Below the pieces are notes generated by a model. The model searched no databases. It was not told where the DNA came from and saw nothing but the letters and a program-made list of their open reading frames with translations. A stretch of 64,000 nucleotides of DNA from positions 1-64,000 of the forward strand of contig CASHSZ010000007.1 in the NCBI GenBank assembly GCA_949358305.1, read 5' to 3'. How positions within the stretch are numbered: the first letter of the stretch is position 1; each line of letters opens with the position of its first letter. Positions 1-64,000 of the stretch are shown piece after piece. This DNA comes from Strigamia acuminata (lineage: Eukaryota > Arthropoda > Chilopoda > Geophilomorpha > Linotaeniidae). The position numbers and the translations under genes were made by a program.

Positions 1-1569
1 GCCAATTCTTTCACTCACCGCCGTCGACGCTTCCACAGTGACCAACCTCTCGTCCACGTGCGGTTCCGTGTCCTGGAACGATACGAATGTGTATGAATAA
101 ATCAGCGTTTAAAAAATAAATAAATAAAATAAAATAAAACAAAGAAAGTTTAGAAAAATGGAAAATAGCGGGTCCGTACCCCGGACCGTGCCCATTTCCA
201 CGCGGATATTAGAATTTATTCCTATCCCGACGTGGCCCCTCTCCACGGATCTCAGATTTAATTGTCGGAAGAAAAATTTGATCACTACTTTGCAATTGGC
301 ATTCGATGCTGTTAAATGGTTGGAGAATCGGGACCGTTTGTCATTGCTTAAAATTGGCACAGATAAGAGATCGCGCATAAATGGGACAAAAAAATTAAAT
401 TTAAAAAAATGAAATTTTTACACGTGATATGAATCAATTTTTAATGTCCGCGCGGAAATAAATAAATTATTTTCTATTTTTATTTCGCGAATTAGGCAGA
501 AATATTTATTTATTTATGTGTTTGTTTATCTATTTTTCATCAATAATAATAATAATAATAATATTGTTAATCGTGAGACAATTTTTCCACTCACCGTCAT
601 CGTGGTTGCAACTTCGGTTGACCCCTCCTCGGTTTCTAATTTTTCATTTTCCATCTTCCCACCTTCCGTCTCTTTGTTTGCGTCGGATGTCTGTAAGGGA
701 GAGAAAATAAAAAATAAAAATAAAAATAAAAACATTTTTCGTTTGTGTCGGCATATTCCGCTCTAAACGCGCGATTTGAAAACGACCACAAATCCGTGCT
801 CGACGACGGTGCGTGGCAACGAGTGGACCAATACGGTATACACGTGTGCATATGAATCGATGAATCGTGTATAAATCAATAAATAAAAAATGTATACATT
901 CGTCTAATTTTAATAAACCTCGTTCGCCGTCGATCGGGTAAAAATCATCCACGTTACACCGCAAACGCTCACTCACGTACACTCCCGCGACCAAACACAA
1001 AAATCCATGCGCGTTGTTCGACGACCACATGTGTGCACACGTACGACCACGGACGCGATTCATTGACAAAAATATCGCAAAAATTCGTAAAAGCCGCCCA
1101 AATTTACCTGCGGAGACGCGACCGAGCATAAACTTCCCGCTTCCATTTCCAGTTCATGTATGCTCGCTACCAGTTTGTTGACGCGACACCTGTTGGCGAT
1201 TCCGCGAATGATTTTGATTCAAAGTCTCCGATTTACACCCGTTTTTAAGAGCTACGATGTTTTGGTTTTGGAGTCGGCTATGTGATCGTTTTTTAATTAA
1301 AAACGAAACAATTTTGGGTCAGACGATAATATTTTGGGCTCCGTTATAATTTCGAGCGCGCGATCGTGAGCGGGGTGCTGTGATGCCCACTTCACTCCAG
1401 TCGCGTTTAAACAAACCAACAAGTTCGGGTTTCTGTCCCCTTTACTCATTTGTTTATTTTGGAGTTTTTATCGTGGGTCAAAAACGTTGACCAGAGGCGA
1501 CGTCACATGTACAAAAGGGCAATAAAAGTACAAGTTTACTCGAATGGAGAAAACATTGCGTATATATAA

Positions 1570-1607
<38 letters not shown>

Positions 1608-2000
1608 TTATTTATTTACTGTCTACGCGCGGCCACATAAATAAATTCAATGGGAACCCCGTGGAATCGTGTGTTGCATTCACGCCCAATAGATGGCGTT
1701 GTTTATTTATTTATTTATTTATTTATTTATTTTAACTAATGCAGGTGTAACATCCGGTTGGTCCGGCGTGCGACGAGAGACTGGGCGGTGTTTAAGTTTG
1801 ACTGTTTATTATCGACGAATAGAGTAAACAATAAGTAAATTCTTCGAAGACGGAGAACATCGGGAGAAGTGGGTAACACTAAAACTCGATTGAAACGGGC
1901 AAAAGACGGTAGAGAGGCGCTAATAAATCCGTTCGAGTGACATCGGGTCGTGAAAACGACCTAACTAGCTTCGATTAACTGGCAGGAACTAATAAACGTT
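1..2000. other. No gene supported; simple repeats
   Basis: I see no supportable gene here. Reading frames on both strands are short or run through low-complexity A/T tracts. The stretch holds an (AAT)n tract near 542-561, an alternating TA tract at about 1562-1602 that runs into TTTA repeats, and a longer (TTTA)n tract at about 1699-1732. CpG-rich segments at about 900-1130 give a 161-codon minus-strand frame, but it has no recognisable domain and its end runs into TTTTA repeats. Confidence 0.6.
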
Positions 2001-3040
2001 TATTCGAGTCGACAGTCTAAACGGGCATAAACTGTCTAAAAGTGATGGTGACGGGAGCAGTTCGGGACGGGAATTGGTAAAACCCGAAAACAGAGAAGAC
2101 TCGCAACAAAAGCAATGGCCGCCGTTGGAAACGACGAGAAATAAGCGTCAGCGGATGAAGACAAACTAGGTCGGAGCCCGGGAGGAAAAAAAAGCCGCGA
2201 AAACAAGCACAACAGGTGAGTAAAATTCGGATGCCTGAGTTCAAATAAATCCCGGGGAAATAAACTGAAGAGTGTACGTTTTTTCTAGGACAATAATGCG
2301 GGTCCATCGGGGAGAGAATAGGACGCACCGCGGTCCTCTCACAACTATATTGGAAATAGAAAGGGACAACGAGGACGCATTTGTCGACAACGAAGCGACA
2401 GAGAGTGGAAAATAGGAAAGGAAGGGCAATTAGATGAGTTCTTTTTACATCACATACTTCTGACAGCGTATTAAAAAACAGATTGTTCTCATTTTTGCAG
2501 GAAACACGATGCGCAGACGGTTTGCTACGTGTCATTCTCGGTTGCTCGCGACAGGTGCCACACGGAGTCCTCGCGTCGTTCTTGCGTGTTGACACACATA
2601 CATACTCGCGCGCGCATACACACAAGGCCATTCGAATCGATGTTACAGAATCTGGAAGAAATTTAACGAATTTGCGTGCATTGTTTTTCGCACAACGTTG
2701 CTGAAGGACCGTTCATCCATCGAAATTACGGGTGCATGTAGAAAAAAACTGATTTATGACTTTATTTCTATTTTTCATACAGGTTAACGATGTTAAACCG
2801 AGTGAAATAATGCGGATCGAATCTTTTTAATACGAGTTGATTTATTTGGTTTGAACGAATTGAATTAATTTATCTTGAATTTCAGGTGGAAGAAAAACAA
2901 GTGACCGACTAGATATAAAATCGAGTGTTTCGCGACACCTGGAACGAAACGAGTTGTTGGATGGGTGAAATATGATCAGAAAATGTATAAATATTTGAAT
3001 TTTAACCAGACGTTTTATGATTGCAGGATTTTGTTAAACT
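2000..3040 (+). other. Possible unresolved spliced transcript
   Basis: Several good plus-strand splice-like signals occur: a GTGAGT donor after CACAACAG at about 2216, and pyrimidine-AG acceptors at about 2500, 2782, 2885 and 3026. I could not join them into an open frame with a recognisable product. This could be a 5' leader of the Cys-rich exon near 3.09-3.30 kb, or chance. The 204-codon minus-strand frame over the same bases is not supported by any motif. Confidence 0.25.
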
Positions 3041-3088
3041 GATTGATTAATTGCAACCTAGACGTGGCGTGTTGCCTCCTAGTGGACG

Positions 3089-3304
3089 ATGGTATCAGCT
3101 CCTGGTGCGTCAACAAGAAGGACGTGCAGTCTGTGTCTCCTCTACGACGACACCGAGTCTGGTCGCTCGAAATGCTCCGTTGCGATGCCGGGCAATGGGC
3201 CGCTCAGCACGTACACGCTCGTCGACGGCGCGCGTCCCATCGCTGCGGACCCGGGGTGCTGCAAGGAGAAGACAGGCAGACGGATAGATGGAATTAATAA
3301 TTAA
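3089..3304 (+). CDS. Possible Cys-rich terminal exon, unknown family
   Basis: A 71-codon frame starts at ATG 3089 and ends at TAA 3302-3304. It is directly preceded by an AG (3081-3082) that could be a weak splice acceptor, because the same frame has a stop at 3080-3082. The product has spaced cysteines (CSLC, a later single C, and a terminal CC before KEK) and an acidic YDDTE stretch, which suggests a small disulphide-rich secreted module. An overlapping frame upstream (about 3063-3130) also encodes CC and WC motifs, so a frameshift or alternative splice is possible. No signal peptide is visible in this exon. I do not recognise the family. Confidence 0.3.
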   Translation: MVSAPGASTRRTCSLCLLYDDTESGRSKCSVAMPGNGPLSTYTLVDGARPIAADPGCCKEKTGRRIDGINN

Positions 3305-3383
3305 ATTGAAAATTTGATTCAACTTTTGGGGTGACTAAAACTCAAAGACAAAGTTTGTAATTTACTCGCATCGAAAGATAAAT

Positions 3384-3406
3384 TAGTTGTTGTTGTTGTT
3401 GTTGTT

Positions 3407-3437
<31 letters not shown>
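3384..3437. repeat. (TTG)n followed by poly-T
   Basis: A run of TTG triplets (about 3384-3409) passes directly into roughly 28 T residues. Simple low-complexity tract with no associated gene. Confidence 0.9.
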
Positions 3438-3729
3438 CAAAATACTATTTATTAATAAAATGTTACACGATGATTGTTCCACATTGATTATTTGTTGATT
3501 ATTTGTTTTACAATTACACTTTCAATTCTCGGTGAGCAGTTCTTTGCGTTCCGACGCGTCGCTATCGAGATTGATGTCGGGTCTCGTTCGATTGGCTGCG
3601 TTCAAATCAATCAAAACTGTGAACACAGGGCCAACGCAAATCGCGAAATCCACACGCCCATCAATCAATCAACCACGGAGTTTAAATAAATGAATAAACA
3701 AATAATTTAATAAATGAACAATGCCGACA

Positions 3730-6030
3730 CCGCGGAAGCATGTTTCCGAACGTTTCGGTGCCGACGCGCATTCGTGAGTAAAGCGCATGTCGACTTACCG
3801 GCGAGATCGCGTCACCCGTTAATAGTACGCGCGTTTGAACGCGGCCTAGTGCGCGACGAGGCGCGCAATGCGGGGTAGAAGAGCGGGCATCGTTTCCACC
3901 GCGTATTACGACATTTACGGGGGCGGGTCGCAGGGATAAATTAACACGAGTCGAATCGAATCGAATCAACCCGACAGGAGCTTTTTTTTGGAACAATGTG
4001 TCGGGGCTGCCGGCGCTCGTCCGTCGACACCAGCTGCCCCTATTTGCCGCGAATGCGACCCTTTGCACGACCCTTTGTACCGTGCAAACCGGCACTGGTT
4101 TGGCCGATGACAACACAGGATAGATTAAAAGTGATGAGACAAATCCACCACCGGAACCCTCCGAATATCCGCGAGGACCCGGAACGGTCTGAAACCGTTT
4201 GTTTGTTTGTCTGTTTGTTTGCAAATCCATCGAACGTAGTGACGAAAACTCACTTCTCCTACGCTGGCGCGTCGAGTACAATGGGGTGAAAATAAAATCG
4301 TAAACCAATAGAGGCGTTCGTGGCCTCGTTTCGTGCAACACTTGTCACCGATTTCTATTCTTTTATTTAACTCGACACGATCGTTTGCGCGCGGGATTTG
4401 ACGCCCGTTCGCGTAATCCGCGTCCTTTAATGGACGCCAAAAATGTTTGTTGCGACGGTAGCGCGTTCTGGCGGCAATTTAGCGCAATGAAGCGCGATCA
4501 CGGCGGACCAGAGAGAGAGAGAAAGAGAAATCGACACGACTCGACGGGAACTTATTTTTGGAACAAATTTATTGGGGGCTGCCGTCACCAGCTGCCCCGT
4601 ATGCCCGTATGCCGATGCAATAGAGAAAACACTTTTTACAACGCATAAATGACATCTACTCCACCACGAACACCCCGAGGGTATTGAGACACGAAAAGGA
4701 CGAAACAGGTCCGTTTAAGCGCTCAGCGCTTGATGGCTCCTTGTTCGAAACAAGTGTGTCTGGTCTGGGTTTGAAAATGTCCGCAGAGTCGGTCGAATCC
4801 AACGACAACAACTGCGTCGCCGGGGATGGTGCGAGGCGTCCGGAAGCCAGTTCTAAAATGTAAAATGTAATTTGTTTTCAATTTTTTTGTTGGGATCGAC
4901 CCCAACGAAGATAATCTCATTAAACAATGGAGCACGAACCGCGAAACTGATCCCATGATCGGGAAATCGAACTCCAGTCGTCCGCCCATCGTCGATCGCC
5001 AGGTATCTTTAAGCGATAAACATGTCGCGCCTCGAGAGTTCGTGGATCTGATCTGACTTAATCTGACCTGGATCGAACCCGAATTTGAATCTTAATTTTA
5101 CGTATTTTTTAGCGTTTCAACATTACGTCAGTTTCCTTTTATTCAACAATTATACTTTTAATTTTCGTCGATAGTTATTTGCATTCCGACGCGTTGCTAT
5201 CGAATTTGACGTCGGGTCTCGGTCGATTGGCTGCGTTCAAGTCAGAATTGCGAACACGGGACCAATACACAGGCCGCCGTAACGCTAAAAATGAGGGACC
5301 TTTCCGCAATTTGCACACCACGAGGTCCGAATAGATGAATTAATAAATAAGTAAACGAATAAACAAATAAATAAACAATGCCGACGCCGTAGAAACGTGT
5401 AGAAGCGTGTTTCTGGACGTTTCAGTGCCGGTGCGCATCCGTGAGTAAAGTGTGCGTCGATTTAGCGGCGTGATCGCGTCACCCTTAATTGTACGCGCGT
5501 TTAAATGCGATCTAATGCGCGATGAGGCGCGCAATACGGGGTAGAAGAGCGGGGCATTGTTTCAACCGCGTAGATCGCAGAGATAAATTAACACGATACG
5601 AATCGAATCGAATCAACTCGACAGGAGCTTTATTTGAAACAATGTGTCGGGGCTGCCGGCGCTCGTCGGCGCCAACTGCCCCTATTTGTCGCGAACGCGA
5701 CCCTCCGACCATTCGCGTCTGGCCAGTGACGACGCAGAATAAAACGAGCGCAATCAAACCGATGCCACACACCGGAACCCTCCGGATATCCGCGAGGGCC
5801 CGGAACGCTCTGAGAATGTTCGCAAAGTCCGGTCGAGCGCAATCTCAAAAACTCGCGTCGATTACATGGTGCGAGACAACCGGAAAAGAAAAAATAAAAT
5901 ATACAACGGCGGATTTTCCACAAAATCTTTGTTCCAGTAGGTCGCTGCGAGGATAATCTAATTATTGGTCGGAACACAAATCGCGGAACCGACTCCAAGA
6001 TCAGGAAATTAAACTTTGATCGTTTTCCCT
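3730..6030 (+). repeat. Dispersed 1-kb-class repeat, block 1
   Basis: This block holds at least three degenerate copies of the modules that recur through the left half. One is a GC-rich hairpin module (GGGGCTGCC...AACTGCCCC at about 4003-4045, 4573-4603 and 5649-5682). One is an ACGCGCGTTT module at about 3826 and 5495. One is a CGGAACCCTCCG-type module at about 4150 and 5780. One is an AT-rich module around GATAATCT...TTAAACTTT near 4910 and 5955-6015. The frames on both strands change between copies, so I read it as non-coding. It is not a recognisable LTR element. Confidence 0.65.
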
Positions 6031-6356
6031 ATTATGCACATTTTTTGTTCCGAGTGGCAATGTCCGGTACGCGCGCGTCCGTCCCCTCCCTCTTTCTACC
6101 CGGACACCAAGACCCGGTGGACGATAGGTTGTGTGGACACTCGAATATTCGGGGTTCGGTCCTTTGCATTTATTCATAATGAAGACTCTTCTTACGTACA
6201 ACTTAGCGTTATTTTTTTTCCCGCGTGTATTGTTTGCCGTCAACATGTTTAAAGTGCGTGCCGACTCGATCAGCGACCAAATAAGCGGAGTTGTAAACCC
6301 ACGCCAAATTGAACGACTGCGGAAATATCGTCGCCAGTCCACGCATGCTCCACTTG

Positions 6357-6357
6357 G

Positions 6358-6391
<34 letters not shown>
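6357..6391. repeat. (TTAC)n microsatellite
   Basis: Nine tandem TTAC units are followed by a CTCT/CTCGCT-rich tract to about 6445. It lies upstream of gene A. Confidence 0.9.
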
Positions 6392-6816
6392 GCTCACCCA
6401 CTCACTCGCTTTCTCTCGCTCTCACTCTCGCTCTCGCTCAAGCTCTCGTCGACACCACGTTGCAGTGAAGCACGAAGCTTCGCTTCAATTGTCGCCATTT
6501 TTAAATCGAGCTAGAGCCGGGCAAAGACAGTTTGCGTTTGCAGTTGCGTGTTTTGTTTCGTTTCGTTAAACGTGAGTGAGCGAGCGAGTGAACGAGCGAA
6601 TGAGCCAAGTGTTTTGTGGTATCATTTGTCAATTATTCCCGCCCAATTATGCACGTATTGTATCCGTGAGCGCGCGCAGAAAAAATTTGTTTGTTTGGTC
6701 ATTGTTGCTAACAGAAAATGAAGCTCAATTTAATAACCCATTTGTTTTTGTTTTTTTTGTTTTTTTTTCTTTTTCTTTTGATTTTATCTATCGCGTTTTT
6801 TTCGTTTTCAGAGACC

Positions 6817-7503
6817 ATGATGACAGGAACATGGAAGGTGAAAGGGGAAGGGGAAACATCGTCCATCTCGACGCCCGTTCTCCGTGCGACGCGGACTAGA
6901 ACCACATCGCCGTCGTCGACTGCCGCTATCGCGTCGGTACCGCTCGATCCCGCTTTGTCCAAGCGTCCAGGCAGGCAGAAAAGGGGTAAACTGACGCTGA
7001 TCAAGAGGGTACGCGCCACGTCTTGGGTTTTATTTATTTGCTTATTCTCTTTTTTTTTTTTTTTTCTCCCTTTCCCTTTCCAGTCGCGAAGAGAGACATC
7101 ATTGCCGCCGCCGTCTTCACCTTCGGTGCTGCGGGAAGAGAGATTGGCAACAAGGGTCGAGGCGGTGATAACAGAAAAAATGGAGAATGTGGTGAAGAAT
7201 GTGGTGAAGAATGTGGTGGAGAATGTGGCGGAGAATGTGGTGGAGAAGGTTATGGCGAAGCGAATGGAGAAGGTGTTGGCGGAGCAACTGGACAAAGTGG
7301 TTGCGGAGCGAATGGAGAAAGCGGCGAGATGGCGGGAAAAGAAGACGAAGACGTTGTGCGTGTTGAAGTCGGTGGGGAAGAAGCTAGAGGCGGTGCAGGC
7401 GGAGGTGAAGGAAATGGAGATGGACATGGTGGACATGATGGAGGAGGAAGATGGCTGTGGTTACGAAGGACTCGATGATAACGGTGATGAAAAGGAGTGG
7501 TAG
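6817..7503 (+). CDS. Gene A: Lys/Glu/Val coiled-coil protein, spliced, unknown family
   Basis: Two coding exons, 6817-7008 and 7084-7503, give 203 residues. The exon holding ATG 6817 starts right after a T-rich acceptor (TTTTCAG, 6811). The 75-bp intron (GTACGC...TTTCCAG) is phase 0, and the second exon opens with TCG (Ser). The N-terminal 64 residues are Thr/Ser/Arg-rich. The second exon holds an imperfect heptad-like stretch with repeated NVV/ENV and VEK units (about residues 90-140), then an acidic Met/Glu/Asp tail with GDEKEW at the end. The same junction pattern occurs in genes C, F and H, so I infer one family. The intron has no in-frame stop; retained, it would encode a hydrophobic Phe/Leu segment. 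No conserved domain is recognised; function unknown. Location by the tail composition would be cytosol or nucleus, which is inference only. Confidence 0.6.
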   Translation: MMTGTWKVKGEGETSSISTPVLRATRTRTTSPSSTAAIASVPLDPALSKRPGRQKRGKLTLIKRVRATSWVLFICLFSFFFFFLPFPFQSRRETSLPPPSSPSVLREERLATRVEAVITEKMENVVKNVVKNVVENVAENVVEKVMAKRMEKVLAEQLDKVVAERMEKAARWREKKTKTLCVLKSVGKKLEAVQAEVKEMEMDMVDMMEEEDGCGYEGLDDNGDEKEW

Positions 7504-7659
7504 GGAGAAGGGGTGATGGGCCCTGGAGACGATGGTTACGATGTGACCGACAGTGACCACAACCAAGATTCTATCAAATAAATAGATAAATAAATTGACA
7601 AGTGTACTCATAATTGTTGTATAGATTCTTTCGATCGAATAAACATTGTTTTAATATAG

Positions 7660-9640
7660 TTGTTGTCACGGTTCATACTTTGGCGAAAGCATGTCTGGCG
7701 ATGGCAAGGGGCGCACGAGTGGCTACTCGCATGTCGTCCCCTGGGACATGCAGACTCGCTCTCGGACCTCAGGACTCATATTGTCGTCTGGCTCGCGTAG
7801 ACAGCGTAGACAGCGATGGGGCAAGAAGTCTGGGAGATAAAGTTAAAATCTGAAACTGCAAATTTTTCACAAAACATTTGTTTCAATCGGTCCCAACGAC
7901 GATAATCTAATTAACAGTTGGAGCGCAAACCACGAAACCGATTCGACGATTGTGGGATTAAACTTTCATTGTCTTCCATGGGTATTTTTTATTCCACAGG
8001 GTGTCCCACGCGCGCGTGTCTACTCCTTTCTCTTTTCTCCGTCCGGGGACCCATTTCCAATCAAACTTTTTTTGTCCGGCGCCCAAAAGCCCGGACAGAT
8101 CCACGAAATCCGCAGCGAAATCACGAGCTTGGGGTCGGCGTATAGGTCGCACGCATCTCCCGAGGATTAAATATATAAACAATTAAACTAGTGTTTTTGC
8201 ACAATTATTTGGAACAAACAATCGCTATAACCAAACAATACCAACGCCGTGAAAGCGTACGGGAGCGCGTATCTGAACATCCCGGCACCAATGTACCACC
8301 ATGAACGCGACACCCTTAACGATACGCGCGTTTAAATGTGACCCAATGCGCGATAAGACACGTGACGCATCATTTTCACCACGTATTGTGACATTTACGA
8401 AATTTACGGTATTTACGGGACGAGTGAAGGAATCTAATCAACTCGATCTTATTTTAGAACAAGTTATTGGGGGCTGCCAATGCTGGCTGCCCGTATTCTG
8501 CGTGGCGAGAAGATAGGACCCCGTCCTTTTTGCGCGCCAATACCCTCGGAATGTTTGTGGTGGAGTGGTCCCTACTCTGAAGTAAGCGTGTCTGGTCTCG
8601 ATCGACCTAGAGGCGCTTGCAAATCCACCGAACGCAATGACACAAACTCACGTCGAAAGCGATGGCGCGAGACGCCGGAAAGACAAAATTAAAATATGAA
8701 ACGACGGATATTTTGCAAAACTCTTATTCTAGTCGGTCACTGCGAAGGTAATCTTAGTGACGACCGAAGTACGGGGGTAGATTTTATTCTGTTTTGTGTC
8801 TGTCTGGTACCGATCACCCACCCATCACCCACCCGTCTCCGATCATCGGGCACCTATGAGCGATAAACGCTCCCCTCCACGCTTGGCATGTCGCGCCTCG
8901 ACAGTTCGCGGATCGAACCTGAATTCGAATCCGAATTTTGCGTTCTCTTTATCGTTTCAACGTTACGAGGGTTTCTTTTTATCAAAAACGATTACATTTT
9001 CAATTCTCGTCGGTAATTAACTGCGTTCCGGGCACTTTGCGGACGTTTATCCACGTTGACAAACATCATCGTCGACGCCCAATTCGAAAACCCGTGTCAC
9101 ACTCACCCGCATCGCATCACGCGCGTCATCGCGTGTAGGAACGCGCGTATCGAAAACAACGTTGTGGTAGCTTGGATTTATTTTGGAACAATTTGTCGGG
9201 GCTGTCGGCGCGCATCGGTCGCCAACTGCCCCGTGTTCTCCGACGAACCCACTTTGGAGTATATTTCGACGAACCAGGGAGTGTTCGTGGCGGAGCAGAA
9301 CAACCGTATCAAATCGATTCAGGAAATTTCGACCGAAACCCTCGGATCTCCATGATGGCTCGAAGCGAACGAATTCAAAGTGTCTGCAAACTCGTCGAAC
9401 GCGATTATACAAACTCGCATCGCTTACGATGGTGCAACGTGTACCGCGAGTTGAAATTTAAATCGTAAACCGATCGGAGCGTTCGCGATCTTCGTTTCGG
9501 ACAACACCCAGTTCTATAATCTAATTAATCGTTGGGACACTCGACGTGGAATCGGTTCCACCGTCGATAAATCAATTTCTATATTTCGAGGATTTTTATT
9601 TAACTCCGCGCGAGCGCCTGTGTGATGTAATTTCTCACAA
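7660..9640 (+). repeat. Dispersed 1-kb-class repeat, block 2
   Basis: This block holds AT-rich modules (about 7860-7980 and 8690-8770), the hairpin module at about 8450-8500 and 9178-9236, and the TTATCGTTTCAACGTTACG-type module at about 8946. A GTTTATCCACGTTGAC-type module lies at about 9044. Each has counterparts in the other blocks. A stretch at 9290-9470 is almost repeated at 11165-11335, around GAAATTTCGACCGAAACCCT. No gene is supported. Confidence 0.65.
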
Positions 9641-9749
9641 CCGCCACGCCATCTGACGTAACCCGTGTCTCATTTGCATCCAAATCAAGTTCAGACACGA
9701 TACAAGACTGTTTTCCGCGTCTCGTTGGCGTTCCTCGCAACATTGAACC

Positions 9750-10293
9750 ATGTTCCAGGTAATTCCAGAAACAGATACGAATTGTTTCGTATAATTTTTA
9801 ATCTAAAACTTCTCTTATTCAGCCGAAACCGCTTGAACCCACGAACGAACATCCCTTGCTCAAGGTGAAGATAGGGAATCTCGCGCGTAATGCCCTGGTA
9901 ATCGAGTGGTCGCGCTTCTGCGCCATCGACGAACGTTTATTCGAAGAAACGGGCTACCCTCGGGACAGTATCCGCGAACTAGACGACGACGACGATAGAC
10001 ACCGGTACCTAAAAAACATCGTTGGTGACCATTTCCAAATAATTGGACAGATCAAGATGAACGTCGAGTGGGTGAATCGAGGCACCGAAACCAACTTCAT
10101 CGTCGTGACGAAAGAAAGAACTCTCGTCTTGGGGATGCGTTTCCTTTGGGACTCGAATATGTCTTGCGCGCGGTTTGATCGATTCTTCAAAGACCGTAAA
10201 CTTGGCGTCACCATCCCATTCGAGTATGGATTTGTTCCATGGACAAATTTGTACTTTGTCGAATATCCAGATAAAATGTACAAGTGTCAATAA
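9750..10293 (+). CDS. Gene B: retropepsin-like protein lacking the catalytic DTG
   Basis: Two exons, 9750-9758 (ATG TTC CAG) and 9823-10293, give 159 residues. The 64-bp intron has GTAATT and TTATTCAG ends and is phase 0. The pattern LLKVKIGN...AL, then SRFCAIDERLFEETG, then IIGQIKMNVEW, then TNFIVV and LVLGMRFLW follows the strand order of retroviral/Gypsy-type aspartic proteases. In those, a D-[ST]-G loop precedes the S-x-I-D-x-x-L-F stretch and ILGxDFL closes the fold. Here the catalytic triplet position reads EWS, so proteolysis is unlikely. I infer an exapted, non-catalytic retropepsin domain, perhaps a binding module. The stop codon lies inside an AATAAA (10287-10292 region), an economical 3' end. 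No transposon pol domains flank it. Alternative: a chance resemblance in an orphan protein. Confidence 0.55.
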
Positions 10294-10299
10294 ATGGCA

Positions 10300-10720
10300 A
10301 TCCTATGTGTGAATGGGGTAAAAAATGTGGGAAAAAAATGTTATACAAATAAATAACTGTCGTTTTCGCGTAACTTTTTCGGCGTTATTCCACCATATAA
10401 TCGTCGCTTCAATGTATCGTTGTTTCATCGTTTCGTTTTATTCCGTTTTATTTGTTTATTTGTTTTTATTTTTATTTTTATTTATTTATTTATTTTATTT
10501 TATTTTTTTTTTTTTTTTATAACATTCTGCAAACTGTAAAAACTGTAAAAACTTTAAATATAGATATTTCAGTGAACAGCGAGTTTGTTTTTATTTTAGA
10601 CTAGATGGGATACCTGGGTCGAAACGAATTAGGTCGAAACGGGATTTCGACTTTAGTCATTTCGACCTTAGTATGGAATCCCGGGTGCTCATAGTATTCG
10701 AAAATTAAGTAAAGTAAAGT
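10300..10720. other. Low-complexity intergenic stretch
   Basis: TTTA/TTTTA tracts fill about 10440-10520. An internal inverted motif of GTCGAAACG / TTTCGAC lies at about 10618-10670. No gene is supported. Confidence 0.6.
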
Positions 10721-11650
10721 AAAGTTTAGTCATCTTCTTTGGATATTTTTTTTACTCCGTTTGGCGTCTTGCGCGCGCGCTTGTTTGCTCCCTTCTCCCT
10801 TCTCCGCCTCGAATTTCGTCCCCGGTCGGTCGTTTTCACCCGACACCCAAAAGTCCAATCCCGACGAACGGATCCACGAATTCCGTCGTGAAATCGCGAA
10901 CACGTCGTCAACGCACAGGCCACGCGCGTATCACGAGGAACAAATAAATAAACAATTAAATGGGTGTTTTTGCACAATTATTTGAAATAAACACGCTTTA
11001 TAGGTGTGTCTGTCTGTGGGCTTATTTTGGAACAAGTTGTTGGGGCTGCCGACACTCGTCGGTGCCAGCTGCCCCGCATTCACCGTAGGTGAGGCGCTCG
11101 TTGCCGCAATGGTCGCCGCAATGGTCGCCGGAATGTTCGTGGTGGAGCAGAACACCCGTGGGTGGGAAATACCGTTTCAAATCGATTCAGGAAATTTCGA
11201 CCGAAACCCTCGGATCTCCATGATGGCTCGAAGCGAACGAATTCAAAGTGTATGCAAACTCGTCGAACGCGATTATACAAACTCGCATCGTCTACGATGG
11301 TGCAACGTGTACTGCGAGTTGAAATTAAAATGGTAAACCGATCGGGGCGTTCGCGATCTTCGACTCAGACGGCACCCAATTCGATAATCTAATTAATCGT
11401 TGGGGCACTCGTCGTGGAACTAGTTCCACTGTCGATAAATCGATTTATATATTTCAAGGACTTTTATTCAACTCCGCTCGAGCGTTTGTGCGCAGGACTT
11501 TGTACCTGGTCACGTGGCCTGTAATGTAATTTCCCAGAACCGCCACGCCACCCGACGTAAGCCGTGCCCTTCGATGGACGCCAAAGTGTCCATTCGATGC
11601 GGATTTTTGCGTTTCCCGCGTTAAAAGGTGTCCTATAAATTCCGAAACCA
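10720..11650 (+). repeat. Dispersed 1-kb-class repeat, block 3
   Basis: The hairpin module (about 11028-11080) is the cleanest example: TTATTTTGGAACAAG, then GGGGCTGCC, then a short loop, then CCAGCTGCCCC. It is followed by the module shared with 9290-9470 and then the AT-rich GATAATCTAATTAATCG module at about 11382. Non-coding by the same reasoning as the other blocks. Confidence 0.65.
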
Positions 11651-11824
11651 AGTTAATCTTGATTTACTTGTCTACGTGGATCTCCCCATATATTTTGTTT
11701 TCCAATTTCAATGTGGGAAAGTTTGTCGGTTGCAATTTTTCTCGCGCGCACGGCAATCACGAAAAAATCTCCGACGGTAACGCACTCTGACGGTAATTGT
11801 TTTAAATTAAAAAAAAAAAAAATT

Positions 11825-11850
11825 AGATAGATAGATAGATAGATAGATAG
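11825..11850. repeat. (GATA)n microsatellite
   Basis: Six to seven GATA units preceded by a poly-A tract. Confidence 0.9.
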
Positions 11851-11959
11851 GATAAAAATTAAAACAAAATAAAGAAGGGTTGAATTTCTCGGACCATCAT
11901 CATTGTCGCCCAGCAGTCAGTCAGTCTCTTTCTTTCCTTTTTTCTGCACAAAGCAAACG

Positions 11960-12042
11960 TAAGATCGCGGAAGCGAGACTCGAACCCAGAGTCCACGGCT
12001 CCATGCGGCAGGTAGTCCTGCCCACTCGACCACTCTGGGTCG
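11960..12042 (-). repeat. tRNA-like (SINE-head-like) sequence
   Basis: Read on the minus strand there is a good pol III box A (TGGTCGAGTGGGC) and, about 40 bases on, a near-consensus box B (GGTTCGAGTCTC). It does not fold as a normal tRNA: the acceptor partner of CCCAGAG lies just before box B, and no sound anticodon arm forms. Related heads (GGTCGAGTGG...ACC..GCCG) occur on the minus strand near 20.7, 17.1, 18.1 and 26.9 kb. I infer a tRNA-derived repeat rather than a tRNA gene. Confidence 0.4.
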
Positions 12043-12354
12043 ATTATAAATTGTGCTAAAATATAGAAAAGAAGAGAAACAGATAAATAAATAAAATAAA
12101 TAAAATAAAGACGTATATTTAATCACCCGATGAGATGTTTTTTTTACAATGAGAAACAAAATATACGCAATATAAACAAACAATACGAGACAATGAGATG
12201 GGGGATTGTTGTTTTTATCCCATAAGAGTTGTGTCACATCTTTGACAATTGAAAAAAAAAAAAAAATAAATGAATAAATAAAATTAAAAACAAAAACAAA
12301 AACTAAATCAATCAAACAAACAAACAAACGAGAGTGGGAATAAACCGTCTCCTC

Positions 12355-12946
12355 TTATAATTCCATCGAAAGATCGGAACCACCAATTGCCTCTTCAGCG
12401 CCTTCGTCATCATCGTCGTCAACGACATCCTCTATCCAACCCATCGTTCCCTCCATCGCCTTCCACCATTTTTCCTCTGCTTCTTCAAATGTTTTCTCAA
12501 ATTCCTCCATCGTCGCCTTCACCATTTTCTTGAGTCTTTGTTCCGTCCTGTCTATCAACTCCTCAATTCTCTCCTCTAGTCCCTCCATCATTTTTTCGAC
12601 CCTTTCCTCCGTCGCCGCCATTGCCGTCTCCTGGACCTTCGTCTGTCTTCGACCGAGCGACTGGAGAAAGAGAGAAAAGAACGAATAAAAATAAAAAAAA
12701 AAATAAAAAAAAAAAAAAGGTCAAATAAAAAAGACAAAAGAGTAAATATCGGAATGGGACACATACCCCCTTGATCTTCGTGGGATCATTAGTTTTTCGC
12801 TCGCGTGCATCATGCACGGAACTACTGGCGGCGCTCAAGTTTGGCGTGTGGCTCCACGCCTCCATGAAGTCGATGCGTTCCAAAAGGACGACGGGTGACA
12901 GGTGCGACTTTGTGGACGGCTTTTCTCCTCTCTTTCCTTTTTCCAT
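12355..12946 (-). CDS. Gene C: Glu/Lys coiled-coil protein, spliced, unknown family
   Basis: Minus-strand exons 12946-12767 and 12660-12355 give 161 residues. The 106-bp intron (GTATGT...CTCCAG) is phase 0 and mostly pyrimidine. The second exon opens with TCG (Ser), as in genes A, F and H. Residues 1-60 are basic and Ser-rich. From about residue 74 there is a clear amphipathic coiled coil with EERVEKMMEGLEERIEELI-type heptads to about residue 130. The protein ends in a poly-Asp/Glu stretch. ATG 12946 is the first Met after a plausible acceptor in an upstream exon or leader. No enzyme motif or membrane segment is visible once the intron is removed. Function unknown; structural or scaffold role is only a guess. 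Confidence 0.6.
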
Positions 12947-13117
12947 ATTTTCTTCGATGTGAAAAAAAAGATAAAAATTAAAATCGCAACAAAAAGAACC
13001 AAAACGTGGGACGTCGAATAAAACATCCGCGCACATATTGTTCGCGCAAGTCTACGCGCGTACATGTACGTGTTGGACGTGGTACATTTGATGCCTACCG
13101 CGGAACAATGCGAGAAA

Positions 13118-13236
13118 ACACGAGAAAATACGAAGTTCTCGTATTTTCTCGGTTTTACTTCCATTTGGTTAATTCTTACCTTTGGTTTCAATACAATTTA
13201 TCTTATTTCAGAAGTCTGCGAGACACATATAAAAAG

Positions 13237-13268
<32 letters not shown>

Positions 13269-13466
13269 GTTTATTTCTAATTAAATGAGAAAAATCTTAT
13301 ATATAGGCTTAACCCACCATGCAATAAGAAACAGACGAAAAAATCTTCTTTTTATTCGTGTCTTGTAGTTTTCTGAAATGAGATAAATTGCATTGAAACG
13401 TAACATAAGAATTAATCAAATGAAAGCAAAACCGAGAAAAAGTGAGAATCTTGTATTTTCTCGTTG
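13118..13466. mobile_element. Foldback / MITE-like inverted repeat
   Basis: Bases 13118-13245 and 13337-13466 are imperfect reverse complements of about 125 bp. They share segments such as AGAAAATACNA, TCGGTTTT, TTAATTCTTA, CAATTTATCT and AAAAAGAAGATTTTT. A spacer of about 90 bp lies between them, partly poly-T. No coding capacity. Probably a non-autonomous DNA element; target duplication not resolved. Confidence 0.6.
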
Positions 13467-13469
13467 TAC

Positions 13470-14013
13470 GACAAAGTCGGTTCGCGTTACACGAGTTTTT
13501 CAAAGTACCGTGGCCCTGGTACACGATACCGTCTCGGTTTTAAAACGGCACCGCGGTCCCGACGCTCACCTGCCGCAAAAAGCAATGCAGTCCAGGGCCG
13601 CGAACCGCGTGTAAAAACGCCAACTGACGAGTGTTTACCGGGAAAATGGTTAATTTACCTCTAATCGTTCCACTTGTTCACTTGTTCACGACACGGGGTC
13701 CACACTACTGATGGCGAGCGCGCGAGTGATTCGACGCGGCATCTGGCGACAACCATGGAATCCCGCGCGTGATGCGACGTTGTTTGTTTATTTTTGTCTA
13801 TTTTATTTATTTATTTGTTTATTTATATATTTATGTTTATTTGTTTATTCATCTATTTGTTTCACGATGCTTTCAAATTTTTATTTTTTTGTAACTCCGC
13901 TCACCAAGCAGCGTCGTTATCGAAATCCGCCATACCTGACCGCTGATTCCGCGCCGCCACGTGCTTCGCTGCTGAGCAAGTTGAAAGTATTTATGCCGTT
14001 TATCTATTTATCA

Positions 14014-14046
<33 letters not shown>

Positions 14047-14300
14047 CCAATCAACCAATTGACAACGACAACAATTGTTTCAACAATCCGACCATTCGTC
14101 CGCTTGTGTCTAAACGAGTGGAAGCGTGGAGAGGCGCGGAATTCGTCGCCATATTCTCGCTTGCCAGAAATGAAAAGAGAATAATTCGGTTTATCATTGT
14201 TTGATTGATCTGTGGTTTTATTCACCTTCCTTTCCTTTTCATTGATTGTGTTTTGCTGTTCAATTCTCGTTTGTATTTAATTTACGGTAATCTAATTTTT
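13470..14300. other. Intergenic, with (ATCT)n at 14014-14046
   Basis: No gene is supported. There is a T-rich low-complexity stretch at 13790-13890 and eight ATCT units at 14014-14046. A plausible 5' leader intron of gene D ends at the acceptor ACATTTCAG at 14301-14309. Confidence 0.55.
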
Positions 14301-14309
14301 ACATTTCAG

Positions 14310-15036
14310 ATGGAGAACGGAAAGAACGTCATCTGGGGTGAAGTGCGCCCGGGCACGAGGTGAGAGTGGTTGGTCGATCGATTGGTTTTATTTATTCGAC
14401 ACATTTTATTTTATTTCATTTTATTTTTATTTTATTTTTAAGGGGCCCATCGCGATTGTCGTTTGGGAAAAAGAACGTGAATAACCCCATCATTTGGGGT
14501 GAAATGCGCCCGGGCACAAGGTGAGAGTGATTGGTCGATCGATTGGTTTTATTTATTTGACACTTTTTATTTCATTCTATTTTATTTTTATTTTATTTTT
14601 AAGGGGTTCGTCGCGATCGCCACCTTCGACGAGGTCGCCGCAGACCATCTATGTGCGGCCCGGGGAATTTGGTAATAACATATTCTTCGGGCCGAGGCGC
14701 TATGTGCCAGAGTGAGTAAAGCAATTTATGGTCGATTCGTCGGTCGCGATTTGATTAATCATTTTTTTTTTTTTCCATAGTAACTTACCATGGTTGCCAC
14801 CTATGCGTGCCAATAATTTCCAATGCAACAGGCGCCACGCGCGGGATCGCCCAACACCACCGACGCATGGGTGGTCGGATATCCCAAGATCCACCCGAAA
14901 CTATGTGTTTCAATTCTGCACAACTTGCTACCAGTTTGGTGGTTGCAACCCGTTCGTCACCAGTTACCAGTCACCAGTCACCCGCGACCGCCACCAGTTC
15001 GTCGCGCTATATCTACCTGTCCAGTTAGTTAATTAA
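14310..15036 (+). CDS. Gene D: protein built from duplicated 78-bp-class exons
   Basis: Four exons: 14310-14359, 14443-14520, 14604-14711 and 14781-15036. Together they give 163 residues. All three introns are phase 2 with GTGAG donors and T-rich TTTTAAG or CCATAG acceptors. ATG 14310 immediately follows an acceptor. A segment of exon 1 plus its intron is tandemly duplicated as the end of exon 2 plus its intron, so both exons end in IWGE(V/M)RPGTR. Exon 3 begins GSSR like exon 2's GPSR. The last exon is Pro/Arg-rich then aromatic and Cys-containing (FQC, FCTTCYQFGGC). A TTAATTAA stop context and AATAAAA near 15239 fit a 3' end. Gene E shares exon sizes and phases. No known domain; function unknown. 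Confidence 0.6.
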
Positions 15037-15068
15037 TTATTCTTTTTATCATTCTTTTTTTTTTTTTT

Positions 15069-15114
15069 TGTTTGTTTGTTTGTTTGTTTGTTTGTTTGTT
15101 TGTTTGTTTGTTTG
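15069..15114. repeat. (TTTG)n microsatellite
   Basis: About eleven TTTG units after a poly-T run, followed by a short TA tract. Confidence 0.9.
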
Positions 15115-15359
15115 ATATATATATATATACATATATTTTTTTTTCTTCCTCTTAGTGGGACATCGTTATCAAACGTAGCGCCATCGGCGTAATTTTTCAT
15201 TTTTTATTGTATTTTGTTCGTTTGTGGTTTATAATTTAAATAAAAATTGAATTTGAGATAAGTGGCCACGATTGATTGGGTTTATTTGATCGCAAAAAAA
15301 AAAAAAATTTAATTCGAATGAATCTATCGGTGTTAAAAACGACACGACCGGTTTGTTAG

Positions 15360-15917
15360 TTAGCCGATTGGTGAACAATTTGCGAAACACGCGCGACACG
15401 TGGGGGCGTATTTCTCGGCACCCCCTATCACCACGACGTCTTCTTCGCCCGACGTCCGCTTCGTGAACGCGGCTTCCCCTCGACACCGGTAGCACGTTGC
15501 CTTCAGCTTCACGATGTGCTCTGATTTCGGGAGCAAATCGCAGACTTGACCGAACGGGTTCAACTTGAAATCCCCATCGAGGGCCGCGATTACCACAGTC
15601 TTTCCTTTCTCTGCCATTTCTTGACAGAATTGTACCAAGTCCTCGAAAAACTGGCCCTCGTCAATCCCGATAATCCCGAAATTTTCGGATTGTCTTCGGG
15701 CTTCCGCGAGGTTTTCGACGGCGCGCGCCGCTCTCGATTTTCCGTCACGAGCGACGATTTCTCCGGGAATGTGGCGGTTGTCGATTTTGGGCTTCAATAA
15801 CAACGCTTCTTCTCCTTCTAGGCGCCTCAAGAGTTCAGTTGTTTTCCCTGCAAACATCGGGCCCACTATTAACTGGATATTGCCTCGTGGTCGATCCTCG
15901 ATGGCCGACGTCGACAT
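15360..15917 (-). CDS. TK1: Thymidine kinase, type II (TK1-like)
   Basis: 185 residues. Phosphorylates thymidine to dTMP with ATP in the salvage pathway, normally a cytosolic tetramer. Seen here: the P-loop GPMFAGKTTELLRR (about 18-31), the Walker-B-like IDEGQFF (about 84-90) with the catalytic Glu, and the AALDGDF/NPFG segment. CYRC (about 141-144) and CRAC (about 177-180) supply the structural zinc cysteines, and the thymidine lasso carries EAAFTKR and VIGGAEKY. Length is close to the family minimum; the C-terminal regulatory extension of vertebrate TK1 is absent. One coding exon; a possible 5' acceptor (GGTAG, about 15934) suggests a leader intron. Large DNA viruses also carry this family, so origin (host or virus-derived) is open. 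The frame is intact. Confidence 0.93.
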   Translation of the reverse strand: MSTSAIEDRPRGNIQLIVGPMFAGKTTELLRRLEGEEALLLKPKIDNRHIPGEIVARDGKSRAARAVENLAEARRQSENFGIIGIDEGQFFEDLVQFCQEMAEKGKTVVIAALDGDFKLNPFGQVCDLLPKSEHIVKLKATCYRCRGEAAFTKRTSGEEDVVVIGGAEKYAPTCRACFANCSPIG

Positions 15918-15929
15918 CTCGTCTTGTTG

Positions 15930-16490
15930 CGTCTACCATCGAGGAAAAAGAGAAAGAATTTAAACGAATAAATGAAAAACGAAAAACTGACAAAATCGTG
16001 AGTCCGACTGCAAAACTAAAATTGGATAGAGATCGAGAACAAAATGGCGGTGATAGTGGTGTAACCACGGGGATTCCCGCCCGTGCTCGCGCATCGACCC
16101 GTTCTGGTTCATTTAGTTAGTTGGTCGGTCGGTTTAATTGACGAGTCGGTCAAATTGTTGGAGATTCTTCCCCTTTTTCTATTTTGAAAATTGACTAGGT
16201 TTGCTTACCGTGCAAACGAAACTCGATATAGCGAATGAACCAATGCGTACAAGTGCGCGAAGCAAAGCGCGGTATGGTAGGAAAGCTTTAGCCCGTCGCT
16301 CGCTGCAAAGACGCGAGAATACGACGCGACACTCGGTGACACAAATTAGAAATTAAGAAAAAAAATAAATAAATAAATAAAGAAATAAAAAAAAATAAAG
16401 AGAGGATTCTTTCCATTCTCTTCTTTACGTTTTCTCTTTTCCTCTCCATTTCTTTGCGCCCACCCGCGAGAGAAGCGCACATCAGTGCAC
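15930..16490. other. Upstream region of the thymidine kinase gene
   Basis: Probable leader/promoter side of the minus-strand thymidine kinase gene. No further coding exon can be supported. A T-rich stretch at 16340-16400 and a short Lys/Glu-rich minus-strand frame at about 16400-16480 are unconvincing. Confidence 0.4.
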
Positions 16491-18780
16491 CAACGCAAAC
16501 GCGTCGCCTCTAATGGTACGCGCGTTTGAGCGCGCCCTAATGCGTGATAATGAACGCAACGTGGTCGAGAGGGGCGACAATCAGAATTTAATGAAATGAA
16601 TATTTTTTTTTTTTTTTTTTTTTCAGTTTGATTTGAGATTATTGAAATATTAAAATTTACAATTAAAATAGCACACAATTCCAGACGCAATCACAATTGC
16701 GAACAATGATGGATTCTGGGATTAATTTAAAGTTTGCGTTAAATCGTAAATGCGCATGCGCAGATACCGCGCAGCGAGGTGCACAGGTATAATTTCCTCC
16801 GATGAATTTTACTTCGGATTTTACGGACAATTTCAATGTGGAAAATTTATTTATAGTCGTCAGTTATTTGGCAACAATATTATTACATTTTTAATCAGCA
16901 TTTTAATCATAACTTTTGTCAGTTGTGTAGCTTATTTTTGATTTGTTATTGTGACTGACCAGAAGGCCAGTCTGAGACCGAGAGGGGCGTGCAAAAGGGA
17001 CACCTATCGGCACTGGCGTCAGAAGAACTCGGGTACCGCGCCACTCGGTGGGTACTGTGCCGCTCGACCGAGCGACGACGGCCCCTCGCTCTGCTCTCGG
17101 TCTGAAGGCTTTCGCAAAATGCAGCGGACGCGGTGATTAGAACTCGCGTCGACTCCGACGGGACGTCAACTCTGGAAGGTAAAATTAAAATATGAAACGG
17201 CGGATATTTTACGAAACTTTTGTTCCAGTCGGTTGCTACGAAGATAATCTCGTTAATCATTGGAATACGAACCGCGGAACCGGTTCCAAGATCCGAAATT
17301 TAAACTTTAATCGTCCGCTCGTTGTCGATCGCCAGGCACCTGTAAGTGATAAACGCGTCCTTTTCATTTTCTTGTCGCGTCTCGGGAGTTTGTGGATCTA
17401 TAACCTGGCCTAATCTGACCTAATTCGAATCTGAGTTTGGATCTGAATTCTGCGTTTGCTTTATCGTTTCAACATTATGAGAGTTTCCTTTTATTAAACA
17501 ATTACATTTTCAATTCTCGTTGGTAGTTAATTGCGCCCTGGTGCGTTGCCATAAACACCGGACACTTTGTGGACATATATCCACGTTGACGGACATCATT
17601 ACCGACGCCCGCGCCAAAAACCCGTGTCGCGCTCACCCCCATCGCATCACGTGCATTATCGCGCGTCGTAGATCGCGAGCAAAGACACACTCATGTCCAT
17701 ATGTTGCTGAGAACTTTGCTCACGGTCGCGCGTCGACGTCGAAACGTGTCGAAACAAGCCGAAAAATGCAGGCAACCACGCGCGCGTCATGGGGTTTAAA
17801 TAAGCGAACGGATGTCGGTGCGGAAACTTATTTTCGGGACGAGTCGTTAGGGCTGCTGTCGTCGCCGCTCAACGGCCCCAACTGCTCCCATTCGCCGGTA
17901 GACCGAGCGAGAACGGGTGCGTTCTATTTCCGATTCATTTATTTATTATTTTGACCGACCCGAAGGCCAGTCTGAGACCGAGAGGGGCGTGCAAATGTGA
18001 CACATATAGGCACTGGCGCCAGAAGAACTCGGGTACCGCGCCACTCGGTGGGTACTGTGCCGCTCGACCGAGCGACGACGGCCCCTCGCTCTGCTCTCGA
18101 TATGAAGGCTTTCGCAAAATGCAGCGGACGCGGTGATTAGAACTCGCGTCGACTCCGACGGGACGTCAACTCTGGAAGATAAAATTAAAATATGAAACGG
18201 CGGATATTTTACGAAACTTTTGTTCCAGTCGGTTGCTACGAAGATAATCTCGTTAATCATTGGAATACGAACCGCGGAACCGGTTCCAAGATCCGAAATT
18301 TAAACTTTAATCGTCCGCTCGTTGTCGATCGCCAGGCACCTATAAGTGATAAACGCGTCCTTTTCATTTTCTTGTCGCGTCTCGGGAGTTTGTGGATCTA
18401 TAACCTGGCCTAATCTGACCTAATTCGAATCTGAGTTTGGATCTGAATTCTGCGTTTGCTTTATCGTTTCAACATTATGAGAGTTTCCTTTTATTAAACA
18501 ATTATATTTTTAATTCTACTTGCTATTTAACTGCGTCCCGGTGCGTTGCCATAAGCACCGGACACCTTCGGACATTTATCCACGTTGGTGAACATTATTA
18601 TCGATGCCGGTGTCAAAAATCCATGTCGCGCTTACATACATCGCACCTCGCATATTATCGCGCGTGGGAATGCGTTCACGCGTGTGCATGGCAAACAAAG
18701 ACACGCTCATGCGAGCACATTGTCGAGGACTTCGCTCACGATCGCGCACTGACACCAGAACGTGTTGCATCAAAATATTG
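16490..18780 (+). repeat. Dispersed repeat block 4 with 1-kb tandem duplication
   Basis: Bases 16951-17520 and 17951-18520 are almost identical and exactly 1000 bp apart, with only a handful of differences (for example around 16992 versus 17992 and 17100 versus 18100). The unit carries, in order, a SINE-tail-like GAAGGCCAGTCTGAGACC module, a GTACCGCGCCACTCGGTGGG module, the AT-rich GATAATCTCGTTAATC module and a GTTTCAACATTATGAG module. After 17520 and 18520 the copies diverge to about 85-90% similarity. Frames in the unit lack domain resemblance. Confidence 0.75.
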
Positions 18781-19600
18781 AAATTTTCTACGACCAGATG
18801 CCGAATCTGTCATGTGCAAAGAGAGTGTGTGTAAACGAACGGACAAATAAATAAATAAATAAATAGATAAACCAAGTGTTTTTCATAACTGTTTGTTTGT
18901 TTGTACCGGCGGAACGTTGTGATGTCGATGTGAGAGTTTATTTTGGAAGAATTTGTTGGGACTGTCGACGCTCGTCGGTGCCAACTGCCCCGGCTGACCA
19001 ACGACTGAACAATAGAGTGGTTGCGCAACCCGAATGCAGACTTTTGTGACCGAAACCCCCCGGATTTCCGCGAGGGCTCGAATCAGTCCCGGTTGGTCTG
19101 AAGGTGTTAGTAGATCCATCGGATGCAGTGACCGAAATTCAATGGGTGACGAACGACGATAGAGGGGGAGGATCGAATTACTCCCCGGCAATCATCGTCG
19201 AAATGGAGAACCCAATTCGCTTATTCACTCGACAATTTGTGTCGTTTTACGAGCTTTATTGTTGATGTTTCGCGCGTGCACGTGTGTGTCTGTGTGTGGC
19301 ATTTTACAACGGAGTGGCATCGACGTGTCCATTGGTTGACTCGAGTTCCAACCGTCCCCAACGCCTCGTAAAAATCGACACCGATTTTATGACTTTGAAC
19401 GACTTTATCGCTAACATTTCCATCTGGTTCCCCGTAACGACGTTTCGACCATTGCTCCCCCCACACTCCAATTCAAAATTTAATAAGAAATTGTCAAACT
19501 TTTCAAATTCTATGATAAAAGTTGAGTGTTTTTATTGTTTACAAAATAAAAACGAAAAATAGAAAAATAAAATAAAAAAAGATTCACAATCGACTCGTCA
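18780..19600. other. Hairpin-module copy and unresolved minus-strand frame
   Basis: A hairpin-module copy lies at about 18936-18992. At 19221-19466 the minus strand has an 81-codon Arg/Lys/His-rich frame followed by AATAAAG (about 19262). It could be a terminal exon, but no start or acceptor is clear and I do not recognise it. Confidence 0.35.
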
Positions 19601-19609
19601 CATCGCCGA

Positions 19610-20311
19610 TTACGCGCCTGGTTGTGGGTCACTGAGGAAGAGATCAAATTGAATAAACTAAGTGAACAAACTGATGGACGGGCGGACAAATTGAAACGTT
19701 GAACCGAATTAATTACCTCGACGCCGGACGCCCTGGCAACATCGGTTCGGTGGCCGCGAAACGCGCTAGCATCCTGGCGCGCCCGCGGGATTGACTTGAA
19801 AAATAGAAAATAAAATAAAATAAATATAAATAAATAAATCAATTCGAATCAAACCAACCAATCGGTGAAACAAAACGAAACAAAAACAAAAACAAAACGT
19901 TGAATCGAATTAACTCACATCGGCATCGGACGTCCCGGTCCCATCAACTGGGCGCCCGCGAAGCGAACAAACAGTACGGAACGTCCGCGAGGATGGCTTA
20001 AAAAATAAATAAATAAATAAATAAATAAATAAATGAATAAATAAATCAAACGAGACGTTTGACCGAATTACATCGGTTCCGGAGTCGCGCGCTGGAATGG
20101 CGCAACCCGCATGATGGGTCGAATGTGACCGGGTTCGGTCCACTGCCACGATGACGACTGGGGCGGATCAATTGGCTGACAACTGAATAAACAAAGAAAT
20201 AAAGAAATGAAGAAACGGATAAACGAACGATCGATCGAAACCGGTCGGTCGAATCTCTCACCTTGCATCATCGCCGTCGTTGTTGTGGTCGTTTTTCTCG
20301 TTTTTGTTCAT
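19610..20311 (-). CDS. Gene E: five-exon protein with duplicated 78-bp exons
   Basis: Minus-strand exons 20311-20262 (50 bp), 20182-20072 (111 bp), 19996-19919 (78 bp), 19794-19717 (78 bp) and 19631-19610. They give 112 residues. Every intron is phase 2 with GT donors and AG acceptors and is TTTA- or pyrimidine-rich. The two 78-bp exons encode homologous 26-residue repeats, each with a R-G-R start and a P-G-R-P end (GPGRPMP; LPGRPAS). Exon 1 is Asn/Asp-rich (NKNEKNDHNNDGDD). The 50-bp first exon and 78-bp phase-2 exons match gene D exactly in size and phase. That points to common ancestry followed by exon duplication. No known domain; function unknown. Confidence 0.55.
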
Positions 20312-20319
20312 CGTCTGGA

Positions 20320-21423
20320 ACATAGAAATTAAATTAAAGTCGAATGCAAAGGAAAATAAAATAACGGCTAAGAAAAAATAAAAAATTTCAAGTCACGAGT
20401 CTGTCAAATGAGCGAGCGAGCGGTGCCCGACCGAACCAATGCAGGCGTTCGTGTTTGCACGCGCGTGTTAATTGATACGTTGTCGAGAGAGGCGTAGAGG
20501 TAATCGAGGGTTGTTTTTTTTTTCAATTTGTCGATCGATTGACTGATAAATGTGACGGTAGAACGGTCAACTACTCACTTTTTGGAAGATGGAAACACGA
20601 CGTTGTCTGTCCCGCGCGTGATCACTATCGATGCATAGAGCGACACCAAGTGACATAATCCGGAAACATGGCGGCTGTCTGTCTCCATCCTCTCGGCACA
20701 CGGTTCCACGCGGCGGGTATCTCCGTCCACTCGACCAATCGTCGTATTCGTTGTTATCCTTTTTCCTTTTTTTTTTTCTTTTTTTTTCTTTCTTTTTTTT
20801 TCTTTTTTTCTTTTTTAGGCGAGTAAATAAAACTGACTGAAATAAAAATTCCCATCCATCCACCCATTTCGTTTTGTTTTTTAACGTGACGATTCTGAGT
20901 AATTACGTCACACCGTGTACCCCAACCATTAATCAGATTATCACGATAGATGTCGCGTGAAATGAGATTGTGAACGCTTAAACTGGTCTATGGTTTAAAT
21001 TCCATTCCGCGATGCACGGCGCGCCATCGTAAAGGCTTTTATTCAACTAGACACGAACGTTTAGCGTGTTGGATCAAACGTCCGGTCACGCGACCTGTGA
21101 TGTAATTACTCGGAACCACTGCGCAGCCCGGTGGAACTCGTGTCCTTTAATGGATACCAAAATGTTCGTCCGATGCGATCACTTGACGTTTCCCGCGTTA
21201 AAAAGTGACCCAATAAATTCCGGAACCAGATTAATCATGTTTTATCTATCTATATGCGTCTAACCGTATATTTTGTTTTTTTTAATTTTAACGTGGAAAA
21301 GTTCGTTAATCATAATATTCGACACCTACATGTCAAACTTGGAAAATCCGCGGCGGTGGCGCATTCTGGCGACAATCCGCGAAACCCCGTGAATAGCTTG
21401 TTTTCGACTTGTCATTTTTATAA

Positions 21424-21456
<33 letters not shown>

Positions 21457-21540
21457 GTTATTATTATTATTATTATTATTTAATTAGAAGTGTGACCCGT
21501 CACGTGTTACCACCGCCATTGTTATCACCGGGTGTCGTGT
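20320..21540. other. Intergenic with tRNA-like head, poly-pyrimidine tract and repeat module
   Basis: A minus-strand tRNA-like head (TTGGTCGAGTGGACGG) lies at about 20690-20745, next to a T/C-rich tract at 20758-20818. Bases 20930-21400 hold a degenerate copy of the dispersed repeat, with CGTGTCCTTTAATGGAT shared with about 4420 and 11565. A (TTA)n run occupies about 21425-21482. The minus-strand frame at 20567-20863 is largely poly-Lys from the pyrimidine tract and is not supported. Confidence 0.5.
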
Positions 21541-21556
21541 CGGTTCATTCGTCAAA

Positions 21557-22510
21557 ATGGACGCACCATGCGCTTCGTCCACAGAGGTGAGTTGTTAAAT
21601 CTCTGTCTATGAATTGTTATTTTGTCAATTGGCCGTATTCACATTTTGCGTGCACAAAACGCACGTATACGCCATGTTGCCCGCGTGAACATCTGAATTG
21701 TCGTTGTTTTCATCGCTAAACGAAACGATCAATTTGATGAATGTACAAATGAGTTTAATGAATTTTATAAAATTAAGCGAACGAGCGAGATTAACAAATA
21801 AATAAACAAATGGGTGTTTGTTTGGAGATAATTCATTTCGTACAACGCGCTATCAATCAATCAATTACCCGCTATACGGTGAAACTGTAACGCTCCTCTC
21901 TCGTTCGTGTTTCGGTCTCCTTTCTCTCCTCCTCTCTTCGCGTTCGTATCTCAATTTAATTTATTTTAATTTAATTTAATTTAATTTATTTATTTATTTA
22001 TTTCTCTCTTTACAGATGTCAATCATCGCCGGGAATGAGGCACCGACCCGACCACAGTCGCCGCAATCGCAACCATCGTCACCAAGAACGCCGCAGACGC
22101 CGAAGCGCCCTTTTGAGACGGGGAATACGACGCCAGTTAAAGGGGTATCCCGTTGAGATTCCTATTATTTATTCTTTTTTTCGTTTATTTTTTTTCCCCC
22201 TTTCCTTTTCCAGTCGTCCACCGCTTCCACTCCGCGTGCGCCGACGGGTAGGTTGAAGACGGTGGATCTTATACTTCGAAGAGTGACGAAGGAGGAGGAA
22301 CGAGAGGAGGAGGAGCGAAAGAAGGGACGCAACAGAGACGATTCCATGTGGATCGAGACGCTCCCAGATGGAGATGTTCTTTTGTCGGGTTCAGTGGTGA
22401 GCGCGTTAGTCCGTGTGGGTGTGGTAAGAGTCATACCAGAAGAAAACGAAGGAGACGGTGACGAAGCTCAGAGAAAGAATCGAGAGTCTGGCAAAGAAGA
22501 CGCGGGATAA
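21557..22510 (+). CDS. Gene F: Ser/Pro-rich, charged-tail protein, spliced
   Basis: Exons 21557-21586, 22016-22144 and 22214-22510 give 151 residues. ATG 21557 sits in CAAAATGG. Both introns are phase 0 (GTGAGT...TTTACAG and GTATCC...TTTCCAG). The third exon opens with TCG (Ser) after a PVKG end, the same junction style as genes A, C and H. The middle exon is Pro/Gln/Ser-rich (PQSPQSQPSSPRTPQTP). The third has a Glu/Arg run (EEEREEEERKK) and then a short hydrophobic patch (VVSALVRVGVVRVI). The end is acidic. Likely nuclear or cytosolic by composition; this is inference. No domain recognised. Confidence 0.55.
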
Positions 22511-22661
22511 GAAAAAATTGATCGTGTATTTGTAATAATGATAACAATAAAGATGATTAATGTGGATTTTTTTTTTTTTTTTTTTGTAAAAAAAAAATAA
22601 AAGCAAATGGGGAAGAGTCGGACAATGCAAATTATGAGAAAAAAATAAAATTAAATAAAAA

Positions 22662-23243
22662 CTAATGTTCATTGACGCCACCTCCATCATTTCCGGCGGG
22701 CGCTTGGTAATCGTGTGCCTCCGCCCAATGAGTGACGAGATCCCCGGGAGAGGGCGTCTCCGCACAAAACGGACAGCGTCGCCCGTTGAGTCGGTGCACT
22801 CGTTTCAACGCCTAAGAAGAAAGGGGAAAAAATAAAAATACGAATTAGTTAACTAGTGTGTGAGTGAAGAGGATAATTGGACACTCACCGATGCCAGACA
22901 GACGGGCTCGCGCGAGAATTTTTTCAACAGCCCTCGGACGAAATCATTCGCGTCCTTGTGGATGTTGTGTCGCTGTCGCTGGTGGCGAAAGACGTCGACG
23001 CAGAAGAATCCGTCCGGTCCTGAGGCACGTGGGGCGGGGGGGGGGGGGGGAAGAAAAAGAAAAAAAAAAATTAAAATAAAATTAAAAAATATTTATGTAT
23101 ATAAAATAAATAAAACATATGGAATAAAAGATATAAAATAATAAGTAAATAAATAAACGTTTCTTACTATCGGGGTGTTTATCATCGCATAGAGCGCAGG
23201 AGTATGACCTGCCGCCACCCTCCTCTTGTGGTGCTTCCGCCAT
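22662..23243 (-). CDS. Gene G: small Cys/His zinc-binding candidate, spliced
   Basis: Minus-strand exons 23243-23168, 23019-22889 and 22811-22662 give 118 residues. The first intron is phase 1 (GTAAGA...GCCTCAG) and the second phase 0 (GTGAGT...GCCTAAG side). ATG 23243 opens [11 protein letters not shown]. The chain has [13 protein letters not shown], then [17 protein letters not shown], a basic helix-like middle and VCLAS. A C-terminal C2H2-like finger follows: CPFC, then LVTHWAEAH (C-x2-C-x11-H-x4-H). The paired CxxC and His clusters suggest two zinc sites. It lies 3' to 3' with gene F, 152 bp apart. Family not recognised; nucleic-acid binding would be a reasonable but untested guess. Confidence 0.6.
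23036..23050. repeat. G15 homopolymer in gene G intron 1
   Basis: Fifteen consecutive G residues lie within the first intron of gene G, next to an A-rich tract. Confidence 0.9.
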
Positions 23244-23285
23244 TTTCCTTTTGTTTGTGAGACGAGTAAACAACTGAAAATAAAT

Positions 23286-23467
<182 letters not shown>

Positions 23468-23739
23468 TGGGCGTGGTCCATTGACCGAGAAATCACACAA
23501 AGCATCAAACTTACTTACCAACGAACACGAGGTGGCAGTGAGGATCAGACGGAAGATGAAACGCGCGCGTTTGATATAAGCTGCCGAACCAAAGTGTGTG
23601 TATGTCGTGAGCGGCTGATGTGACATCTGGTGGCAGTCCGAGAACGATTTAAGTTTGAACTATGGAGCGTCGGCAAATGAACGGGTCTCTCTCGTTGGCA
23701 ATCCTCGTTGTTCCGACGAATCCTGCTATCGCCGTCTTT

Positions 23740-26700
23740 GTGGTCCTCGTCACGGTCGTCGTTTTTATTTAACTCGAAACGAACGTTAATACTAAGTTTC
23801 CAATGTGCGTAGACGCGCGTGATTCGCGCGTGATTTGCGCGTTTTCCACATGTGGTGCCCCCGTCACGCGTGAATACAAAACGTCGACCCAATAAATTCC
23901 GAAATTGGGCTAATCTTGTTTTATTCGCCCATGTGCGCTTACCCATATATTTTGTTTTTCAGTTTGTGGAAAAGTTCATTGCCTGTGGTTTTCGGCGCGT
24001 ACATGGCAAACGCGGGAAAATTTGCGGTGGTAGCGCGCTTTGGTGGCAATAAAAAAAAAAAACACCATAATGTTAAAAATGGAAATCCCGTGCAGAAGCT
24101 TATTTTTGAACAAATTGTTTGGGGCTGCCGGTGCTTGTCGGCGCCAGCTGCCCCGTATTCTGTACAGAGAGACGTTCAAAAGAACATCTATTAACTCATA
24201 CAGTAGAAAAACCACAGAAGTGAGTAAAACAATCGCGGAAAACCAAAACCCTCCGGATTTCCGCGAGGGCCAGGATTGGTCTGGATTACTGGAATCACTC
24301 TCGAAGCCCGTCGAATGCGTTGATGGAGATTCGCACCAACTACGACAGCGCGTGGCAACCGGAAGGTGAAATTAAAATATAAAACGGCGGATATTTTACA
24401 AAACTTTTGTATCGGTCGTTTGGTACAAAGATAATGTGATTAACTATTGGAATACGAACCGCGAAACCGATACCACGATCCGAAATTTAAACTTTAATCG
24501 TCCACCCATTGTCGATCGCCAGACATCTATAAGCGATAGGTGCGCCCTTTTCATTTTCGTGTCGCTCCCCCAGAGTTTGTGGGTCTAACCTGACCTAATC
24601 TTACCCAATTCGAATCTGAATTTGAATCTAAATTTTGCGTTTTTATTATCGTTTCAATATTATACGAGTTTCTTTTTATTAAACAATTACATTTTCAATT
24701 CTCGTTGGTAGTTAATTGCGCCCTGGTGCGTTGCCATAAACACCGGACACTTTGTGGACATATATCCACGTTGACGGACATCAGCATCGCATCACACGCA
24801 TTATCGCGCGCGCGAACGCGCTCGTGCGAGTATGTACGCCGTCGGGGACTTCGCTTCGCGGTCGCGCATCGACGTCGAAACATGCCGTATCGGTGTGCGG
24901 ACGTTTTCTATGCCCACAACGAACCGAATCTGTCGGACGCGAGTAGAATGCGCGTCACGAGGTCTAGACTAACGGATGAGTGTCGATGTGGGAGCTTATT
25001 TTTGGGACGAGTCGTCGGGGTTGCCGCCGCCTTCGCCACCGCTCAACGAGCCCAACTGTCACTATTCGTCGGGATGGATGCGTTTTGTTCCCGACTTATT
25101 TATCTATTTATTAATTTTTTTCTTTTTTTTTTGACCGGCCCGAAGGCCAGTCTGAGACCGAGAGGCAGGCGGGAGACGCGTATCGCCGTTGGATCCAACA
25201 GCATCATAGAGTGCAAAGAGTTAACCGCTGACCTCGAAAGGAAACTAGCAAACAAGCTGTACGATCGATTGGTCTAAAAAGGCTCACAAAACCCATCGAG
25301 TGCAGTGATATAAACTCGCGTCGACTACGTTGGTGCAGCGTGTATTGCGAGATGAAATTTAAATCGTAAACCAATTGAGACGTTCACGATCTTGTTTCAC
25401 GCAACATCTACCACGAAAATCTAATTAATGACTGGATCACATGACACAAAATTAATTCTACGACCGGGAAATCGATTTCTATTTTTTAAAGACTTTTATT
25501 TAACTCGGCGCGAGATTCTACCTACAAACGATAAACGCATCCTTTTTATTTTCTTGTTGTCGTCTCGAGAGTCTGTGGATCTACAACCTGGCCTAATCTG
25601 ACCTAATTCAAATCTAAATTTGAATCTGAATTTTGCGTTTTCTTTATTGTTTCAACATTATACGAGTTTCCTTTTGTTAAACAATTATGTTTTGAATTTT
25701 CGTAAGTGGTTGGTTAATTGCGTCCCGGTGCGTTGCCATAAACACAAAGCACTCTGCGGACATTTATCCACGTTGCCGGACATTATTATCGACGCCCGCG
25801 TCGAAAGACCGTGTCGAGCTCATCGGCATCGCATCACACGCAATATCGCGCGCGCGAACGCGCTTGTGCGAGTATGTACGTCGTCGGGGACTCGGCTTCG
25901 CGGTCGCGCATCGACGTCGAAACATGCCGTATCGGTGTGCGGATGTTTTCTATGCCCACAACGAACCGTATCTGTCGGACGCGAGTAGAATGCACGTCAA
26001 GAGGTTTAGACTAACGGATGAGTGTCGATGTGGGAGCTTATTTTTGGGACGAGTCGTCGGGGTTGCCGCCGCCGTCGCCACCGCTCAACGAGCCCAACTG
26101 TCATTTATTTATTTATTTATTTATTAATTTTTTTTTTTTTTTTGACCGGCCCGAAGGCCAGTCTGAGACCGAGACCCGCCGACCGACCATTGGATGGTAG
26201 GCGAGTCGACCAACAGAAAATGGCGACGAACATTTCGGGAGGCGGAACCACACCAACGACCGACCGGCCAATTGGTACTCAACAGGTACTCCGGTCTCGA
26301 TCTGAAAAACGTCCGCAAAGTCTATCGGATGCGATGACCGGGACTCGCGTCGACTGCGACGGTACATGGTCCCCGGGAAATGATTTAAAAATGTAAAACG
26401 ACGGTTGTTTTGTAAAACTTTTATTCGAATCTGTCGCGACGAAGATAAAATGATTAACGGTTGGAAGGCGAGCCGCGAAACCAGTTCTACGACGGGGGAA
26501 TTAAAATTTTAACAGTCTTTCTTTTTCGGGTGATTTTTTTTACTCCGTACCGATCGCCACGTCAGACACGAGTAGGATGCACGCGACCGCGCGCACGTTT
26601 AAACGAACGAACGAACGAACGGATGCCGACGCGGAAACTTATTTTCGGGGCGAGTCGTCGGGGCTGCCGCTGCCGCCGCCGTCGCTCAACGACCCCAACC

Positions 26701-27319
26701 GCATCTATTCGTCGGGACGGATACGTTCCATTTTCGGACTTATTTATTTATTTTTTTATTTATTATTTTGACCGGCCCGAAGGCCAGTCTGAGACCGTGG
26801 CGAAGCAAGGGTCCTTTTATATCGGATACCGCGCCGCTCGGCGGGTACTGTGCGCCGCTCGACCGAGCGGCGGGCCCGAGTCCCGAGTTCGATCTGAAAG
26901 TGTTGGCAAAACCCATCGAACGTGTTCGGGAAGACTCCCGTCCACAACGACGGCGCGAGACCCCCGGAAGATGAAAATAAAATACGAAACGGCTCATTTT
27001 CTATAAAATTTTTATTCCAACGAATTACGACGAAGATAACCTAATTATCGGTTAAAGCACGGACCGCAAAGTCGGTGCCACGACCGGAGAATTAAAATTT
27101 TAATCGTCTTTCCTTTTTCGGGTGATTTTTTTTTACTCCGTACCGATCGCCACGTCAGACACGAGTAGGATGCACGCGACCGCGCGCACGTTTAAACGAA
27201 CGAACGAACGAACGGATGCCGACGCGGAAACTTATTTTCGGGGCGAGTCGTCGGGGCTGTCGTTGCTGCCGCCACCGCCGCCGCTCAGCGACCCCAGTTG
27301 CCCCAATTTTACGGCCAAT

Positions 27320-27362
<43 letters not shown>

Positions 27363-28330
27363 TTTTGACCGGCCCGAAGGCCAGTCTGAGAGACACGGGA
27401 TGAACGCGCACAAATGCCACATCATCGACCGGACGCTGAAGCATCGACCGTTTACTCGGTCGAGGAAATTTTAAACTATATAACCATCGACCGGTCAGTT
27501 GGGGAGGCGCGCCCGGTACTATACGAGACGGTCCGCCCCGATCTGAAAACGCTCGCCGAACCCGCAGAACGCGTTGGGTGAGACTCGCGTCGACTGCGAC
27601 GACGCGAGACTCCCGGAAAGTGAAAATAAAATACGAAACGATTGATTTTCTGTAAAAATTTTATTATGACGAGTTGCGACGAAGATAACCTAATTAATGA
27701 CTGGAGCACACGGCGCGAAATTAATCCTATGATCGGGAAATGCATTTATATTTTTTAAAGACTCTGGTTTGACCAGGCACGAACGTTTATGTACGAGATC
27801 CAACGTCCGATCACGTGACATGTGATATATTTCGCAAAACCACCACGCCGTTTCTCCAAATTAGGTTTTCACGAAACTCGATTCTATTTTTACCCACGTG
27901 GTCACGTGCCCTTCCCGATATCAAAATCGCGTTTTAGCGAAACCCGAAGTTTCGTTTTTAATCGGCTGTTTTTGTTGGACACGAAGAAGCGTTATAGCGC
28001 GATCGCGCTAAGCGAGATTTGTAAAGTTGAGGATGCGTTACAACGCGTTTTCAAAAAACGGTTTGCCAAGAATGATAAAACACGCGCGATCGTGCGGATT
28101 GTACGAATAGGTGAAATCCGCAGAATCCGCCACGAGACTGCGAACAGGGGGTCAAGGTATAGGCCGCCGTAATGTTAAATATAGGGTCCCTTTCGCACTC
28201 CGCGAAATCCGCATGCGCGCCATAGGGATATGCATCCGCGCGTGGTCGCGCTGCAATACGGAATGCGCTCACGACTCCAATGCACGGTTTTTGGGCGTTT
28301 ATTAAACATTTTTTGACGTTATTACGTGTG
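23740..28330 (+). repeat. Dispersed repeat block 5 (largest)
   Basis: About 4.6 kb of overlapping module copies. Hairpin modules lie at about 24098-24158, 25000-25060, 26036-26104, 26636-26700 and 27230-27305. SINE-tail-like GACCGGCCCGAAGGCCAG modules preceded by T/TTTA runs lie at about 25137, 26143, 26769 and 27365. AT-rich modules lie at about 24370-24500, 25395-25480, 26400-26510, 27000-27115 and 27640-27750. Bases 24705-25060 recur at about 25713-26080, and 26536-26660 recur at 27133-27257. The frames at 24705-25277 and 27822-28172 are not conserved between copies, so I do not call genes. Confidence 0.7.
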
Positions 28331-28477
28331 ATCGCGCGTATATTTTGTTGACGAGAAAGAAAAAAAAAATTCCTCAAAAGCCGGACCAAGGTTTCGATAC
28401 AGTACGCTAATTTATCTTTTATTTTTGCAACGTGTGCGCGTCCAATACAAGCATAAAACTAGCGCGAGAATACCGCG

Positions 28478-28672
28478 ATGGACGACCGATCGCAACTGCC
28501 GTTCCGCATGGCGTTTGTCCATCTCCCGACCTGGAAGGAGAGAAAAATAGAACGCCAATTCGGTCTCAGTCCTGCCAACGGGACCCGACAGTCAGTGGCT
28601 AAAAAGCACACCAGACAACAGGTGATACACGAAATCAACGACAGGTGTCCCAAACTTTTCACACAATCATGA
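28478..28672 (+). CDS. Small basic ORF, 64 residues, unknown
   Basis: An intronless frame from ATG 28478 (CCGCGATGG, a good start context) to TGA 28670-28672. The product is basic with an RMAFVHLPTWKERKIERQFG stretch and RQSVAKKHTRQQVIHEIN. It sits in unique sequence between the repeat block and gene H. No signal peptide, membrane segment or known motif. It could be a short protein, an exon or chance. Confidence 0.4.
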   Translation: MDDRSQLPFRMAFVHLPTWKERKIERQFGLSPANGTRQSVAKKHTRQQVIHEINDRCPKLFTQS

Positions 28673-28885
28673 TTGTTCCACAAAGCCGAACCGAACACGA
28701 CAAATAATTTAACAAACAAACAGTAATAACAACGATGTTAAACCACTTGTTTGATGATGAAATTGTACGACAACTACTATTTATTTATTTATTTAATTAA
28801 AACATAACAACACACGAAAGAAGAAATAAAGAAAAAGAAAAAAATAAAATAAAATAAAATAAAATAAAAAATTCGAATGATCTGT

Positions 28886-29754
28886 CTAGTCGACATTGTC
28901 ATCGTCATCATCTTCACCATCGTCACTATCACCATCGTCACTATCACCATCGTCACTATCAACATCGTCACCGTCGTCGTCATCATCAATTACCCTCTGA
29001 AAAGAAAGAAAAAATAAGAGAAACAATCAAAAAAGGTGGATGCGCACCAAACATGTTTACCGGTTGGCAGACCCGTTGCTGAAACTTGTACAGCGATTTG
29101 ACAGACTTGATCGAAGTCAACGCCATCAAATCGACACACTGAAAATTATCAAACAAAAATGAATGTACATGAAAGGTCGAAAAGTGGTCGCGCGCGCGTC
29201 ATCGTGCGTTTTATTCTTACCTTGCCAGACAATTTCTTTAACACGGATTCGACCGTGTCCGCCGCAATAGACGATAAAAGAATGCCACCATCGCGCGTTT
29301 TCTCGGCGACCGGTTCGACATCATCCCGCTCCCGCTGCTCCCGTTCCCCTGATCTCGCCTCCGCCACCTCCACTTCACCCATAGCCACTTCAACTTCCGC
29401 TTCCACTCCACCCACGTCCACCTCTCTATCCTCCTCGGTTATCTCCACCTCCACTTCCATATCATACACATCTGTATCGACCCAGTCCAGGTCGCTTTCC
29501 ATCTGCTTCAACTTCTTCTCCATTGATCTCAACCGACCTATCATCTCCTTCCTGCCACGCCACCTCCAACCCATGTACTCTTCGATCCTCTCAATTCGTT
29601 TGGTTGTCCCCGTGAATCTCTTTGCTAGAGTCCACGCGATCTGCCTGGCTTTTTTCACCGCCCCCGCCACCGTCTTTTTCTCGCGCTGCGGCGGTGGCAG
29701 CAGTGGCGACGCCTCTCCTCGACACGACTTGAAAGAGAGAAAAAAGACAAACGG

Positions 29755-29799
<45 letters not shown>

Positions 29800-30325
29800 G
29801 GATGAACAAATAAATAGATTGATGACAAATAAAGCAAACGAACGAATCAGTACCTCGTTAACTTGCGCCGGGTCTTCCATCTCCCCATCACCCACTAAAC
29901 AAGCGCGTTTAGATGGAATAGGATCCATTTTTGACGGCGTGTCGGTCAATGGCACAGCGGACGACAAATTCGATGTAGTCGTCGTTTCCTCTTCCCCATC
30001 CCCTCCAATCTCTCTGTTTTTCTCCGTAGCAACCTGTAAAAAAAAAAAAAAAAAAAAAAAAAAGTGAGGAAGATGGAGGTTATATAAATGAATAAAACCT
30101 GAACAAAGGAAAACGAATGGGACGTAAACTCAGTTTCGATCTCTGTTAACGACGGACGAAACGTCCAATGGACGTTAGTCACACGCATCACCTCGCTCAC
30201 TCGCTCACTCATTCACTCATTCGCTCACTCACTCACTCGGGACTGTACGTTTGACAAAAATTCGTGATAAAAATTACCCCAATTACATTAAAATCTTCTA
30301 TCAATTGTGGTACTAAGGCGTCCAT
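28886..30325 (-). CDS. Gene H: five-exon acidic coiled-coil protein, unknown family
   Basis: Minus-strand exons 30325-30278, 30033-29854, 29727-29221, 29138-29061 and 28996-28886. They give 307 residues. All four introns are phase 0 with GTAATT, GTACTG, GTAAGA and GTAAAC donors and T-rich AG acceptors. ATG 30325 opens MDALVPQLIEDFNVIG. Exon 3 starts with TCG (Ser), matching genes A, C and F. It has a basic helical stretch (KKARQIAWTLAKRF), a coiled coil around RLRSMEKKLKQMESDLDWV and long alternating Val/Glu segments. The final exon is an Asp/Ser/Gly repeat (DDGDSDDGDSDD). Intron 2 (126 bp, poly-T) has no in-frame stop and would add a Phe-rich hydrophobic segment if retained. Function unknown; the acidic tail recalls chromatin or histone-binding proteins only in composition. 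Confidence 0.6.
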
Positions 30326-30600
30326 GATGTCGGGTGGTTAGTTCTGCATCCAGGAGGCATAGACAAGACCAATCACGACTCTGCTCATTGTTGGCCAATC
30401 AAATCGCTTCGTACAATGGCGCCAAATTCGATTGTTGGACTGCTTTCTATCGTGTTTTAGAGATTTTTGAGAGAAATCTTACGACGAGAAAACTCTTCTA
30501 TTTCATGGAAAGACACACGGGTTAACCACCAAAAATATTTATTTATTTACGTGTGTTTTGTAGACGACGCGTCTTCTATCGCGTGACACACGCGTGTAAA

Positions 30601-31722
30601 AGCTAAGTTCACATGTGCGCGTTGACGCGCGCGACCACTCGTTGCCACCTTTGTTTTCCAGTGAAATCATTGATTTTACATTGAAAACAGTCACATTCTA
30701 TTGAAATGAATTGTTTTCACGTCAAAACAATACACGAAAAACAATACAAGAAAAAAAGAGTTCATAAACAAATACAATCGTTTCGACGGTGCGCGTGGAA
30801 ATTACATGCCGCTCAATGCTCGCCTGCTGCGACCGGGGAGATTGCAATTTCCCGTCGAGCAAGCAAACACAAAAACCCACCAAATTTTCAACTTTTCCCA
30901 TTTTAAAAAACAATTAAATATTCTTTAAATTAATAATCAACAATGAAATACCAAAAAAATCAATTCTTAAGCAACTTAACAATTTTTGTTTTTGTGCTGC
31001 ATGGGAACCAAAAAATTGGTTGACGCGAGCTTGTGACATGCGCTGCACAGCCTCGCGAATCCTAAGTGCGTCCTCAGCCATACGCGTCGGTCTTGACGCG
31101 CGCGTTTAGACGCGCACATGTGAACTTAGCTTTGTGCGCGTCCAGATGCGCTCGTCTAGACGACCGCGTCAGGGCCGACGCGTATAGTTGTGGATGCCTC
31201 TAGGATTCGTGAGGCTGTGCAGCGCGTGTCATAAGCGCGTCTCAATTAATTTTTTTTATTCCCATGCTGCACGTCGTTTTGAATTAACAATACTCGAAAA
31301 TAGTCGTTTTAACTTTGAAAATAATTGTTTTAATTTCGAAAATATTCGCTTTCATATCAAAGTATCCATTCTCACGCTATATAATGTTTAATACGTAATT
31401 TTATTATAAAAAATTTCCAATGTATAAACTTTATTTCTGTTTTCAGTTTCCTGATATGATTAAAGAAAATCCTAAATATTATTTCCAAACATTTATCAAA
31501 TTCTTTTCAAAAGCAGTTGTGGAGGCGTCTACTACGAACGTGTCATCGTGGGCGTCAAATTTGAATATTTTTAACTTTCTGCGTTTGCACGAATTCGCAG
31601 AATTCGTCCACTGGCATCGTGGCGACGCATGGTCGACATTTTGTATTCATATGTGACGCGCACTCTATTTACTCACGTAGAACACACGAATCGCGCGCGT
31701 CAACGCGCACATGTAAATTTAG
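30601..31722. mobile_element. Nested terminal-inverted-repeat element
   Basis: The outer ends are inverted copies: AGCTAAGTTCACATGTGCGC at 30601 and its complement, with a few changes, at about 31688-31722 (GCGCACATGTAAATTTAGTT). An additional inner copy (GCGCACATGTGAACTTAGCT) sits at about 31111-31131. Around it, 31000-31095 and 31165-31262 form a second inverted repeat (CTGCACAGCCTCGCGAATCC versus its complement). I infer two related non-autonomous elements, one inserted in the other or a foldback rearrangement. No transposase frame is present. Confidence 0.65.
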
Positions 31723-31735
31723 TTTCACTGAATCG

Positions 31736-32812
31736 CGTACGAGTTTTTCCCTTTTTCAACGCGAAATCGTATTCGACTCGCTTTCTAGTCGAGTACGAAT
31801 TTTGCCCTTCTTCAACGCGAAATCGTATTCGACTCGTTTTCGAGTCGAGTACGAGTTTTGCCCTTCTTCAACGCGAAATCGTATTCGACTCGTTTTCGAG
31901 TCGAATGCGAATTTTGTCCTTCTTCAACGCGAAATCGTATTCGACTCGTTTTCGAGTCGAGTGCGAATTTTGCCCTTCTTCAACGCGAAATCGTATTCGA
32001 CTCGTTTTCGAGTCGAGTACGAGTTTTGCCCTTCTTCAACGCGAAATCGTATTCGACTCGTTTTCGAGTCGAGTACGAGTTTTGCCCTTCTTCAACGCGA
32101 AATCGTATTCGACTCGTTTTCGAGTCGAGTACGAGTTTTGCCCTTCTTCAACGCGAAATCGTATTCGACTCGTTTTCGAGTCGAGTACGAGTTTTGCCCT
32201 TCTTCAACGCGAAATCGTATTCGACTCGTTTTCGAGTCGAATGCGAATTTTGTCCTTCTTCAACGCGAAATCGTATTCGACTCGTTTTCGAGTCGAGTAC
32301 GAGTTTTGCCCTTCTTCAACGCGAAATCGTATTCGACTCGTTTTCGAGTCGAGTACGAGTTTTGCCCTTCTTCAACGCGAAATCGTATTCGACTCGTTTT
32401 CGAGTCGAGTACGAGTTTTGCCCTTCTTCAACGCGAAATCGTATTCGACTCGTTTTCGAGTCGAATGCGAATTTTGTCCTTCTTCAACGCGAAATCGTAT
32501 TCGACTCGTTTTCGAGTCGAGTACGAGTTTTGCCCTTCTTCAACGCGAAATCGTATTCGACTCGTTTTCGAGTCGAGTACGAGTTTTGCCCTTCTTCAAC
32601 GCGAAATCGTATTCGACTCGTTTTCGAGTCGAGTACGAGTTTTGCCCTTCTTCAACGCGAAATCGTATTCGACTCGTTTTCGAGTCGAGTACGAGTTTTG
32701 CCCTTCTTCAACGCGAAATCGTATTCGACTCGTTTTCGAGTCGAGTACGAGTTTTGCCCTTCTTCAACGCGAAATCGTATTCGACTCGCTTTCGAGTCGA
32801 ATACGAGATAGT
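31736..32812. repeat. 56-bp tandem array, left arm of palindrome
   Basis: About nineteen copies of a 56-bp unit containing TTTGCCCTTCTTCAACGCG and a hairpin of 12-nt arms GTATTCGACTCG / CGAGTCGAGTAC around TTTT. Units differ by a few transitions. Because 56 is not a multiple of 3, all three frames stay open for long distances; these frames (up to 427 codons) are repeat artefacts. Confidence 0.95.
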
Positions 32813-33955
32813 CGATGACCCGTTCCCGGACTTTGACTCGTACGACTCGTATTCGAGATGTATTCGAGATGTATTCGAATCGTATTCGAGTCGTATTCGA
32901 GATGGTCGATGATTTCCACTCGCTCGTATACGCGTTGTATACGAGCTCGTATTTTGATCGTAATCGTAAACGAATCGTTTACAAGTCGTATACAAGTTGT
33001 ATACGACGTGTATACACCTCGTATACGAACGAAGTTTGTGAAAACACAATTTCCAAATAAGACGTATGTGACTACTATGTGTTTTCATGTCGTAGTAAGT
33101 ATCCGGTGGATTTTCCAAACTTCGTTCGTATACGAGGTGTATACACGTCGTATACAACTTGTATACGACTTGTAAACGATTCGTTTACGATTACGATCAA
33201 AATACGAGCTCGTATACAACGCGTATACGAGCGAGTGGAAATCATCGACCATCTCGAATGCGACTCGAATACGATTCGAATACATCTCGAATACATCTCG
33301 TTTTCGAGTCGAGTACGAATTTTGCCCTTCTTCAACGCGAAATCGTATTCGATTCGCTTTCGAATCGTATACGAGATGGTCGATTTTTGTTTCCCGGACT
33401 TTTGATTCGTATTCGAGTTGTTACGAGTTCGTATTTTGATCGTATTCGTATTCGACTCGAATTCGAATCGTATTCGAATCGAATACGAATCGAATTCGAG
33501 TCGTATTCGAGATGGTCGATGATTTCCACTCGCTCGTATACGCGTTGTATACGAGCTCGTATTTTGATCGTAATCGTAAACGAATCGTTTACAAGTCGTA
33601 TACAAGTTGTATACGACGTGTATACACCTCGTATACGAACGAAGTTTGGAAAATCCACCGGATACTTACTACGACATGAAAACACATAGTAGTCACATAC
33701 GTCTTATTTGGAAATTGTGTTTTCACAAACTTTGTTCGTATACGAGGTGTATACACGTCGTATACAACTTGTATACGACTTGTAAACGATTCGTTTACGA
33801 TTACGATCAAAATACGAGCTCGTATACAACGCGTATACGAGCGAGTGGAAATCATCGACCATCTCGAATACGACTCGAATACGATTCGAATACATCTCGA
33901 ATACATCTCGAATACGAGTCGTACGAGTCAAAGTCCGGGAACGGGTCATCGACTA
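32813..33955. repeat. Core of 3-kb palindrome (nested inverted repeats)
   Basis: Bases 32811-32820 pair with 33944-33953, placing the centre near 33382. Within each half, a GTATACGA-rich segment (about 32890-33045) is followed by a unique-looking segment with GACGTATGTGACTACTATG. That is followed by the inverted GTATACGA segment again. The mirror image runs from about 33500 to 33955. Nearly the whole block is built of CGTATTCGA / TCGTATAC words. Confidence 0.9.
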
Positions 33956-34665
33956 TCTCGTATTCGACTCGAAAACGAGTCGAATACGATTTCGCGTTGA
34001 AGAAGGACAAAATTCGCATTCGACTCGAAAACGAGTCGAATACGATTTCGCGTTGAAGAAGGGCAAAACTCGCATTCGACTCGAAAACGAGTCGAATACG
34101 ATTTCGCGTTGAAGAAGGGCAAAATTCGTATTCGACTCGAAAACGAGTCGAATACGATTTCGCGTTGAAGAAGGACAAAATTCGCATTCGACTCGAAAAC
34201 GAGTCGAATACGATTTCGCGTTGAAGAAGGACAAAATTCGCATTCGACTCGAAAACGAGTCGAATACGATTTCGCGTTGAAGAAGGGCAAAATTCGTATT
34301 CGACTCGAAAACGAGTCGAATACGATTTCGCGTTGAAGAAGGACAAAATTCGCATTCGACTCGAAAACGAGTCGAATACGATTTCGCGTTGAAGAAGGGC
34401 AAAATTCGCATTCGACTCGAAAACGAGTCGAATACGATTTCGCGTTGAAGAAGGGCAAAATTCGTACTCGACTCGAAAACGAGTCGAATACGATTTCGCG
34501 TTGAAGAAGGACAAAATTCGCATTCGACTCGAAAACGAGTCGAATACGATTTCGCGTTGAAGAAGGGCAAAACTCGTATTCGACTCGAAAACGAGTCGAA
34601 TACGATTTCGCGTTGAAGAAGGACAAAATTCGCATTCGACTCGAAAACGAGTCGAATACGAGATC
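33956..34665. repeat. 56-bp tandem array, right arm of palindrome
   Basis: About twelve to thirteen units of the same 56-bp repeat in reverse orientation, so the right arm is roughly six units shorter than the left. The array ends at about 34665 in unique sequence with ACTCGAAAACGAGTCGAATAC. Confidence 0.93.
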
Positions 34666-34699
34666 ATTTTTTGATCTGGGTCGTGAATGCGTCCGTATG

Positions 34700-35123
34700 T
34701 CACGCGAACGCGTGTTGGAGTCGATTCCGAGTTCGTATTCCATCTTGAACGCGCATTGGAGACGTCAACCAGTTTATTTTACCCACTCTCGCTCGATCCC
34801 GCTTCATCGCTCCTTGTCGCTCCTGTGAAAAAAAATACATGAGAATGTGCAGAAATGAACCTTCCAATACTCACATGAAAATTGACAACCTTGACACAAA
34901 ACAGTCTATTGACACTCCCAACACCACCCCGGACATTTTCCGGAAGAGTTTGGTCCACCCGGAATCCCCAGAATAGTCGCCCCCGAAATGCGGATTTCGC
35001 GGAAGCCAATCCGCGGAAAGGATATACTGTCACCTCGCAGGAGGAAAAGTAATCAAATGTTGTAGTAACGCCATGTAATGACAAATTTAAAGTTGTGTAA
35101 CTACTTTTCCCTTCCATCACCAT
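34700..35123 (-). CDS. Possible two-exon gene, unknown
   Basis: Candidate exons 35123-34875 and 34822-34700 (minus) join in phase 0 through a 52-bp intron (GTGAGT...TTTCACAG). They give about 123 residues, ending in a basic Arg-rich tail. The first exon contains TVYPFRGLASAKSAFRGRLFWG. The second exon abuts the palindrome. The frame has two plausible Met starts and no recognised domain. Could be a pseudogene or chance. Confidence 0.3.
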
Positions 35124-35169
35124 TTTAATAACATTCAAAAATAAAACTACTAATTGAAAATGAATCAAA

Positions 35170-36205
35170 GCATCTTGTTTTGTTCCTCCAAGTCAACAAA
35201 ATAGGCACAAATATCTCGGTTTGCTCTCAAAATCAACAGAATTGACAACATTATCGTTTGTCTTTAAAAAAATCAACAAAATCAATAAACTCCTTTTTTT
35301 TTAAATCAATAAAATCAATAGAAAATTTTTAAAGTCATAGACAAAACGCCCCTAAATACTCTGTATTTTCCCCAAAAATAAAAGGAATACCCCCACCTTT
35401 CCACCCCCAAATTAAACTATTTCACCTTTTTTTTTACGAATTTTTCCCCCTTTTCAAAACCCCCTAAAACAAGCCTTTCGTGGTCACGTACGCGCGACGT
35501 GCCGTTCCAGCACTGGGCTCGTTACATGGAGTGCGCAGAATCGATCGAAATTCTCTCTCGTGTCAGCAGATCATGACTTCCTTGGAGCAGCTTAGACAGA
35601 ATGATTTATATGTCAAAGAATCGCAAGTGCAATCTAACCACCACCAACGCGACGGCACCGATTTCAATTTTGGCTGTATTATTTTATGACCAAGCAACTT
35701 CTTCAAATTTTTCGATTGTAAAACAGACCAATTTCTTTTGATAAAAACGAACCGTTTGTTTGTACACAATTTTATTTTTCATTTTTATTTAAATAGATTC
35801 AAATAAATATTTTCATTACGGTATAAACTAATAAAGAAATGAATTAACTCGCACTCGCTTCCATATCAAACTTTTTTTAAGCATGTTTTTTTAAATTTTA
35901 AATTTAAAAAAATCACGTCATTTTCAAATTTCAGTCAATATTTATTTGGATCAAAACACTTCAATTATTACAACAACAAAATATCCAAATGCTTACTATT
36001 TTTTTTAAATTTTTTTTAAATAAAATTAATTTGTAAAAAATAAAATAAAAAATTCAAATTATTTTTATATAATTACAACAATTATTAATTGTAGTTTTTT
36101 AAATTGTTATTCACTTTCTATTTATTTTTATTTAATATTAATGTTGTGTTTAGAGAATTCAGAAGATAATTTTGATGAATTTTCAATGATTTTTGTTACA
36201 CGTTA
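35170..36205. other. AT-rich intergenic; duplicated segment
   Basis: Bases about 35919-36175 are repeated at about 40448-40715 with few changes (shared TTTATTTGGATCAAAACACTT, AACAACAAAATATCCAAATG and GTGTTTAGAGAATTCAGAAG). A short frame at 35480-35689 has no support. Confidence 0.6.
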
Positions 36206-36210
36206 CACGT

Positions 36211-36330
36211 TCACGCCGGCCATCTTCGGACCTTGACTCGCACATCAGTGATGCCTTTCATCAGAGCTTTCTACAAACAAATCCCATTAAATCAAATTAA
36301 ACACCAAACCAAAATGGCCAACTCACTTTG
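36211..36330 (-). pseudogene. mrps11: mrps11 exon fragment, copy 1
   Basis: Minus-strand exon 36270-36211 reads KALMKGITDVRVKVR after a TTGTTTGTAG acceptor and soon hits a stop. It is a near-duplicate of the exon at 43575-43649, including the short intron and its GTGAGT donor up to about 36330. There the sequence switches abruptly to the GC-rich ORF. The motif corresponds to the middle of mitochondrial ribosomal protein uS11m (IHIRVVVKGLGPGR region in the family). The conserved C-terminus (DNTPIPHNGCRP) is absent, so this is a dead fragment. Confidence 0.7.
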
Positions 36331-38720
36331 CCTGTCCTCCGCTTCCGTCGCTCCTGACGTCGAACGGGGGGGTAGCTGAGGCACCTCCTCTGTTGTCGCC
36401 GTCTTGACTGGGACCAAGGCGCGTCGCGCCGCCGCTTCCTCTCTCGATGCCGCAATGGATGCAGCGCTTCGGGACTTCTTCCCCTTCCCTTTCTGCTTGC
36501 GTGCATCGTGAGTCGACTCGATTGGGTCCCAGACGTCGGGGCTAAATTGGTCGGGATAGGCCTTCTGCCTGTGCACCCGCTTCATCAGCACCTCCTCGTA
36601 CGTAGGTGGGGGTGGCGGCGAGTGCGTCGCCAGTTCCGGTGGCATCACGATAGGTACGGGCTTGTGGGACGCCGGTACGAACATCCGCTGGAAACCATGA
36701 TTGTTGGTCAGCCTAGGGAGTCCGGCTAGTGTCTCCACGTAGCCCCGGCAGATTGATGCGTTGAAATCCGCGTAGTCCGCCCCCACCGTCTGTTCCAGTG
36801 TCCAAGTCTGGACCACGAACGGGGACGGTAGGTGGAGGTACCACGCGTTCATAGCAGTACCGACTGACCACGCGACGATGCGGACCGTTTCATACCACCG
36901 TATTGTTACGCGGTGGACGAGCACGCTGTGAATCAGCTGTCGCCACCTCGCTTCCGTAGTTAATCATTAGAGAATAACCCCTAAAACTCTCACTAGAGTC
37001 CGCCTTAAGCGGATGAGGTAATGACTTTACCTCATCCGCTTAAGGCGGACTCTAGTGAGAGTTTTAGGGGTTATTCTCTAATGATTAACTACGGAAGCGA
37101 GGTGGCGACAGCTGATTCACAGCGTGCTCGTCCACCGCGTAACAGTATCCTCCGTGCCGCGGCTGACACAACATGTGGAACATTGAGGATGATCCACATC
37201 CTCTGTCGGATCAGGGCGATAGCCCTGGTCATCCTGATGTCACTCCCGGCCGCGTCCACAAAGCGCAGGTGAAGTTCACTCCACCGCTTCGCTTCGGCGA
37301 CCCAGAGCGCCACCGTCTGAGCGTGCGCATGCTTGAGGCGTGGGATCGCCTTCAGGACAAGCGCCGTGCAGACCACTGGAGCACCAGGCGGTAAGTCGGC
37401 GATATCGAGCAGGATCTCACCCTCCACGGGTTCCAAAAACTCCGCTCCTTCTTGCTGTCCAGAGGGGCGTGGTTCCTGGGAAGGTCCTTCGCCTCCTCCG
37501 GCAGCCTCTAAACCCGTGTCGTCCATCTCGGGGTCGCCGCACCGCAGAAGTTGTGCTTTGAGGGACACAAGCTCTAACAATGACAATTGCGGCACATCGT
37601 CCTCCGTGACGGACAACTGCATTACTTCGTCTTTCAATGCCGGCGCTTGGGATTGCTCCATCGGCAGTTCGGCGCAAGCGCCGTCCTGCCTCTGGGAAAC
37701 AATACACACCTCGCGAGGCGATGACTGCTTCGACCATCCCGCAAGCGACGCAAGTCTAGTCCAGGTGCGGTGAGGCAATCCGCCCGACCCGTCAAACTGC
37801 GCCACGGGGATTCCGTGTGCGAGTGAAGCGCAAGCAATTGCCTGCTCACTGCAACCGGTCTCCACCGAACGCATCTCGACCACCTGTTCGCCTGACACTC
37901 CGGGAAGGTCCAGAGCGAGGGACACTGCTGGTTCAGCCTGTACCTCGTCCTCGACCACCTCTATCTGCTGCACGGGTTCCGGCGCACTGTCGACCACGGG
38001 AAGGACGATAGCCATCGGAACGACCACAACGGCCTGCCCGCTGCTACCGGACTCCCGCGACTGCTGTGCGAGTTGTGGTACGGCGGCAGCGTCGGCCTCA
38101 GCCACCGCTTGCCTCGCCGCCTCGGCAGACCGCGCCTTCCTCGCATTATCTTTGATACGACGGCGCAGCAGCTTCCCTGCGGACTCGATCTGAACCGCAG
38201 TTGCGTGCGGGCGGGAAATCCGCCACTCCGCTAACGTGGTCTCTAGCCGCACGGTCATCTCTTCCGTCCACTTCGACGGCGCTGGTTCTTGCTTCTGGCG
38301 CTTCGGGTTCGGCTGGGCTGGGGCCTCTGCCGAAGCCGCCCGCCCCGCCTGAACCCTTGGTGCCGAAGGCGCAGAACCCGACGGACCAGGCTGCCCGTCC
38401 CGTGCTCTGACAGCTTCCACCGTCAAACCACGTGGTAGTAGGGCATGCCCGCGTCGCAACAGCTCCTGCGTCCGTTTCTCCCACGAGTCGACGCTCATAC
38501 AAGATACCATCGAACGGGCGCGACTCCGGTCGCCGCCCGGTCGTTGTGAGTAGCGCGCATACCACCTCTGCCTGGGGATAGAGAAGTGCACTAACCCCAT
38601 GCCGAGGCAGTTGCCGCACGGCGACTCCCAACCGCCCGCCGATAGTTCCCATCGTTCCCCTGAGCAAACAGGGCAGATATGCCACTGTTTGCTCCCATCT
38701 CCGCCTCCGTTTCCCGAATT
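36292..38720 (-). pseudogene. GC-rich ORF interrupted by a foldback insertion
   Basis: One open frame runs from a good acceptor (TTTATTATTTAG, 38721) at 38720 down to TGA at 36292, apart from a 241-bp insertion at 36904-37144. Counting out the insertion and one copy of the 4-bp duplication leaves 2184 bp, a whole number of codons with no stop before the end. The left part has CPVC...CGNC, a zinc-ribbon-like pair. The middle is Ala/Pro/Glu-rich with a basic helical segment (GKLLRRRIKDNARKARSAE). The right part has PPPPPTYEEV, a PPxY motif, and a KGKGKKSR basic patch. No Met precedes the zinc-ribbon, so an upstream exon is likely. Strongly GC-rich against AT-rich neighbours. I infer a recently arrived mobile-element gene, perhaps gag- or ORF1-like; not recognised. 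Confidence 0.55.
36904..37144. mobile_element. 241-bp foldback element, TSD GTAT
   Basis: Near-perfect palindrome with arms of about 117 bp, ends TGTTACGCGGTGG...CCACCGCGTAACA, and GTAT on both sides (36900-36903 and 37145-37148). It splits the GC-rich minus-strand ORF. A further copy of one arm lies at 63821-63947. The TG...CA ends and 4-bp duplication would also suit an LTR-class integrase. Confidence 0.85.
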
Positions 38721-38795
38721 CTAAATAATAAAATAAAAAAAAAATTAATAAACAATATCAAGGAGAAGACGAAATAATGGGTTGAAAATAACATA

Positions 38796-39599
38796 CCGTA
38801 AAGCGGGGTGACTTTGTGCCATTTTTTGTTGCAGATTTCAATAACAATCGTAGTAATAATCATATTGTTATGAAAATTTAATGGAAGGTGTATATTTGTA
38901 TGTGCTAAACAATGGCAAGTTTAAAAAAAATTATAGTTATTACATTTAAAAATAAAACATTTTAATTCAGCTGACCAATGTCACACCTGCTTGGGGTGAC
39001 TTTGGCCATCAATAGGAAAACCATTGAAATCCAATGATAATGTTTAATCAGGTAATAATTATAATAATAATTATAATAAGATTTTATCAGAAAACATTTA
39101 AAAATCATTTTGTCACATTTTAAAGTTTTTCTGACATTTTTGATGTTCAGTTTATAAATTCTTATGTGATCATGACTTAATTATAAGAACATTAGAAATT
39201 TATTTCTTACAAAAAATTGAAACAACAAAAAAAACTGCATTAAAAATGTCATAAATAATCACAGGTGTTTAAAGATAGAAAAATTAACAAATAGGAACAA
39301 AACAATCAAAAAATAATATTACAAAGCTCATGTCACCCCATCTGTTGGGGTGGTGTAAAGTCACCCCAGTGTTTCTTTTTTTAAGCCAAAATATGCATCC
39401 ACTTATGAATTTTTTTTAGTTTTGTGTGCATGCTGAGATAAAATCCAGCTGAATAGTGTGAAAGAGCATACTTTATAGTATACTTCCATATTTTTTAATT
39501 GTAAATATTTCTTGCTGCCTGTCTTTGGCAATGCAACAAATCTTTTTTTTCATTTTGGGGTAATCTCACCCCTTAAGCCAAAGTCACCCCGCTTTACGG
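38796..39599. mobile_element. 804-bp MITE with TA target duplication
   Basis: Terminal inverted repeats CCGTAAAGCGGGGTGACTTTG at 38796 and its complement ending at 39599, flanked by TA on both sides (38794-38795 and 39600-39601). Subterminal GGGGTGACTTTGGCC-like words recur at about 38993 and 39345-39365. No transposase frame. TA duplication fits a Tc1/mariner-class non-autonomous element. Confidence 0.85.
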
Positions 39600-39601
39600 T
39601 A

Positions 39602-42600
39602 ATATAATATATTAAAAATAATAATAATATATCAAAAAATATATTTTTATGCACTTGCTGAGCACAAAAATGTATGTTTAGGCAGTTTCGTGCCATTTCC
39701 ACATGAATTCATGCCATTTACACATGAATTCATGCCAGTTTTGCAGCGAAAATGTTGACGTGTGCTCGCCGCAAAGTGGGCGCCAAACTGCAATTAACAA
39801 TAGTAAATACCTCGTTCATGTCTGTCCAAAGGAAAGGGACGGCCAGCAACTACGACCTGTATTGTCTTGCACTGACTCGAAACAGGAGACTGAAAAACAT
39901 CCTCGCGAATTTGAATTTTATCAAGTTCAAAGTAATCGAAATCAGATATCGATTTTTTTTAAGTTAATGCTAATTAAGGAAACTATTCATAATTTTGAGA
40001 TGAATGCAGTTAAACAACTGTTTTCAAGGACCAAGGTCCGCACGTGTCCCCTGGTAAGCATGTATTACTGTATCACATATGTTGGGCAATACTTTCTTCC
40101 TTCCTGGTATTAAATGTTTTCAATTAAAAACACAATTTTTTCCTCAAAATTATAACGCTCAACTTGTAACGAAGTTGAAATAGTTTTTTAGATTATTCAT
40201 CTGTAAAATTTTTTAATTTTCGTTTCAATGATTATTGTATTTTTTACTCCAATCTGTTCTGTTCTGGTAAATAAATAAAAAGAATAAACAATCGTTGCGT
40301 TTTTCATGTAGGCGTAGAGAAGGGTTGCGGATGCGCAAGGGTCATAAAAGAAGTAAACGTTTCGTTTAGTCATTATTAGTCATTAGACATTTTGGATTAG
40401 AAATTTTTACATTAGACATTTCGGCTTACTTTTTTAGACATTTTGGATTAGACATTGTCATTTTCAAATTTCAGTCAATATTTATTTGGATCAAAACACT
40501 TAAATTATTACAACAACAAAATATCCAAATGCTTGCTATTTGTTTTAAATTTTTTTTAAATAAAATTAATTTGTAAAAAATAAAATAAAAAAGTCAAATT
40601 ATTTTTATATAATTCCAACAATTATTAATTTTAGTTTTTTAAATTGTTATTCACTTTCTATTTATTTTTATTTAATATTAATGTTGTGTTTAGAGAATTC
40701 AGAAGATAATTTTGATGAATTAACTGTCGAAATTAATTCATAGTATAAGACAGATAAAAAATATTTAAATTTTCAATGATTTTCGTTGATTTTTCATTGA
40801 TTATTTCGTTAAATTCAGAGATGAATAATAATCTTCCGATTGCCTAAACACGTGACAAAAAAATCAGCTGTTTTCATGAACCTAAAGCTGTATTATCAAT
40901 AATTTCACCTTTTTTTCTTTAAATTAGACTTATTTTTTTAAATACATACAACTTACAAAAAAATATATGAAAATCCGAAAAAATACCAAATAAATAAAAT
41001 TAATTTATTTTTTTAATTTAGAATAAATTTATATAATAAGATTTACGTTAAAACGTTAACTTTAAAATTCAGATAAACAAAACAGGCGTAAATCCTTTAA
41101 TTTAATTCTTTAAAAAGCATAAAGGGGGTCCTACCTTCCACGAATCACAACTGGGGTCGTGGAAACACACTCAATTGACTTTTTTTATTTAAAATTAGTT
41201 TTATTTTTCTTTGCAAATAGAATTAAAATAATCTAATAATCTAATATCCAAATAAACTTACAACAAAAAAAATAAAAAAAATGAAATAAAAAGAATTTGC
41301 ACCCACCTTTTATTAACATTGTCTCTAGTGAGACAATGTACTTTATTTTGTGAAACTTTTCTGCAAAAAAAATAGAAGAATGTAGACTTTAGCATTAAAG
41401 TTATAAACAAAAAAAATTTTATTTCATGATTCGTGGAAATCATTATAAAACTCCAAAAATTCTTCGTTTTGTTGTAAAAATATCGTTTCGTACAGTGATA
41501 TTCAACCAATATGATGTGTACAGGTTTGTTTTGTTCACTTACTGGTATAATGATTGTTATTGCTGAAGAAAACTTCAACACCCAAGCAAAAAAAGTAAGT
41601 GTTATCATTTTCTTTAATTTTCATAGCCTGTGGAAACGTCTGTCCAAAAGTTCTAAATTTTTGTTTGACAGTATTTTGAGCATTGCTGCGAAACTCTCAC
41701 GAATAAGTGAAAATAGAATCAAGGGAGAGATGATTTCCTCTTGCTCACAGGTCACGTCGTTTTCTCGCTACACAGCTGTTGCTGCAGTCATTCAACTGGA
41801 ATGGAAGTTTGACCTTCTCCATTGCTTGTTGCAACGGGCGCGTGCTGTATTTTCCAGTTGTCCGCTCAGTTCGTAGCAGTCGGTCACGTAATGCGTTTGA
41901 GATGGGAGAGGATTTATGTACGTTGTTATGAGTGTTTTATTTCTTGTTTACCGTGCTTGTTTCACCAGTTTTTTTTCGTCGTACTCGCGAGTATGGTCCG
42001 GCTTATAGGTTGCAGTTTTGAAATATTGCCGTTATTGGGGTGTTTCGGGTCGGTCAACTCGATCCCTGGCCGGTGGAGTACCTGTTTGATCGTGGGCAAA
42101 GGGTTATTGGGGTCGGGGCTTCATCTCCTGTCACTCTCAGATCGGTTGTCCCTGTCCTTCGAGACGTAATCGTCGCGGACAGCTCGTTTGCGGCGATTGC
42201 TGCACTCTCGAACCACCATGTTGGGGCGTGACCTCTGGTCGAAATGTTTTTTATTAAACTTTTTAATCATTCCGAAGATAAATTAAATTAAAGTATAATT
42301 TACTTTTTGAACAGGTAGAATGTGTAATAACTTTAAAATTCATATGACATGTAATAATTTCTAAAGTTTTGAATAAAAATAATCAAATTTCCGAAAAGGA
42401 TTAAATTTTAAATTATTTGACTTGTACTCTGTAGCTGTACAATGATAAATGACATTAAAACACAGAAAATGATTACGTACCAGGAAATTCGGCTCCGTTT
42501 TTCGACCAACACCTGTTTAAACATGTCCAAAGAATAAGTTTTATCAAATAAATGGATTATAAATTCAGCTGAACTACAAAAAAAATAATTTGAAATTAAT

Positions 42601-42720
42601 AAAGAATAATCAACGTCATAAAACAACCAAATTCACCATTGAATTGTTCAAACATGCATACTTTTTTATTTCCCCATCATTTTCCCATATTAATTGGCGT
42701 TGATCATTTATTCCATAACC
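39602..42720. other. AT-rich region, possible isolated exons
   Basis: No gene can be assembled. Candidate pieces are an open 71-codon frame at 39752-39967 and an ATG-initiated stretch at 41512-41595 before GTAAGT on the plus strand. A minus-strand acceptor-flanked segment at about 41305-41363 contains the palindrome TTGTCTCACTAGAGACAA. Bases 40448-40730 duplicate 35919-36190. A GC-richer patch at 41880-42235 looks foreign but has no diagnostic motif. Confidence 0.45.
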
Positions 42721-42730
42721 AATTATTTAT

Positions 42731-43070
42731 GGGACAGGATAAAAGGTTGAACAGTTGAATATATTGAACAGGTTGAATAGCCGGATAGGTCTAAACCCGG
42801 GTTCAACTGTGTTGAACGATTTCAGGTGAAGTGGTACAGGTAATCCATAAGCGGTTGAACGGGTTAAACGATCAAAATAATTGATTTTTGGCCGAAAATC
42901 AATTGTGCTTGCCAAAAAAAATCACTTATCTTGACCAAAAATAAATTATGTTTGCCAAAAATAAATTATGTTTGCCAAAAATCAATTATTTTGACTCAAA
43001 AACAATTGTTTGGGTCGTTCAGCCTTAATGAATTAACTACTTCATCAAATTCAACCTTTTATCCTGTCCC
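42731..43070. mobile_element. 340-bp MITE
   Basis: Perfect 21-bp terminal inverted repeats beginning GGGACAGGATAAAAGGTTGA at 42731 and mirrored at 43050-43070. The interior has several copies of TTTGCCAAAAAT(A/C)AATTAT. No frame. Target duplication not clear. Confidence 0.8.
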
Positions 43071-43324
43071 AATTTCATGCTTGTACGCAAAAATCGAGAT
43101 TATCGGCCGCGTTTGAGCTTTTGAAAGCGGTCGATTGTGGTTAATATACGTGGATACACTTGTTATTTTACTTTATTAACCAATACTAACCTGAATGAAA
43201 ATTTAAATCGGCCAACAAGTTTGTACAGATTTGTAGTTATTCGACAAACTTTTGCTAAGGAAATACCTCAAAACGCTCAATATAGTTACCAGATTACACG
43301 CAATTCTGTTTTTAACTGTTTGAT

Positions 43325-43460
43325 TTAACAGTAGCTGCATTTCAATAAAGAAAATATTTTGCGTTTAACTTCAATTTAAACACAAAATGACATCATTTAC
43401 TTAAAATACACTTTAAAACTAAAATTGTTATTTTAATTTTTGAATGCAGCTACTGTTAAA
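43325..43460. mobile_element. 136-bp MITE-like inverted repeat
   Basis: TTTAACAGTAGCTGCATTTC at 43325 and its complement (GAATGCAGCTACTGTTAAA) at about 43442-43460. Very short AT-rich interior. Confidence 0.65.
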
Positions 43461-43574
43461 AAAATTAACTTTTAAAAACCCCAGTTTGGTTTAAAATTTT
43501 AAAGAAAAATATTTTTATTTTATTTTTTTTACAAAAACCGCAAAACAAAAATCGAATGTTAAAACAACTTCGAA

Positions 43575-43815
43575 TCAACGTACCATTCGTCCAGGTACCA
43601 ATCCTCGGACCTTGACTCGCACATCAGTGATGCCTTTCACCAGAGCTTTCTGCAAAACAAATCCCATTAAATCAAATTAAATAGCAAACCAAAATGGGCG
43701 ACTCACTTTACATATGGTGATTCCTGTGGCCTGTGCGGCGATGTTGCTGCTTTTCCTCGTGTTCTTGAATAGTTCTACTTTCTGTAGTTGAATCGTTTCA
43801 TCGCAGGAATAACTT
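43575..43815 (-). pseudogene. mrps11: mrps11 partial gene, copy 2
   Basis: Mitochondrial small-subunit ribosomal protein uS11m. Exon 43707 and upward (minus) reads ELFKNTRKSSNIAAQATGI, the hallmark FKNTRK...AAQ region. A 57-bp intron (GTGAGT...TTTTGCAG) precedes exon 43649-43575, reading KALVKGITDVRVKVRGLVPGR. That should continue with the HGL..GG...DNTPIPHNGCRP end of the family, but instead meets TGA after RMVR. The frame also stops just upstream of the first exon. So N-terminal and C-terminal parts are missing: a truncated duplicate, or two middle exons of a gene whose other exons lie elsewhere. Confidence 0.75.
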
Positions 43816-44470
43816 GTCACATTTCACAACTGTGTCGTAGTTTAATCCGGCCTAGAAAAAATCAAAACTACCTATTAAAAACGCGTCGATTGTTCGCAAA
43901 AAATAATAAAGCAAATATCGAGCAAACAAAACCCAGTACTAAGTGAAGATAAACTCGCATCTAACATCGAACAAACTTCGCACGCAATTTCCAACTTACC
44001 GACAACAACAGTTATGGCGTCAGAAACAACAAGAGCTGCCACATGTACACCGACCAGAAAACTCTAACCCTAACTGCCTAAACCCGAAAAAGCTAACTTT
44101 TTTCCAATTAAACGCGCCCCCGTCATCCAATTCCTACCCAATGCTTACCTAAGACCCTCTTACACGTTTTGGCGATGTTTTTAGACCGTTGGGTGGTCGT
44201 TAGATCAAAATTTGGGCAAATTAGGATGGAGAAGAAGCGTTAAAGAACAGCGCACGATCCGCCATTTTTGAAGCAGAACAAAAATCAAGGAATTTGCCGA
44301 TTTTTCGCTCAATTTCACAGGATTGACGTCTTTCGATAATTTCATACTTTAGAAACGTGCCTTGTAAATAAAAGGATGAATTCAAAGTGTCTTATTGTTT
44401 TAATATATTTTTTATATTAATTACAAATCATTTATATATTCTTAACCAATTAATCGAGCATTCCCCAATA

Positions 44471-44892
44471 TTATAACGCATGTTTACTAGTTTTTCCTCT
44501 TGTTTTATCAAACAATTCGCACCTAAAACGACATATTTGTTAATTTATTTATTTACATATTTTTGTTTTTTCTTGTAAAATATTTTTTTTTTTAATTTTC
44601 GTTACCTAATTGGCATTTCCAGAGAATAAAATGGATTTTTAAGTGCAAAATCCACATATATTTCGTACATCTGCTTCAAAGGAACATCTATACTCATTTG
44701 TTTCGGTTCGGTAACGACGATAAATTTAATTCCTGAAATAAAAAAGCGAAAGAAAGAAATAAAATACAAATTTGGGATCAAATCAAACCAGTTAATATCT
44801 GAAAACAATGAACTTTAAACGTGTCCGCTTCCAGAACTTCGATTCCCGACGACTGCACTTCTGGGTTCAGTTGCGACGCAATGGCGTACAAT
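44471..44892 (-). pseudogene. trappc4: trappc4 last three exons
   Basis: TRAPP complex subunit 4 (Trs23/synbindin; vesicle tethering at ER-Golgi). Exons on the minus strand are 44892-44789 ([10 protein letters not shown]...[18 protein letters not shown]), 44732-44606 ([11 protein letters not shown]...[21 protein letters not shown]) and 44522-44471 (CELFDKTRGKTSKHAL, stop). Splice phases are consistent throughout and the match to the family C-terminus is strong. The end differs from the usual LKLALE tail. The N-terminal half is not found: directly upstream lies an ipo11 exon instead, and joining the two would break the frame. A 3' fragment, possibly still transcribed. Confidence 0.85.
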
Positions 44893-44956
44893 CTGTTAAA
44901 GAAAAATTACTTAAATTATAACAAAATTCCAAAAATCCAATTTATTAATTTCTTAC

Positions 44957-45341
44957 GAATGGAACATGCTGGCGAGATTTCACAACGATCAACAGTGCAG
45001 GAAATATTTCAGGCCATTCGCGTGGGCAATCGAATCTCGCGAGTTTAGAGATCAAAACGGCAAGTTGCGTGGCGATTTGGTTCACTGGTTCGTTAAAATT
45101 TTGCAAGAGAAGCTTCATCAAATTCTTTTTCTCTTCTTCCGATATCGCGCTGTAAAATTTGCAAATTTTTTCAAAAAAAATGTCAAAAAAAAAATTTTAA
45201 TTTTTTTTTATTTTTATTTAAATTAATAATTCGTGTTTACTTGGGCGCGGTTCGTCGCCAGTAACGATCCACTCCATTTTTAAAGTATATCACAGCTTGC
45301 GACTGCGCATTTACGTCGATTTTGTGCTTGGAAAAAAAGGC
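44957..45341 (-). pseudogene. ipo11: ipo11 fragment, two exons
   Basis: Importin-11, a nuclear transport receptor. Exon 45341-45241 reads FFSKHKIDVNAQSQAVIYF then GVDRYWRRTAP. A 91-bp intron separates it (phase 2) from exon 45149-44957, which reads ISEEEKKNLMKLLLQNFNEP, then QIATQLAVLI and FDCPREWPEIFP. This is the importin-beta N-terminal HEAT region. The family protein is close to 970 residues; only about 98 are here. The second exon ends in phase 0 at GTAAG, and the next acceptor belongs to trappc4 sequence. A truncated duplicate. Confidence 0.85.
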
Positions 45342-45506
45342 CTAAAAATAAGGAAAATTTAAAATTATCGTGCCGGGATGTGCGATTTAGTTGGATAAAA
45401 ATTGGGAATCAAATCGGGCTTGGTGGGAATTAATTTTGTTTGTAAAACGAGGGCGAACGAACCAGTAAGACGGAATAGAATCCTCTCTCCATTTCTCATC
45501 CTTTCA

Positions 45507-45631
45507 GATGTTCATCCGGGATTTTGGCTCGTGGCTCTGGAAAGGGTGTCAAGGGCGATCGACAATGTGGTCTCCATCGGGAGCCATTTTGTTAATAGTG
45601 TCATCTGTTGTTGGCTTTTACTGTTAGATTG
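45507..45631 (+). CDS. Candidate exon, unrecognised
   Basis: After a good acceptor (TTCTCATCCTTTCAG at 45506) the plus strand reads DVHPGFWLVALERVSRAIDN, then VVSIGSHFVNSVICCWLLLL and a stop. It looks like real protein, with an amphipathic helix then a hydrophobic segment. I cannot name it and no partner exon is found. Possibly another gene fragment. Confidence 0.35.
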
Positions 45632-45639
45632 AAATTGTG

Positions 45640-47325
45640 ATGTAATGACGTCATAGCCTTTCCTAATTGTGTAGTATAAATCATAATTTTGCTGACGACT
45701 ATCCAGGTTTATTGGATTTTGTTTATCATCACTTTTGAACCACCGCCAACGTATTAATACGGAATAATTCTTTTTAACTCAAAATTTCAATTTTTATAAC
45801 AGGTGGAAGGTATTAGCCAAGCAATGCGATCAATTCCTGACAATTTTGCACTCACTCCACCTGCAAATCGACGAGCAATGACGCCAGCAAAGTACCCGTC
45901 GGTTTAGACATCAAAAAAATTAATTTTTCTCCATTTGACTCGCACTCGTAAAATGGCTGACTACGGTATGTTTACGGCTTTCAATCCATATCGCTTTTCC
46001 ACCCATCTTTCAGGCTTCTCATGGTTTCGGGAACAATATTTAATGTAAGGTATCTTTAAACCCACTCTGTCAAATCCATGCAGCGATGTTTAGCCCAGCA
46101 TTAACTCTTTCTTTATGACCATTTCGGTGCTCCGCACCTGATTCGTTTTCTGGATTGCACATCAAATAAACCTCTCAAGGTAAAAATTAAAATGATAAAT
46201 AAATAATTATACAAGAAAAACAATGATAAATAATTCTCTTAAATATAAATCTTCTCTTTTTCAGTCAACATCAAATGTGATAGGTTCGAGTTGGGTGTCA
46301 CGAGTTGGGTGTCACACCCAACTCGACAACTAAATGCGTACCTCGCATTAGAGCGGAAAAAAAGGGCAGTTAGAAATTACAGACGACCCGAAACTCCTGC
46401 AACTTCACACTTCCAGCTTACTGATACTTGGTATTCTTATTTAAGTGCATAAAAAACCTAAACTCAACAAATAAAACAATTATTCTTTTACAGACTAAAA
46501 TCGAATTGAATTGCATCTCCGACCCGATTATCTTGCTTGGACAACTCAAGTCGATCAGATACATGTTATTAATCTCTTTACCCTCGAACAATTGTATTAA
46601 AAAGCTAAACTTATTTTAGGTCTATTCAAACCAAGCTAAACTTGACAACCGATGCAGTCTCAGATCTTCTTGTCTCGTACAAACTACATGCAGATTAAAA
46701 CCTTGTAAGTATTTTAACCATCTTTTCCTCTCTTATTTATAAAGTAAAAAAAATTCGAATACATCTAAATTATTCTAATTTTCCTTCTCTCATTCGCAAC
46801 AAGTTCAGACCAAAAACTTGTTTGTACTTTGTGTTTAAGTTTTTTATGTACTTGAAACTGGTGTTATTTAATTAACATACTGTATGTTATGTTTGAATTA
46901 TCTTTTGTTTGTGTACCGTTAGTTGCTAGGCAATGGTTGGCAATGGTTATTTTTATTTAAGAGTCAAAATATGACTTTATTTTTCTGTAAATTATCTATA
47001 CCCCTACCTAGTGTAAAAACCAAAACCAAACAAAAATTATATTCATTTATTTTATGTGTTTAAAAGAAAACAAAATATTCTAAAATAAACTTCACTTAAT
47101 TATTATTATTAAAACGAAATAAAATAAAACAAATTTCAAACTCATAATTCATAATATACGGTAATGAAATAAAAACACGAAAATAAAGAATTAAAACACC
47201 GAAAACACCGAAAAATAATACATACCCACATATAAAACCCAAAACAATAACGAAATTTTCTACTTAACACATGAAAGAAAATTCTGTCAAGAATACTTTG
47301 AAAATAAATAATTGACTTTTTTGGA
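45640..47325. other. AT-rich region with unresolved exon-like pieces
   Basis: A short plus-strand start (ATGGCTGACTACG before GTATGT at about 45953-45966) and acceptor-flanked segments at about 46264-46437, 46495-46610 and 46621-46703 are seen. They give no coherent frame. A CGAGTTGGGTGTCAC motif is directly repeated at 46287 and 46302. Confidence 0.4.
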
Positions 47326-47331
47326 ACTTAC

Positions 47332-47555
47332 CCGTTCTACACGAACCCCTAATCGATATAATTTATTGCACAAAAAGTTGGAATTTGAGTCAGGCACTGG
47401 TCCTTTAATTATTTCGTTCCCTATGACTAAAAATAAATTTTTTATTAAAAATAAAATTAAAAGTAAGCGATTTGATGTGGGTATTTAATTTAAAAATACT
47501 TACTAATAATGCCAGCATTTGGTATCGTTAAATTAGAATTTGCATCTGTACTCAT
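47332..47555 (-). pseudogene. flad1: flad1 first two exons
   Basis: FAD synthase, molybdopterin-binding (MoCF/CinA-like) N-terminal domain. Exon 47555-47504 starts at ATG (MSTDANSNLTIPNAGII). A 77-bp intron (GTAAGT...TTTTTAG, phase 1) leads to exon 47426-47332, reading IGNEIIKGPVPDSNSNFLCN and LYRLGVRVER, then GTAAG. IIxxGxEIxKG...D.NS.FLC..LxxLGVxVxR is diagnostic of the family. No later exons are found towards 46.6 kb, so this is a 5' fragment or the start of a gene with distant exons. Confidence 0.8.
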
Positions 47556-47559
47556 GGTT

Positions 47560-48489
47560 TCAAACCATGCGATGAGATAAAGCATTAATTTTTTATTCAG
47601 ACGAATAGAAATATTAAAAAATCTACTAAATCCTATCTTTGGGCGCCATTCTGTGGTGATCGTCCATATTTTCACTTTTTTTGTTGAATTTACATCATTC
47701 AATGTCGTAACGCGGCTTTTAGAGACTATAATTTAGCCACTTTTTACTTTCAGCCTAGTCATTCCTTTTATTGCCCCAATCATCAGAATTTTAACAGAAA
47801 TAAATAAAAAACACTGGAATTGTACAACTGGATATTAATTTTATTACATAAAAAAGGGAGACGCTTAAATTCACTTGTTTGAATCCATAATAAAACTTGA
47901 CTGTAGTTCAAATTTTATACTACAAAAAATCGTATAAATCTTACATAAATGACAAACCTGTGTATAAATAAGTACCATAAAAGAATTTTCGTAACAGATA
48001 ATAACGGTCTAGGTCTGTAAATAAAAAATCTTTTATGAGCATATCCAAGTCAAAACCTCAAAAAAACAAAACGATGTTGAAAAATTAGTATTCTTTTTGT
48101 TAGTTACAATTCGTAATTCCTTCAAATTTGTTTAAATCAAAAAGCTTTCTAAAATCCTTCAAACATGTATAGTATATTTTCCCCTTCGAATTTCCTAAAA
48201 CTTAATTCTTATGTGAAAAATAATGATGAGAAAAAAAAAATTATAACAACAACATTCTAAAAGACCATACGGAAAACTTTCAATTGAAATTATTAAATTT
48301 AAAAATTAGTTTTTGTTATTCACTGCTCCAATTACCAATTTAACAAAAGTAATAATTAAATGTTCGGTAAGTGGAAATCTCTCTTTCTGTCGGTGTTTCT
48401 GTCCACTGTGCACCGGTCGGCGGAGTCTGTTGATTGGTTAAACGACCGCGCTCCATCGCAGACGGCAAATCGAACGTCCCTGAATCATC
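47560..48489. other. AT-rich flank of the Copia insertion
   Basis: No gene supported. A GC-richer patch at 48365-48489 continues on the other side of the Copia element (54980-55130), so the element split one pre-existing segment. The 63-codon frame here is broken by the LTR. Confidence 0.5.
48485..48489. other. Target-site duplication TCATC (5')
   Basis: TCATC directly precedes the 5' LTR and is repeated at 54975-54979 directly after the 3' LTR. Confidence 0.9.
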
Positions 48490-49046
48490 TGTTGGACTTT
48501 AGAACCACTTTTGAGTTATTTAAATCATTTTTCGATGTGAAATGGCTTTGAAACGTTTATTTTATCATTTATCGGTAATTGTTTCCATTTTCCTGGGTTA
48601 TTCAGTGTTTATTTAGTGTTTTCATGCTTGTTTGTCAGGAGAATGCATGATACCGGGTTAAATGTACTCAATACATTAGGTTTCATGCATCCTCTATCTT
48701 GTTCTTATGTTTTTCATTATTATTGTTTATAATATCGGCCACCAGATGTCTCTGACACATTACAAATGGCCGCTCACACGGGTAGTGTGTTTCCTTGTGT
48801 TTGTCCAGTGATTCTGGACCCATTATGTAAGTTTTCTCTTAATAAATGTTATATTTTTGGTTAACTATTGTATTTAGTTCGGCACTACACGTTTCTATAA
48901 GTGTAGTGCACGCGAATTTGATCGTAAGTCCGCTCAAACTCGCGTACGCGCATCACGCGCATTTGTCCGCACTTAGAAGTGCGTTTGACTCAGTTTTACG
49001 CTTCCTATCGCCTATTTCGGCGATATTTTTGCGCCACACAGCTACA
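48490..49046 (+). repeat. 5' LTR
   Basis: 557 bp, TGTTGGACTT...AGCTACA. An AATAAA polyadenylation signal lies at about 48840, followed by a CACTACACG...TGTAGTG hairpin. Confidence 0.95.
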
Positions 49047-49048
49047 AG

Positions 49049-49060
49049 TGGTAGCAGAGG
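49049..49060 (+). other. Primer-binding site, initiator tRNA-Met
   Basis: TGGTAGCAGAGG begins two bases after the LTR. It is complementary to the 3' end (CCTCTGCTACCA) of animal initiator tRNA-Met. Confidence 0.85.
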
Positions 49061-49983
49061 CCTGGAAAGCCACCAGTGCCTCGTTTTTCCATTAATTTTC
49101 CGTGAATTTCGCGATTTTTCGCGATTTTTGCGGAAATTTTTGTTTTTTTCAGATTTTCGACGATTTCCGGCAGTCAACAACGTCTTTCTGACGTTCACAA
49201 CCCCGGAGTGCGGTCGTAATCGTCGATTTTTGAATTTTTTCAACCTTTTTTTCGTGTTTTTCGAGTTAAAAACACTGTTTTTTTGTGTTTTTCGACTTAA
49301 AAACACTGCTTTTTGTGCATTTATTGTGCAAGATAGCGACAATTGACCTAGGAAAGGTCTTGTTCTTTTTTTTTCCCTCTAATTTTTCGTGAATTTCGCG
49401 ATTTTTCGCGATTTTTGCGGAAATTTCATTTATTTTCAGATTTTTTCGCCGATTTTCATCATTTGTCACGTTCCGACAACGTCTGAGCGACGTTTTCATC
49501 CAGAAACGGGCATAACCCGCTGTCTGCACCCCGGAGTGCGACAGTATCGGCGATTTTCGAGAAGTTTTTCCCGGTTTTCGAAATCGGTCGGCGATCTTTT
49601 GAATAATTCCGCATTTTTTATGCGCGGTGTGCACAGGGACGTCTGTGCATACAGATTCACCAACTTCTCCTTCTTTTTATTTCAGATTTCGAATTTATTT
49701 GTTAATTTTAAGTTTTTGGAGTGGGTCCCGATTAGTATCGGCACAGCCCTTCGGACATTCCGTCCAAGCTGTGCTTGTATTCTTAGACAAGGCTGAGCCC
49801 TGCGCCACCTAACATTCCCGCGGCCCCAGGTGGTCATAAAGGACGTTAGGGGGACACTTGTCTAAGGTTCTTAGCCAATTTTAGCATTGGCTCCCCGTCG
49901 AGGTTTTTCCGCTTCTAACAACGTTTAGTGAAGTGCTTCGAGTGAAAAGTGCTCCGATTACGTCTTTAGTGCCTCGAGTGTTT
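49061..49983 (+). other. Retrotransposon leader, no gag capsid found
   Basis: T-rich leader with repeated GTGAATTTCGCGATTTTTCGCG-like words (about 49100 and 49390). No frame resembling a Copia capsid domain on the plus strand; frames are short and Phe-rich. Confidence 0.6.
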
Positions 49984-52900
49984 ATGCGTGCTCATTATCG
50001 CCATTATCTCCGATTTTCCTCCGGAAAAATGCAGACAGCAAGAGCCAACTTGAATTGGAATCGGTACACGAAGGAAACATCGGCTTTTGCTATGGACAAT
50101 CGTGGATGCAATCAATCCCGACCTCCTCGTCCGATTTCGAAGGTTCGCTGTTTTAATTGCGGCTTTTTCGGCCATTACGAGAATAAGTGCCCCCGCCCTC
50201 GCAAACAGGGCAAGGAACCGCAACCGGTCGCGTCTCAACAAGGCCGACCCCGCAGTAAGAGCAAACGACGGCAGAATAACAGTTCGCAGCAATCCGGTGG
50301 TCAAAACCGTGATGTTTCTCGTCCCCGAAGGGACGCCGCTTACCTGTTGTCGGCTCCACCGGTGATCGAAGCTCCGGTTGTACATTTTCTCCAGTCCCAC
50401 GAATGGATTGTCGATTGTGGGGCCACCGACCACGTTTCGCACGTCAAAGCGTGGTTTACGAACTTTGTTTCCGTTGTCCCGTTCAACATCGAGTTAGGCC
50501 AGGGCAGTTCGAGGGTCACAGGCAAAGGTGACGTTCCGGTCAAGTCGCTCATCGATGGCTGCGAATGCACCGTATTGCTCCGCGACGTCTTATTCGCACC
50601 TGACTTCGGCGCAAATCTTATCTCGGTTTCTCGGATTGATAAATGCGGACATCACATCCACATTCACAACTCGGAATTGCATACGTATGAAACGGACATC
50701 AAACTAAGTGTTCTTCGGGCGAAACAGAAGTCTGGACTTTATTTCGTGGATGGGCTCATCTCGCCATTCGCCGCTCCGACTAATGTTTCGAGTTTGTCTG
50801 TTTCATCATCACTTCCGACTCCGACACCGACCACTCTAGTGACGAAGGAAGAGGACTTTCCCGCATTGCCCAAGTCTTCCAACAAGACTAAGAAGAAGTC
50901 GGCTGACAATATGACCGATTTCCGCTTGCCCGTCTTCTCCAACACCTTGCTTGTCCCTTCACTTTTCCCTACCAGTCCTGCTCCTATTCCCGGATCCCAA
51001 CCTCAACAGATCCGGATGTATTCCAATGCCCTCACATCTCCTCCCGTTGCCAAGTCAAACGCAGCATTACCTCCCAAACCAGTTAATCCTTCGGTTGCCA
51101 ACGTCGCAGACGCCACGGGATTGTGGCACGGCAGGCTGGGTCACCTGCATACGAAGGCCATGCGGACTTTAGCGGCTAACTCCCAGGTTTATGGGCTTGA
51201 TCCAGCTGCTGTTCGCCAGGAACTTTCCTGCAACACGTGCCGTGTTGCCAAGTCCACGCGTGCTCCACATAAGCCAATTTCCGCGCCTTCAACCACGAAA
51301 CCGCTTGAATTGCTTCACATGGACGTCTGGGGCCCGTCGAGACTGCCTTCCATCGGCGGTGCTAATTTTGCCTTCACCATTATCGATGATGCCACCAGGT
51401 ACGCCTGGCTTTTCCCGATCGCCCGTAAATCCGATGTTTTTGCTACGTTTAAAGACTTTGTTTCCCGCGTTGAACGTATTGCTGATTGCCGGATTAAAAC
51501 AATTCGCACCGACCGTGGAGGAGAATTTATTTCGAGGGATTTTGACCGTTTTCTTGCCGACAAGGGTATTGTTGCTCAACGGACCAATCCCGCATCGCCA
51601 CAGATGAACGGTGTCGCCGAACGCCTGAACCGGACAATGGGCGACTATCTCCGCTCCATCAACTCCGAAACCGGATTTTCGCACACGCTTTGGGCTGAAC
51701 TTGCCGTGACGTTCACATATATCAAAAACCGCAGTCCGCATTCGAAGCTCAACGACGAAATCCCATACATTTTGTGGCGCCAGCGTGCTCTTTCCGTCAG
51801 ACATTTTCGTAAGATTGGTTCCAAGTGCTGGGTACACTTCACCGCACCTGGACGCAACAAACTGGATCCTCGAGCGTGGGAAGGATTTCTCGTTGGCTAC
51901 GCTTCGGGAACTCGAGGGTATCGAGTGTGGAATCCGGCTACGAACACCGTCACCGAATCTGTTCACGTCCAAATCGATGAACGGCAGAACTTTAAGCGCT
52001 CGCCCTTTTATGTTCCAGATCCGGATGACAATGCTCCACCCATGGAGGAGCCTGCTCGTGGCCACACCCCGTCACGTGTCACTTTTCGTGATAACTTTCC
52101 AACTCAGCCTTGGCCTCGTCGACGTCACGATTCGGATAACGACTCTTCTGCTGACAGCAGTGACGAGGATGGTATTGCCAGTCGTGCTTCCTCCGTCGCT
52201 TCGAGTGCTCCGTCTTTCGCTTCATTTGCACCATCTCTTCCTGCAGCTGATGGTCTCATCGCCGCTGCTGACGGCTTAGCTGCTACGACTGATGGCTCTG
52301 TTACCGACGCTGATGGCTCTGTTACCGTCGCTGATGGCTCCGATAATGTTACGACCATTGCAGGACATGGACAATTTACACCGACCGTACGTTCCACCCG
52401 CTTGCCTCATCTACGGCGTTCGATGTCCTACCCATCTCTCCCGGGTCTTGACGACACCGCAGCGATGTCTGAACAGGGTTCAGATTTTGACGAAGACCTT
52501 CTCGACGAAGCGGCTGCCTTGCCTGTCCGACTTCCGGGTACGCCTAATTTGGCGCCTTTACGCGCTCTTCATTGCCCTTGGAGTTTTGTTGGCGGCGTTT
52601 CGCCCTTCAGCGGATGGAGGAGAGAAGAGCATCTCCGGAAAGATCAGGTTCCGGGGAGGATTAAAGTCGACGTTTATTATTATCCGGAGCACGGTGTCCG
52701 CTTGCGGTCGCACACAGATATCGCCGCTTATTGTTTCGCACACCGGATACCGTATGATGAGTCCGTTTTCTTCTTCGGCAATTTAGAACACCACATGCCA
52801 TATGCTCCGCCATCGCCTCCTCGTGTCCACATGTGTTTTCGGGAACCGGCCACATACGCCGAAGCTGTGAAATTGCCCGAAGCACCGAAATGGACCGAAG

Positions 52901-54369
52901 CAATCGACGAGGAACTTTCGACTTTCAAGCAACGAGACGTTTATAAGGAGGTTCCGAGACCCCCTGACAAGACTGTGCTCGGTTGCAAATGGATTTTTAA
53001 GTTCAAAAGTGACATTACCGGAAAGATTACCCGATATCGTGCTCGACTGGTCGCCCAAGGATTTCGGCAGACAATGGGCGTTGACTACGATGAAGTTTTT
53101 AGTCCCGTAGTCAATTTTGTCCTAATCCGTTTCTTCTTTTGTCTGCTGGTTATTCTCCTCGGATGGAGGGACACGCACCTCGACGTGAAATGTGCCTACC
53201 TCTACGGCGACCTTGACCACGAGATTTATATGCGGATTCCCGCTGGTGCCACATGTTCCTCGCCCGACAACGTATGGTTGTTGACCAAGTCGCTTTACGG
53301 TCTTCACCAGTCGGGGCGCATGTGGTACCAGAAACTTAATGAAACATTGACAGAACTTGGATTTCAAAAGTTTCCAGCATGTAATTGTGTGTACGCCTAC
53401 GGACATTCGGCCATTATGCTGGTATACGTCGACGATATTGTTTTATTTTATGCTTCGGAAAACATCAGGGATCGAATACTCAAGCTGATCACGAGTAAAT
53501 TCGACATCGTCGACCTGGGGCCAATCACCAAACTGCTGGGAGTCGAGTTCGAGCGTCGTGACGGGAAAGTCTTTATGACTCAACGCAATTACATTGACAA
53601 ACTCCTCAAAAAGTTTAATGTTTCATCTGACGCGCTCATCAAGGTGCCAGTCACACCTGGGACCACGTTAGTCAAGGGACCGCTCACCGACCTTCCGGAT
53701 TTTCCGTATCGATCACTCGTCGGATCTTTATTGTTCCTGGCTTCACGTACTCGCCCCGACATTTTGTACTCGGTGATCGCATTATCGCAGTACAACAACT
53801 GCTACACCGAGAGCCATATCAAGTGTTTGCTGCAGGTCCTTCGTTACGTCGCGAACACGAGCGAGTACGCCATCGAACTTTCGAAATGCGATTCGAGTCA
53901 ACTGTGGGGTTGCACAGACGCCTCTTGGGCCTCCGACATCGCTACATCGAGATCATTCGGCGGATACATTGTTTACATCGGAAGTGTGCCCATTGGCTGG
54001 AACTGCAAGAAGCAGACCAGCGTCGCTTGCTCCACAATGGAAGCCGAATTTGTGGCACTTGTCGAAATCGTCAAAGAACTCTATTGGCTCGACAGTATTT
54101 ATCAAGTGTTTCCACCTTTACGTCGATTATCGAAACCGATCATATTTTCCGATGCCCTCGCCTCGATTCAGTTCACGAACAACGACATCGAGAACTCGAA
54201 AACGAAACATATTCGAGTGAAGTTTCACTGGCTTCGTGAGTGGCACATTGCCGGATGTTTCGAACTCCGCAAAATTCCGGGTGAGATAAATGTATCCGAC
54301 ATTTTCACCAAGTGGCTCAGTTCAGAGCGTCTTCGAAATTTATTATCTCGGATTTTCGTCTCGAAGTAA
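49984..54369 (+). CDS. Copia polyprotein with methyl-CpG-binding-like domain
   Basis: 1461 residues from the first in-frame ATG; the frame opens at 49933 (numbering here from 49933). A nucleocapsid zinc knuckle CFNCGFFGHYENKC is at 73-86. A protease-like WIVDCGATDH at 158-167 has Cys in place of the usual Ser/Thr after the catalytic Asp. The integrase zinc region is WHGRLGH...CNTC at 398-436. Integrase catalytic residues are D464, D527 and E563. A Ser/Asp-rich linker with ADG(S/L)V repeats spans about 730-805. A domain at about 893-952 matches the methyl-CpG-binding fold. RT spans about 1000-1230 with YVDD at 1165-1168. RNase H has TDASWA at 1328, STMEAEF at 1367 and a KHIRVKFHWLRE motif. The capsid part of gag is missing or extremely short, so packaging may need another element. 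Copies itself through RNA and integrates cDNA. Confidence 0.93.
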   Translation: MRAHYRHYLRFSSGKMQTARANLNWNRYTKETSAFAMDNRGCNQSRPPRPISKVRCFNCGFFGHYENKCPRPRKQGKEPQPVASQQGRPRSKSKRRQNNSSQQSGGQNRDVSRPRRDAAYLLSAPPVIEAPVVHFLQSHEWIVDCGATDHVSHVKAWFTNFVSVVPFNIELGQGSSRVTGKGDVPVKSLIDGCECTVLLRDVLFAPDFGANLISVSRIDKCGHHIHIHNSELHTYETDIKLSVLRAKQKSGLYFVDGLISPFAAPTNVSSLSVSSSLPTPTPTTLVTKEEDFPALPKSSNKTKKKSADNMTDFRLPVFSNTLLVPSLFPTSPAPIPGSQPQQIRMYSNALTSPPVAKSNAALPPKPVNPSVANVADATGLWHGRLGHLHTKAMRTLAANSQVYGLDPAAVRQELSCNTCRVAKSTRAPHKPISAPSTTKPLELLHMDVWGPSRLPSIGGANFAFTIIDDATRYAWLFPIARKSDVFATFKDFVSRVERIADCRIKTIRTDRGGEFISRDFDRFLADKGIVAQRTNPASPQMNGVAERLNRTMGDYLRSINSETGFSHTLWAELAVTFTYIKNRSPHSKLNDEIPYILWRQRALSVRHFRKIGSKCWVHFTAPGRNKLDPRAWEGFLVGYASGTRGYRVWNPATNTVTESVHVQIDERQNFKRSPFYVPDPDDNAPPMEEPARGHTPSRVTFRDNFPTQPWPRRRHDSDNDSSADSSDEDGIASRASSVASSAPSFASFAPSLPAADGLIAAADGLAATTDGSVTDADGSVTVADGSDNVTTIAGHGQFTPTVRSTRLPHLRRSMSYPSLPGLDDTAAMSEQGSDFDEDLLDEAAALPVRLPGTPNLAPLRALHCPWSFVGGVSPFSGWRREEHLRKDQVPGRIKVDVYYYPEHGVRLRSHTDIAAYCFAHRIPYDESVFFFGNLEHHMPYAPPSPPRVHMCFREPATYAEAVKLPEAPKWTEAIDEELSTFKQRDVYKEVPRPPDKTVLGCKWIFKFKSDITGKITRYRARLVAQGFRQTMGVDYDEVFSPVVNFVLIRFFFCLLVILLGWRDTHLDVKCAYLYGDLDHEIYMRIPAGATCSSPDNVWLLTKSLYGLHQSGRMWYQKLNETLTELGFQKFPACNCVYAYGHSAIMLVYVDDIVLFYASENIRDRILKLITSKFDIVDLGPITKLLGVEFERRDGKVFMTQRNYIDKLLKKFNVSSDALIKVPVTPGTTLVKGPLTDLPDFPYRSLVGSLLFLASRTRPDILYSVIALSQYNNCYTESHIKCLLQVLRYVANTSEYAIELSKCDSSQLWGCTDASWASDIATSRSFGGYIVYIGSVPIGWNCKKQTSVACSTMEAEFVALVEIVKELYWLDSIYQVFPPLRRLSKPIIFSDALASIQFTNNDIENSKTKHIRVKFHWLREWHIAGCFELRKIPGEINVSDIFTKWLSSERLRNLLSRIFVSK
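52609..52788 (+). other. Methyl-CpG-binding (MBD/TAM-like) domain in pol
   Basis: Polyprotein residues about 893-952 read GWRREEHLRKDQVPGRIKVD, then VYYYPEHGVRLRSHTDIAAY, then DESVFFFG. This follows the MBD family pattern: P-x-GW-x-R-E-x-x-x-RK, then G-K-x-D-V-YYY-x-P-x-G, then (F/L)RS-x-x-x-(L/I)AxY, then S-F-x-F. The DNA-contacting Arg after GW, the RK pair, the Asp-Val-Tyr strand and the Arg-Ser turn are all present. Position between integrase and RT is unusual for Copia. I infer a targeting or chromatin-tethering role for methylated DNA. Confidence 0.75.
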
Positions 54370-54405
54370 CTTTTTTTCGATTGTTTAGCACCGACATTTT
54401 ACATC

Positions 54406-54415
54406 GAAGGAGGGA
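54406..54415 (+). other. Polypurine tract
   Basis: GAAGGAGGGA just before the 3' LTR, the expected plus-strand primer. Confidence 0.85.
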
Positions 54416-54417
54416 AT

Positions 54418-54974
54418 TGTTGGACTTTAGAACCACTTTTGAGTTATTTAAATCATTTTTCGATGTGAAATGGCTTTGAAACGTTTATTTTATCATTTAT
54501 CGGTAATTGTTTCCATTTTCCTGGGTTATTCAGTGTTTATTTAGTGTTTTCATGCTTGTTTGTCAGGAGAATGCATGATACCGGGTTAAATGTACTCAAT
54601 ACATTAGGTTTCATGCATCCTCTATCTTGTTCTTATGTTTTTCATTATTATTGTTTATAATATCGGCCACCAGATGTCTCTGACACATTACAAATGGCCG
54701 CTCACACGGGTAGTGTGTTTCCTTGTGTTTGTCCAGTGATTCTGGACCCATTATGTAAGTTTTCTCTTAATAAATGTTATATTTTTGGTTAACTATTGTA
54801 TTTAGTTCGGCACTACACGTTTCTATAAGTGTAGTGCACGCGAATTTGATCGTAAGTCCGCTCAAACTCGCGTACGCGCATCACGCGCATTTGTCCGCAC
54901 TTAGAAGTGCGTTTGACTCAGTTTTACGCTTCCTATCGCCTATTTCGGCGATATTTTTGCGCCACACAGCTACA
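54418..54974 (+). repeat. 3' LTR
   Basis: 557 bp; on reading both copies I found no difference from the 5' LTR. Confidence 0.95.
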
Positions 54975-54979
54975 TCATC

Positions 54980-55690
54980 GCCGCCCGCCTAACCGTTCGC
55001 GTTTATTAACCGCTGACGGCAATCGTTTTCGATTCCATGCGTCGATGTGTGCGGCGAGTCTTTGGTGGGCCCGCAACACGTCGAAGCGATACACTTTTTA
55101 TTCGGCTATACGTATGTAATCCGCTAAATTTCTACAGCGTATATGCACGGAAGCAATTATTCGATCACCGGCCAACGTGAAATTCGTGCACAGCAAGAAC
55201 TCCGTCAATCTATTGCTAACAAAAAAAAACAAATCAATCAATGATTTAAATCACTATAAGTAACAAAAACTAAATTAATCAATGAATTAAATCACCTTGT
55301 GTAGTTGAAGCTGGTGTGGCACCCATGTTGGTTTGAGTTGAGAGAGCACTTATAATCGGTCCAAGTCAGCAGAAAATCATGGTTTGGAATGATTACTTGA
55401 TTACTTGATTAGTTGCTTATTTGATGAAATGATTATTCTCAGGATTGGTTGAATCCAATCACATGATACATCAAATAATCAACTAATCAAAGTAATCAAC
55501 TAATCACTCATTTAATGAAACCCTAGTATATATATATGTATATATATGTGTATATATGTGGAAAATATAATTCTAAACGAGCGAATGTGGGTGGATAAAA
55601 CATCCAACACAAGCGAAAATGTGTAGAAATGATTGAAACAAGTAAAAATATGCCGCTCCTAGAAATATGCCGCCTCACTGCCTGCCCTTC
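54980..55690. other. Intergenic
   Basis: Continuation of the GC-richer segment to about 55130, then AT-rich. Inverted TTGATTA/TAATCAA words lie at about 55396-55510 and a (TATA/TG)n tract at 55525-55560. No gene supported. Confidence 0.5.
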
Positions 55691-55709
55691 GCACGAACTC
55701 TGGATGTCT

Positions 55710-56025
55710 TTATTCTGTGTGTGTCTTTAAATGACGTTTCACGTGCGACGAAGTCGTTGAGCAATATTGACACAAATGACACTTGAATGGTCTTTCTCCA
55801 GTGTGTCTTAATAAATGAGCCTGGAGGCTGTTATAATAAGCGGTAGCAAACGTACACAAATGGCACTTATACGGTTTTTCCCCAGTGTGTGTCAACATGT
55901 GTCGTGCCAAGCTTTGGACGATTTTCGTTTTGTATGCACACAAGTTGCAATTGTACTCGGGGGTGTTAGGCCTTTCCATCGTCGTGAACGGTATCCTTGT
56001 GGAAGAAGAAGAAATCAATTGGCAG
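55710..56025 (-). CDS. C2H2 zinc-finger protein, terminal exon
   Basis: Minus-strand exon starting after a strong acceptor (TTTTTTTTTCAG, 56026-56028), with a Met at 55979 and a stop at 55710. From that Met it encodes 89 residues with three classical C2H2 fingers: YNCNLCAYKTKIVQSLARHM, YKCHLCTFATAYYNSLQAHL and FKCHLCQYCSTTSSHVKRHL. They are joined by canonical HTGEKP and HTGERP linkers. This indicates sequence-specific DNA binding in the nucleus. The short CAYKT/CTFAT/CQYCS style resembles insect and crustacean multi-finger proteins. Upstream exons with further fingers may lie beyond about 56.1 kb but are not visible. The frame is intact. Confidence 0.8.
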
Positions 56026-56089
56026 CTGAAAAAAAAATTCATTGATGTAAACCATTGAACAAATATTTCTATTTGAGTAAGCACCATAT

Positions 56090-56850
56090 TTCCGAAACAT
56101 CTTAGATCAAGAACAAATAATATTCTGTTCTATTTCAATGTAAGTTGGAATAAAACATACTGCCATAGTAAAATCAATAAATCGATTAATTTGATCAATT
56201 ACCTGATTGGTTTTTCATGGCATCAGCAAATTTTCTAATCACCCCCATTTTTTAATCTATTGTTACGTGATTTTTGGAATCGATCCAATTCTTAGATGTG
56301 TTGATCAATTATTTATTTATCACAGTTCTGCGTATTGGGTATTGGGTTAGCAGTGTTGACGGATTTTTTTCAAAGTGATTTTTAATAAATTCGGAATTTT
56401 TCTGGGGTTTTATTTTTATTTTTTATAATTTATTTATTTATTTTTTTTTTCACAATATTCAGCAATAGTCGATAAATAAAAGTAAAAAGTAATAAAAATG
56501 TCATTAAACATGTTGAAAACTGAATGTATTGTTAGTTGGTTAGGATTTCACACAAAAAATCAGATAACACAAGGTCTTCTCAATTCATCTTTATCTAATT
56601 TAAGATTTATGAGAAAATCCCAAAGTTCCTCTAGAATTGAGGAAAAAATGTACTTTCAACTCTTAATTTTTGATGTCACTTCACAAAGAAGTTTTTTCTC
56701 AGAAACTAACGGATAGATTATACTATAGGTTATTTAGCTACGTATTTTAAGTTTTTTACTTACCGTGCTGAGTGTGTTCGGTCGGCTTTCGGGTCTGCTT
56801 GTACGACTCGTTGAACCTACTAGTCGAGCGGGAAAAAGTTGGAAGTTGGA
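56090..56850. other. AT-rich, no supported gene
   Basis: A 72-codon plus-strand frame at 56498-56716 (MSLNMLKTECIVSWLGFHTK start) is isolated. It is possible but unsupported. Otherwise low complexity. Confidence 0.4.
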
Positions 56851-56854
56851 GCCT

Positions 56855-57018
56855 TGGTTGGAAGTTGGAGCCTTGGTGCGCGCTATTGAACCACCAAAGG
56901 TCGAAACACGAGAAAAATTGATTTGAATTAAAAAGTTGGAAGTTGGAGCCTTGGTGCGCGCTATTGAACCACCAAAGGTCCACCAAAGGTCGAAACACGA
57001 GAAAAATTGATTTGAATT
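56855..57018. repeat. Two-copy tandem repeat of about 85 bp
   Basis: GGAAGTTGGAGCCTTGGTGC...GAAAAATTGATTTGAATT occurs twice. The second copy has a CCACCAAAGGT micro-duplication, and an extra partial copy starts near 56838. Confidence 0.85.
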
Positions 57019-57118
57019 TTGCTCACTTTTTGTTGTGTATTTTTTGTTTTTTTGAATTATTTTGACAGATGATTCGAAGTTTGGTCCGGAGCTGATGGAC
57101 GATTCACGGGATGATTTT

Positions 57119-57262
57119 TAATATAAGTAATAATCAATTTTTAATATAAAAAATCAATTTTTAATATAAAAAATCAATTTTTAATATAAAAAATCAATTT
57201 TTAATATAAAAAATCAATTTTTAATATAAAAAATCAATTTTTAATATAAATAATCAATTTTT
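57119..57262. repeat. 20-bp AT-rich tandem repeat
   Basis: About seven units of AAAAAATCAATTTTTAATAT. Confidence 0.9.
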
Positions 57263-57689
57263 GATCAAATATAATTAATTTGTGAGGAAAATAATGGATT
57301 TTAAACGGAAATAATCATTTTTTTTGATAAAAATTGTTTTTTATTTTTATTTGATTTTAGATCAATTTTAATCTAATTTTATTTTTACTTTTTCTCTTAT
57401 TTAATTGACTTTTTTTTCGATTTTAACTGATTTTATCATTTTTCTAGACGACCGGATGCGGGCGCGAAAACAAAGAAAATTAAGACCGAGAAAAATTCCT
57501 CATAATCTACGAACGTCTCATAATGCCGAGTAAACCAAACAAAAACAAAATCAAATTTGTAACCAAATGATATTTTACTATTTAGCGCCAAAATCAAACG
57601 TGGTGAACATTCAAAGTTTTAAATTAATTTTAAATTAATTAATATAATTATTTTTTTGTATCTCATCCATGGATTAATTGACACACGAA

Positions 57690-57870
57690 TGCTCCCTCCT
57701 GCATCTCATCAATGATTTGGTAGACCAATGTCAACGCTACACCTAGCAATATCAATTTCACTTGGTAAATTGAGGTGGCATAACTTTTCTCCACTGCTTT
57801 CTCCACGTGCTGAAGAAAGAACACTTGATAATGTTTCTTGACTAGAAGTACAATTTTCTCTCCTAATGAG
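57690..57870 (-). pseudogene. Truncated copy of the 60.2-kb ORF
   Basis: Minus-strand segment matching the C-terminal 55-60 codons of the 60232-60990 ORF: EKIVLLVKKHYQVFFLQHVE, EKSYATSIYQVKLILLGVAL and YQIIDEMQ. Similarity stops at GAGTG (57870), exactly where a sequence starting TGTCACAGTATACTGTGACC begins. Confidence 0.75.
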
Positions 57871-58940
57871 TGTCACAGTATACTGTGACCCGAGCATAAT
57901 AAAACTACAAATCGCCGAGGTCACGTGACTCCGACCAAATTTAGAGAGTACGACCTAAACGCAAATCATACGAAATAGCTAAGAAATAAATCACGAATCC
58001 AGATAAATATAACACGAAACACCGAAGTCGAAATAATTCCACCTAAGCCGAAACCAACATCTAATCGAAAACGAGGTTCGTTGCAAGCCACGCCCCACAA
58101 TGGCGACTCCAAAACAGCACCCGACTCCTCGCCATCAACGTGGCTTCGCACCGGCACAAAACCAAGCCATCCACTCGAAAACACCGGTGAGTACCAAACT
58201 AGAACCACTCTTTTAATGAATTGCAACGAATCTAAATCGATATCTCCGTCTGACAGGTCGACACAATTCTCCAACGGCCTCACATCGAGTCGCGCTAGAC
58301 GTAACCGCCCGATCAACAACAGAGCATTCGCCTCCCGAACAAGAAACCGCTCTTCTCGTGAATAACACAAGCTGTCGCTCAACTATACATATAGACCCGA
58401 GTCAGATAAGTTTTCTTAAAATTGTCCTGACTCAAAGTTACCGAGATTAAAAACAAAACTTTCTTTATTGCAGATAAACCCGATTTTCAAACCCGACACG
58501 AGATGGCGCTAGGCGCACAAACCTCATATTTATCGCCGAGACTCTTCAAAAGTATTATCTTTCTGAACTATATCGATTGAATACAAACGCGAACTTCAAG
58601 GATTGCTAATCCGAGCCGGGTAATAAAAGACTGGGGTTATTTCTTCCATCCCACCAACAACTTGTTGCGTTTCTGCTGGCAACAGCGCCATGTCATACCC
58701 GTGAAATTACTCTTAGCGGCGCCGCGCTATGCCATACCCGTTAAATGGGTTGGCGCGGCAGCCGCGATTTACCATATCACGAATATGAAGAAGCGCGGCC
58801 GTTTTGTCTGCCCCCTACCACAGCGATCCCCACTTTCCTGTCAACAAGCTCCCTGTCAATCACCATCACCTTCGACACCCCAACTCAATGACGTTTTCAA
58901 GGATTAAAGTCCCGTTTGAAACGTTTCTCTAATCCCACAA
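57871..58940 (+). mobile_element. Possible LTR or other transposon fragment
   Basis: It begins at the breakpoint in the copy of the 60.2-kb ORF with TGTCACAGTATACTGTGACC, which contains an 18-bp perfect palindrome (57872-57889). An LTR-like TAATAAAAGACTGGGG polyadenylation region lies at about 58621. Repeated GCCAT(G/A)..CATACCCGT words occur at about 58688 and 58730. The right end and target duplication were not found. The 94-codon frame at 58081-58365 is Ser/Arg/Asn-rich and unrecognised. Confidence 0.4.
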
Positions 58941-60225
58941 ACCAATATGGCGTCTCCCCAAGGATGCGATGGGCTGCGGGTCTTCCCACACTGGCCACCA
59001 TCATTCCTAGCATTCATCATCAACAGATAAAAGATGATCGATTAAGAGGAGGGCTTTTAAACTTTCATTTATTGGATTTATTATCAGTTTTTTTAAAATA
59101 AATCTACATTTTTCAGGTTGAGAAATGAATAATAAAAAGAATAAATAACCAGCCGTTGTTAAAATAACGTGAATTTTTTTTATTATGACTGATTGAACAA
59201 GTGAGACCATGAGGTAGACCTGCCTCATTTTGATTGTTTCCGCAAAGATTTTGTGCAATAGATGGCGCTGCTGTTTGTTTCGATCTACTGATATGTGCAA
59301 ATTTTTACATTACACACACCATTAAATCAATCCGAATAAATTAAATTAACTTAGATTAAAATTTTTGATTTTCAACACTTTACTTACACATGGTTTAATT
59401 TGACAATTGATTAAATTAAATGTGATTAAATTAAATTGATTTGATTTGATTTGATAATTTAATTTATTTAATTTGATGGAATTGAATTTTCATGGAAATC
59501 ATACAATGAAAGGAAAGAAGCTGTTGCAAATTTATTGGACAAATTTGTCAGTGCATGAACGAAACATCTAATGGGCGACATTATTTTTATTTATTTTTAA
59601 CTGCTTTTAAAAACTTTTAAAAACTTTTTTTTAACTATTTCTAATTTCATGTTTTTATTACTCTGGAGGAATACTGTCTTGTGGTCAAGTCAATATCAAG
59701 CAGCTTTGTCAAAAACTCCCACATGTTTGGGTGTGGAATTTTAATTTTCTGGTATAACAGTTCGGGTCCAGTCGCTTTACTAATTGTCACGCTTATGCTT
59801 TATCACGCTTTGACTGTGTCGCACTAATATGATCGTCGCTTCCCAGCCTGTCGCGCTTTGGCTTTATCGCCGATACGCCACTGCCATTCTCGCTTTTTCG
59901 TGTTGGCCCGCTAGTTCCGCCCCCCTCTGAGTTGTTTATGCAATGCGTTATTTTTTAAACTACATTTGTTATTTATAAATTTGCTTTGATTAAATTTATT
60001 TCCTACACCGACATACAATTTCTTATTTCTTGTTTTTTTTTAAATTAAAGGTCAACAGCGGAAATTTATATTTCACAATTAAAATAAAATTTTAAATAAA
60101 TCTCTGCAAATGAACATACACATTGACAAATCATAATTGGAATAGAGTAAAGTTAAGTGCCATCACGAATAGTTTGTGAATTAAACGTTATATGCGCATA
60201 AACACATCTAATTTCTTTGTTGATT
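58940..60225. other. AT-rich intergenic
   Basis: No gene supported. TTAAATTAAATTGATTTGA-type low-complexity runs lie at about 59390-59480. A CG-richer patch at 59760-59930 has repeated GTCGCGCTTTG words. Confidence 0.5.
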
Positions 60226-60231
60226 TAATTA

Positions 60232-60990
60232 TCACTTGAATGCTGCCGCCGCCGCCTGCATCTCATCAATGATGTGGTAGATCAATTTCAACGCTACGCC
60301 TAGCAATATCAATTTCATTTGGTGAATTGAGGTGGCATAACTTTTCTCCACTGCTTTCTCCACATGCTGAAGAAAGAACAATTGATAATTTTCTTTGACT
60401 AGAAGTATAATTTTCTCTCCTAATGAGTGGGTTAAATGAAGGTCCGAAAAGACGATGGTTTTGAACAGTCGCGTTTGGCTGGCCCAATCCACGCTGAAGG
60501 GGGTAGCCTGATTCCATGGCAATGAGCAGACAATTGTATTATCTGGCACTAGTTCATCAATCAGTGTCAGTGCACACATAGGCTCCTTAATGCGCGGTTC
60601 CCTGGTCAGTAATTCACACAATATGGGGTACTTTTTAGTCGTAATTATGTCTTCTTCATCGAGTCCCTTTAGTGTTGACAAAAATGGTTTGTTGCAAAGG
60701 CGCGGATCAATTTTTGCAATTTTTGGCAGTTTCACCGAGGTCTCAATGGGTGATAATGACGCATCTCTGTTTGATGGGTTTGCCCATACATCAGTATCCA
60801 TTGTGAGCAAGGGGATGTTCCTAGATGAATGTTTTGTTTTAGAGTCTTCCAGCTTTGGATCGGCTGCTTGGGCATTTTCATTCTGCTTTACAAATTTATC
60901 TGGCTCAAACTCTCCTTCCAAAAGAGCTCTGATTTCGTCTTCCGTCATGATGAGTTCCCGCGGAGGTTTAAGAGGTGTTGTTTTTCTCAT
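60232..60990 (-). CDS. Unrecognised 252-residue protein
   Basis: Single-exon frame from ATG 60990 to a stop at 60232. A basic/Pro start (MRKTTPLKPPRELIMTEDEI) is followed by a Lys/Asp/Ser-rich region to about residue 80. The rest is more folded-looking: LPKIAKIDPRLCNKPFLSTL, EDIITTKKYPILCELLTREP, DELVPDNTIVCSLPWNQATP and KIILLVKENYQLFFLQHVEK. A C-terminal helix pair ends in an Ala run. No signal peptide; one mildly hydrophobic helix (LILLGVALKLIYHII). The existence of a partial copy at 57.7 kb suggests a duplicated or retroposed gene. I do not recognise the family. Confidence 0.55.
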   Translation of the reverse strand: MRKTTPLKPPRELIMTEDEIRALLEGEFEPDKFVKQNENAQAADPKLEDSKTKHSSRNIPLLTMDTDVWANPSNRDASLSPIETSVKLPKIAKIDPRLCNKPFLSTLKGLDEEDIITTKKYPILCELLTREPRIKEPMCALTLIDELVPDNTIVCSLPWNQATPFSVDWASQTRLFKTIVFSDLHLTHSLGEKIILLVKENYQLFFLQHVEKAVEKSYATSIHQMKLILLGVALKLIYHIIDEMQAAAAAFK

Positions 60991-61024
60991 CTTCAATGCG
61001 TTTAACTACGATGATGTGTAACGT

Positions 61025-61490
61025 CCTTTCAATAACAGATGTCTGAAATAAATGACATATTTTGATTAAATTATTCGCTTATATGTGTTTCATCAAAATA
61101 TCGGGTCACATGATTAAACTTTTTGTTATTTGAAATTTTTTTCAGTTGTTATTAAAAGAAAATGAAATTGTATTTGCATAAACTCTTCTAATTACAAATG
61201 TGTGAAATAAATGTCTTATTTTATTAAATCATTTGCTTATACGTGTTTCCTCTTAATATTAGTCACATAATTAAAATTTTTGTTATTAAAAGAGAAATGA
61301 ACGGAGTCATTGACTGATTTGTCATCAACGGACTCACTTCACCGAATGATGAGGTCAATTAAACTTTTTGTTATTTGAAATTTTTTTCAGTTGTTATTAA
61401 AAGAAAATGAAATTGTATTTGCATAAACTCTTCTAATTACAATAAATGTGTGAATTAAATGTCATATTTTATTAAATCACTTGCTTAATA
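61025..61490. repeat. AT-rich direct repeats
   Basis: A segment with TTTCAGTTGTTATTAAAAG and AAATTGTATTTGCATAAACT occurs at about 61140-61200 and 61385-61445. The 61206-61490 unit recurs almost unchanged at 62256-62541. Confidence 0.85.
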
Positions 61491-61494
61491 ATTG

Positions 61495-62255
61495 GGACAG
61501 AGGATGTCAGGCAGTTATTGCAGTGGCATCTCAAGGTTTTCCCATCCCAAAAGTTATTCATGCTTATTTAGTCTTAGGTTATTTTTAAGATAGTTTTAGA
61601 ATTTAGTTTAAGTTAAATTATATTTGTTTTCAGATTGTATTTATGGTTTAATAAACATACTGTTATATTTTAATAATAATACAATGAGTCCTCTTCATTT
61701 CCTTCTTATTAGCAACATAGTTTAAATGCTAGTTTAACTTAATGCAATTGCAAACCCCCAGTCTAATATAAAGTATTTACGTGGTCAAACAGTAGTCAGT
61801 CTGGCCACGTAACAATATTTCCAACTTATTTCATTAAATTTTCACATGATATGAAATTCAAATTTTCCATATCAATTTTCAACTTGAAAATGTTTTGAAA
61901 TTTGCATTTTTTTCCAGTGTATTGTACGAGATTTTCGAATATATTACTTTCGACTTAGGCAGCAAAATCAAATCAAATTATCATCACTTACTGTATGACA
62001 TTTGATCATTTTAAGACAAATATTATTCAGAAAATAATATTATTATTGTTCCAAATAAATTACATAGGTGGTTTACGATTTAAAGTTTGATGGGTATTTG
62101 TTACTTGGTATTAATGCAATTAAACGGTGACGAAATTCAATAATAATTTTTCGCACTTTTACATATTGTCACTGGTGGGATTTCGCACCGACGAACCAGT
62201 AAAAATGGCCGGATATAACAATCCTTTCGGTGACACCAACAGTTTTCAATCGACG
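61495..62255 (+). other. Sequence between direct repeats, possible captured first exon
   Basis: Contains, at 62205-62262, an ATG exon-like stretch MAGYNNPFGDTNSFQSTPN, preceded by TTTCGCACCGACGAACCAGT. The NPF-rich start recalls SCAMP-type membrane-trafficking proteins, but only 19 residues are available before repeat sequence begins. Otherwise AT-rich. Confidence 0.35.
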
Positions 62256-62541
62256 CCAAATAAATGTCTTATTTTATTAAATCATTTGCTTATACGTGTT
62301 TCCTCTTAATATTAGTCACATAATTAAAATTTTTGTTATTAAAAGAGAAATGAACGGAGTCATTGACTGATTTGTCATCAACGGACTCACTTCACCGAAT
62401 GATGAGGTCAATTAAACTTTTTGTTATTTGAAATTTTTTTCAGTTGTTATTAAAAGAAAATGAAATTGTATTTGCATAAACTCTTCTAATTACAATAAAT
62501 GTGTGAATTAAATGTCATATTTTATTTAATCACTTGCTTAA
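62256..62541. repeat. Second copy of the 61.2-kb direct repeat
   Basis: Almost identical to 61206-61490 over about 285 bp, same orientation, about 1050 bp apart. Confidence 0.9.
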
Positions 62542-62619
62542 TACGTGTTTCCTCAAAATATATAATTAAAATTTTTGTTATTTGAAAATTCTTTCAGTTA
62601 TTAAAAGAGAAATGACGGT

Positions 62620-63130
62620 TTCCAAGTGATAATTTGGACTGCCAAGTCCAAATTAGATTGAAAATAAAGTTTATGTCCGCTCTAATTCGTATTTGCACAA
62701 GTTTGGAGGTTTACAAACCTCCAACCGCCATGTTGGATAATAACGGGCGTCGGCCCTTGTATCTTTTGTTCCTCGTTCGATTTTGTTTGTTTTAGCGGCT
62801 ATTTAAGTTTATTAGGCCAGAACTAGCCTTGGATTAAATTCTCATAAGGATCTGTTCAGTATTTGTGAAGGAAAACGATCTTTTCCGCCGTCGTCCTTTT
62901 TCCAATGATTTGGCTCGTTTGAATCGTCATTTCGAGCGACCCAACGAACGTTTTGTATACGCCGAGTTCGAGGCGCTGGTTTGACTATTCCTGACCGTTT
63001 CAACCGTACATATTGTTGTTTGACTGTTTTGCAGTCAGTTGCAAATTTGTTTTTGTTGAATAAACACACGTTTGTGTTTATTCTCTCTTTTGTGTTTCTT
63101 TGTGGTTTTGGCCAGCTTCCAGCCGGACTT
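62620..63130 (+). mobile_element. Possible solo LTR
   Basis: LTR-like features: GGCTATTTAAG (TATA-like, about 62800), GAATAAAC polyadenylation signal (about 63058) inside AAACACACGTTTGTGTTT, and a TGTTTCTTTGTGG GU-rich tail. Ends and duplication not defined. A second, unexplained GC-rich piece continues to about 63380. Confidence 0.35.
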
Positions 63131-63384
63131 CGCCATCAAATCCGAACCTCCATGTTACTGGATGAGAGTAGAAACACAATCTGCTCTCCATCCCGATCCC
63201 AGGGGCCAGGGACAAGTGACGACGAGAAGTTTGATTGCCATTTGAACCAGCGCCATGCAGTCTCGCCAGTCGCGTCGTTCCTTGGGCTCGCTGACCGCGG
63301 GCGTCTGCAGTTCACCCCAACCATTCCTAAATGTTAGCCAGCGGTCGTCCACACGGCCGGACGCCGACAGCAACAGCTGTTTTG

Positions 63385-63820
63385 ATTTGCAAAAATTTTC
63401 AACTTCCTTGTGGACTATCTTTTTTTAAAAAGATAATACTAAATGTTGTTTATTTTTTATTTATAGTTTTGTGCTTATCAAATTTTTTTAGCCAGTAAGA
63501 ATTACAATATTTTTATTCCCAGCTTTTCATTTGTAAATTGAATTTTCTTATTTTTGTTTTTAATTTGTTAGAAGACTCAATATTGGCTTTTTGCCAAACT
63601 CAAGCTTGTATTTCTTTCAAGCAGAAAACGTCAGCTTTTCAATATTGGCCCACAGCAAATTCTCTTCGTTCCCCTTCTCTCTTTTGACAAAAATCCACTT
63701 TATTTATTTATTTATTATTTACAATATTTAAAACCTTACATTCTTATTTAGTAATTTTGTGCACCGAGAATTAGAAAAAAAGAGAAAAATTAAAGAAATT
63801 TTCTCAGTTTACATAAATAT
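63385..63820. other. AT-rich intergenic
   Basis: No gene or structured repeat seen apart from a TTTA tract near 63700. Confidence 0.6.
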
Positions 63821-63947
63821 TGTTACGCGGTGGGCGAGCACGCTGTGAATCAGCTGTCGCCACCTCGCTTCCGTAGTTAATCATTAGAGAATAACCCCTA
63901 AAACTCTCACTAGAGTCCGCCTTAAGCGGATGAGGTAATGACTTTAC
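63821..63947 (+). mobile_element. Single arm of the 37-kb foldback family
   Basis: TGTTACGCGG(T)GGGCGAGCACG...GGTAATGACTTTACC matches one arm of the 36904-37144 element with one noticed difference (GGG for GGA). It then diverges into new sequence that runs off the window. It may be the end of a longer, possibly autonomous, relative. Confidence 0.75.
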
Positions 63948-64000
63948 CTATCACTGAATAATAGAACGATCGAGCTCTATTTAATGTTTGACAAGAGCCA

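What the first reader, a model, noticed from the sequence alone, without database searches (positions are those of the whole stretch)
52609..52788. A Copia retrotransposon polyprotein that carries a methyl-CpG-binding-like domain
Between integrase and reverse transcriptase lies a 60-residue module with the MBD signature: GW-x-RE, RK, DVYYY, (L)RS and A-x-Y, then a Phe-x-Phe end. Chromodomains on Gypsy integrases are known to steer integration; I know of no standard Copia family with an MBD at this place. It would let the pre-integration complex read DNA methylation, directing insertion to methylated chromatin. The element is intact and young, so the module is likely in use.
Basis: partly seen in the sequence, partly recalled or inferred. 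Interest (0 to 1): 0.88.

Follow-up and report, generated by a model that had tools for sequence, protein, structure and literature searches.

The report
Methylation-reading jumping gene in a centipede
A young Copia jumping gene in a centipede genome carries a methyl-CpG-binding domain between its integrase and reverse transcriptase, which likely steers new copies into methylated, CpG-rich repeats; the same kind of element was already published in 2019 from a sister centipede species, so this is a good new member rather than a new kind.

Summary
Residues 910-954 of a 1494-aa Copia polyprotein match Pfam MBD above its cut-off (22.9 against 21 bits). The closest solved relatives by sequence are MBD2 chains; both arginine fingers and the methyl-contacting Asp and Tyr (recalled positions) are kept. 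The element has identical 557-bp LTRs and a 5-bp duplication, and at least 36 near-identical copies exist. The host assembly matches the centipede Strigamia acuminata.

New here: MBD-bearing copies sit in CpG-dense DNA (0.084-0.085 CpG per dinucleotide, 39 sites), an MBD-less Copia family in poor DNA (0.030, 19 sites). CpG falls on the duplication edge in 21 of 78 cases, against 2 of 60 for two MBD-less families. A methyl-reading tether is the likeliest mechanism; a built-in integrase preference is not excluded, and methylation was not measured. 'Intact' is only partly right: no recognisable Gag domain was found in the window copy.

The parts
48490..49046 (+). 5' LTR, 557 bp, TG...CA, identical to the 3' LTR
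49047..49066 (+). primer-binding site, AGTGGTAGCAGAGG; matches the 3' end of initiator tRNA-Met (recalled)
   Evidence: sequence printed; tRNA identity recalled
49885..54369 (+). Copia pol open frame, 1494 aa: Pol_BBD, integrase, MBD, reverse transcriptase
51295..51600 (+). integrase core (rve, residues 471-572)
51784..51993 (+). SH3-like domain after integrase (residues 634-703)
52612..52746 (+). methyl-CpG-binding domain, Pfam core (residues 910-954); the module with its Phe-x-Phe end runs to 52788
52936..53652 (+). reverse transcriptase RVT_2 (residues 1018-1256)
54418..54974 (+). 3' LTR, 557 bp
48485..48489 (+). target-site duplication TCATC, left copy (right copy at 54975-54979)

Best explanation
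The segment is a methyl-CpG-binding domain fused between the integrase and reverse transcriptase of a young, multi-copy Copia retrotransposon (a CopiaMBD element) in a genome that matches the centipede Strigamia acuminata, and it likely tethers the integration complex to methylated, CpG-dense repeats so that new copies land there. Shown here: the domain, its place, its conservation under purifying selection, the spread of the family, and the insertion of its copies in CpG-dense DNA with CpG often at the cut edges. Inferred: that the domain is displayed on the pre-integration complex, that it binds mCpG in the cell, and that this binding causes the bias.
Against: No methylation data for this genome. 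CpG is not depleted in the window (o/e 1.56) or in the element (1.33), which long-lived germline methylation would tend to cause. Part of the flank contrast is plain GC content (0.49 against 0.35). The two MBD-less control families are distant (window RT aligns at 33-34% identity), so an integrase-borne preference is not separated from the MBD. The TSD-edge CpG is mostly what single-base preferences give: coupling of C at -1 with G at 0 has P 0.010 in one orientation and 1.0 in the other. In the most numerous MBD families among the scored hits the methyl-contacting Tyr is Val or Ile, yet the one of these tested has the same site bias.
Confidence: 0.72

Rival explanations
1. The integrase itself prefers a GC/CpG-rich palindrome, and the MBD does another job, such as chromosome retention of the complex or contact with silencing proteins. 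Target choice would then need no methyl reading.
For: A palindromic preference, G at -3, C at -1, G at 0 and their mirror, lies over the TSD, as integrase active sites produce. It appears in two MBD+ families that differ at the methyl-contacting Tyr.
Against: CpG density stays high out to 220 bp (0.076-0.100 per base in every bin), further than an integrase footprint; insertions fall in repeats and chromosome clusters.
Confidence: 0.2
2. Selection after insertion: copies land widely, but only those in repeats survive, so the pattern says nothing of targeting.
For: Only surviving copies can be seen; MBD+ elements are longer and may do more harm (typical frames 1494-1637 aa against 1307-1410).
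Against: Copies are very young (near-identical; perfect TSD in 22 of 24 and 17 of 19 readable), and equally well-bounded MBD-less copies in the same genome sit in AT-rich DNA.
Confidence: 0.15
3. The segment is an ordinary Copia linker that looks like an MBD by chance.
For: Score only just over the cut-off in the full protein (22.9 against 21 bits).
Against: Related families score 40.7 and 41.5 bits at the same place; the linker before it has twice the dN/dS; two MBD-less Copia families give no MBD match.
Confidence: 0.02

Closest known systems
CopiaMBD retrotransposons of arthropods (de Mendoza, Pflueger and Lister, Genome Res 2019, PMC6673714; not held; title seen in reference lists, contents and the name CopiaMBD recalled)
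   Same: Copia polyprotein with an MBD; same centipede genus; young copies in CpG-dense DNA (the last recalled for S. maritima, tested here for S. acuminata)
   Different: Other species; the window family keeps the methyl-contacting Tyr, lacks a recognisable gag domain, and its site preference was resolved to the base pair here
Chromodomain Gypsy elements (chromoviruses; recalled, Gao et al. 2008 seen only as a reference)
   Same: Reader of a repressive mark carried by the element to choose insertion places
   Different: Ty3/Gypsy, histone mark reader at the integrase C-terminus; no chromodomain match here
DNMT-bearing retrotransposons of dinoflagellates and charophytes (PMC5890265, abstract start and passages)
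   Same: Retrotransposon that took over a part of the DNA methylation machinery
   Different: They carry a writer (methyltransferase), not a reader
Animal MBD2/3 protein
   Same: Domain aligns to MBD2 with both arginine fingers; the host has an intron-split MBD2/3-like gene on C5
   Different: The host gene has Phe where the window element has the methyl-contacting Tyr

Membership tests
MBD (PF01429) | profile match above the curated cut-off | tested here: met
   22.9 and 29.5 bits against 21
MBD (PF01429) | two arginine fingers, Asp and Tyr that contact mCpG (residue roles recalled) | tested here: met
   aligned with MBD2: R of LRK, D and first Y of DVYYY, R of LRS
MBD (PF01429) | alpha/beta wedge fold | tested here: inconclusive
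MBD (PF01429) | preferential binding of methylated CpG | not testable with these tools
   needs a binding assay
CopiaMBD | Copia order, integrase before reverse transcriptase | tested here: met
CopiaMBD | MBD in the Copia polyprotein, here between integrase and reverse transcriptase (place in the published elements recalled only) | tested here: met
CopiaMBD | young copies in CpG-denser DNA than other LTR elements of the genome (recalled as published for S. maritima) | tested here: met
   39 MBD+ sites of two families against 30 MBD-less Copia sites of two families; Gypsy elements not compared
CopiaMBD | common descent with the published S. maritima elements | not tested
   paper not held and its sequences not at hand
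Chromovirus (Gypsy with chromodomain) | chromodomain on the integrase, Gypsy domain order | tested here: not met
   Copia order and no chromodomain match

The most novel reading that the evidence does not exclude
CopiaMBD integration is aimed at the base pair: the MBD places the integrase so that strand transfer falls at symmetric CpG steps on the two edges of the 5-bp duplication, inside methylated satellites and older transposons, and the window family spreads this way with a capsid borrowed from its MBD-bearing relatives.
Probability: 0.18. Interest if true: 0.7.

Novelty: new member of a known kind. Interest (0 to 1): 0.42.

Why it matters
Retroelements that choose where to land by reading host DNA methylation would link transposon spread directly to the epigenome. 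This genome holds many near-identical MBD-bearing copies beside equally well-bounded MBD-less Copia families, so the targeting idea can be tested by comparing insertion sites with long-read methylation calls. The base-pair site pattern reported here gives a sharp prediction that can separate MBD tethering from a built-in integrase preference.

Tried and rejected
Protein search with residues 860-1020 against the large genome and metagenome protein collection: none of 602 candidates scored E <= 0.001. Rfam and tRNA scans of the window found nothing. A ribosomal RNA search of the genome gave no usable answer and was not repeated; the host was named instead by matching contig lengths to a genome paper (PMC10556566 passages; 158 scaffolds there, 157 contigs here). 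A first guess of a protist host (a term) was dropped. The first search for element ends missed most copies because of an LTR-start variant and was redone. Seven of 31 window-family copies examined had an unreadable end, and two of 24 readable ones lacked a perfect TSD and were left out of counts; for the 1627-aa family 1 of 20 was unreadable and 2 of 19 were left out; for the 1368-aa family 1 of 20 was unreadable. Of the at least 36 near-identical window-family copies, 31 were examined. The 150 top RVT_2 hits were taken as MBD-less because none lies within 2.5 kb of one of the 150 listed MBD hits; only one copy of each of two such families was checked with Pfam. The low-confidence model (pLDDT 49) was not treated as proof of fold. 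Several families dropped out of the MBD alignment because my pattern missed them; their residues were read. Gypsy elements were not examined as a further control.

Literature: papers holding the terms were 1, 276 with 15 listed, 20 with 10 listed, 589 with 8 listed, 178 with 25 listed, 8 and 1. By title none of the listed ones is the report of MBD-bearing Copia elements; that 2019 report is not held. I did not see the TSD-edge CpG pattern in these listings or passages, but the 2019 text itself was not read, so it may hold it.

Full report

WHOSE GENOME. The assembly has 237,517,015 bases in 157 contigs. The window is contig C18, not one of the chromosomes.

HOW COMMON. The MBD profile gave 1092 first-look candidates, 150 scored, all 150 over the cut-off and 130 of them in frames of more than 1000 aa. 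The window family has at least 36 copies at 99-100% over 570 bases and four at 88% (40 scored of 174 candidates). The frames I read around MBD hits are Copia, with the module just before the RT. Two other MBD+ families score 41.5 and 40.7 bits; two MBD-less Copia families (1368 and 1388 aa, one copy each) have no MBD match.

SELECTION. Against one copy of its sister family (the four sister copies are 88% identical over the 570-bp query), the MBD has dN 0.045, dS 0.487, ratio 0.09; linker 0.21, RT 0.05, SH3 0.04. Six replacements, none at the DNA-contact positions. The contact roles are recalled from the MBD literature.

WHERE COPIES LAND. I read both ends of copies of four families. Perfect 5-bp TSDs: 22 of 24 readable (window family), 17 of 19 (1627 aa, MBD+), 19 of 19 (1368 aa, MBD-less), all, and 11 of 11 (1388 aa, MBD-less). 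Flank CpG per dinucleotide is 0.084, 0.085 and 0.030 for the first three. On the 35-base scale used for the fourth, the order window, 1627, 1368, 1388 gives 0.096, 0.080, 0.023 and 0.014. Flank GC is 0.49, 0.49 and 0.35, so part of the contrast is GC; CpG minus GpC also differs (P 0.001). The DNMT and MBD gene loci have 0.044. The window's own site is a narrow CpG-rich patch: 0.13 within 100 bases on each side, 0.031 within 2 kb.

AT THE CUT. The pooled 39 MBD+ sites show a palindrome: G 63% at -3, C 47% at -1, G 45% at 0 and the mirror. CpG falls on a TSD edge in 21 of 78 edges; other positions of the same flanks average 7.5 in the same folded count, SD 2.5. MBD-less families: 2 of 60, Fisher P 1.5e-4. 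I saw the pattern first in 17 window-family sites and then found it in an independent family (9 of 34, binomial P 0.0017). The coupling of C and G beyond their single frequencies is weak (P 0.010 and 1.0 in the two orientations), so this may be an integrase habit rather than MBD contact.

REPEATS AND CHROMOSOMES. Six MBD+ sites lie in Copia coding sequence (L066, L119, L123, L125, L129, L175) and five in repeats like those at window 26-35 kb (L068, L072, L078, L131, L173). L137 shares 60 bases with window 10.5 kb and the 3' flank of L167 shares 64 bases with locus L209. Of 19 MBD-less sites two have matches, of 33 and 35 bases. The 1388-aa sites were not part of that comparison. MBD hits cluster on chromosomes (statistic 256, random mean 78, 0 of 500 reach it); the top RVT_2 hits do so little (116, mean 95, 49 of 500). 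Unplaced contigs hold 16 of 150 MBD hits, 9 of 36 window-family copies and 3 of 150 top RVT_2 hits. Only the best-scoring hits of each profile were available, so these sets are not complete.

METHYLATION. Not measured. Cytosine methyltransferase segments occur at five places (11 matches). In S. [quoted passage not shown] CpG is not depleted in the window (o/e 1.56).

THE HOST GENE. An MBD2/3-like gene on C5 near 5.734 Mb matches MBD2 in two pieces split by an intron; it has Phe where the window element has the Tyr that contacts the methyl group. Window, L001, L003 and L004 keep Tyr; the 1627 and 1567 aa families, 49 and 24 of the 150 scored hits by frame length, have Val and Ile. So families may differ in how well they tell methylated from plain CpG (inferred). 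Origin of the domain from the host gene was not tested by tree.

KNOWN OR NEW. MBD capture by an arthropod retrotransposon family was published in 2019 (title in reference lists; one citing discussion read in full, counts it among TEs that co-opted host chromatin regulators). From recall, its abstract reports CopiaMBD in S. maritima, methyl binding, and accumulation in CpG-dense regions. The present find is therefore a new member in a sister species, with the targeting bias seen against in-genome controls and sharpened to the cut site.

MECHANISM. Likeliest: the MBD, carried beside the integrase in the polyprotein, holds the complex on methylated CpG-dense repeats (inferred); the integrase then cuts with its own palindromic preference (inferred). 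The chief doubt is that integrase and MBD travel together in both MBD+ families compared, so their parts in the bias cannot be split with these data.

Noticed in passing
window 31600-34800: Inverted arrays of a 56-bp satellite with CpG observed/expected 2.47 in the 32-36 kb bin; related repeats elsewhere in the genome are targets of MBD-bearing Copia copies.
   Followed up: partly
window 49047-50200: The window element has no recognisable gag capsid domain, only a zinc knuckle near the start of its frame, although its family is multi-copy; two related MBD families have the gag domain in frame. It may use a capsid supplied in trans.
   Followed up: partly
L007-L015, L098, L210: In these MBD+ families the methyl-contacting Tyr is Val or Ile while both arginine fingers stay, so they may read CpG with less regard to methylation.
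   Followed up: partly
L201 (G000:C5 near 5.734 Mb): Host MBD2/3-like gene with an intron inside the MBD and Phe at the Tyr position.
   Followed up: partly
L098, L119-L138, L159-L178: The 1627-aa family has LTRs that begin TATTGAG and end CGCTTTA rather than TG...CA, yet makes clean 5-bp duplications.
   Followed up: no
L066-L085, L189-L198: Window-family copies carry two LTR-start variants (TGTTAG and TGTTGG), which hints at two recent subfamilies.
   Followed up: no
window 37092-38720 and 60235-61005, minus strand: Open frames of 543 and about 256 aa without any Pfam match at E 0.1.
   Followed up: no
G000:C1 62-67 Mb, C6 13.5-16.1 Mb, C12 0.4-1.1 Mb: Dense clusters of scored MBD hits near chromosome ends.
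   Followed up: partly
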